NCBI RefSeq assembly: GCF_011044975.1
Contig: NZ_JAAKZV010000070.1
Span: 1-33,397 of the forward strand
Direction of reading: 5' to 3'
DNA length: 33,397 bases
Origin: Streptomyces coryli
Lineage (GTDB): Bacteria; Actinomycetota; Actinomycetes; Streptomycetales; Streptomycetaceae
Each line of letters opens with the position of its first letter. Positions within the stretch are counted from its first letter, which is position 1. The notes below the pieces were generated by a model. The model searched no databases. It was given only the letters and a program-made list of their open reading frames with translations, and was not told the DNA's origin. Shown piece after piece: positions 1-33,397 of this stretch. A program made the translations under genes and the position numbers.

Positions 1-2
1 AT

Positions 3-1442
3 CTCCCGCAGACCCTCCCGCTCCCCCCGACCGCCACCGTCCAGGACGCCGTCGACCACGCGCTCGCCGACCTGCGCGCGCTGGAGGCGGAGCTGCGGCG
101 GGCGGAGGAGGCGCTCGGCGCGGACGCCTCGCCGGCGGCGCTGGCCGCGTATGCCGCGCTCCTCGAGCACTACGAGGCCCGCGGCGGCTACGACGCCGAC
201 CACCGCGTCGACATCGCCCTGCACCACCTCGGCCTGCCCGGCCTGGTCAAGCGAGCAGGGGCCCGCGACCGCACGCTCGGCACCCTCTCCGGCGGCGAGC
301 GCTCCCGCCTCGCCCTGGCCGCCGTCCTTGCGGGCCGGCCCGAGCTGCTGCTGCTCGACGAGCCGACGAACGACCTCGATGACCAGGCCGTCGAGTGGCT
401 GGAGGAGCAGCTGCGCGCGCACCGCGGCACGGTCCTCGCGGTCACCCACGACCGCGTCTTCCTGCGGCGTCTGACCGACACGGTGCTGGAGTCGGAGGCG
501 GGAAAGGTGACGCGTTACGGCGACGGCTACGCCGGCTACCGCACCGCCAAGGCCGCCGAGCGCGCCCGCCGGCTCCAGGAGTACGCGGACTGGCGCGCCG
601 AACTCGCCCGCAACGAGCGGCTCGCCGCCACCCACGCCGTCAGCCTCGGCGCCATCCCGCGCAAGACGACCCTGGACAGCTTCGGCCACGGCGCCTTCCG
701 CGCCCGCAGCCGCGCGCACGGCGCCATGTCCCGTATCCGCAACGCCCGCGAACGCGTCGAGCGGCTGACGGCCAACCCGGTGGCCCCGCCGCCGGAGCCG
801 CTCGCCTTCACCGCGCACATCGGGACGGCCGAGGACGACCGCGCCACACCCGCGGACGCCCGCGCCGAACCCGCCGTCGAGCTGTCGGACATCCGCGTAG
901 GAGACCGCCTCCACCTGGACTCCCTCGCCCTCTCCCCCACCGGCCGCCTCCTGGTCACCGGCCCGAACGGCGCCGGCAAGACCACCCTCCTCCGCCTCCT
1001 CGCCGGCGAGCTGCGCCCCGACGCGGGCGAGGTCCGGGTCGCGGGCCGGGTCGGCCACCTGCGCCAGCAGGAGACGCCGTGGCCGCCGGGCCTGACGGTC
1101 CTGGAGGCCTTCGCCCAGGGCCGCACCGGCACCCGCGACGAGCAGGCAGACGCCCTCCTCGCGCTCGGCCTCTTCCACCCGGCGGAGCTGCGGCTACGCG
1201 TCCGCGAGCTGTCGTACGGCCAGCGCCGCCGCATCGACGTGGCCCGACTGGTCACCGAACCCGCCGACCTGCTGCTGCTCGACGAGCCGACGAACCACCT
1301 CGCACCCGCGCTGGTGGAGGAGCTGGAGGAGGCCCTCACCAACTACCCCGGGGCGGTGGTGCTGGTGACCCACGACCGGGCGCTGCGGGCGCGCTTCGAG
1401 GGGGCGCGGCTGGCGCTGGAGGGAGGCGGGGTCAGGGTGTGA
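3..1442 (+). CDS. ABC-F family ATPase, 5' end missing
   Basis: The 3' part (479 codons) of a soluble tandem-ATPase ABC protein with no membrane segments, the hallmark of the ABC-F class that acts on ribosomes. The first Walker A lies outside the window. Visible in NBD1: signature LSGGE (residues 95-99 of the fragment), Walker B ending D119-E120, and H149 in THDR. After a roughly 170-residue stretch rich in Arg and Glu (the interdomain linker) comes NBD2: Walker A GPNGAGKTT (320-328), a variant signature LSYGQ (403-407), Walker B D427-E428 and H457. The long linker and two-domain layout resemble the antibiotic-protection ABC-F proteins of Streptomyces (TlrC/OleB type), but resistance is an inference. 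It converges on an APH-like kinase with only 3 bp between stops. Confidence 0.9.
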   Translation, partial: LPQTLPLPPTATVQDAVDHALADLRALEAELRRAEEALGADASPAALAAYAALLEHYEARGGYDADHRVDIALHHLGLPGLVKRAGARDRTLGTLSGGERSRLALAAVLAGRPELLLLDEPTNDLDDQAVEWLEEQLRAHRGTVLAVTHDRVFLRRLTDTVLESEAGKVTRYGDGYAGYRTAKAAERARRLQEYADWRAELARNERLAATHAVSLGAIPRKTTLDSFGHGAFRARSRAHGAMSRIRNARERVERLTANPVAPPPEPLAFTAHIGTAEDDRATPADARAEPAVELSDIRVGDRLHLDSLALSPTGRLLVTGPNGAGKTTLLRLLAGELRPDAGEVRVAGRVGHLRQQETPWPPGLTVLEAFAQGRTGTRDEQADALLALGLFHPAELRLRVRELSYGQRRRIDVARLVTEPADLLLLDEPTNHLAPALVEELEEALTNYPGAVVLVTHDRALRARFEGARLALEGGGVRV

Positions 1443-1445
1443 CGG

Positions 1446-2327
1446 TCAGGGAGCGAGGGTCTGCCCGATCACGTGCTCCGCGATCGTCGCCATCCAGTCG
1501 TTGCGGCCGCCCCGGTAGTACGACAGCTCCGGCAGCGCGATCGCCAGGGCGAGGCCGCGGGAGCGGGTCCAGGTGGCGTCGTCGGCACCGAGGGCGCGGC
1601 GGAAGCGGTCGCGGGCGGGGCCGGTGAGCAGGCTCCACGCCACCGTCATGTCGGAGGCGGTGTCGGCGATCCCGGCCGTACCGAAGTCGATCACGGCGGA
1701 CAGCCGGCCGTCCTCCGCCAGGAGATTGCCCGGCTGCAGGTCGGCGTGCGCCCAGACGCCCGGGCCCGTATAGGACGGCGCGGCGAGGGCGGTCTCCCAG
1801 ACGGCGGTGGCGGCATCCGCGTCGATGACGCCCTCCAGGTCGGCGATGGCCTTGCGTACGCCCTCGTCCAGCTCCGCGAGCGGCCCGCCGCGATACGCCC
1901 GCGGCGCCCCGGCGATGTCGGTGCGCCGCAGCGCGGTGATGAAGGCGGCCAGGTCGTCCGCGAGCTGCTCCCGGTCCACCGAACTGTCCAGGCCGATCGG
2001 CGCGCCCGGCAGCCAGCGCTGCACCGACCACGCCCACGGATAGCCCTCCGCGGGCTCCCCCACCGCCAGCGGTACGGGGATCTCCACCGGCACCGGCGCG
2101 AGCCCCGCCAGCAGCCGGGCCTCGGCGGCCACGTCCTCCTCCTGCAGCGGCATCCGGACGGCGAGGTCGTCGCCGAGGCGGAAGATGGCGTTCACGGTGC
2201 CCTGCGAGGCGAACCGCTCGACCGGCAACCCGGCCCACCGCGGGAACTGCACGGCCAGCAGCCGCCGTACCAGCGCGACATCGATATCCACCGGCACAGG
2301 GAAGCGGCCGGCGGAGCGGCGCGTCAA
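1446..2327 (-). CDS. APH-fold phosphotransferase (aminoglycoside phosphotransferase family)
   Basis: A 293-residue protein of the APH/choline-kinase fold. The catalytic loop is HADLQPGN (194-201, catalytic D196), and the metal-binding IDFG is at 213-216 followed by the usual D-rich helix. The N-terminal lobe carries the nucleotide-loop region SQGTVNAIFRL and an AVRMP segment with Arg where many kinases have Lys. The TTG at 2327 is the longest start; in-frame GTG codons about 10-12 residues later are alternatives, and none has a clear ribosome site. It follows the lipoprotein gene by 7 bp, so the two are probably co-transcribed. Many actinobacterial members phosphorylate small molecules other than drugs, so the substrate is unknown; its position beside an ABC-F gene only makes antibiotic modification possible. 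Confidence 0.85.
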   Translation of the reverse strand: MTRRSAGRFPVPVDIDVALVRRLLAVQFPRWAGLPVERFASQGTVNAIFRLGDDLAVRMPLQEEDVAAEARLLAGLAPVPVEIPVPLAVGEPAEGYPWAWSVQRWLPGAPIGLDSSVDREQLADDLAAFITALRRTDIAGAPRAYRGGPLAELDEGVRKAIADLEGVIDADAATAVWETALAAPSYTGPGVWAHADLQPGNLLAEDGRLSAVIDFGTAGIADTASDMTVAWSLLTGPARDRFRRALGADDATWTRSRGLALAIALPELSYYRGGRNDWMATIAEHVIGQTLAP

Positions 2328-2334
2328 GGGAGAT

Positions 2335-2772
2335 TCACGGGGCCGGCGCGGTCTCCGGCGGCGGCGTCCTGGTCGGCGTAGGGGTGGGCGTGGGCGACGG
2401 CGGCCGGGTCGGGGTGGGGCGCGGGGTGCTCTTCGTCGGCCGCGGCGTGCTGGGCGTCGGCGAGGCGGCGGTCGGCGGCCTGGGCCGGCTGTGCGACGGC
2501 TTCGCGTCGGCGGATGTGCGCGTGGGTGAGGGCCGGTCCGTCGAGGGCGTGGGGCGCGGCGACGGCGACCGGCGCGGCTTCACCGACGCGCTGCCCGCGC
2601 TGTGCCCGTCCGGCTCGGCCGCGCTCCGCTTGCCGTCGCCGCCCGGCGCCACCGTCCGCTCGTGATCACCGGACCCGGACACGGACACGCAGCCGCTGAG
2701 CGCGAAGGCGACCAGGACAACGACAGCGGATTCGCCGCGTCGTCGACAGCTGCGGCGCTTCACGATGTGCAT
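2335..2772 (-). CDS. Pro/Thr/Ser-rich lipoprotein
   Basis: A 145-residue predicted lipoprotein. A basic N-terminus (KRR, RRR) leads into a hydrophobic stretch and a lipobox LSGC, with the lipidated Cys at 28. The rest is low-complexity, dominated by PTP/PSP/TRP repeats, with no folded domain visible. It would be an extended spacer anchored outside the membrane. The start ATG has a strong GGAGGGGG site six bases upstream. It precedes the APH-like gene by 7 bp on the same strand. Function unknown; composition of this kind evolves fast and gives little homology signal. Confidence 0.75.
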   Translation of the reverse strand: MHIVKRRSCRRRGESAVVVLVAFALSGCVSVSGSGDHERTVAPGGDGKRSAAEPDGHSAGSASVKPRRSPSPRPTPSTDRPSPTRTSADAKPSHSRPRPPTAASPTPSTPRPTKSTPRPTPTRPPSPTPTPTPTRTPPPETAPAP

Positions 2773-2837
2773 GGCGGGCCCCCTCCGGGCGAACCGAGCG
2801 AGTTACGCACGGCTCAACTCCCTCGGCGGGCAGAAGG

Positions 2838-3188
2838 TCACCCGTAGCCGAGCGCGTGCAGCCGCTCGTCGTCGATGCCGAAGTGGTGGGCGATCTCGTG
2901 CACCACCGTGACCTCGGTCTCCTCCACCACTTCGTCGCGCGACGCGCACATCCGCAGCGTCGGCCCGCGGTAGATGGTGATCCGGTCGGGCAGCACGCCC
3001 GCGTACCACTCCCCGCGCTCGGTCAGCGGCGTGCCCTCGTACAGCCCGAGCAGCTCGGGATCGTCCGCGGGCGGCTCGTCCTCCACGAACACCGCGACGT
3101 TGTCCATCAGGCGCGTCAGCTCCGCCGGAATCCGGTCGAGCGCGACCGCCACCAGCTCCTCGAACTCCTCAACCGTCATCTCCAGCAC
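2838..3188 (-). CDS. Minimal zinc metallopeptidase-like protein (HExxH, zincin family)
   Basis: A 116-residue protein that is mostly one small zincin domain. It ends with HEIAHHFGIDD (zinc motif HEIAH, 97-101) a few residues before the C-terminus, as in the short actinobacterial 'metallopeptidase family' proteins (Pfam Possibl_zincin type). The usual body is present: FEELV..ALD.IP, LMDNVAVFVEDEP and LGLYEGTPLTERGEWY. I chose the GTG at 3186-3188 because AAGGAG lies nine bases upstream (3198-3203); ATG starts further upstream would extend the protein into sequence that does not look like the family, and the ATG three codons downstream is too far from that site. No signal peptide, so it is cytoplasmic. 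Physiological substrate unknown. Confidence 0.85.
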   Translation of the reverse strand: MLEMTVEEFEELVAVALDRIPAELTRLMDNVAVFVEDEPPADDPELLGLYEGTPLTERGEWYAGVLPDRITIYRGPTLRMCASRDEVVEETEVTVVHEIAHHFGIDDERLHALGYG

Positions 3189-3197
3189 AAGCCCATT

Positions 3198-3203
3198 CTC
3201 CTT
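3198..3203 (-). promoter_or_regulatory. Ribosome binding site fixing the metallopeptidase start
   Basis: AAGGAG on the minus strand, nine bases before the GTG at 3188. It decides the short 116-residue form over a 147-residue reading from an ATG at 3281. Confidence 0.6.
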
Positions 3204-3258
3204 CAGGTCACCGGCAGCCCGCCGCATGGCGTCCTGCGGGCATGGGCATACGGGCTCC

Positions 3259-4809
3259 ATGCGCGCCGCAGCCGTGCCCACCGCAGCGTGGTCCGGATTG
3301 GTGCGAGGCGTCCGCCGGGCCTACGCCTCGCATCACCCCAGCCCACAGATCTGGCTCACCCACCGCCCGCATCCGTACGCCCGCGTGGTCGGCCTGTGCG
3401 CCGTGACGCTGCTCGGGGCATGGCTCGGGCTGCTGGTCGTCGGCAGCGTGAACACCTCCGTCGGGCCGATGGACACCCGGATGACGCTGCGCCCTTCACT
3501 CACCGGCGGCACGAAGATCAATGTCTCGCCGCTCGGCGCGCTGGAGCTCTCCAGCCACCACGCCCCGATCCGCCTCGACGTGGACGTCGACCAGCTCGAC
3601 CCGGCCCGCTCCCAGGACCTGGTCAAGCACCCGGACCGGATCGCGGGGCTCGAGGACGAGGTCACCTCCGACATCAAGCGCTCCACCCTCGACCTCGGCG
3701 CCCGCTCCGCCGTCGCGGTCGTCGCCGGCGCCACCGCGCTCGGCATGGCGGTCTACCGCACCCCGCGCCGCGCGCTCACCGCCGGCGGCCTGGCGCTCGC
3801 GCTGCTGGCCGTCTCGGGCGCGACGGCGTGGGCCACCTGGAACCCCAAGTCCGTACTGGAGCCGAAGTATTCGGGCCTGCTGGCCAGCGCGCCCAGCCTG
3901 GTCGGCGACGCCCGCTCGATCGTCAACGACTTCGACGTCTACGGACAGGAGCTGGCCCGCCTCGTCACCAACGTCACCACGCTCTACAACGCCACCTCGA
4001 ACCTCCCCGCCTTCCAGCCGGACCCGACCATGACCCGGGTGCTGTGGGTCTCCGACCTGCACCTGAACCCGGCGGCCTGGGAGATCATCCGCTCCCTGGT
4101 CAAGCAGTACGACGTGGCGATGGTGATCGACACCGGCGACACGATGGACCACGGCACCGCCGCCGAGAACCGCTACCTCGAACCGATCGGGGACCTGGGC
4201 GTCCCGTACGTCTGGGTGCGCGGCAACCACGACTCGCTCACCACCCAGGCGGGCGTGGCCGAGAAGAAGAACGCCGTCGTGCTCGACAACGGGGAGACGA
4301 AGGACGTGAAGGGGCTGCGGATCGCGGGCATCGGCGACCCGCAGTTCACCCCCGACCGCTCGGTGAAGCCGGCCGGCGACCAGTCGGAGGAGGCGGCCGG
4401 GCGGCGGCTGGCCGCGGGGATCAGAGCCGAGAAGGACGCGGGCAAGGACGTGCACCTCGCGATCGCCCACAACCCCGTCGCCCTGCGGCAGACCGACGGC
4501 CTGGTGCCGCTGGCGCTCGCCGGCCACAAGCACAACCGCCGCCAGTACGAACTGCCCGGCGGCACCCGGCTGATGCTGGAGGGCTCGGCGGGCGGCGGCG
4601 GCCTGCGGGCGCTGGAGCAGGGGGTGCCGGAGAAGGTGACGGCGTCGATCCTCTACCTCGACAAGCAGTCGAAGCTGCTGCAGGCCTGGGACGAGATCAC
4701 CCTGGGCGGCCTCGGCCAGACGAAGGCCGAGGTCAGCCGGCATCTGCCGAAGGAGAACCGGCCGGGGGCGACGCCATCGCCGTCGCTGTCGACGCCCTCC
4801 GGGCCGTAA
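3259..4809 (+). CDS. Membrane-anchored metallophosphoesterase (calcineurin-like)
   Basis: A 516-residue protein. A hydrophobic segment about 35-60 residues in and a second pair of hydrophobic stretches (about residues 155-200) anchor it, and the C-terminal third is a calcineurin-like phosphoesterase. All five metal-binding blocks are present: DLH (D266), DTGD (D291, D294), GNHD (322-325), AHNP (H404) and GHKH (422-425). The catalytic domain is probably on the outer face, since the region between the anchors reads like an extracytoplasmic segment; this is inference. The tail ends in low-complexity PSPSLSTPSGP. The start is uncertain: the ATG at 3259 is used here, and an in-frame GTG at 3301 (VRGVRRAYAS) is a credible shorter start. 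It is divergent from the metallopeptidase gene and converges on alaA with 10 bp between stops. Confidence 0.85.
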   Translation: MRAAAVPTAAWSGLVRGVRRAYASHHPSPQIWLTHRPHPYARVVGLCAVTLLGAWLGLLVVGSVNTSVGPMDTRMTLRPSLTGGTKINVSPLGALELSSHHAPIRLDVDVDQLDPARSQDLVKHPDRIAGLEDEVTSDIKRSTLDLGARSAVAVVAGATALGMAVYRTPRRALTAGGLALALLAVSGATAWATWNPKSVLEPKYSGLLASAPSLVGDARSIVNDFDVYGQELARLVTNVTTLYNATSNLPAFQPDPTMTRVLWVSDLHLNPAAWEIIRSLVKQYDVAMVIDTGDTMDHGTAAENRYLEPIGDLGVPYVWVRGNHDSLTTQAGVAEKKNAVVLDNGETKDVKGLRIAGIGDPQFTPDRSVKPAGDQSEEAAGRRLAAGIRAEKDAGKDVHLAIAHNPVALRQTDGLVPLALAGHKHNRRQYELPGGTRLMLEGSAGGGGLRALEQGVPEKVTASILYLDKQSKLLQAWDEITLGGLGQTKAEVSRHLPKENRPGATPSPSLSTPSGP

Positions 4810-4819
4810 CGGCGCTTCC

Positions 4820-6034
4820 CTAGCTCTGCTTGTAGCTGCTGAGGAAGCGGCCGATCCTGCCGATCGCCGATTCGAGATCATCCGCCCGCGGCAGCGTCAG
4901 GATGCGGAAGTGGTCCGGGCGCGGCCAGCTGAAGCCGGTCCCCTGCACGACCTGGATCTTCTCGCGCAGCAGCAGGTCGAGGACGAACTTCTCGTCGTCG
5001 TGGATGCCGTGCACATCGAGGTCGATCTTCGGGAAGGCGTAGAGCGCGCCCTTCGGCTTGACGCAGGAGATGCCGGGGATCTCGTTGAGCTTCTGCCACG
5101 CCACGTCGCGCTGCTCGTGCAGCCGGCCGCCGGGGAGGACGAGGTCCTTGATGGACTGCCGGCCGCCGAGCGCCGCCTGGATGGCGTACTGGGCGGGGGC
5201 GTTGGGGCACAGCCGCATCGAGGCGAGCATGGTCAGGCCCTCGAGGTAGCTGCGGGCGTGCTGCTTGGGGCCGGTGACGACCAGCCAGCCGCTGCGGAAG
5301 CCCGCCACCCGGTAGGCCTTCGACAGGCCGGAGAAGGTGAGGCAGACCAGGTCGGGGGCGAGGGAGGCGGCGACGTGGTGGACGGCGTCGTCGTAGACGA
5401 TCTTGTCGTAGACCTCGTCGGCGAAGACCAGCAGCTGGTGGCGGCGGGCGAGGTCGAGCATGCCCTCGAGGAGCTCGCGCGGATAGACGGCGCCGGTGGG
5501 GTTGTTCGGGTTGATGATCACGATCGCCTTGGTGCGGTCGGTGATCTTCGAGGCGATGTCGTCGAGGTCGGGGTACCAGTCGGCGTTCTCGTCGCAGACG
5601 TAGTGCACGGCCTTGCCGCCGGCGAGCGTGGTGACGGCCGTCCAGAGCGGGAAGTCAGGCGCCGGTACGAGGATTTCGTCGCCGTCCTCGACCAGGGCCT
5701 GGACGGCCATGGAGACGAGCTCGGAGACACCGTTGCCGAGGAAGATGTCGTCGGGGCGGACGTCCGGGAGGCCGCGGTCCTGGTAGTGCGCGGCGACGGC
5801 GCGGCGGGCCGGGAGGATGCCGCGGGAGTCGGTGTAGCCGTGCGCCTGCGGCAGCAGCCGGATCATGTCCTGGAGGATCTCTTCGGGGGCCTCGAAGCCG
5901 AAGAGCGCGGGGTTCCCGGTGTTCAGCCGCATGACGCTGTGCCCTGCCGCCTCGAGCGCGTCCGCGTGCTCGATCACCGGGCCGCGGATCTCGTAGCAGA
6001 CCTCGCTCAGCTTGCTCGACTGGCGGAACTCCAT
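4820..6034 (-). CDS. alaA: Alanine aminotransferase (AlaA-type, PLP-dependent)
   Basis: A 404-residue class I/II aminotransferase whose length and sequence closely follow E. coli AlaA, from SSKLSEVCYEIRGPV at the start to PRPDHFRILTLPR near the end. Landmarks: GNGVSEL, PDFPLWTA, IINPNNPTG, FADEVYDK and SGLSKAYRVAGFRSGW, with the PLP Schiff-base lysine at K239 and the carboxylate-binding Arg in HFRILTLPR. It interconverts pyruvate and alanine using glutamate in the cytoplasm. The ATG at 6034 is supported by GGGGAGGA six bases upstream; a 28-residue upstream extension has no such site. Divergent from an HxlR-type regulator, with shared operator-like repeats between them, so it may be a target of that regulator. 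Confidence 0.9.
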   Translation of the reverse strand: MEFRQSSKLSEVCYEIRGPVIEHADALEAAGHSVMRLNTGNPALFGFEAPEEILQDMIRLLPQAHGYTDSRGILPARRAVAAHYQDRGLPDVRPDDIFLGNGVSELVSMAVQALVEDGDEILVPAPDFPLWTAVTTLAGGKAVHYVCDENADWYPDLDDIASKITDRTKAIVIINPNNPTGAVYPRELLEGMLDLARRHQLLVFADEVYDKIVYDDAVHHVAASLAPDLVCLTFSGLSKAYRVAGFRSGWLVVTGPKQHARSYLEGLTMLASMRLCPNAPAQYAIQAALGGRQSIKDLVLPGGRLHEQRDVAWQKLNEIPGISCVKPKGALYAFPKIDLDVHGIHDDEKFVLDLLLREKIQVVQGTGFSWPRPDHFRILTLPRADDLESAIGRIGRFLSSYKQS

Positions 6035-6060
6035 GATCGGTCCTCCCCATTGCGTGGACC

Positions 6061-6094
6061 TTGGTTCTACCAAGCCCGTGCTTGGAAAGTCCAA
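6061..6094. promoter_or_regulatory. Two phased TTGG-N5-CCAA operator sites
   Basis: TTGG-N5-CCAA occurs at 6061-6073 and again at 6082-6094, a centre-to-centre distance of 21 bp (two helical turns). Between them CCAAGC-CCGT-GCTTGG (6070-6085) is a perfect inverted repeat linking inner half-sites. The downstream site covers the putative -35 of the HxlR gene and the block sits just upstream of alaA, so it is a candidate HxlR binding region controlling both genes. Confidence 0.55.
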
Positions 6095-6109
6095 CCGAAT
6101 CGCTATGCT
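6082..6109 (+). promoter_or_regulatory. Candidate leaderless promoter of the HxlR gene
   Basis: TTGGAA (6082-6087), 16-base spacer, TATGCT (6104-6109), placing the transcript start at or next to the ATG at 6117. No ribosome site precedes that ATG, which fits a leaderless message. Confidence 0.45.
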
Positions 6110-6116
6110 GATCCAC

Positions 6117-6752
6117 ATGCCGTCACGAGATCGCCGTCGAAGCTACGACCAGTACTGCGGCATCGCCCGCGCCCTCGACGCCGTCGGCGACCGCTGGTCG
6201 CTGCTCATCGTCCGCGAGCTGCTGGCAGGCCCGCGCCGCTATACGGACCTGCACACCGAGCTCCCGGGCGTCAGCACCGACATGCTCGCCGCCCGGCTGA
6301 AGGACCTGGAGCGCGAGTCCGTGGTGGAACGCCGCAAGCTGCCGCCGCCGGCGAACGCCTCGGTGTACGACCTGACCGAGCGCGGGCGCGAGCTGCTGCC
6401 CGTACTGGATGCGCTGGCGACGTGGGGCGCGCCCGCGCTGGCCGAGCAGCGTCCGACGGATGCCGTACGGGCGCACTGGCTGGCGTTTCCGCTGCGCGAG
6501 CAGCTGCGGGCGGCGCTGGCGGGGGCGGACGGTCCGGACGGCTCGGTCACGGTGAATGTCGAATTCCCGCACCTGCAGGGCGCCTTCCACATCCGGCTCG
6601 GGGAAGCGGGCCCGCCGTACGGCGACGGCCTCGTGGCGGACCCGGACGCGGTACTGCACGTGGACGAAGACGCGGGCGGCCTGATCGCCTCCGGCAAGCT
6701 GACGGCGGATATCCTCGAACCTCGCAAGTCACCTGCACGGGAGGTTTCGTGA
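6117..6752 (+). CDS. HxlR-family transcriptional regulator with C-terminal SCP2-like domain
   Basis: A 211-residue DNA-binding protein. Residues about 8-100 are a winged helix of the HxlR (MarR-related) type: the N-terminal Cys in YDQYCGIARALD, GDRWSLLIVRELL, GPRRYTDL, and the recognition region VSTDMLAARLKDLE. The C-terminal half (about 115-205) has the strand-rich look of the SCP2-like sterol-binding domain attached to many actinobacterial HxlR proteins (VTVNVEFPHLQGAF..DAVLHVDEDAGGLIASGKL), suggesting a small hydrophobic effector; that part is inference. The ATG at 6117 fits a leaderless transcript; an in-frame ATG at 6105 is the alternative. Its stop overlaps the GTG of the next gene (GTGA), so the two are translated together. 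It probably represses itself and alaA through the repeats at 6061-6094. Confidence 0.85.
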   Translation: MPSRDRRRSYDQYCGIARALDAVGDRWSLLIVRELLAGPRRYTDLHTELPGVSTDMLAARLKDLERESVVERRKLPPPANASVYDLTERGRELLPVLDALATWGAPALAEQRPTDAVRAHWLAFPLREQLRAALAGADGPDGSVTVNVEFPHLQGAFHIRLGEAGPPYGDGLVADPDAVLHVDEDAGGLIASGKLTADILEPRKSPAREVS

Positions 6753-8008
6753 CAATCGCTGCTGCTGATCCGGTCGTGGATGAGGCCGTCGTACGGGACG
6801 CCGAGGACTTCGGCGCGTACGCGAAGACGGGCGGCTGGGCCTTCGGGCTGAAGGTCGCGCGCAGCGTGCAGCCCGGCGGCGGGGCGGCCGCGGGCGATCA
6901 GGAGAGCGGGTCGCGGAAGGTCTCGGCGAAGGAGTTCGCGCGGATCGCCGGCTGCTCGCCCGAGCGGGTGCTGCGCTATTGGCGGGCCTGGGACCGGGCG
7001 GCGGACGACGGCCTGGTGCCGGTCTTCGAGCAGCTGACCCCGGGGGTGGCGGTGGACCTCCCCGACGCCGACGTCTGGCTGTCGTACTACACCTCCCGCT
7101 CCTCCGGCGACTCCCCGCGCGGCCACGCGATCGCCGCGGTCGCGGAGGCGGAGGGCATCCGCCCGACGAAGGCCCTCGAGGTCGCCGAGAACCCGACGGC
7201 GCTGCGCGCCGCGATCCTCGCCGACCCGGGTACGGCCCAGGCCGCCCGGCACGCGCTGATGGACCGCCTCGAGGACGACCCCAGCCTGCGCCAGGAGCTG
7301 GCCCGCGACATCGCGCACGCCGAGGAGCTGAAGAAGGCGGTCGGCGCCGAGTCCAAGACGGCGGGCCAGGTGGACTACGTCCGCCAGGTCATCGACAGCG
7401 GCGAGGTCAAGACCGCGAGCGGCCAGAAGATCCCGGCCCCCGAGGCGGTGGTGGCGGAGGCCCGCCAGCACCTCTCGCTGATCGAGGACGTCGACGACGC
7501 GGAGGCCGGCGAGTACGCGGACGACGCCCACAAGGCCCTCCAGGCCCTGGTCGCCGAAACGGTCGAGGCCGACCCGCAGCTGCGCGCCCACGAGCGCCGC
7601 GCCCGCTTCCAGTCCAAGGTCGCGAAGGCGGCGAAGGCCTTCGAGGAGCTGACGCTGGACGACGCGGCGGAGGTCTACGAGGAAGAGATGCTCGAGCAGC
7701 TGGAGACGCTGCGGGCGGCGATCACGGCGTGCATTGAGGAGCTGCGGGGGGTGGCGCCGGCCGCGGCCGCGGCTGCGGAGGCGGCTGTCGCGGCGGAGCC
7801 GACCGCCGCGGCCGAGCCCGAGCCCGCGGCAGTCCCGGAGACCGAGCCGGCGCCCGGGCCCGTACCGGCGCAGGCGCAGCAGGAGCGCGAGCCGGAGGCC
7901 GGATCCGTATCCGAGGCCGTGCCCGGGTCCGTGTCCGAGTCCGCGCCTACGCCCGTGCCCGACGAAGACGGCTACTGGACCCCGGACGCGGCCGCCACCA
8001 CCGCCTGA
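6749..8008 (+). CDS. Conserved hypothetical protein with HTH-like segment and Ala/Pro/Glu tail
   Basis: A 419-residue protein of unknown function, of a kind I associate with Streptomyces genomes. The start GTG overlaps the stop of the HxlR gene (GTGA) and has GGGAGG five bases upstream, so it is translationally coupled. Residues about 50-80 (VSAKEFARIAGCSPERVLRYWRAWDRA, given here in part) look like a helix-turn-helix, reminiscent of regulators and partition proteins. The middle is highly charged and helical (ELARDIAHAEELKKAV, FQSKVAKAAKAFEEL), with coiled-coil character. The last roughly 95 residues are a low-complexity Ala/Pro/Glu tail ending GYWTPD. No membrane segments or signal. A nucleoid- or DNA-associated role is possible but unproven; a rho-independent terminator follows directly. 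Confidence 0.75.
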   Translation: MTIAAADPVVDEAVVRDAEDFGAYAKTGGWAFGLKVARSVQPGGGAAAGDQESGSRKVSAKEFARIAGCSPERVLRYWRAWDRAADDGLVPVFEQLTPGVAVDLPDADVWLSYYTSRSSGDSPRGHAIAAVAEAEGIRPTKALEVAENPTALRAAILADPGTAQAARHALMDRLEDDPSLRQELARDIAHAEELKKAVGAESKTAGQVDYVRQVIDSGEVKTASGQKIPAPEAVVAEARQHLSLIEDVDDAEAGEYADDAHKALQALVAETVEADPQLRAHERRARFQSKVAKAAKAFEELTLDDAAEVYEEEMLEQLETLRAAITACIEELRGVAPAAAAAAEAAVAAEPTAAAEPEPAAVPETEPAPGPVPAQAQQEREPEAGSVSEAVPGSVSESAPTPVPDEDGYWTPDAAATTA

Positions 8009-8016
8009 CACCCGCC

Positions 8017-8052
8017 GGGGCGGCCCCCGGAATCGTTTTGGCAGGCCGCCCC
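8017..8052 (+). terminator. Terminator after the HxlR/HTH operon
   Basis: Perfect 9-bp GC-only stem GGGGCGGCC (8017-8025) and GGCCGCCCC (8044-8052) around an 18-base loop containing a T run. It starts 8 bases after the stop codon at 8008. Confidence 0.55.
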
Positions 8053-8067
8053 CGCATCACATATGCT
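8038..8067 (+). promoter_or_regulatory. Candidate promoter of tRNA-Glu
   Basis: TTGGCA (8038-8043), 18-base spacer, TATGCT (8062-8067). The expected start is about 45 bases before the tRNA. The -35 lies inside the loop of the preceding terminator hairpin. Confidence 0.5.
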
Positions 8068-8120
8068 TCTCAGGTCCCCGACGTGTCGGCCATCAGCGCC
8101 CGACACCACGGCGGCCATCA

Positions 8121-8193
8121 GCCCTCATCGTCTAGTGGCCCAGGACGCCGCCCTTTCAAGGCGGTAGCACGGGTTCGAATCCCGTTGGGGGCA
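8121..8193 (+). tRNA. tRNA-Glu (anticodon TTC)
   Basis: A 73-base cloverleaf. The acceptor stem GCCCTCA pairs with TGGGGGC (one G-T pair). The anticodon stem CCGCC/GGCGG closes the loop CTTTCAA with anticodon TTC, reading GAA/GAG as glutamate. The T arm is ACGGG-TTCGAAT-CCCGT, and the D arm starts GTCTAGTGG. The CCA end is not encoded. No integrase or repeated tRNA 3' end was found next to it. Confidence 0.95.
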
Positions 8194-8203
8194 CTCGATC
8201 AAT

Positions 8204-8231
8204 ACCCTGACCTGCGAAAACGGGTCAGGGT
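8204..8231 (+). terminator. Hairpin terminator after tRNA-Glu
   Basis: ACCCTGACC (8204-8212) pairs with GGTCAGGGT (8223-8231). Flanking ATCAA (8198-8202) and TTGAT (8231-8235) can extend the stem with a small bulge. It begins about ten bases after the mature tRNA end. Confidence 0.6.
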
Positions 8232-8395
8232 TGATCTATTTCCGGGGTTATGGGGCCAGGATCTCGATCGACGTCCTGTCGCAGATGAAGCGGCTCGGAG
8301 TGGCCGGAGCAGGCGCTGAAGCCGTAGTGAAGCCGTCGTGAAATCGGTTGGTCGCAGGGTGTGCGTCGGCATAAACGATCACATCGAGGAGATCA

Positions 8396-8956
8396 ATGAC
8401 CGGCACACTCATCCATTACGTCACCCAGTCCGCGGACGGCTTCATCGAGGGTCCCAACGGCGAGTTCGACTGGACCGTCATGGACCCCGAGCTCTCGGCC
8501 TATTCGCATGAACTGACCGACCACGCCGACGCGTTCCTCTACGGCCGCAAGGTGTGGGACATGATGTCGAGCTACTGGCCGCACGCCGAGGAGCACTCGG
8601 ACCACGCACACGATCTGGCGTTCGCGGCCGTCTGGCGGGAGATGCCCAAGATCGTCGTCTCCCGCACGCTGGAGAAGGCGGACTGGAACACCCGCGTCAT
8701 CAACGACAACGTCGCCGACGAAATCCGCGCCATCAAGGCCGCCGGCACCAACCTGCTGCTGACCGGCGGCTCCAGCCTCGCGGGCCACCTCACCGAGCAC
8801 GGCCTGATCGACGAGTACCGGATCACCGTCCACCCGACCGTCCTGGGCGGCGGGAAGCCGGTGTTCCAGGACCCCGAGCGGTTCAAGCTGCGGCTCATCG
8901 AATCCAGGATCTTCGACTCCCAGGTCGTCCTGCTCCGCTACGCACCCACCACATGA
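8396..8956 (+). CDS. Dihydrofolate reductase-like protein (RibD C-terminal domain)
   Basis: A 186-residue cytoplasmic protein covering one RibD-C/DHFR-fold domain. Markers: YVTQSADGFIEGPNGEFDW near the N-terminus, YGRKVWDMM, PKIVVSRTLEKADW, LLLTGGSSLAGHL (the glycine-rich nucleotide contact), IDEYRITVHPTVLGGGKPVF and a final VVLLRY. Members probably use NADPH, but physiological substrates of the stand-alone proteins are mostly unknown. The start ATG has AGGAG five bases upstream. Its stop overlaps the start of a paralogue (ATGA), so the two form a coupled pair and may make a heterodimer. Confidence 0.88.
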   Translation: MTGTLIHYVTQSADGFIEGPNGEFDWTVMDPELSAYSHELTDHADAFLYGRKVWDMMSSYWPHAEEHSDHAHDLAFAAVWREMPKIVVSRTLEKADWNTRVINDNVADEIRAIKAAGTNLLLTGGSSLAGHLTEHGLIDEYRITVHPTVLGGGKPVFQDPERFKLRLIESRIFDSQVVLLRYAPTT

Positions 8957-9498
8957 GGAGGCTCATCGAGACGACCTTCATCACGCTGGACGGCGTCATC
9001 TCCGCACCCGAGAAGTTCGCCGCACCGTACTTCGGCGAGGAGTACACCGCCTACGCGCGGGAGCTGCTGTTCGCCGCCGACGCACTGCTGCTGGGCCGGA
9101 AGACGTACGAGATCTTCGCCCCGGTCTGGCCGAACATGGAGGAGATCGAGGGCGAATACGCGGTGCGGATGAACACCCTGCCCAAGTACGTCGCCTCCCG
9201 GACCCTCACCGACGCCGACCTCACCTGGAACGCCACCGTCATCAACGGCGACGTCGCCAAGGAAGTCGCCCGGCTGAAGGAGCAGCCCGGCAAGAACATC
9301 CTGAAGTTCAGCACCGGTGACCTCGACCGCACGCTGCTGGAGCACCAGCTCGTCGACGAATACCACTTCTGGATGTTCCCCGTCATAGCCGGCAGCGGCA
9401 CCCGCGTCCTCGACGGCATCGACACCACGCACCTGAAGCTGGCCAAGACCACGACCCTCGCATCCAGCGTCGTCGTGCTGACCTACACCACCAAGTAA
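8953..9498 (+). CDS. Dihydrofolate reductase-like protein, paralogue
   Basis: A 181-residue second RibD-C/DHFR-fold protein starting inside the stop of the first (ATGA, 8953-8956). The pattern parallels its neighbour: ETTFITLDGVISAPEKF, LLLGRKTYEIFAPVW, PKYVASRTLTDADLTW, a nucleotide-loop region ILKFSTGDLDRTLLEHQL, VDEYHFWMFPVIAGSGTRVL and a closing VVVLTY. The loop has FSTGD where the paralogue has LTGGS, and the two are clearly diverged rather than a recent duplication. Translation coupling suggests equal expression. A strong bidirectional terminator follows. The reaction cannot be assigned from sequence. Confidence 0.88.
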   Translation: MRRLIETTFITLDGVISAPEKFAAPYFGEEYTAYARELLFAADALLLGRKTYEIFAPVWPNMEEIEGEYAVRMNTLPKYVASRTLTDADLTWNATVINGDVAKEVARLKEQPGKNILKFSTGDLDRTLLEHQLVDEYHFWMFPVIAGSGTRVLDGIDTTHLKLAKTTTLASSVVVLTYTTK

Positions 9499-9514
9499 GG
9501 AGCGGAAGTCACCA

Positions 9515-9544
9515 ACGGGCCGCCCCCGCAAAGGGGCGGCCCGT
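9515..9544. terminator. Bidirectional terminator
   Basis: Perfect 12-bp stem, ACGGGCCGCCCC (9515-9526) with GGGGCGGCCCGT (9533-9544), six-base loop CGCAAA. It sits between convergent stops at 9498 (plus) and 9554 (minus) and can serve both. Confidence 0.85.
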
Positions 9545-9553
9545 CGGACCGGT

Positions 9554-11239
9554 TCACGCGTCGATGATCACGGGAATGATCAGCGGCTTCCGGCGGTGCG
9601 TGCGGAACGCCCAGTTGGCCACCGCCCTCGCGATGAGCTGCTCCAGCTGATGGGCATCGCCGACGCCCTCCTCCGCCGCCCTGGCCAGGGTCTTCTCGAT
9701 CACCGGGATGACCGGCTCGAAAGTCGTCTCGTCGTGGACGAAGCCGCGGGCCAGGAAGTCGGGCGGCTCGGCCAGGGCGCCGGTGTCGGCGTCGACCAGG
9801 GCCACCACCGTGACCACACCCTCCTCGGCGAGGGTGAGCCGGTCCTTGAGTGAGGCCTCGGTGGCGCCGCCGACCGTCATGCCGTCCACATAGACATTGC
9901 CCGCCGGGACCTTGCCGGCGATCGCGGCGCGGCCGTCGATGAGGTCGACGACGACGCCGTCCTCGGCGATGACCACCCGGTCGGGTTCGACGCCGGTCTG
10001 GACGGCGAGGTCGGCGTTGGCCTGCAGATGCCGCCATTCGCCGTGGACGGGCATCACGTTCGAGGGCCGGACGATGTTGTAGCAGTACACGAGCTCGCCG
10101 GCGCTGGCGTGCCCGGAGACGTGCACCTTGGCGTTGCCCTTGTGGACGACGTTGGCGCCCCAGCGGGTCAGGCCGTTGATCACCCGGTAGATGGCGTTCT
10201 CGTTGCCCGGGATCAGGGAGCTGGCCAGCAGGACGGTGTCGCCCTTGCCGATACGGATCATGTGGTCGCGGTTCGCCATCCGCGACAGCGCGGCCATCGG
10301 CTCGCCCTGGGAGCCGGTGCAGACCAGGGTGACCTTGTTGGCGGGGAGGTTCTCCAGCTCCTTCAGCGGGACCACCAGACCCTGCGGGACCTTCAGATAG
10401 CCCAGGTCGCGGGCGATGCCCATGTTGCGGACCATCGACCGGCCGACGAAGGCGACCTTCCTGCCGTACTGCTGGGCGGCGTCCAGGACCTGCTGGATGC
10501 GGTGCACATGGCTGGCGAAGCTGGAGACGATGACCCGGCGCGGGGCGGTGCGCATCACCTTGTCGATGGCGGGGGTCAGCTCACGCTCGGAGGTGGTGAA
10601 GCCGGGCACTTCGGCGTTGGTGGAGTCGGTCAGGAAGAGGTCGACGCCCTCCTCCCCGAGGCGGGCGAAGGCGCGCAGGTCGGTGATCCGCTCGTCGAGC
10701 GGGAACTGGTCCATCTTGAAGTCGCCGGTGTGCAGCACCAGCCCCGCGCCGGTACGGATCGCGACCGCGAGGCTGTCCGGGATGGAGTGGTTGACCGCCA
10801 CGAATTCCAGGTCGAAGGGCCCGAACCCGCGCCGGTCGTCCTCCCGCACCCGCACGCTGCGGGGCTTGATGCCATGCTCCTTGAGCTTGGCCTCCAGGAA
10901 GGCCAGCGTCAGCTTCGAGCCGACGACGGGGATGTCGGCGCGCTCGCGCAGCAGGTAGGGCACGCCGCCGATGTGGTCCTCATGGCCATGGGTGAGGACC
11001 ACCGCCACGACGTCGCCCAGCCGGTCCCGGATCGAGGTGAAGTCCGGGAGGATCACGTCCACGCCCGGCTGGGTCTCCTCGGGGAACAGCACGCCGCAGT
11101 CGACGATCAGCAGCTTGCCGGCGTACTCGAAGACCGTCATATTGCGGCCGATTTCGCCCAGCCCGCCGAGAGCGACGACGCGCAATCCGCCCTCGGGCAA
11201 CGGCGGGGCGGCTTTCAGCTCAGGGTGCGGATGGCTCAT
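9554..11239 (-). CDS. rnj: Ribonuclease J family (metallo-beta-lactamase/beta-CASP)
   Basis: A 561-residue RNase J-type enzyme, the exo/endoribonuclease of RNA processing and decay. Features in order: GGLGEIGRNM near residue 30, metal motif HGHEDHIGG, HTGDFKMD, DSTNAEVPG, the beta-CASP signatures VGRSMVRNMGIARDLGYL, GSQGEPMAALSRMA, SGHASAGEL and MPVHGEWRHL, and a C-terminal domain typical of the family. All metal ligands look intact. The ATG at 11239 lacks a ribosome site; TAGCGT six bases upstream would give a leaderless message. The best-known Streptomyces rnj lies beside dapA, which is not seen here, and the C-terminal region differs from the version I remember, so this may be a second paralogue. 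Cytoplasmic, near the terminator shared with the RibD-C pair. Confidence 0.93.
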   Translation of the reverse strand: MSHPHPELKAAPPLPEGGLRVVALGGLGEIGRNMTVFEYAGKLLIVDCGVLFPEETQPGVDVILPDFTSIRDRLGDVVAVVLTHGHEDHIGGVPYLLRERADIPVVGSKLTLAFLEAKLKEHGIKPRSVRVREDDRRGFGPFDLEFVAVNHSIPDSLAVAIRTGAGLVLHTGDFKMDQFPLDERITDLRAFARLGEEGVDLFLTDSTNAEVPGFTTSERELTPAIDKVMRTAPRRVIVSSFASHVHRIQQVLDAAQQYGRKVAFVGRSMVRNMGIARDLGYLKVPQGLVVPLKELENLPANKVTLVCTGSQGEPMAALSRMANRDHMIRIGKGDTVLLASSLIPGNENAIYRVINGLTRWGANVVHKGNAKVHVSGHASAGELVYCYNIVRPSNVMPVHGEWRHLQANADLAVQTGVEPDRVVIAEDGVVVDLIDGRAAIAGKVPAGNVYVDGMTVGGATEASLKDRLTLAEEGVVTVVALVDADTGALAEPPDFLARGFVHDETTFEPVIPVIEKTLARAAEEGVGDAHQLEQLIARAVANWAFRTHRRKPLIIPVIIDA

Positions 11240-11289
11240 ACCCACACGCTAACGGAGAGTCAGGCCTGCTCGGCCGACGCGGGGGCGGA

Positions 11290-12714
11290 TCAGCGGTTCG
11301 ATGCTCCGTTCACCGCACCCCGCACGGTGAAGCCGATCACCGCTCCGCCGCCCTCCCGCGGGCGGGCGAACGGCTGCCCGCCGTGGCCCGCCGCGGCGTC
11401 CTGGACGATCGAGAGGCCGAGGCCGGAGCCGGGGAGGCTGCGGGCCGCGGGGGCGCGGTAGAAGCGGTCGAAGACGCGGGTCAGGTCGCCCGCCGCGATG
11501 CCGGGGCCGCGGTCGCTGACCTCCACCCGGACGCCGCCGTCCGGGTCCCGGGTGACGGCGATCTCGATCGGCTCGCTGCCACGGGCGTCGAATTTGGCGG
11601 CGTTGTCGACGAGGTTCGACAGGGCCCGCTGGAGCTGGGCGGGGCGGCCCGTGATCGTCGTGTCGCCGACGGCGCGGACGGTGATCGTACGGCCGGTGCG
11701 GCGGCGGGCCAGGGTCGCGACGTCCTCGGCGGTGTCGGCGAGGGCCACCTCCTCGACCGGCTCGTCGTCCTCCTTGCCGGCTGCCAGGTCCACCAACTCA
11801 TTCACCAGGTCGGTCAGTTCGCGGGTCTCCTGGGCGAGGTCGGTGACGAGTTCCTCGCGGGCGGCGGGCGGCAGCTCGTCGATGCGGCGGAGCAGCGAGA
11901 CATTCGTACGCAGCGAGGTCAGCGGCGTGCGCAGCTCGTGGCCGGCGTCCTGGACCAGGCGGCGCTGGTCCTCCACGGAGCGGGCCAGGCGGCCGAGCAT
12001 CCGGTCGAAGGAGCGGCCCAGGCTGCCGACCTCGTCGCCGCCCGCGACCGGCACCGCGACGTCGAGCCGGCCCGTGGAGGCGACGTCCTCGGCGGTCTCG
12101 GCGAGGCGGACCAGCCGGGACGTGATCCGCCGCGCCAGCCACCAGCCGAGCAGGCCCGCGGCGGCCATCACCGCCGCGGCGATCAGGACCGTCCGCCGCT
12201 GCAGCTCCCGCAGCAGGTCCGCCGTGTTGAACTGCTGCGCCACCTGCACGGCGCCGCGGCCGTCGCCGAGCGCGACGGTCGCCATGACGTAGGTCTCGCC
12301 GTCGATCTCCACGTCGTCCCGGGTGTACGTGCCGGCGGTCCGCGCGCCCGCGGTACGGATGGCGTCGTCGTCGACCGGCAGCTTCGGGTGGCCGACGTCG
12401 ACCAAGTCGCCGCCGGGGCCTAGGACTTGCACGTTGGTGTCGGCCGGGCTGTCCAGGTCGTCGAGCGGGCTGCCGGGGTCCGGGTCGCCCTCGGCGAAGT
12501 CGGCGGGGGTGAGGTTGCGCTGGCCCACCTGCTCGCGCAGGTCCTGGACCACCTCGTCGAAGAACGCCTGCCGGTCCGTGCGGATCAGGTGCGCCGCGGA
12601 GTCGTACGACAGGAACCCCACCACGCCCGTGACGCCGGCGGCCACGGCGGCGAAGGCGAGGGCCAGCGTGGTGCGGAGGCTTCTGGCCCGCCGGGCGCCC
12701 CTGGCCGTACTCAC
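11290..12714 (-). CDS. Sensor histidine kinase
   Basis: A 474-residue membrane kinase. There is an N-terminal membrane helix (about 14-37), an extracytoplasmic sensor region of roughly 130 residues rich in Asp, a second helix (about 170-190), then HAMP (about 190-245), the HisKA dimerisation helix DAGHELRTPLTSL with phospho-acceptor H259, and HATPase_c with N-box LSNLVDNAAKF, DRGPGIAAGDL and GSGLGLSIVQ. The order matches the MprB/PhoR-like class. The start GTG overlaps the stop of the response regulator (GTGA), so the pair is coupled. The acidic sensor loop may respond to cations or envelope stress, which is speculative. A long GC-rich open frame on the opposite strand is a shadow. Confidence 0.92.
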   Translation of the reverse strand: MSTARGARRARSLRTTLALAFAAVAAGVTGVVGFLSYDSAAHLIRTDRQAFFDEVVQDLREQVGQRNLTPADFAEGDPDPGSPLDDLDSPADTNVQVLGPGGDLVDVGHPKLPVDDDAIRTAGARTAGTYTRDDVEIDGETYVMATVALGDGRGAVQVAQQFNTADLLRELQRRTVLIAAAVMAAAGLLGWWLARRITSRLVRLAETAEDVASTGRLDVAVPVAGGDEVGSLGRSFDRMLGRLARSVEDQRRLVQDAGHELRTPLTSLRTNVSLLRRIDELPPAAREELVTDLAQETRELTDLVNELVDLAAGKEDDEPVEEVALADTAEDVATLARRRTGRTITVRAVGDTTITGRPAQLQRALSNLVDNAAKFDARGSEPIEIAVTRDPDGGVRVEVSDRGPGIAAGDLTRVFDRFYRAPAARSLPGSGLGLSIVQDAAAGHGGQPFARPREGGGAVIGFTVRGAVNGASNR

Positions 12715-13418
12715 TGGTCCCTCAGGACGTAGCCGACACCGCGGACGGTGTGGATGAGGGGCGCGCCGCCCGGCTCGTCCAGCTTGCGCCGCAGATATCC
12801 CACGTAGACCGCCAGGTTCTTCGAGCCGGGGCCGAAGTCGTAGCCCCAGATGCGGTCGTAGATCGTGGTGTGGTCGAGCACGATGCCGCGGTTGCGGGCG
12901 AGCAGCTCCAGCAGGTCGAACTCGGTGCGGGTCAGCTCCAGCTCGCGGCTGCCGCGCCAGGCGCGCCGGGCCCGGGTGTCGATGCGCAGGTCGGCCACGG
13001 TGAGCTGGTGGGCCTGCCCGGCTTCGGGGGCGGGGCCGGTGCGGCGCAGCAGGGCGCGCAGGCGGGCGAAGACCTCGTCGACGTCGAACGGCTTCACCAC
13101 GTAGTCGTCGGCGCCCGCGTCCAGGCCCGCGATCCGGTCGGGGGTCTCCACCAGCGCGGTCACCATCAGGATCGGCGTGCGGTCGCCCTCGGCGCGCAGC
13201 ACCCGGCAGACCTGGAGGCCGTCGATGCCCGGCATCATCACGTCGAGGACCATGATGTCGGGCTGTTCGCGATGGGCCGCGGCGAGCGCCTCGACGCCGT
13301 CGGCGACGGCCGTGACGGCGTAGCCCTCCAGGGTCAGGGCGCGCTCCAGGGAGGTGCGGATCGCGCGGTCGTCCTCGGCGACGAGGACGGTGGGGGCGGG
13401 GGCTGCGGGTGCGGACAC
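12711..13418 (-). CDS. OmpR/PhoB-family response regulator
   Basis: A 235-residue regulator with an intact receiver: acidic pocket E15-D16-D17, phospho-acceptor D59 in VLDVMMPGIDG, Thr in the MVTAL strand and K109 in VVKPF. The C-terminal winged helix carries LTRTEFDLLELLARN and the typical IWGYDFGPGSKNLAVYVGYLRRKL. The GTG start at 13418 is the natural end of the domain. It is co-translated with the downstream kinase. The group resembles MprA-like regulators of actinobacteria. Upstream, direct repeats with an 11-bp period (13482-13519) are candidate self-binding sites that also face the divergent cell-wall-polymer gene. Confidence 0.93.
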   Translation of the reverse strand: MSAPAAPAPTVLVAEDDRAIRTSLERALTLEGYAVTAVADGVEALAAAHREQPDIMVLDVMMPGIDGLQVCRVLRAEGDRTPILMVTALVETPDRIAGLDAGADDYVVKPFDVDEVFARLRALLRRTGPAPEAGQAHQLTVADLRIDTRARRAWRGSRELELTRTEFDLLELLARNRGIVLDHTTIYDRIWGYDFGPGSKNLAVYVGYLRRKLDEPGGAPLIHTVRGVGYVLRDQ

Positions 13419-13481
13419 GCCGTCCAGTGTGCCCGGCCGACCTGGGCTTTTCCGCCGTTCCTGCCTCCTCCAGTCGGGTTC

Positions 13482-13519
13482 TTACCCACCTCTCACCTGG
13501 ACCGGAAGTGCGGCTTACC
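13482..13519. promoter_or_regulatory. Candidate OmpR-type direct repeats between regulator and glycosyltransferase
   Basis: Pentamers TTACC (13482-13486), TCACC (13493-13497) and TTACC (13515-13519) lie 11 and 22 bp apart, the period expected for tandem binding of OmpR-family dimers. The last copy is part of an inverted repeat GCTTA/TAAGC (13513-13529). The block ends about 20 bp before the ATG at 13542. Confidence 0.35.
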
Positions 13520-13541
13520 TGCCATAAGCACGCTGTGTCCC

Positions 13542-15806
13542 ATGAACCACCCGAAGAATCCGGCTCGCCACCGCATCAGCCTCGTCATCCCGGTCCACCG
13601 GGTCCAGGGATACCTGCGCGCCTGCCTGGACTCCATCCTCGAGCAGCCCTTCGGCGACTTCGAGGTGATCGCCGTGGACGACCACTCGCCCGACGCCTCG
13701 GGACGGATCCTCGACGAGTACGCCGCGCGGGACAGCCGCGTCCGGCCGGTCCATCTCGACGAGAACGTGGGCATCGGCAAGGCCCGCGACATCGGCGCGC
13801 TGCGCGCGTCCGGCGACTACCTCTTCTTCCTGGACAGCGACGACACCCTGGCCGAGGGTGCGTTGCAGGCCGTCGCCGACCGCCTGGAGCTGACCGGGGA
13901 CCCGGACATCCTGCTGCTCAACCACGTCCGTACTTACTGGACGACCAGGGTGCAGGAGAGCGCCGCGGGCGAGCTGCTCGCGGCGGCGGGGACGGACGTC
14001 TTCACCGCGCTGGAGCGGCCCGAGTACCTGTCGATGTTCGCGGTGGTGTGGAACCGGGTGTACCGCCGCGCGTTCTACGCGGGCCATGGCTTCACCTTCA
14101 CCGACGGCCTCTACGAGGACGCGCTGATGGTCTACAAGACCATGCTCACCGCGGACCGCATCGCCGCGCTGGAGCACGTATGCGTGGAATACCGGCAGCG
14201 GCGGCAGGGCAACTCCATGCGCACACCGGGCCGGAAGCACTTCGGGATCTTCGAGCAGTACGACCGCCTCTTCGCCTTCCTGGACGAGCGGCCGGAACTG
14301 GCCCCGGTGCGACCGCTGTTGTTCGAGCGGATGGCCGGCCACTTCCTGTTCACACTGGCGCGCCCCGACCGGGTGCTGCCGCAGGACCGGCCCGAGTTCT
14401 TCCGGCGGGCCGCCGCCCGGTACCGGCGCCACCGGCCCGCCGGCTTCACCAGGCCCGAGGGCACGGCCGGCCTGCGCTTCGGCCTGCTGGAGCGCGGCTC
14501 GTACCCGGCGTACGCGGCCGTCGTGTTCGCCGGCGCCACCCGCGGCAGGCTGCGCAAGCGGGCCGCCAAGGCCAGGACGGCGCTGGGCAGAAGGGCCTAC
14601 CACCGGCTCTACCGCATGCACCTGCGCCGCCCGATCGACGAGAACCTCGCGGTCTACAGCGCCTATTGGAACCGCGGCGTCGCCTGCAACCCGGCAGCCA
14701 TCCACCGCAAGGCGCGGGAACTCGCCCCGCACGTGCACGGCGTCTGGGTGGTCAGGGCGGGCGACGAGGACAGCATTCCCGCCGGCGTGGATTACGTGGT
14801 GGCCCGCTCACCCCGCTACTGGGAGGTGATGGCGCGGGCGAAGTACCTGGTCAACAACGTCAACTTCCCCGACGACATCGTCAAGCGCCCGGGCCAGATC
14901 CACCTCCAGACCCACCACGGCACCCCGCTGAAGCAGATGGGCATCGACCAGCAGCGCTTCCCCGCGGCCGCGAAGAACATGAGCTTCCACCGGATGCTCG
15001 AACGCGTCGACCGCTGGGACTACAGCCTCTCCGCCAACCAGCACTCCACCGAGATCTGGGAGCGCGTCTACCCGTGCGCCTTCGAGTCGCTCGACACCGG
15101 CTATCCGCGTAACGACGTCTTCTTCCGGGCCACCGCCCAGGACGTCAGGCGCATCCGCACCGAGCTCGGCATCAAGGAAGGCCAGACCGCGCTGCTCTAC
15201 TGCCCCACCGTCCGCGACTACCAGAAGGGCTTCCTGCCGCGCCTCGACCTGGAGCGGCTGTGCCGCGAACTCGGCCCCGATCACGTCGTGCTGGTCCGCG
15301 CCCACTACTTCTACGGCGCCGACCCGCGGCTGCGGGCGCTGCAGCGGCGCGGCCTGATCAAGGACGTATCGCGGCACCCGGCGGTGGAGGACCTCTGCCT
15401 GGCCGCGGACGCCCTGATCACGGACTACTCGTCGATCATGTTCGACTACGCCTGCCTGGACCGGCCCATCGTCACGTACGTCGACGACTGGGAGGTCTAC
15501 GACAAGGCCCGCGGCATGTACTTCGACCTGCTGTCCCAGCGGCCGGGCGAGACCCCCGGCGCCACGGCCACCAGCGAGGACGAGCTCATCGACGTCTTCC
15601 GGAGCGGCGCCTGGCGGGACGACCGGGCCACCGCGCTACGGGCCGCGTTCCGCGAGCGCTTCGTCCAGTACGACGACGGGCACGCCGCCGAGCGGGTCGT
15701 CCGCAAGGTCTTCCTGCACCAGGACGCCGCACCCCCGGTCATCCCACTCGATGCCCGCACCCCGGCACCCCCCACCGCAACCCAACTGACCTGGAGTCTC
15801 ACATGA
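13542..15806 (+). CDS. Bifunctional glycosyltransferase / CDP-glycerol glycerophosphotransferase
   Basis: A 754-residue two-domain enzyme for an extracellular polymer of the teichoic-acid type. Residues about 10-240 are a GT2 (GT-A) domain: ISLVIPVHRVQGYLRACLDS, AVDDHSPD and the metal motif DSDD (98-101). After a basic linker (about 340-400), residues about 400-740 are a CDP-glycerol glycerophosphotransferase (TagF/TagB type): HHGTPLKQMG with H458-H459, DTGYPRNDV, LYCPTVRDY, and TDYSSIMFDYA (627-637). Both active sites look intact. It probably works at the inner face of the membrane, using nucleotide-activated sugar and CDP-polyol. In-frame coding potential upstream of the ATG is antisense to the response regulator and was not used. 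A 46-codon membrane-peptide gene overlaps its stop (ATGA). Confidence 0.9.
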   Translation: MNHPKNPARHRISLVIPVHRVQGYLRACLDSILEQPFGDFEVIAVDDHSPDASGRILDEYAARDSRVRPVHLDENVGIGKARDIGALRASGDYLFFLDSDDTLAEGALQAVADRLELTGDPDILLLNHVRTYWTTRVQESAAGELLAAAGTDVFTALERPEYLSMFAVVWNRVYRRAFYAGHGFTFTDGLYEDALMVYKTMLTADRIAALEHVCVEYRQRRQGNSMRTPGRKHFGIFEQYDRLFAFLDERPELAPVRPLLFERMAGHFLFTLARPDRVLPQDRPEFFRRAAARYRRHRPAGFTRPEGTAGLRFGLLERGSYPAYAAVVFAGATRGRLRKRAAKARTALGRRAYHRLYRMHLRRPIDENLAVYSAYWNRGVACNPAAIHRKARELAPHVHGVWVVRAGDEDSIPAGVDYVVARSPRYWEVMARAKYLVNNVNFPDDIVKRPGQIHLQTHHGTPLKQMGIDQQRFPAAAKNMSFHRMLERVDRWDYSLSANQHSTEIWERVYPCAFESLDTGYPRNDVFFRATAQDVRRIRTELGIKEGQTALLYCPTVRDYQKGFLPRLDLERLCRELGPDHVVLVRAHYFYGADPRLRALQRRGLIKDVSRHPAVEDLCLAADALITDYSSIMFDYACLDRPIVTYVDDWEVYDKARGMYFDLLSQRPGETPGATATSEDELIDVFRSGAWRDDRATALRAAFRERFVQYDDGHAAERVVRKVFLHQDAAPPVIPLDARTPAPPTATQLTWSLT

Positions 15807-15943
15807 TCCACGACACGGAAGAACTGCACGACACGATGGAGGACGGCGACGACCGCGAGCTGACGATTCCCATCGGTCCGCTGGTGCTGTGCGCCGTCGC
15901 CATCCTGATCGTGCTCACCTGCCAGGGCCTGTGGACCGGCTGA
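15803..15943 (+). CDS. Small single-pass membrane peptide coupled to the polymer transferase
   Basis: A 46-residue protein. It has an acidic N-terminal half (HDTEELHDTMEDGDDREL) and one hydrophobic helix, about residues 24-43 (PIGPLVLCAVAILIVLTCQG), ending LWTG. The ATG overlaps the transferase stop (ATGA) and has GGAG seven bases upstream, both strong signs that it is translated. The layout suggests N-in with a short outside tail. I know no family for it. A role in anchoring or stabilising the transferase at the membrane is inference from coupling. It is 3 bp from the convergent phoX stop. Confidence 0.7.
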   Translation: MIHDTEELHDTMEDGDDRELTIPIGPLVLCAVAILIVLTCQGLWTG

Positions 15944-15946
15944 GCC

Positions 15947-17860
15947 TCAGGCGCCGATCACGCCGCCGTCGGTACGGCGGATCACCACCGTCGCGGACCG
16001 CGGCCGGCCGGCCGGGTCGTGGTCCGGCCAGCTGCTCACCCCCTGCGGATTCGCCGGCGTCGACTCGCCCCAGGCCGCCGTCGTCTCCCCCGGATGCTGG
16101 ATGTTGACGAACATCGTCCGCTGGTCCGGGGTGGTGATGACGCCGGTGACCTCGCAGCCGCGGGGACCGGTGAGGAAGCGGCGGATCTCGCCGGTGCGCG
16201 GGTCGGCGGCGAGCATCTGGTTGTTGGCGATGTTGTCGTAGCCCTTGGAGGCCAGGTTCTGCGAGGAGTTGGAGATGTCGGTCTGGATCCACATCCGGCC
16301 GTCCGGGTCGAACCACAGGCCGTCTGGGGAGCCGAAGATGTCCGCCGGATCCAGCTTCACCCTCGGGTCGTACGCCGGGTCGCCGGCCAGCACGAAGATG
16401 TCCCAGCGGAAGGTGGTGGCGGTGTTGTCGGCGTCCTTCTCGCGCCAGCGGATGATGTGGCCGTACGGGTTCGGGGTGCGCGGATTCGCCGCGTTGCCGG
16501 CTCCGGCGCCGTTGGTGAGGGTGGCGTAGACGTCCTTGGTCCGCGGGTTGACGGCGGTCCACTCGGCGCGGTCCATCTTGGTGGCGCCCAGGGCATCGGC
16601 CGCCGTGCGGGTGCGGAGCAGGACGTCGGCCTGGTCCTGCCAGCCGTTCGCGGCGGTCAGCGGGCCCTTCCCGTATTCCAGGGGCAGCCAGGTCCCGGTG
16701 CCGTCGTCGTCGAAGCGGGCGACGTAGAGGGTGCCGTGGTCGAGCGGGCTGCGGCCGAGCGCGCGGTGCAGGCGCCAGGAGCCGCTGCCGACGAACTTGT
16801 AGATGTACTCGCCGTCCTGGTCGTCGCCCATGTACGCCACCACCCGGCCGCGGGCGGTGGTCATCACCGCGCCCTCGTGCTTGATCCGGCCCAGCCGGGT
16901 GCGCTTGACCGGCGTCGAGCCGGGCCGCATGGGGTCGATCTCGACGACCCAGCCGAAGCGGTTGGCCTCGTTCGGGTTGGTGGCGATGTCGAAGCGCGGG
17001 TCGGCGGTGTGCCAGCGGTAGCCGAAGCCGACGTTGTTGATGCCGTAACGGGCCTGCGCGGGACTCGGCTTCCAGCTCGCGTCCTCGGTGCCGAAGTAGG
17101 CGTTCCAGTTCTCCTCGCAGGTCACGTAGGTGCCCCAAGGGGTCACCCCGTGCGAGCAGTTGTTGAGGGTGCCCCTGGGCGGGCCCGCGGCCTTGAGCGC
17201 CGGGTGGCCGGGCGGGACCGGCCCCGAGTAGGTCACCGGGGTGTTGCCGGTGACCTTGCGGGCCAGCCCGGACTTGACGACTCGCCACGAGCCCCCGCGC
17301 TCGGCGATCTCCACGATGCTGACGCCGTGGGCGGCCAGTGCCTTGTCGACCTTCTCCTGCGTGATCACCTTGTCGCCGTCGGGGTAGAGGATCCCGGGCT
17401 GGACGTACTCGTGGTTCAGCACCAGCAGTCCGTGCCGGCTGCCGTCGCGACCGCGGCCCAGCGGAAAGAAGTTCATGCCGTCGTGGTGCATACCGACTTG
17501 CTGCGCCTGCTCGGCGGCGCTGTTGGAGGCGTCCTTGCGCCAGGCGGGGCCGTCGGGCTGGAGCGGGGTGCCCCAGGGGATGAGCACCTGCGCCTGGTAG
17601 CCCGCGGGCACCGTCACCTTGTCGGCGTCGCTGGTCGGGACGGGCGTGAAGCCGAGCAGCCCGCGGCCGGCCGCGGTCGCCGGGGCGCCCGCTCCGGCCC
17701 CGTAAGCGAGGAAGCCGGCCGCCGCGGCCGTGCTGCCGCGCAGGACGTTGCGGCGGGACAGCCGCGCCTCGACGACCTCCCGGAACGGCCGGTTCGCGGA
17801 CGGGTTGGAGCTGACCTCGTCGGGGTCGAACTCCGGGAAGGACGGGTGATTCGCAGCCAT
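15947..17860 (-). CDS. phoX: PhoX-family alkaline phosphatase, Tat-exported
   Basis: A 637-residue secreted phosphatase of the PhoX (DUF839) family, which releases phosphate from organic esters using Ca/Fe. The N-terminus has a twin-arginine signal SRRNVLRG (35-42) followed by an Ala-rich hydrophobic stretch and a likely cleavage after PATAA. Family features include HHDGMNFFPL, LNHEYVQPG, NNCSHGVTPWGTYVTCEENWN (in part; the conserved Cys pair and EENW), GRIKHEGAV, YMGDDQDGEYIYKF and SPDGLWFDPDGRMWIQTD. The ATG at 17860 has GAGGAT seven bases upstream. It is divergent from pstS across 252 bp, the normal partner in the PhoP regulon. Length is typical for actinobacterial PhoX. Confidence 0.93.
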   Translation of the reverse strand: MAANHPSFPEFDPDEVSSNPSANRPFREVVEARLSRRNVLRGSTAAAAGFLAYGAGAGAPATAAGRGLLGFTPVPTSDADKVTVPAGYQAQVLIPWGTPLQPDGPAWRKDASNSAAEQAQQVGMHHDGMNFFPLGRGRDGSRHGLLVLNHEYVQPGILYPDGDKVITQEKVDKALAAHGVSIVEIAERGGSWRVVKSGLARKVTGNTPVTYSGPVPPGHPALKAAGPPRGTLNNCSHGVTPWGTYVTCEENWNAYFGTEDASWKPSPAQARYGINNVGFGYRWHTADPRFDIATNPNEANRFGWVVEIDPMRPGSTPVKRTRLGRIKHEGAVMTTARGRVVAYMGDDQDGEYIYKFVGSGSWRLHRALGRSPLDHGTLYVARFDDDGTGTWLPLEYGKGPLTAANGWQDQADVLLRTRTAADALGATKMDRAEWTAVNPRTKDVYATLTNGAGAGNAANPRTPNPYGHIIRWREKDADNTATTFRWDIFVLAGDPAYDPRVKLDPADIFGSPDGLWFDPDGRMWIQTDISNSSQNLASKGYDNIANNQMLAADPRTGEIRRFLTGPRGCEVTGVITTPDQRTMFVNIQHPGETTAAWGESTPANPQGVSSWPDHDPAGRPRSATVVIRRTDGGVIGA

Positions 17861-17979
17861 CGTTCATCCTCACGGTGTCGTGGGTGCACTCGGGCGCGGG
17901 TGGTGCGGAGTATGGCCGCTGCGTCGGCAGTCGTCGATACGCCGATCGGCGGCGGAAGCGGCCTTCCGTCATCAAGATC

Positions 17980-17993
17980 CATCTATATAGATG
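17980..17993. promoter_or_regulatory. 14-bp perfect palindrome between phoX and pstS
   Basis: CATCTATATAGATG is a perfect palindrome in an AT-rich spot of the 252-bp divergent region. Its half-site CATCTAT/ATAGATG recurs at the arsR1 start (23413-23420) and the putative -10 of the ArsC-like gene (23322-23329). It may be a regulator site, a pair of overlapping -10 elements, or both. Confidence 0.5.
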
Positions 17994-18026
17994 AGCAGCT
18001 ATGATTTCATTCCTCGGCAGTTCCCC

Positions 18027-18048
18027 GTACACCGACCGTTCATATAGG
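18027..18048 (+). promoter_or_regulatory. Possible PHO box upstream of pstS
   Basis: Two adjacent 11-mers resemble the Streptomyces PhoP unit G(G/T)TCAYYYR(G/C)G: GTACACCGACC (8 of 11) and GTTCATATAGG (10 of 11). They lie 65-86 bp before the pstS start. Expected from known PhoP control of pst, but the match is weaker than the one at 23347-23368. Confidence 0.4.
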
Positions 18049-18112
18049 CGCACTTCGATCCAAGGTGTCCCAACTAAGCGCACAGGGCGCCTGATTCGAG
18101 GGCCGGGGAACC

Positions 18113-19090
18113 ATGAAGTCATCCACCAGGTCGTTACGCCGAGCCACCGCTCCACTGGCCCTGACCGCCGCCGTCGCCCTCACCGTGAGCGCGTGCGGCG
18201 GCTCCGACGCCGGGTCCGGCGGCAGCGGCAAGGAGGGCGAGAAGCTGTCCGGCACCATCCGGGTCGACGGGTCCAGCACCGTCGCGCCGCTGAGCACCGC
18301 CGCGGCGCAGCTGTTCCAGGCGGAGAACCCGGGTGTGAAGGTCACCGTGGGTACGTCCGGGACCGGCGGCGGGTTCGAGAAGTTCTGCGCCGGCGAGACC
18401 GACATCTCGGACGCCTCCCGGGCGATCGAGGACGACGAGAAGGCCGCCTGCGAGAAGAAGGACATCGCCTACGAGGAGTTCCAGATCGCCAATGACGGTC
18501 TGTCCGTCGTGGTGAGCAAGGACAACGACTTCGCCGAATGCCTGACCGTCGACCAGCTGAAGAAGATCTGGGCGCCCGGCTCCAAGGTCAACAACTGGAA
18601 CCAGGTCGACCCGAAGTTCCCGAGCGAGAAGCTGGAGCTGTTCGGCGCCGGCACCGACTCCGGCACCTTCGACTACTTCACCGAGGCGGTCAACGGCGAG
18701 GAGGGCAAGTCCCGTACGGACTACAGCCCCAGCGAGGACGACAACGTCACCGTCCAGGGCGTCTCCGGCTCCAAGGGCGGCATGGGCTACTTCGGCCTGT
18801 CGTACTACGAGGAGAACAAGGACAAGCTCAAGGTCCTGAAGATCGACGACGGTGACGGCTGCGTGGAGCCGAGCTCGAAGACCGTGCAGGACGGCACGTA
18901 CAAGCCGCTGTCCCGGCCGCTGTTCATCTACCCGAAGGCCTCCTCGCTGAAGAAGGCCGAGGTCGAGGCGTACGTCGAGTACTACGTCAAGAACCACGCC
19001 GACATCGCCGAGAAGGCGCAGTTCGTGCCGCTCAACTCCGAGCAGGAGGCGGAACTGAACAAGGCGCTCGAGAAGCTGCAGGGCCAGTAG
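18113..19090 (+). CDS. pstS: Phosphate-binding lipoprotein PstS
   Basis: A 325-residue solute-binding protein of the high-affinity phosphate ABC transporter. A basic N-terminus and hydrophobic stretch end in lipobox VSAC, with lipidated Cys28, then a Gly/Ser-rich spacer. Phosphate-binding loops are recognisable: DGSSTVAPL, GTSGTGGGFEKFCAGETDISDASR and GAGTDSGTFDYFTEAV. Acts outside the cytoplasmic membrane, handing phosphate (and, less well, arsenate) to PstCA. The ATG follows GGGGAA. First gene of pstS-pstC-pstA-pstB, with a 2-bp gap to pstC, divergent from phoX, and presumably induced by PhoP on phosphate limitation. Confidence 0.97.
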   Translation: MKSSTRSLRRATAPLALTAAVALTVSACGGSDAGSGGSGKEGEKLSGTIRVDGSSTVAPLSTAAAQLFQAENPGVKVTVGTSGTGGGFEKFCAGETDISDASRAIEDDEKAACEKKDIAYEEFQIANDGLSVVVSKDNDFAECLTVDQLKKIWAPGSKVNNWNQVDPKFPSEKLELFGAGTDSGTFDYFTEAVNGEEGKSRTDYSPSEDDNVTVQGVSGSKGGMGYFGLSYYEENKDKLKVLKIDDGDGCVEPSSKTVQDGTYKPLSRPLFIYPKASSLKKAEVEAYVEYYVKNHADIAEKAQFVPLNSEQEAELNKALEKLQGQ

Positions 19091-19092
19091 CC

Positions 19093-20046
19093 GTGAGCGC
19101 GCCCGAGAAAGGGCGGCGGCGCTCCGCCGCGGGAAGCCCCGGCTTCCTGCGGCGGTCGCAGCCGCGGCACGGCGAGAAGGTCATCAAGGTGCTGCTGGTG
19201 GCCGCCTCGCTGGTGTCCGTGGCGACCACGATCGGCATCGTGATCGCGCTGATCCCGCCGTCCATGGAGTTCTTCCGGCACGTCAGCTTCGGCGAGTTCA
19301 TCAGCGGTACGGAGTGGTCGCCGCTGTTCAAGCCGCCGCACTTCGGGGTGCTGCCGCTGGTCGGCGGCACGCTGATGGTCACGCTCATCGCGCTGCTCGT
19401 CGCCGTGCCGCTGGGGCTCGGCGCGGCGGTGTACCTGAGCGAGTACGCGGATCCCCGGCTGCGCTCCGTCTTCAAGCCGGTCCTCGAAGTCCTCGCCGGC
19501 ATCCCCACCGTCGTCTACGGGTTCTTCGCGCTGAAGGCGATCACGCCGCTGCTCAAGGACATCTGGCCGGCCGGGGACGGCCCGCAGGTCTTCAACGCCC
19601 TGGCGGCCGGCTTCGTCATGGGCGTCATGATCATCCCGACCATCGCCTCGCTCGCCGAGGACTCGATGAGCGCGGTGCCGCACGGGCTGCGGGACGGGGC
19701 GTACGCACTGGGCTCGTCCCGGATGCAGGTCTCCACCCGCGTCGTCTTCCCGGCCGCGCTGTCCGGGATCGTCGCCGCGATCGTGCTGGGCATCTCCCGG
19801 GCGGTCGGCGAGACGATGATCGTCGCCATCGCGGCGGGCGGCCGTCCGAACCTGTCCTTCAACCCGCTCGAAGGCATGCAGACGATGACCGCGTTCATCG
19901 CCGCCGCCGGGATCGGCGACCTGCCCACCGGCTCCATCGGCTACCAGACCATCTTCGCCGTGGGTGCGCTGCTGTTCGTCATGACGCTGGTGATGAACCT
20001 GCTCAGCATCCGCCTCGTGCGCAAATACCGGGAGGTGTACGAATGA
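19093..20046 (+). CDS. pstC: Phosphate ABC transporter permease PstC
   Basis: A 317-residue inner-membrane permease of the phosphate transporter. It has a basic cytoplasmic N-terminus, a first helix around 35-60, a periplasmic stretch, then the five-helix MetI-like core with LVAVPLGLGAAVYLSEYA, IPTVVYGFFALKAITPLL, the cytoplasmic coupling loop DGAYALGSSRMQVSTRVVFPAALSG (in part) and ISRAVGETMIVAIAAGG. GTG start three bases after the pstS stop. It overlaps pstA by four bases (ATGA), so PstC and PstA are made together and form the transmembrane pore. Confidence 0.96.
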   Translation: MSAPEKGRRRSAAGSPGFLRRSQPRHGEKVIKVLLVAASLVSVATTIGIVIALIPPSMEFFRHVSFGEFISGTEWSPLFKPPHFGVLPLVGGTLMVTLIALLVAVPLGLGAAVYLSEYADPRLRSVFKPVLEVLAGIPTVVYGFFALKAITPLLKDIWPAGDGPQVFNALAAGFVMGVMIIPTIASLAEDSMSAVPHGLRDGAYALGSSRMQVSTRVVFPAALSGIVAAIVLGISRAVGETMIVAIAAGGRPNLSFNPLEGMQTMTAFIAAAGIGDLPTGSIGYQTIFAVGALLFVMTLVMNLLSIRLVRKYREVYE

Positions 20047-20954
20047 CCTCCGACGTCATCCCCCGCGCGCCGGCCGCCGGCGCACCTGAGACACGTCGTC
20101 TGAAGGGCCGCGGCACCCCCTTGCGGGAGCGGTTCTTCCACCTCAGCCTGCTGGCCTCGCTCGCGGTCGGCGTGATCTTCCTGGTCGCGCTGCTCGCCTA
20201 CGTCGTGGTGGAGGGCTGGCCGCGTCTCGACTCGCGGATCTGGTCGAACTTCCCCGACATCATCAACCCCGCCAACGCCGGCGCCCAGTCCGCGATCATG
20301 GGCACCATCTGGATCATCGGCTTCACGGCGCTGTACTGCCTGCCCACCGGCATCCTCACCGCGATCTACCTGGAGGAGTACGCCGACCCGCTGCGCTGGT
20401 ACAACCGCGCCATCGAGATCAACATCCAGAATCTGGCGGCGGTTCCTTCCATCGTCTACGGCATCCTCGGCCTCGGGATCATCTCTCGCGGCCTCGGCTT
20501 CGGCCAGACCGTGATGACGGCCGCGCTCACCCTCTCGCTGCTGGTGCTGCCGATCGTGATCATCTCCTCTCGGGAGGCGATACGGGCGGTGCCGCGGTCC
20601 ATCCGCGACGCCTCCCTGGCGCTGGGCGCGACGCAATGGCAGACCGTCCGGCGCCAGGTCCTCCCGGCGGCCGTGCCCGGCATGGCCACCGGCGCAATCC
20701 TGGCCCTCTCGCGCGCGATCGGGGAAGCGGCACCGCTGCTGCTGCTCGGCGGGCTGACGTTCATCACCTTCAACCCGACCGGTGCGCAGAGTGCGTTCAC
20801 CGTGCTGCCCATCCAGATCTTCAACTGGATCAGTCAGTCGCGCGCGGAGTTCACCGCGCTCGCCTCGGCCGCGATCGTCGTGCTCCTGGTGATCCTGCTG
20901 GCCATGAACTCCCTGGCCATCTGGCTCCGCAACCGCTACGCCCGGCGCTGGTAA
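20043..20954 (+). CDS. pstA: Phosphate ABC transporter permease PstA
   Basis: A 303-residue second permease of the phosphate transporter. A first helix is near residues 33-55, then [51 protein letters not shown] (in part), the coupling loop [21 protein letters not shown] (in part), and [16 protein letters not shown]. The ATG overlaps the pstC stop (ATGA). A 52-bp gap holding a 17-bp-period direct repeat separates it from pstB, unusual within an otherwise tight operon. Confidence 0.96.
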
Positions 20955-20960
20955 GGCCGT

Positions 20961-20992
20961 ATCCGATGACAGACACGATCCGATGACAGACA
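20961..20992 (+). repeat. 15-bp direct repeat spanning the old pstB start
   Basis: ATCCGATGACAGACA occurs at 20961-20975 and 20978-20992, period 17. The first copy carries an ATG that opens a six-codon frame (MTDTIR) whose TGA overlaps the ATG of the second copy. The second ATG (20983) is in frame with pstB. Confidence 0.85.
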
Positions 20993-21006
20993 AGCAGGAG
21001 GCCGCG

Positions 21007-21855
21007 ATGACCTCACCCTCCGACGCCCCGGGCGGGACCAAGACCCCGCAGGTGGCCTTCCGCGACGCCCGGACCCTCGCCGACCCGGTCTTCGAGGTCG
21101 GCGGCCTGTCCGTCTTCTACGGCGATCACGAGGCCGTACGGGACGTCAACATGACCATCGGCCGCCAGCAGATCACCGCGATGATCGGCCCGTCCGGCTG
21201 CGGCAAGTCCACCGTGATCCGCTGCTTCAACCGGATGAACGACCTCATCCCCACCGCCCGCGTGGCCGGCAAGATCAGCTACCACGACGAGGACCTCTAC
21301 GGCCGCGAGGTCGACCCGATCGAGGTCCGCCGCCGCATCGGCATGGTCTTCCAGAAGCCGAACCCCTTCCCCAAGTCGATCTACGACAACATCGCCTACG
21401 GGCCGCGGGTGTCGGGCTTCAAGGGCAACCTCGACGACCTGGTCGAGGAGACCCTCACCCACGCCGCCCTGTGGGACGAGGTCAAGGACAAGCTCAAGAC
21501 CTCCGCCCTCTCCCTCTCCGGCGGCCAGCAGCAGCGGCTGTGCATCGCCCGTACCATCGCGGTCGAGCCGGAGGTGATCCTCATGGACGAGCCGTGCTCG
21601 GCGCTCGACCCGATCGCCACCGCCAAGATCGAGGACCTGATGGAGCGGCTGTCGCGGGAGTTCACGATCATCGTGGTCACCCACAACATGCAGCAGGCGG
21701 CCCGGGTCTCGCACCGCACCGCCTTCTTCACCGCCGACGTGGACGACAAGGGCGAGCGGCACGGCCGGCTGGTCGAGTACGACGAGACCATCCGGATCTT
21801 CGAGCACCCAGCCGATCAGCGCACCGAGGACTACATCTCCGGCCGCTTCGGCTGA
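21007..21855 (+). CDS. pstB: Phosphate ABC transporter ATPase PstB
   Basis: A 282-residue ATPase that drives PstSCA. Walker [10 protein letters not shown] (61-69), Q-loop VFQKPNPFP, signature LSGGQ (170-174), Walker B ending D194-E195, and [11 protein letters not shown] for the switch His. The C-terminus YISGRFG is typical. Start choice: the ATG at 21007 has AGGAGG five bases upstream (20996-21001); an in-frame ATG at 20983 would add eight residues (MTDKQEAA) and lies in the duplicated repeat. The protein is about 25 residues longer than E. coli PstB because of an N-terminal extension common in actinobacteria. Confidence 0.95.
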
Positions 21856-21871
21856 CGGCGATACGGGACCC

Positions 21872-22648
21872 GTGGTGACCGCCGACGACCGCCACCGCCA
21901 CCACCGTCCGACCGGACTCGACCCGCAGCCGGACCTGCTGCTGGCCGAGCCCGACGAGGCGGTGGCCGCCCGCGTCATGGCCCGCTTCGAGCGCGCGGGC
22001 GTACGCACGATCGTGTGCCTGGACGGCGCCGAGGCGCTGCTGCAGGCCGGGTACCACCACCCGCGGATCGTGCTCCTCGGCGCTCCGCTGCCGGTGGTCG
22101 ACGCGGCGCGGGTGACCGAACTGATCGCCCGGCTGCACCCGGTGCCGGTGATCGTCGGCGCCGGCACCGACGGCGCGAGCGAGGCGACCGCGGCGCTGTC
22201 GGCGGGCGCGGTGGCGTTCGTGACCCGCCCGTACCGGATCGAGGAGATCCTGCCGCTGCTCATCCCCGCCCGGAAGGAAGCGGCACCGGCACCGGAGCAT
22301 CTGGTCGTGGGCGACATCGAGCTCGACCTCGCCGGCTTCCATGTCTTCGTTTCCGGCCGCCAGTTGCAGCTGCCGGTCCGCGAACTGATGCTGCTGCGCT
22401 ACCTGATGGAACACGCCGGCCGCGTCGTCACCCGCCTCGAACTCACCAAGGCCATCTGGGGCGTCGACCACCTGGAGAGCAACAGCCTCACCGTCCACAT
22501 CCGCCGCATCCGCCGCAAGGTCCAGGAGGAGGGCGGCAGCACCTGCACGATCGACGCGATCCGCGGCGTCGGCTACCGCCTGGACTGCAGGCGGCAGAAC
22601 ACGATGCCCACGCAGCGACGGAACGTCCGCCCGGTCGCTACGGGATGA
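21872..22648 (+). CDS. Atypical OmpR-type regulator with degenerate receiver domain
   Basis: A 258-residue regulator starting 16 bp after pstB, probably on the same transcript. Residues about 20-130 fold like a receiver but lack the phosphorylation site: the phospho-acceptor position is Gly (G70 in VLLGAPLP), the acidic pocket is reduced to E26-P-D28, and the conserved Lys is Arg (R119 in VTRPY). Residues about 140-240 are a complete OmpR/PhoB winged helix (LPVRELMLLRYLMEHAGRVV in part, TKAIWGVDHLESNSLTVHIRR in part, IRGVGYRL). It should bind DNA independently of a kinase. Position suggests feedback on phosphate or arsenate handling; that is inference. GTG start at 21872 (a second GTG at 21875). 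Its 3' end overlaps the convergent ArsC-like gene by 11 bp. Confidence 0.85.
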   Translation: MVTADDRHRHHRPTGLDPQPDLLLAEPDEAVAARVMARFERAGVRTIVCLDGAEALLQAGYHHPRIVLLGAPLPVVDAARVTELIARLHPVPVIVGAGTDGASEATAALSAGAVAFVTRPYRIEEILPLLIPARKEAAPAPEHLVVGDIELDLAGFHVFVSGRQLQLPVRELMLLRYLMEHAGRVVTRLELTKAIWGVDHLESNSLTVHIRRIRRKVQEEGGSTCTIDAIRGVGYRLDCRRQNTMPTQRRNVRPVATG

Positions 22649-23303
22649 GCGGAGCGGCCGGCGCCAGCTCCTCGGCGAGCCGGTCGATGCGGCGGCTCAG
22701 GGCGTCACGTACGGCCCGGGCGCTCTCGATGTCCAGGCCGGACAGATCCGGCAGGTCCCAGTCCACGTACCGCCGCCCGGGCACCACCGGACAGGCATCG
22801 CCGCAGCCCAGGGTGACCACGACATCGGCGGCGCCGACGGCCTCGCGGGTGATGGGCTTGGGGAACTCCGCGCCGATGCCGAGCCCTTGCTCGGCGAGCA
22901 GTTGGCGCACCACGGACGCGACGTCCGTGCCCGGCTCGGAGCCCGCCGTCAGTACGGTGACCGCCCCGGCCGTGCGGTGCCGCAGCAGCGCCGCGGCCAG
23001 CTGGGACCGCCCGGCATTCTCCGTACACACGAACAGCACCTCGGGCACCGGCTTCGGGCACAGCCCCTGCGCCCGCGCGAGCGCGCCCAGCCGCTGATCG
23101 GCGAACCGCTCGACCAGCACCGGCAGATGGCGGACGACGCGGGCCCGGGCACCCAGCAGCTCCGCGCACTCGGCCACGTAATCGGCCACCGTGGCGCGGG
23201 AGAAGGCCCGCCGGTGGCGGGCGGCCAGCCGGTCCGTGACGCGCTCCAGCACGGCGTGGCTGTCCCGCAGCTCCGGCACCTCGGATCTGCGGGGCTCGTC
23301 CAT
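22638..23303 (-). CDS. ArsC-like phosphatase/arsenate reductase with N-terminal helical domain
   Basis: A 221-residue fusion. Residues about 10-80 are an all-helical domain (three-helix bundle seen fused to actinobacterial ArsC-like proteins). Residues about 86-220 are a low-molecular-weight-phosphatase-fold arsenate reductase: VLFVCTENAGRSQ with the P-loop C93-X5-R99, ITREAVGAADVVVTLGCGDACP with the reducing Cys pair, and GRRYVDWDLPD. It would reduce arsenate to arsenite in the cytoplasm. The start is the ATG at 23303; an ATG at 23324 would add seven residues. The best reason for 23303 is that a PHO box at 23347-23368 plus a CATAGAT element 17 bp further would start the transcript between the two ATGs. 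It is divergent from arsR1. Confidence 0.85.
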   Translation of the reverse strand: MDEPRRSEVPELRDSHAVLERVTDRLAARHRRAFSRATVADYVAECAELLGARARVVRHLPVLVERFADQRLGALARAQGLCPKPVPEVLFVCTENAGRSQLAAALLRHRTAGAVTVLTAGSEPGTDVASVVRQLLAEQGLGIGAEFPKPITREAVGAADVVVTLGCGDACPVVPGRRYVDWDLPDLSGLDIESARAVRDALSRRIDRLAEELAPAAPLIP

Positions 23304-23346
23304 ACAGGAAGAATAGGTGAGCATCTATGCACTGGGCAGACTTCGC

Positions 23347-23368
23347 GTGAGGTGAACCCTGGGTGAAC
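23347..23368 (-). promoter_or_regulatory. PHO box (PhoP operator) upstream of the ArsC-like gene
   Basis: On the minus strand two adjacent 11-mers, GTTCACCCAGG (23368-23358, matching the Streptomyces unit G(G/T)TCAYYYR(G/C)G at all 11 positions) and GTTCACCTCAC (23357-23347, 8 of 11). A CATAGAT -10-like element begins 17 bp downstream, so the second unit takes the place of the -35, the geometry of PhoP-activated promoters. Confidence 0.65.
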
Positions 23369-23417
23369 AAACGGCCGTTGCGGCTGCGTGTAGCCTGAAT
23401 CGATTTACGGTACATAG

Positions 23418-23789
23418 ATGGCTGTCACTACATACGGCGCATCCGCGTCACCCGCGCAGAAGACCGGAGCCTGCGACTCCGGAGAGCTTGCCGGCCCACC
23501 GATCGAGCGCGACGAGGCCGAACAACTGGCAGCCTCCCTCAAGGCCATCGCCGACCCCACCCGCCTGCAGCTGCTCCGCCTGATCGAGCAGGCCCCCAAG
23601 GGCGAGGCCTGCGTCTGCGACCTGACGGACGCCCTCGGCCTGCGCCAGCCGACCATCAGCCACCACCTGAAGGTCATGACCGAGGCGGGCCTGCTGCACC
23701 GCGAACGTCGCGGCACGTGGTCGTGGTACTCCCTCAACCGCGACGGCCTGCGCAGCCTGCGCGAGATCCTGCGGCCGGCGGACGACTGA
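23418..23789 (+). CDS. arsR: ArsR-family arsenic/metalloid repressor (1)
   Basis: A 123-residue winged-helix repressor of the SmtB/ArsR family. ADPTRLQLLRLI and the recognition helix QPTISHHLKVMTEAGLL are typical, and the ligand helix contains C65-V-C67-D (the CVCDL site that binds As(III)), with an extra Cys19 in the N-terminal arm. The ATG at 23418 has no ribosome site; TACGGT six bases upstream (23406-23411) would give a leaderless message. Divergent from the ArsC-like gene and convergent with arsC. The start codon is part of CATAGATG, a half-site repeated elsewhere in the region. Confidence 0.92.
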   Translation: MAVTTYGASASPAQKTGACDSGELAGPPIERDEAEQLAASLKAIADPTRLQLLRLIEQAPKGEACVCDLTDALGLRQPTISHHLKVMTEAGLLHRERRGTWSWYSLNRDGLRSLREILRPADD

Positions 23790-23807
23790 GCGCGGCGGCG
23801 CTTACGC

Positions 23808-24221
23808 CTACGCCTTGGCCGCCGGGGCGATCTCGGCGATCAGCTCCTCGACCAGGCCCTTGATCTGATCCCGGATGGGACGTACGGCCGCGACGCCCTG
23901 GCCCGCCGGGTCCTCCAGCTTCCAGTCCAGGTAGCGCTTGCCGGGGAAAACCGGGCAGGCGTCGCCGCAGCCCATCGTGATGCAGACGTCGGACGCCTTG
24001 ACAGCGTCGACGGTGAGGATCTTCGGGGTCTCGGCGGCGATGTCGATGCCGACCTCGCGCATCGCCTCGACCACGGCCGGGTTGACGGTGTCGGCAGGGG
24101 CCGACCCGGCGGAGCGGACCTCGACGCGGTCGCCGGCGAGGTGGGCGAGCCAGGCGGCGGCCATCTGGGAGCGGCCGGCGTTGTGGACGCAGACGAAGAG
24201 CACGGAGGGCTTGGCGGTCAT
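23808..24221 (-). CDS. arsC: Arsenate reductase ArsC
   Basis: A 137-residue arsenate reductase of the LMW-phosphatase fold. The P-loop is C11-X5-R17 in VLFVCVHNAGRSQMAAAW, followed by RSAGSAPAD and the redox cysteines C80, C85 and C89 in VCITMGCGDACPVFPGKRY (CGDACP), then LEDPAGQG, the conserved D-P pair of the active site. It reduces arsenate with thiol help (thioredoxin or mycothiol cannot be told apart here), giving arsenite for Acr3. Start ATG 24221 with a leaderless-type promoter. Divergent from arsR2-acr3-arsO. Confidence 0.93.
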   Translation of the reverse strand: MTAKPSVLFVCVHNAGRSQMAAAWLAHLAGDRVEVRSAGSAPADTVNPAVVEAMREVGIDIAAETPKILTVDAVKASDVCITMGCGDACPVFPGKRYLDWKLEDPAGQGVAAVRPIRDQIKGLVEELIAEIAPAAKA

Positions 24222-24227
24222 GATGTG

Positions 24228-24257
24228 AGAGTATCAGTGCATGCTGACATCAGTCGA
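24228..24257 (-). promoter_or_regulatory. Candidate leaderless promoter of arsC
   Basis: On the minus strand TCGACT (24257-24252), 18-base spacer, TACTCT (24233-24228), six bases before the ATG at 24221. The -35 lies inside the palindrome at 24249-24264, so a repressor bound there would block arsC. Confidence 0.5.
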
Positions 24258-24264
24258 GACTGAT
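24233..24264. promoter_or_regulatory. Candidate ArsR2 operator
   Basis: A perfect inverted repeat ATCAGTC-GA-GACTGAT (24249-24264), plus an additional ATCAGT (24233-24238) 16 bp upstream. The palindrome lies inside codons 3-8 of arsR2 and covers the arsC -35; the single copy overlaps the promoter zone of both genes. Confidence 0.55.
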
Positions 24265-24552
24265 CTGATCCGCGTACTCGCGGATCCGCTCAGGATGCAG
24301 ATCGTGCATCTGCTGGCCCGCGAGACGCTGTGCACCACGCACCTGGTCGAGGAGACCGGCGCCCGCCAGACGAACCTCTCCAACCACCTGCGGGTGCTGC
24401 GCGAGGCGGGCGTGGTGGAGACCGAGCCGTGCGGCCGCTTCGTCTACTACAAGCTGCGGCCCGAGGTCCTCGAATCGCTGGCCGGCTCCTTCACCGAGCT
24501 CGCCGCCACCGCCCGTACGACCGTCGAAAACGATCGAAAGCGAGCCTGCTGA
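24241..24552 (+). CDS. arsR: ArsR-family repressor (2), linked to acr3
   Basis: A 103-residue ArsR-type repressor. VLADPLRMQIVHLLA and the recognition helix RQTNLSNHLRVLREAGVV (18 residues) are clear. It lacks the CVC site of arsR1 and arsR3; its cysteines are C31 (ETLCTTHL), C64 (EPCGRF) and the C-terminal C103, so arsenite is probably sensed through a different thiol arrangement. The ATG has no ribosome site, consistent with leaderless expression. It is followed directly by acr3 with no spacing. The promoter is shared divergently with arsC. Confidence 0.9.
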   Translation: MLTSVETDLIRVLADPLRMQIVHLLARETLCTTHLVEETGARQTNLSNHLRVLREAGVVETEPCGRFVYYKLRPEVLESLAGSFTELAATARTTVENDRKRAC

Positions 24553-25659
24553 ATGACCGCGACCGAATCCGGCACCGCCTCCGCGCAGGCCAGCGCATCA
24601 GCCGGGGACGACGCCTCGATCGTCGCCAAGCTTTCGACGCTCGACCGCTACCTCGCCGTGTGGATCCTCGCCGCCATGGCCCTCGGGCTGGGGCTTGGGC
24701 GGCTGATCCCCGGCCTGAACGACGCCCTCGCCAAGGTCGAGATCGGCGGCATCTCGCTGCCGATCGCCCTCGGCCTGCTGGTGATGATGTATCCGGTGCT
24801 GGCCAAGGTCCGCTACGACCGGCTCGACGCCGTCACCGGCGACCGGAAGCTCATGATCTCCTCGCTGGTGGTCAACTGGGTGCTCGGCCCCGCGATCATG
24901 TTCGCGCTGGCCTGGATCTTCCTGCCCGACCTGCCCGAGTACCGCACCGGCCTGATCATCGTCGGCCTGGCCCGCTGCATCGCGATGGTCATCATCTGGA
25001 ACGACCTCGCCTGCGGCGACCGCGAGGCAGCCGCCGTCCTCGTGGCCCTCAACTCCGTCTTCCAGGTCGTGATGTTCGGCGTCCTCGGCTGGTTCTACCT
25101 CGACCTGCTCCCCGGCTGGCTGGGCCTCGGCGACGGCGAACACCTCGACATCTCGATGTGGAAGATCGCGCTGAACGTCGTCATCTTCCTCGGCATCCCG
25201 CTCCTGGCGGGCTTCCTCACCCGCCGTATCGGCGAGAAGAAGCTGGGCCAGGAGGCATACGAGTCGAAGTTCCTGCCGAAGATCGGCCCGTGGGCGCTCT
25301 ACGGCCTGCTCTTCACGATCGTCATCCTCTTCGCCCTGCAGGGGAAGACGATCACCTCGCAGCCGCTGGACGTGGCCCGTATCGCGCTGCCGCTGCTGGT
25401 CTACTTCGCGCTGATGTGGTTCGGCACCTTCGCCCTCGGCAAGGCCCTCGGCCTCGCCTACGACCGCACCGCGACGCTCGCCTTCACCGCGGCCGGCAAT
25501 AACTTCGAGCTCGCCATCGCGGTCGCCATCGCCACCTTCGGCGTGACCAGCGGCCAGGCCCTCTCCGGCGTCGTCGGCCCGCTGATCGAGGTGCCGGTGC
25601 TGGTGGCCCTGGTCTACGTATCGCTGGCCTGGCGACGGAAGTTCAGCCCGGCGGCGTGA
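24553..25659 (+). CDS. acr3: Arsenite efflux permease Acr3
   Basis: A 368-residue inner-membrane arsenite exporter of the ACR3 family with about ten hydrophobic helices after a 25-residue Ala/Ser-rich cytoplasmic start. Family blocks: MMYPVLAKVRYD, ARCIAMVIIWNDLACGD with the essential Cys (C142) on the transport helix, and FTAAGNNFELAIAVAIATFG. It exports arsenite using the proton gradient. The ATG directly follows the arsR2 stop, and its own stop overlaps the GTG of the flavoprotein gene (GTGA). arsR2-acr3-arsO is therefore one operon. Confidence 0.95.
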   Translation: MTATESGTASAQASASAGDDASIVAKLSTLDRYLAVWILAAMALGLGLGRLIPGLNDALAKVEIGGISLPIALGLLVMMYPVLAKVRYDRLDAVTGDRKLMISSLVVNWVLGPAIMFALAWIFLPDLPEYRTGLIIVGLARCIAMVIIWNDLACGDREAAAVLVALNSVFQVVMFGVLGWFYLDLLPGWLGLGDGEHLDISMWKIALNVVIFLGIPLLAGFLTRRIGEKKLGQEAYESKFLPKIGPWALYGLLFTIVILFALQGKTITSQPLDVARIALPLLVYFALMWFGTFALGKALGLAYDRTATLAFTAAGNNFELAIAVAIATFGVTSGQALSGVVGPLIEVPVLVALVYVSLAWRRKFSPAA

Positions 25660-26729
25660 TCGGCATGAGCGGTACGCGGACGGTGCAGGTGGTGGTGATC
25701 GGCGGCGGGCAGTCCGGGCTCGCCGCCGGGTACCACCTGCGCCGCCTGGGCGTGGACTTCGTCGTCCTCGACGCGCAGTCCACACCCGGCGGGGCATGGC
25801 AGCACGGGTGGGATTCGCTGCGTCTGTTCTCCCCGGCCGGCTACTCCTCCTTGCCGGGCCGGCTGATGCCGTCCCAGCCGGGCGCGGAGTATCCGGACGC
25901 CGCCCATGTGGTGGCGTACCTCCGGGAGTACGAGAAGCGGTACCAGCTGCCGGTGCAGCGGCCCATGCGCGTGCTCGGCGTCCACCGCGACGGTGAACTG
26001 CTGCGCGTGGCGACCGACTCCGGCACCTGGCGGGCCGGAGCGGTGATCAGCGCGACCGGCACCTGGTGGCGGCCCTTCCTGCCCGCGGTCCCGGGCAGCG
26101 GCGGGTTCGCAGGCAGGCAGCTGCACACCGTGGAGTACCGGCGCCCGCAGGATCTCGCGGGGCAGCGGGTGATCGTGGTCGGCGGCGGCAACTCCGGCGC
26201 CCAGATCGCCGCCGACCTCGCCCACGACACCGAGCTCACCTGGGTCACCCAGCGCCCGCCGCGCTTCCTGGCCGACGACATCGACGGCCGCGCCCTGTTC
26301 GACGCCGCCACCGCCCGCCGGCGCGCCCTCGACGAGGGGCGTACCGACACCGGCGGCGTCGCCTCCCTCGGCGACATCGTCGCCGTCCCGCCGGTCCGCG
26401 AGGCCCGGGACCGCGGCCTGCTCAAGGCCCGCCCGATGTTCACCCGCCTGCTGTCCGACGGCGTGGAATGGGCCGACGGCACCCGCGCCGAAGCCGACGC
26501 GGTCATCTGGTGCACCGGCTTCCGCCCCGCGCTGTCCCACCTCGCCCCGCTCCAACTCCGCGGCCGGCGCGGCCACATCGCCACCGCCGGCACCCGGGCC
26601 GTGGACGAGCCGCGGCTGCACCTCCTCGGCTACGGGGACTGGACCGGCCCCGCTTCCGCCACCCTCATCGGCGTCGGCCGCCCCGCCCGCGACGCGGCCC
26701 GCGCGGTCGCCGAACTCCTCCGGCGGTGA
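25656..26729 (+). CDS. arsO: ArsO-type flavin-dependent monooxygenase
   Basis: A 357-residue FAD/NADPH oxidoreductase. An N-terminal FAD-binding GGGQSG (16-21) is followed by PGGAWQHGWDSLRLFSP, ISATGTWW, a second dinucleotide motif GGGNSG (176-181) for NADPH and WCTGFRPAL near the end of the core. Streptomyces ars clusters carry a flavoprotein named ArsO in this position (established for arsRBOCT-type clusters); its reaction on arsenic is not settled. The start used is the GTG at 25656, coupled to acr3 (GTGA); an ATG at 25665 is the alternative. No terminator of good quality follows. Confidence 0.82.
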   Translation: MIGMSGTRTVQVVVIGGGQSGLAAGYHLRRLGVDFVVLDAQSTPGGAWQHGWDSLRLFSPAGYSSLPGRLMPSQPGAEYPDAAHVVAYLREYEKRYQLPVQRPMRVLGVHRDGELLRVATDSGTWRAGAVISATGTWWRPFLPAVPGSGGFAGRQLHTVEYRRPQDLAGQRVIVVGGGNSGAQIAADLAHDTELTWVTQRPPRFLADDIDGRALFDAATARRRALDEGRTDTGGVASLGDIVAVPPVREARDRGLLKARPMFTRLLSDGVEWADGTRAEADAVIWCTGFRPALSHLAPLQLRGRRGHIATAGTRAVDEPRLHLLGYGDWTGPASATLIGVGRPARDAARAVAELLRR

Positions 26730-26862
26730 CCGCCCGTGGGCGGCGTCGCACACGGCGGGACTGCCCTGGTCTCCCGCATATGCACGCGGACCGTACGAGC
26801 GGGACAATGGAAGTGGAGACGTCGGCGCGCGCCGCGCGCGGCCGGCGATCGAGGAGGCCGCC

Positions 26863-27186
26863 ATGGCAGCCGATATCCAGCCGTCCGTGACCATCACCGA
26901 GGCCGAAGGGCAGCGCGTCGTCGTGTGCTTGGCCGGGGAGCTGGAGGCGCACATGGCGCTCGAGCTCGAGGAACGGTTCGCCGATCCGCGGATGCTTCAG
27001 GCCCGCGAGTGGGTGCTGGACATGGAGGCGGTCATCTGGCTGGACCTGACGTGCGCCTATGCGCTCTTCCGCGCCGCCACCAGCGCCCCCGAACCCATTG
27101 CCCTGCACATCCACGGCGCCCGGCGCAGCGTCCAGCACATCCTGCGCGATGCGGGTGTGGACGCGATCGCCACCGTCAACGAGTGA
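26863..27186 (+). CDS. STAS-domain protein (anti-sigma-antagonist-like)
   Basis: A 107-residue single STAS domain, as in SpoIIAA/RsbV antagonists that bind anti-sigma kinases. Pattern: ITEAEGQRVVVCLAGELEAH, LELEERFADPRM, VLDMEAVIWLDLTCAYALFRAA (core), ending with an amphipathic helix. The usual D-S-S-G phosphorylation loop is D61-L-T63-C64, so Thr63 would be the phospho-acceptor and the Gly is Cys. AGGAGG lies seven bases upstream of the ATG. It sits between arsO and convergent arsR3, with a 133-bp gap before it. Whether it belongs to the arsenic genes is unknown. Confidence 0.75.
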   Translation: MAADIQPSVTITEAEGQRVVVCLAGELEAHMALELEERFADPRMLQAREWVLDMEAVIWLDLTCAYALFRAATSAPEPIALHIHGARRSVQHILRDAGVDAIATVNE

Positions 27187-27195
27187 TACGGCGCC

Positions 27196-27555
27196 TCATC
27201 CAGAGATCAGCGCCTGCCCCATGGCGGCGACGACGGACGGCTCGACGCGGTAGTACACCCAGGTGCCGCGACGCTCGGAGGTGAGCAGACCGGCCTCCTT
27301 GAGCTTCTTCAGGTGGTGGGAGACGGTCGGCTGCGAAACCCCGACATCGGAGATGTCGCACACGCACGCCTCCCCGCCCTCGTGCGAGGCGACGAGCGAG
27401 AACAGCCGCAGCCGCACCGGATCCCCGAGCGCCTTGAACATCCGCGCGGCCCGCTCCGCCTCGTCCGCCGTGAGCGGCCGCTCGTTCAGCGGCGGGCAGC
27501 AGGGGGCGACGGCCTCGGGCTCGAGGACCGGCAGGAGAGGGCTCGCATTCGACAT
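27196..27555 (-). CDS. arsR: ArsR-family repressor (3), CC/CVC type
   Basis: A 119-residue ArsR-type repressor with both parts of the actinobacterial As(III) site: C19-C20 in the N-terminal arm (APCCPPL) and C65-V-C67-D on the ligand helix, as in Corynebacterium ArsR1. Winged helix: KALGDPVRLRLFSLVAS and QPTVSHHLKKLKEAGLL. The ATG at 27555 lies inside a 32-bp operator-like inverted repeat, and CAAAAT six bases upstream suggests a leaderless promoter. Further in-frame starts to 27816 were rejected because they run through the two operators. Divergent from the Cys-tailed flavoprotein. Confidence 0.9.
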   Translation of the reverse strand: MSNASPLLPVLEPEAVAPCCPPLNERPLTADEAERAARMFKALGDPVRLRLFSLVASHEGGEACVCDISDVGVSQPTVSHHLKKLKEAGLLTSERRGTWVYYRVEPSVVAAMGQALISG

Positions 27556-27579
27556 ACGTCTATTTTGACACACGTCGAA
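27548..27579. promoter_or_regulatory. ArsR3 operator, copy 1
   Basis: An imperfect inverted repeat with outer arms TTCGAC (27548-27553) and GTCGAA (27574-27579) and inner GTC/GAC pairs, over the arsR3 start codon. About 28 of 34 positions match copy 2 at 27629-27662 on the same strand. Confidence 0.6.
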
Positions 27580-27628
27580 ACCGCAGGACCAGGCCCGGCC
27601 CCACAGACTCCTCCATGTCAGCTCCTTG

Positions 27629-27662
27629 TTTCGACGTATGTCTATATTGACACCTATCGAAA
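27629..27662 (+). promoter_or_regulatory. ArsR3 operator, copy 2, with embedded promoter
   Basis: Outer arms TTTCGA (27629-27634) and TCGAAA (27657-27662), with the same interior as copy 1 including TTGACAC. TTGACA (27647-27652) with CATGCT 17 bases later (27670-27675) would transcribe the flavoprotein gene at 27819 and be blocked by ArsR3. Confidence 0.55.
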
Positions 27663-27818
27663 CAGATGGCATGCTGACCCCGCAAGACATCGACAGATCT
27701 CGAATCAGGCCCTGGCAGGAATTCGCGCCCATCGCACCGCCAGGCACCTGGAAGGTGCCCGCTTCAGCGGTCACTGTGGCCAAGGGCCATCCGCCAACGA
27801 ATCGAGGACACCGCACCC

Positions 27819-29150
27819 ATGAGCACCGACCGGCACCAGCTCCCCGTCATCGTCATCGGAGCGGGCCCCATCGGCCTGGCCGCCGCCGCCCATCTCCTGG
27901 ACCGCGGCATCGAACCGCTCGTCCTCGAAGCCGGTCCGAGCGCCGGGCACGCCGTACGCGAGTGGTCCCACGTCCGCCTCTTCTCGCCCTGGAGCGAGGT
28001 CGTCGACCCGGCCGCGGAGAAGCTCCTCGCCCCCACCGGGTGGGTACGGCCCGAGGGCACCGCGTACCCGAGCGGCGGCGACTGGGCGGCGCGCTACCTG
28101 CAGCCGCTCGCCGAAGTCCTCGGCGACAAGGTCCGCTTCAACTCCCGCGTCACCGGCGTCACTCGCGCCGGCCGCGACCGGATCGTGGACGCCGACCGCG
28201 AGCAGCAGCCCTTCGCCGTACACGTCACGCACCCCGACGGCAGCGAGGAGCGCCTCCTCGCCCGCGCCGTCATCGACGCCTCCGGCACCTGGAGCACCCC
28301 CTCCCCGCTCGGCGGCAACGGACTCCCGGCCCTGGGCGAGAGGGCCGCGGCCGCGCGAATCTCGTATCAGGTGCCGGACCTCAAGGACCCGGCGGTACGC
28401 GCCCGTTACGCCGGCAAGCGCACCGCCGTCATCGGCTCCGGCGCCTCCGCCTTCACCGCCCTCGCCTACCTGGCCGAGCTCGCCAAGGACGCCCCCGGCA
28501 CGCACACCACCTGGGTGCTGCGCCGCGGCATCAGCGGCAGCACCTTCGGCGGCGGCGAGGCCGACCAGCTGCCCGCCCGCGGCGCGCTCGGGCTGCGGGC
28601 CAAGGCGGCGGTGGACGAGGGTTACGCGGACGCGGTCACCGGCTTCCACACCACCGAAGTGGCGCGGGAAGGAGACCAGTTGGTCCTGATCGCCGAGGAC
28701 GACCGCCGCCTGGCCCCCGTCGACGAAATCATCGTCCTCACCGGCTTCCGCCCGGACCTGACCTTCCTCGACGAGCTCCGCCTCGCCCTCGACGCGCGCC
28801 TCCAGGCCCCGGTCGAACTCGCCCCGCTGATCGACCCCAACGTCCACTCCTGCGGCACCGTCTACCCGCACGGCGTGAACGAGCTCTCCCACTCCGAGCA
28901 GGACATCTACCTCGTCGGGATGAAGTCCTACGGCCGCGCCCCCACCTTCCTGGCGATGACCGGCTACGAGCAGGTCCGCTCCATCGCAGCAGCCCTCGCG
29001 GGCGACCGCGAGGCGGCGGAACGCGTCGAACTCACCCTCCCCGACACCGGCGTCTGCGGCGGCGCCGGCCTCTTCGACGAGCCCACCACCCAGCCGGAAG
29101 CGGACAGCGCCGGCTGTTGCAGCACCAACACCACCGGCGGCGGGTGCTGA
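27819..29150 (+). CDS. FAD-dependent oxidoreductase with Cys-rich C-terminal tail (ars-linked)
   Basis: A 443-residue flavoprotein with FAD motif GAGPIG (14-19), REWSHVRLFSPWSE, SGTWSTPSPLGG and a second dinucleotide motif GSGASA (206-211), followed by VLTGFRPDL. It is longer than ArsO, with extra central sequence. The last 31 residues are a flexible Gly/Thr/Ser segment with Cys413, the pair Cys433-Cys434 and a terminal Cys443, resembling a thiol metalloid-binding tail. Start ATG with GAGGAC eight bases upstream. The promoter overlaps ArsR3 operator copy 2, tying it to arsenic. It may oxidise or sequester arsenite or protect against it; none is proven. A strong terminator follows. Confidence 0.8.
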   Translation: MSTDRHQLPVIVIGAGPIGLAAAAHLLDRGIEPLVLEAGPSAGHAVREWSHVRLFSPWSEVVDPAAEKLLAPTGWVRPEGTAYPSGGDWAARYLQPLAEVLGDKVRFNSRVTGVTRAGRDRIVDADREQQPFAVHVTHPDGSEERLLARAVIDASGTWSTPSPLGGNGLPALGERAAAARISYQVPDLKDPAVRARYAGKRTAVIGSGASAFTALAYLAELAKDAPGTHTTWVLRRGISGSTFGGGEADQLPARGALGLRAKAAVDEGYADAVTGFHTTEVAREGDQLVLIAEDDRRLAPVDEIIVLTGFRPDLTFLDELRLALDARLQAPVELAPLIDPNVHSCGTVYPHGVNELSHSEQDIYLVGMKSYGRAPTFLAMTGYEQVRSIAAALAGDREAAERVELTLPDTGVCGGAGLFDEPTTQPEADSAGCCSTNTTGGGC

Positions 29151-29154
29151 GCAC

Positions 29155-29192
29155 CGCTCTGGTCCCGGCCTCCAACTGCCGGGACCAGAGCG
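29155..29192 (+). terminator. Strong terminator after the flavoprotein
   Basis: Perfect 15-bp stem, CGCTCTGGTCCCGGC (29155-29169) with its complement (29178-29192), eight-base loop, starting five bases after the stop at 29150. Confidence 0.85.
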
Positions 29193-29212
29193 TCCAGTTC
29201 TTCAGCGCCGTT

Positions 29213-29470
29213 CTAGGCGTGATTGGCGTAGAACAAGGCTCCGAAAATGACCAGCGCGACGAATGCTCCGGCACCGCCGGCACCGGGGGATCGGCGACGG
29301 ATGGCGCAGGCAACGAACATCACCAGCGCGACCGTCCAACCTGCACCATAGATCCACCATCCAATTCGGATGGATGGCGCAGTTTCGATGGCAGTGAAAC
29401 ATAGAAAGGCCACGAAGTTGGTCGCGAAAACGGACGCCCAGGCGTTACGCTCGACGATCTCGTATGTCAT
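29213..29470 (-). CDS. Small membrane protein (unknown)
   Basis: An 85-residue hydrophobic protein. Two to three helices are visible: WASVFATNFVAFLCFTAIE, GWWIYGAGWTVALVMFVACA and, after RRRSPGAGG, AFVALVIFGALFYANHA. The RRR between the last two suggests a cytoplasmic loop. ATG 29470 has AGGAATGGGAA just upstream. It follows the secreted-protein gene by 33 bp on the same strand. Base composition is lower in GC than its neighbours. No family recognised; pairing with a secreted helical protein allows an immunity-type role, which is speculation. Confidence 0.65.
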   Translation of the reverse strand: MTYEIVERNAWASVFATNFVAFLCFTAIETAPSIRIGWWIYGAGWTVALVMFVACAIRRRSPGAGGAGAFVALVIFGALFYANHA

Positions 29471-29503
29471 TTCCCATTCCTGGTCGATGCTGCGTAGCGT
29501 GCT

Positions 29504-29989
29504 TTAGCTCCAGGGGATCGACGCCAGATATTTGACCAGCTCCGCGATGGCCTCCCCCGGGGCGGCCTTGATGGTCCACTTGAGCGGGTTGAGGTTACTC
29601 AAGCCGTCGACCCACTCGTTGAAGGACTTGACGCCGTTCTGCGCCGCCTCCCAGGCCGGCTTGGCATACTTGCTGCCGGCCTTCTTGATCGCGTTCCAGA
29701 GCGCCTTGGCAGCGGCACCGAGCCCCGCCCTGTCCTGCGCTCCGCCCTCCTGCTCCAGCGCGGTCCTGACCTGCTCGACGTCGGCCGCCGTGAGGCCTTC
29801 ACCCTTCCCCTGGGCGATGAGGTTCAGGGCCTGCTGCAGTGACGCCTGCTGGTCTGGAGTCAGCGCACCGGCCGCAGCGACAGGACGCCCCTGGGGCGCC
29901 TCCTGCGCGTGCACCAGACCGGACGCGCCCCCGAGCGTGAGTGCCGTCACAATCGAAACAGATGCCAAGCGTATGGCGTTGCGGTTCAC
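29504..29989 (-). CDS. Secreted small helical protein (unknown)
   Basis: A 161-residue protein with a Sec signal peptide (NRNAIRLASVSIVTALTLGG in part) and a predicted cleavage after VHA (VHA|QEAPQG), giving a mature chain of about 130 residues. The first half (LTPDQQASLQQALNLIAQGK in part, GLTAADVEQVRTALEQEGG in part) is helical and acidic. The second half is cationic, amphipathic and Trp-rich: LWNAIKKAGSKYAKPAWEAA, GVKSFNEWVDGL, NPLKW, ending YLASIPWS. The GTG start at 29989 is preceded by AAGGGAAA; longer upstream starts were rejected. Similar Lys/Trp-rich secreted proteins occur in Streptomyces with no known role. A bacteriocin-like or surface-active function is possible but unproven. Confidence 0.7.
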   Translation of the reverse strand: MNRNAIRLASVSIVTALTLGGASGLVHAQEAPQGRPVAAAGALTPDQQASLQQALNLIAQGKGEGLTAADVEQVRTALEQEGGAQDRAGLGAAAKALWNAIKKAGSKYAKPAWEAAQNGVKSFNEWVDGLSNLNPLKWTIKAAPGEAIAELVKYLASIPWS

Positions 29990-30006
29990 GTATTGTTTCC
30001 CTTGCG

Positions 30007-30037
30007 TTGATAGCGCACGGGGAGGGAGCCGAGTCAA
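30007..30037 (-). promoter_or_regulatory. Candidate promoter of the secreted helical protein
   Basis: On the minus strand TTGACT (30037-30032), 18-19-base spacer, CTATCA/TATCAA (30013-30007). It lies just before the ribosome site of the GTG at 29989. Confidence 0.4.
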
Positions 30038-30414
30038 GCGGCCTGGAAAGTGTGGAAACCGAAAGGCCCACGACTGGCTCTCTCCCCCTTGATTTTGCGC
30101 AGGGTTCGATACGCAAGGCCCGCGTAGTGAATACGAGCAGTCCGTCGCGTGCGCAAGCGTGGATTCTCAACCCCGTGCAATTACTGGCCTGTTCCCGATG
30201 GTCAGTCGGGCTGTTGGCGGGTAAAAACTAACACGATCTTTTCTCACGTAACCATCACAGCTTCTGCGGAAATCGTGTGACGTAAGCCACAGTCATCGAT
30301 CTTTAGATGCCGCCAACTATCCAACATTCGGGCATAGTTGACGTCCCGTGTACGAGACTTCGAACCGCCGATAATCACTGGCGCCCGGCCACTGGCCGGC
30401 GTCACGATGGCGCG
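30038..30414. other. Gene-free, lower-GC region
   Basis: No convincing gene. AT content rises to about half around 30215-30310 (TAAAAAC, TTTTCTCACG), then returns to normal. ACACGAT (30231-30237) and ATCGTGT (30272-30278) are complementary but 34 bases apart. It probably contains the promoter of the LysE-type gene. Confidence 0.5.
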
Positions 30415-31038
30415 ATGCTGACCTCACTGCTCGCCTTCTTGGGCGCCTGCACGCTGATCGCCGCGACTCCGGGTCCTTCCACGGTGCTGATCATCCGGCA
30501 GTCGCTGCAGAGCAAGCGGGCCGGGATGGCGGCGGTGCTCGGCAATGAGACCGGGGTCTTTCTGTGGGGTGTCATCGCGGCCTGCGGGCTGACCGCGCTG
30601 CTTGCCGCGTCCGAGGTCGCGTACGACGTGATGCGCTTCGTCGGTGCCGCGGTGCTGCTGTGGTTCGGGGTGCAGGCGCTGCGGGCGGCGCGGCGCGGGG
30701 GTGCGGAGGGGTTCGCCGAGGAGGGGACGGCGGAGCCCTCGCCGCGGCGGGCGTATCGCACGGCGCTGGTGGTGAACCTCGCGAACCCGAAGGTCGGCGT
30801 CTTCGCCATGTCCTTCCTGCCGCAGTTCGTGCCGCACGGCGCCCCGCACCTCGCGACGACGGTCGCGCTGGCGGCGATCTGGGCGGTGTACGAGGTCGCC
30901 TACTACGCCGTGTACGTGTGGGGAGTGCAGCGGCTGAAGGGCGTGCTGTCCCGGGCCGGCGTGCGCAAGCGGCTCGAGCAGATCTGCGGGACGGTGCTGA
31001 TCGCCCTGGGTGTACGGCTGGCCGCGGACGCCCGCTGA
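30415..31038 (+). CDS. LysE/RhtB-family amino acid exporter
   Basis: A 207-residue inner-membrane exporter with about six helices. The N-terminal signature FLGACTLIAATPGPSTVLIIRQ (in part), GNETGVFLWGVIAACG, VLLWFGVQALRAARR, the loop RRAYRTALVVNLANPKVGVF and QFVPHGAP are those of LysE/RhtB proteins that export amino acids or their derivatives. The ATG at 30415 is the natural start; no ribosome site is evident, so it may be leaderless. The stop codon TGA (31036-31038) is inside the first unit of a 13-bp tandem repeat. Substrate unknown. Confidence 0.88.
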   Translation: MLTSLLAFLGACTLIAATPGPSTVLIIRQSLQSKRAGMAAVLGNETGVFLWGVIAACGLTALLAASEVAYDVMRFVGAAVLLWFGVQALRAARRGGAEGFAEEGTAEPSPRRAYRTALVVNLANPKVGVFAMSFLPQFVPHGAPHLATTVALAAIWAVYEVAYYAVYVWGVQRLKGVLSRAGVRKRLEQICGTVLIALGVRLAADAR

Positions 31039-31084
31039 GGACGTGCGCTGAGGACGTGCGCTGAGGACGTGCGCTGAGGACGTG
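31033..31084. repeat. Tandem repeat, 4 x 13 bp
   Basis: Four perfect copies of CGCTGAGGACGTG (31033-31045, 31046-31058, 31059-31071, 31072-31084). The first contains the stop codon of the LysE-type gene. Copy number is likely to vary between strains. Confidence 0.95.
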
Positions 31085-31161
31085 CCCGCCGCCGGGATCA
31101 CATCGTGACCTTTGCGCGGTAGGCTGCTCCGCCACTCGCCCGAACCCCAGGGAGGTGGCCC

Positions 31162-31581
31162 GTGCCGCACCGCGAAAAGGGGAGTCCCCTGGGCCACCCG
31201 GCCGCCGTCGGCGCCGCCGTGGTGGTGCTCGCCGCCGTGGCCGCGTTCGTCGTCGAGCCCGAGGGCAGCAAGCCCGCCGCCGCCAAACCCGCCACGGCCG
31301 CCGGCCAGGGCGCCCAGCCGCGGCCCGGCGAGGTGCCGGACGTACGGAAGGGCACCCACGGCGACGCCGTCGCGCAGCTGAAGCGCGCGGGGGCCACGAT
31401 CATCAACACCACCAGCGCCGTGCGCGACCCGAAGGTGCAGCGGATGCCGAAGACGGACATCGACGACTGGCGGGTGTGCTTCCAGAGTCCCTCCCCCGGT
31501 GCCAAGGTCGGTGACCGGTTCGAGATCCGCCTGTACGCGGTCCCCGAGGGCTACGACTGCCCGCGCCGTAACGAGGGCTAG
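31162..31581 (+). CDS. Membrane-anchored PASTA-like protein
   Basis: A 139-residue protein. A short cytoplasmic N-terminus is followed by a membrane helix (about 11-30: HPAAVGAAVVVLAAVAAFVV), an Ala/Lys/Pro-rich spacer, and a C-terminal domain of about 85 residues resembling a single PASTA unit (VPDVRKGTHGDAVAQLKRAG, then DDWRVCFQSPSPGAKVGD) with two Cys (VCF and DCP) likely to form a disulfide outside the cell. PASTA units bind peptidoglycan or muropeptides in kinases and transpeptidases; this small stand-alone form is common in Streptomyces and of unknown role. GTG start with GGGAGG seven bases upstream. Confidence 0.75.
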   Translation: MPHREKGSPLGHPAAVGAAVVVLAAVAAFVVEPEGSKPAAAKPATAAGQGAQPRPGEVPDVRKGTHGDAVAQLKRAGATIINTTSAVRDPKVQRMPKTDIDDWRVCFQSPSPGAKVGDRFEIRLYAVPEGYDCPRRNEG

Positions 31582-31617
31582 GCACCGGGAGAGAGAGCCG
31601 GCGGACCCGCAAGAAGC

Positions 31618-32988
31618 TCAGGACACCGGCGGATACGCGTTCTGCAGCAGCTGCTGGAACTGGGCGGAGAACCAGTGCCCGGCCAGCGGCGAATCGCCCA
31701 GCGCGCCCGACGGGTTGTTGCCGTTGCGCGGATTGCCCTGATACGCCGGGTCGCACATCTCGTCGAAGCCCTTGCCCTCGTCGTTGTCGATCGGCTTGCT
31801 GGAGCCGTCCGACTCACCCGGCGGCTTGGCCCAGACGTACGCGTCGATGCCCGCCGCGGGCGCCGCGGCCGGCCGCTCGCCGAGGCCCGCGCCCGACTGG
31901 TTGCACCAGTTCCCGGGGTGGATGCGGCGGTCGATACGGCCGCCGTTGACGTAGTCGTCCACGGACGTGGTGGGGCCGGGGCCCGCCGGCCGGTCCGCGC
32001 CGCCCCAGCCATTGCGGCCGGTGTCGATCAGGATGCCGATGTCGGCGGCGAAGCCGCGGCTGACCGCCAGCGCGCGCAGCGCCTGGCCGTAGGACTCCTC
32101 GTCGACGTACTGGTTCCAGTCCACCCACTTCGACTGCCGCACGGTGGTGCCGTTCACCGTGTCGGTGACCTTGAAGTGCGGCTCCGTGAGGGCGGAGTAG
32201 TTCGCGGTGTTCACGGCGAAGCCGTCGACGTCGGCCACGGTCGCGCCGGACGTCGTCGCGGCCTTCTTGAACTCGTCGACCGACGGGCCGAGATTGCTGT
32301 CCCAGCCGAGCCAGCCGTGGTGCCCGGCGTCGAGGTAGTTGTACACATTCGGGATCGCGCCGAGGGTGTGCAGCGCGTAGCCGACGCCCTTCTCGTAGTT
32401 GCCGTTCGCCTTCATGACGCGGCACGCCTCGGTCGCGCCCGGCTGCTGGTCGGCGTTGGTGACGATGTTGGGCAGCGAGTCGGGCTCGACGATGTTGACG
32501 ATCTTGAGGGACGCGTACTTCGGGTCCTGGTAGATCTCCGCGATCGGGTCGATGTACTCGTTCTCGTAGCGGTCGATCTCGGTCGGGCCGAGCTCCCCGT
32601 TGGAGGCGAGCGCGGCGCAGTCGCGGCCCGGCAGGTCGTAGATGACGATCTGCACCAGGTCGGCGCCCTGCTCGAGCGCGGTGTCCAGATGGGCGCGCAG
32701 GCCGCGGGCGCTCGCGCTGCCCTCGATCGCGGCGATGCGGTCCATCCAGACGAAGGTGGGCTGGTCGGCGATGGCGCTGCCGCCCGGCTCGGCGGCGGCC
32801 CTGGCGGACCAGTCGGGATTGACGTAGGGCTTCGCGCCCTCGTACGGGTTGTCGGCCTGGACGGCGGCGGCCGTGGCGGTGTCCTCCGTCGGTACGGCGC
32901 CCGATGCCTGGCTTGTCGCGGTGATGCCCAGCGCCAGAGCTAGCGCGGCCGCGGCCGTCAAGGCGCGGCGGCGGGGTCTTGAGGTCAT
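31618..32988 (-). CDS. Secreted GH6 cellulase (endoglucanase/cellobiohydrolase)
   Basis: A 456-residue secreted enzyme with a basic Sec signal peptide (MTSRPRRRALTAAAALAL in part) cleaved near residues 27-30. It is a single glycoside hydrolase family 6 domain without a cellulose-binding module. Key residues as in fungal Cel6A: D123 in YDLPGRDCAALASNGE, catalytic acid D170 in NIVEPDSLPN, and D394 in AKPPGESDG, plus DAGHHGWLGW. Loop lengths cannot tell endo from exo by eye. It hydrolyses cellulose outside the cell. The ATG at 32988 lies about nine bases after AAAGGGA. It is repressed, probably by CebR, through the operator at 33136-33149; divergent from another secreted-protein gene. Confidence 0.93.
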   Translation of the reverse strand: MTSRPRRRALTAAAALALALGITATSQASGAVPTEDTATAAAVQADNPYEGAKPYVNPDWSARAAAEPGGSAIADQPTFVWMDRIAAIEGSASARGLRAHLDTALEQGADLVQIVIYDLPGRDCAALASNGELGPTEIDRYENEYIDPIAEIYQDPKYASLKIVNIVEPDSLPNIVTNADQQPGATEACRVMKANGNYEKGVGYALHTLGAIPNVYNYLDAGHHGWLGWDSNLGPSVDEFKKAATTSGATVADVDGFAVNTANYSALTEPHFKVTDTVNGTTVRQSKWVDWNQYVDEESYGQALRALAVSRGFAADIGILIDTGRNGWGGADRPAGPGPTTSVDDYVNGGRIDRRIHPGNWCNQSGAGLGERPAAAPAAGIDAYVWAKPPGESDGSSKPIDNDEGKGFDEMCDPAYQGNPRNGNNPSGALGDSPLAGHWFSAQFQQLLQNAYPPVS

Positions 32989-33135
32989 GGAGCGAGGTCC
33001 CTTTCTGCTACTCGTCGTGGGGACCGGGGCACCTGCGGCGCGGGGGGCGGTGCTCGTGTGGGATCCGCTGCGCTTGCGAAAAGCGTGGGACAGGTGGCCC
33101 CGGGACGTGCGGCTGTGCGGACACGCAATGTTGCG

Positions 33136-33149
33136 TGGGAGCGCTCCCA
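33136..33149. promoter_or_regulatory. CebR operator (perfect)
   Basis: TGGGAGCGCTCCCA, the established Streptomyces CebR site (LacI-type repressor released by cellobiose/cellotriose), a perfect 14-bp palindrome eight bases downstream of the -10 of the GH6 gene, so repression would block promoter clearance. Confidence 0.9.
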
Positions 33150-33157
33150 TTGACATG

Positions 33158-33186
33158 ACCGTATCAGCGCCGAAACGCAACCGGAA
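33158..33186 (-). promoter_or_regulatory. Candidate promoter of the GH6 gene
   Basis: On the minus strand TTCCGG (33186-33181), 17-base spacer, TACGGT (33163-33158). The transcript would have a leader of about 160 bases starting at the CebR site. Confidence 0.45.
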
Positions 33187-33215
33187 GGGGGTCGACATGA
33201 ACTTGACATCAAGCC

Positions 33216-33244
33216 TTGTACGCAACTCCCTTTGCCATTACGGT
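33216..33244 (+). promoter_or_regulatory. Candidate promoter of the gene at 33353
   Basis: TTGTAC (33216-33221), 17-base spacer, TACGGT (33239-33244). The -10 is identical to that of the divergent GH6 promoter. The second CebR site begins 11 bases downstream. Confidence 0.6.
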
Positions 33245-33254
33245 CCTTGACGTG

Positions 33255-33268
33255 TGGGAGCGCTCCAA
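33255..33268. promoter_or_regulatory. CebR operator (one mismatch)
   Basis: TGGGAGCGCTCCAA, 13 of 14 positions of the CebR palindrome, at the expected transcript start of the rightward gene. Centre-to-centre distance to the first operator is 119 bp. Confidence 0.85.
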
Positions 33269-33352
33269 GCGTTCGGCTTCTGACGCCGGACGCCCTGGTG
33301 TCGCCGGGCGGTGGTTCACCGCAACCGAGCAGCCTTCAAGGAGCCCTGCACC

Positions 33353-33397
33353 ATGCCTTCCCACCGCCCCCCACGACGCCGCCGCCTGCGCCTGGCC
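33353..33397 (+). CDS. N-terminus of a probably secreted, CebR-controlled protein (3' end missing)
   Basis: The first 15 codons (MPSHRPPRRRRLRLA) of a gene cut by the window end. The strongly basic start is typical of a Streptomyces signal peptide. AAGGAG lies about ten bases upstream (33336-33342 area). The shared CebR control and divergent position suggest another cellulase or cellulose-binding protein, but nothing of the mature protein is visible. Confidence 0.7.
   Translation, partial: MPSHRPPRRRRLRLA

Follow-up and report, generated by a model that had tools for sequence, protein, structure and literature searches.

How is an arsenate-reductase-like gene controlled that lies beside a pst operon and carries a PhoP-type repeat in its promoter: by phosphate, by arsenic, or by both? 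The window, i.e., the whole stretch of 33,397 nucleotides from Streptomyces coryli analyzed here, contains ars genes together with pst and pho genes, as do the arsenic islands with pst genes that have already been described (PMC3834237). The promoter region in question separates two divergent genes and comprises the following features.

23347..23368, minus strand: PHO box of two 11-nt direct-repeat units (23368-23358 and 23357-23347)
22638..23303, minus strand: arsCn, arsenate-reductase-like, with a three-helix domain at the N terminus and a low-molecular-weight-phosphatase fold (PF21234, PF01451, NF046112, 3t38)
23310..23315, minus strand: probable arsCn -10 element TATTCT (conserved columns; our own assignment)
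23313..23328, minus strand: palindrome ATAGATGCTCACCTAT over the arsCn -10, probable ArsR1 operator (predicted ArsR binding)
23418..23789, plus strand: arsR1, ArsR/SmtB-family regulator (NF033788 over cut-off, PF01022)
23406..23411, plus strand: probable arsR1 -10 element TACGGT, 6 nt before the ATG (our own assignment)
23414..23429, plus strand: ATAGATG half-site spanning the arsR1 start codon, putative operator

The minus strand of 23347-23368 reads GTTCACCCAGG-GTTCACCTCAC, which bears out the sequence and location given in the original prediction. Its two 11-nt direct-repeat units, with a GTTCACC core and 9 bp between the CA pairs, have the build described for the Streptomyces PHO box (PMC4415409, PMC7244524). 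A search of the 33,397 bases with the pattern GTTCACC-N4-GTTCACC returned eight matches; only this one is free of mismatches, the remaining seven have 3 mismatches, and the shuffled window gave a mean of 2.25 matches at ≤3 mismatches. Scoring with a PhoP position matrix had been proposed, and a unit matrix was built from Pho sites of related genomes. At 26.4 bits the box is the top PhoP-type site of the window, a score that is only partly independent because most training sites (all except the phoU units) had been picked via GTTCAC-N5-GTTCAC. Runners-up scored 17.2 bits at 29984 and 13.0 bits at 18027, upstream of pstS, and the top sites of 60 simulated windows had a mean of 11.4 bits and a maximum of 18.2 bits. 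The assertion that the box is better than any site upstream of pstS or phoX holds (26.4 versus 13.0 bits), with the same reservation about the matrix. A LysE-type exporter gene at 30307 follows the second-best PhoP-type site (29984-30005) at a distance of about 300 bp.

In relatives of arsCn, MDEQ or a similar opening aligns with 23303; the gene probably starts at the ATG there and not at 23324, as had been assumed. The conserved TATTCT (23315-23310) begins 53 nt past the first base of the box and 6 nt before this ATG; the arsCn transcript of the window is therefore probably leaderless. The sequence formerly read as a -10-like element 17 bp downstream of the repeat turned out to be the left half of the conserved palindrome. 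Furthermore, the gene product had been called a phosphatase. Among solved structures, 3t38 comes closest (E 4.7e-49, residues 17-208), an entry deposited as an arsenate reductase that we take to be ArsC1' of C. glutamicum. Both proteins share the two-domain layout, the CX5R loop and the CGDxCP motif, but the loop reads CTENAGR in arsCn and CVHNAGR in 3t38. A PF21234/NF046112 domain followed by PF01451, as found here, is the layout of actinobacterial arsenate reductases with a three-helix N-terminal domain; the protein stayed under the NCBIfam cut-offs of TIGR02689 (49.3/157.6 bits), TIGR02691 (42.2/174.3 bits) and NF010053 (43.2/215 bits). Arsenate reduction would be the likelier activity. Streptomyces orthologues are 65-76% identical to arsCn of the window, the partial L020 aside. 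On plasmids pFRL6 (L072, 9703-11112) and pFRL5 (L073, 9690-11099) a gene for an FAD-dependent oxidoreductase directly follows arsCn; the window has none at this place.

The box was compared among 26 loci with a divergent arsR1/arsCn pair, the window counted in. The locus set consisted of 28 loci from a related-locus search, enlarged by further genomes and two linear plasmids; the plasmid hits H2 and H3 lie outside it. Excluded from the 26 were L019, with no divergent arsR1 beside the gene; L020, L036 and L067, with a partial or broken gene; L071 and L074, 58% identical and with arsR otherwise arranged; L021, L022 and L024-L028, from other taxa and ≤52% identical; the paralogues L037-L058; duplicates of loci already counted, e.g., L029-L035, L059, L060, L062, L066, L069 and L070; and L147, a second copy in genome G013 with a shortened arsC gene. 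GTTCAC-N5-GTTCAC occurs with at most one mismatch in its 12 positions in 24 of the 26 loci and is perfect in 15 of those 24; the loci are mutually related and these counts are not independent. The box had been expected to persist in relatives that keep the gene pair: it does so at these 24 loci and is missing through deletions at L013 and L061. L061, a second copy in one genome, has lost box and palindrome together; L013 has retained the palindrome, the arsR1-arsCn pair and a PhoP gene, which counts against PhoP as the reader of the box.

Mean pairwise identity was 0.90 and 1.00 for the two box hexamers, 0.54 for their spacer, 0.42 upstream, 0.46 between box and palindrome, 0.74 for the palindrome and 0.92 at the arsR1 start. 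These figures refer to 22 rows selected for presence of the box; L013 and L061 (no box) as well as L009 and L011 were left out, the latter two being included in the box and spacing counts of the 26 loci. After dinucleotide shuffling of the same 22 rows, 6 of 11,000 sequences carried the repeat at ≤1 mismatch and none carried it perfectly. The distance from box to palindrome at the 24 loci is 40 nt in 17 cases, 41 nt in one, 42 nt in three and 43 nt in three; that from the arsR1 start to the box is 63-64 nt in 22 of 24 and 52-53 nt, about one helical turn shorter, in the window and L063. Apparently, the box is kept in step with both promoters despite the drifting DNA between them, as follows from the steady spacing on both sides. 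The box was found in none of 22 paralogous arsC upstream regions, and it is absent from all 21 usable arsC2 upstream regions (24 less L001, L005 and L008, whose excised stretches extended over the arsCn box); a general feature of ars genes is thus rejected. Among 392 sampled genomes of the genus, 40 have a match at 1e-40; a close orthologue (1e-86 or better) is present in 7, counting the centre. The island is therefore accessory. A second draw from the genus gave no independent sample, its hits being those of the first draw plus its own centre.

The perfect repeat was then sought in the genomes of 16 relatives, all of them arsCn carriers. It occurred 50 times, the reversed-pattern control 5 times. 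Nine of the 50 are the arsCn box by sequence and place, and 18 of the other 41 were chosen and inspected. Fourteen of these 18 lie at Pho genes: ten before a housekeeping pstS (all ten over the TIGR00975 cut-off), one before a PHO4-type phosphate transporter and three before phoX. The rest comprise one in a damaged second ars copy (L147), two beside a gene with a CDP-alcohol phosphatidyltransferase domain and one without a listed gene. Related GTTCACC/GTTCATT units were seen in the phoU promoters read, i.e., at three of 11 loci. Since housekeeping pstS, the PHO4-type transporter and phoX of the same genomes carry the repeat, PhoP is its most likely reader, and the 23347-23368 repeat is most likely a PhoP operator.

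The housekeeping pstS promoter of Streptomyces, a member of the PhoP regulon, offers a close comparison. It has the same GTTCACC-N4-GTTCAC repeat, and the first base of this repeat lies 49 nt from a putative -10 (TAATTT) there as against 53 nt (TATTCT) in arsCn, both -10 elements being our own assignment. The two promoters differ in that housekeeping pstS carries additional PHO-like units closer to the -10, which arsCn lacks; this counts against PhoP, as does the report of PHO boxes also at genes with no obvious phosphate response (PMC4415409). Conversely, arsCn has the palindrome nearer the -10, whereas no ATAG-N8-CTAT palindrome was seen in the stretches of housekeeping pstS viewed.

At arsCn, ATAG-N8-CTAT overlaps the -10 in 25 of the 26 loci. 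As in ArsR operators, inverted repeats are found at the arsR promoter and at those of its supposed targets, the arsR1 copy being imperfect, and the palindrome is probably an ArsR operator. ArsR1 is its likely ligand, as related sites stand at the promoters of one island, that of arsR1 itself included. Because the palindrome sits on the arsCn -10 and kindred sites occur at arsR1 and the island pstS, control by arsenic through ArsR has probably been kept and PhoP been added. The original prediction of a PhoP-type operator before an arsenate-reductase-like gene beside the pst operon is thereby upheld in its first part; its second part, control by phosphate rather than by arsenic, lacks support in view of the conserved palindrome on the -10.

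From the observed sequence of the repeat, its conservation, its fixed spacing and its likeness to the Pho-gene repeats of the same genomes, we consider it likely that PhoP uses the repeat as its operator and that the region between arsR1 and arsCn is a promoter with two inputs. Expression of arsCn would probably depend jointly on arsenic and phosphate and not on phosphate in place of arsenic. ArsR1 is predicted to occupy the palindrome over the arsCn -10 and the half-site at its own start codon and to depart once arsenite is present. When phosphate is scarce, phosphorylated PhoP would bind the direct repeat at about -65 to -44 of arsCn and raise transcription. We infer activation rather than repression; PhoP might act as at housekeeping pstS, where the first two units have nearly the same distance from the -10, and any effect on arsR1 is likewise putative. 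Arsenate reductase would then be highest with arsenic present and phosphate uptake turned up.

The remaining features of the island are as follows.

15947..17860, minus strand: phoX, divergent from pstS (PF05787)
17980..18002, plus strand: palindrome CATCTATATAGATG, which overlaps ATAGATGAGCAGCTAT; probable ArsR site before the island pstS
18005..18048, plus strand: weak PHO-like units (18005, 18027, 18038), spaced in 11-nt phase and following the pstS palindrome
18113..19090, plus strand: pstS of the TIGR02136 type
19093..20046, plus strand: pstC (TIGR02138 over cut-off)
20043..20954, plus strand: pstA (position, reading frame, tblastn hits to island loci)
20983..21855, plus strand: pstB (TIGR00972 over cut-off)
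21872..22648, plus strand: OmpR/PhoB-type response regulator with G replacing the phosphoacceptor Asp (PF00072, PF00486, alignment)
23808..24221, minus strand: arsC2, second arsenate-reductase-like gene, no PHO box upstream (PF01451)
24241..24552, plus strand: arsR2 (own sequence, reading frame, relatives)
24553..25659, plus strand: acr3, arsenite efflux gene (TIGR00832 over cut-off)

A second ars unit is formed by arsC2, arsR2, acr3 and a flavin oxidoreductase, the matching oxidoreductase of pFRL6 being annotated as ArsO. Upstream of the island pstS, CTATA(T/G)AGATG is present in 17 of 22 distinct cases. The five without the exact pattern are two plasmids with one mismatch, the degraded copy L061, and L092 and L096, the former a G288 pstS with no linkage to arsCn, the latter a second nearby pstS in G233; at these last two, which stand in other settings, the combination of an ArsR-like palindrome with 11-nt-phased PHO-like units was not found. 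A pair of the GTACACC-N4-GTTCATA type was detected in 18 of the 22 distinct pstS upstream regions. In the window the units at 18005, 18027 and 18038 scored 5.8, 4.1 and 8.9 bits, and the second of the four slots -12.0. This box is weak and lies downstream of both the palindrome and a likely -10, which again counts against PhoP.

The regulator encoded behind pstB provides a different candidate reader. An alignment of 23 distinct island copies shows G, A or S at the phosphoacceptor position in every one, and Arg or His in place of the conserved Lys; the Asp is retained in PhoP and the remaining regulators compared. The protein therefore departs from a canonical response regulator, and neither on pFRL5 nor on pFRL6 does the annotation show a sensor kinase next to its gene. 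OmpR-type regulators bind direct repeats of such a kind. Hence, the arsCn repeat may be read by the island's own regulator instead of PhoP: arsenite would free the pstS promoter of ArsR1, more pstSCAB and Asp-less regulator would be made, and arsCn would be switched on with no phosphate signal. We regard this as unlikely, although several observations suit it. The gene is present at all 22 loci with a linked pstB and is the last of an operon preceded by an ArsR-type palindrome; furthermore, G011, the genome of L013, has neither the box nor an orthologue of the regulator (best identity 32%). Against it, the repeat equals the box found at housekeeping Pho genes of these genomes, the recognition helix of the regulator (TKTLDVHVKRLR) differs from that of PhoP (SNTLTVHVRRVR), and at L002 the box is perfect while the regulator is reduced to a fragment and no pst was found before the contig ends. 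The notion that the box occurs only where pst and regulator are linked fits L013 and is contradicted by L002; it is suggestive, not safe, and the contig of L018 ends about 1 kb past arsCn. Should a phosphorylation-deaf regulator indeed read PHO-type repeats, which we doubt, release of ArsR1 by arsenic would start a Pho-like programme of the island (Pst plus arsenate reductase) uncoupled from phosphate sensing of the cell, with PhoP still feeding into the same boxes.

A Frankiaceae metagenome-assembled genome (L021) speaks to the same question. Here, GTTCACCTGCTGTTCACC is located just after pstB and about 300 bp before an arsCn that is 52% identical and has the same two domains; tblastn at 1e-8 listed no regulator there, which disfavors the island regulator as the reader. 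The ATAG-type palindrome was not found in this pstB-arsCn region. At 2001-3893 of L021, PHO boxes also occur between a pstS-like gene and pstB, besides the one between pstB and arsCn.

PhoP might also bind and repress, or act on arsR1, and the arsenic genes would then be lowered or tuned during phosphate starvation. The box keeps an equally steady distance from arsR1 and from arsCn, and PhoP is a repressor from some positions, too (PMC7244524). However, the box precedes the likely arsCn -10 by nearly as much as in housekeeping pstS and is not placed as a road block, and we hold this possibility to be quite improbable. A functionless chance resemblance, for which L013 might be cited as it keeps the gene pair without the repeat, is rejected as extremely improbable on account of the match counts in the window, the conservation far above the flanks, the shuffles (6 of 11,000), the simulated windows and the steady spacing.

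A PhoP operator combined with a probable ArsR operator, the reading we prefer, has relatives among Proteobacteria. In Halomonas sp. HAL1 a PhoB-bound Pho box precedes the arsenite oxidase genes aioBA (PMC4563254; also PMC7533571). Both cases have a Pho box at an arsenic gene and an island with pstSCAB (PMC4563254); HAL1 differs in being a Proteobacterium, in oxidizing arsenite, and in that neither arsC nor an ArsR site is part of the promoter as described (PMC4563254). In Agrobacterium tumefaciens 5A, ArsR1 represses the island genes pstS1 and phoB1 (PMC7965956). Common to both systems is ArsR control of an island pst and its regulator gene, demonstrated by expression and gel shift in A. tumefaciens (PMC7965956) and suggested by a shared palindrome in the Streptomyces island; PhoB1 of A. 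tumefaciens is described as phosphorylated (PMC7533571), in contrast to the Asp-less regulator here. Arsenate is named as a competitor of phosphate in a review on phosphate in Streptomyces (PMC7866108), and the pst genes of Rhodococcus BCP1 were reported not to be induced by arsenate (PMC6514093). No report of a PhoP box at a Streptomyces arsenic gene was among the literature matches listed, in which subscription journals are largely uncovered. Given these precedents, and none listed for Streptomyces, a combined PhoP/ArsR-type promoter on a Streptomyces arsC appears to be new, as a variant on a known theme of which both controls are known singly in Proteobacteria.

The two-input promoter would also make physiological sense. 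Arsenate enters cells via phosphate uptake, and Pst turned up in low phosphate therefore raises the arsenic risk of the cell. With a PHO box next to sites like those of an arsenic repressor, arsenic defence is probably strengthened under phosphate starvation, when mistaken import of arsenate is most likely. A promoter taking both signals would be a simple feed-forward answer to arsenate import and would help to explain why such islands have a pst of their own. It would also extend the arsenic-phosphate link of Proteobacteria to Actinobacteria and add an arsenic gene to the PhoP regulon. The conserved promoter makes the two-signal idea testable in common laboratory strains of Streptomyces.

Additionally, two of the loci with the repeat deserve mention together with a promoter copy. 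In two Streptomyces genomes a perfect PHO-type repeat lies beside the gene with a CDP-alcohol phosphatidyltransferase domain (L148 and L150). At L147 (1289-1500) of G013, a second copy of the arsR1-arsCn promoter has box and palindrome-like sequence intact next to the shortened arsC gene.
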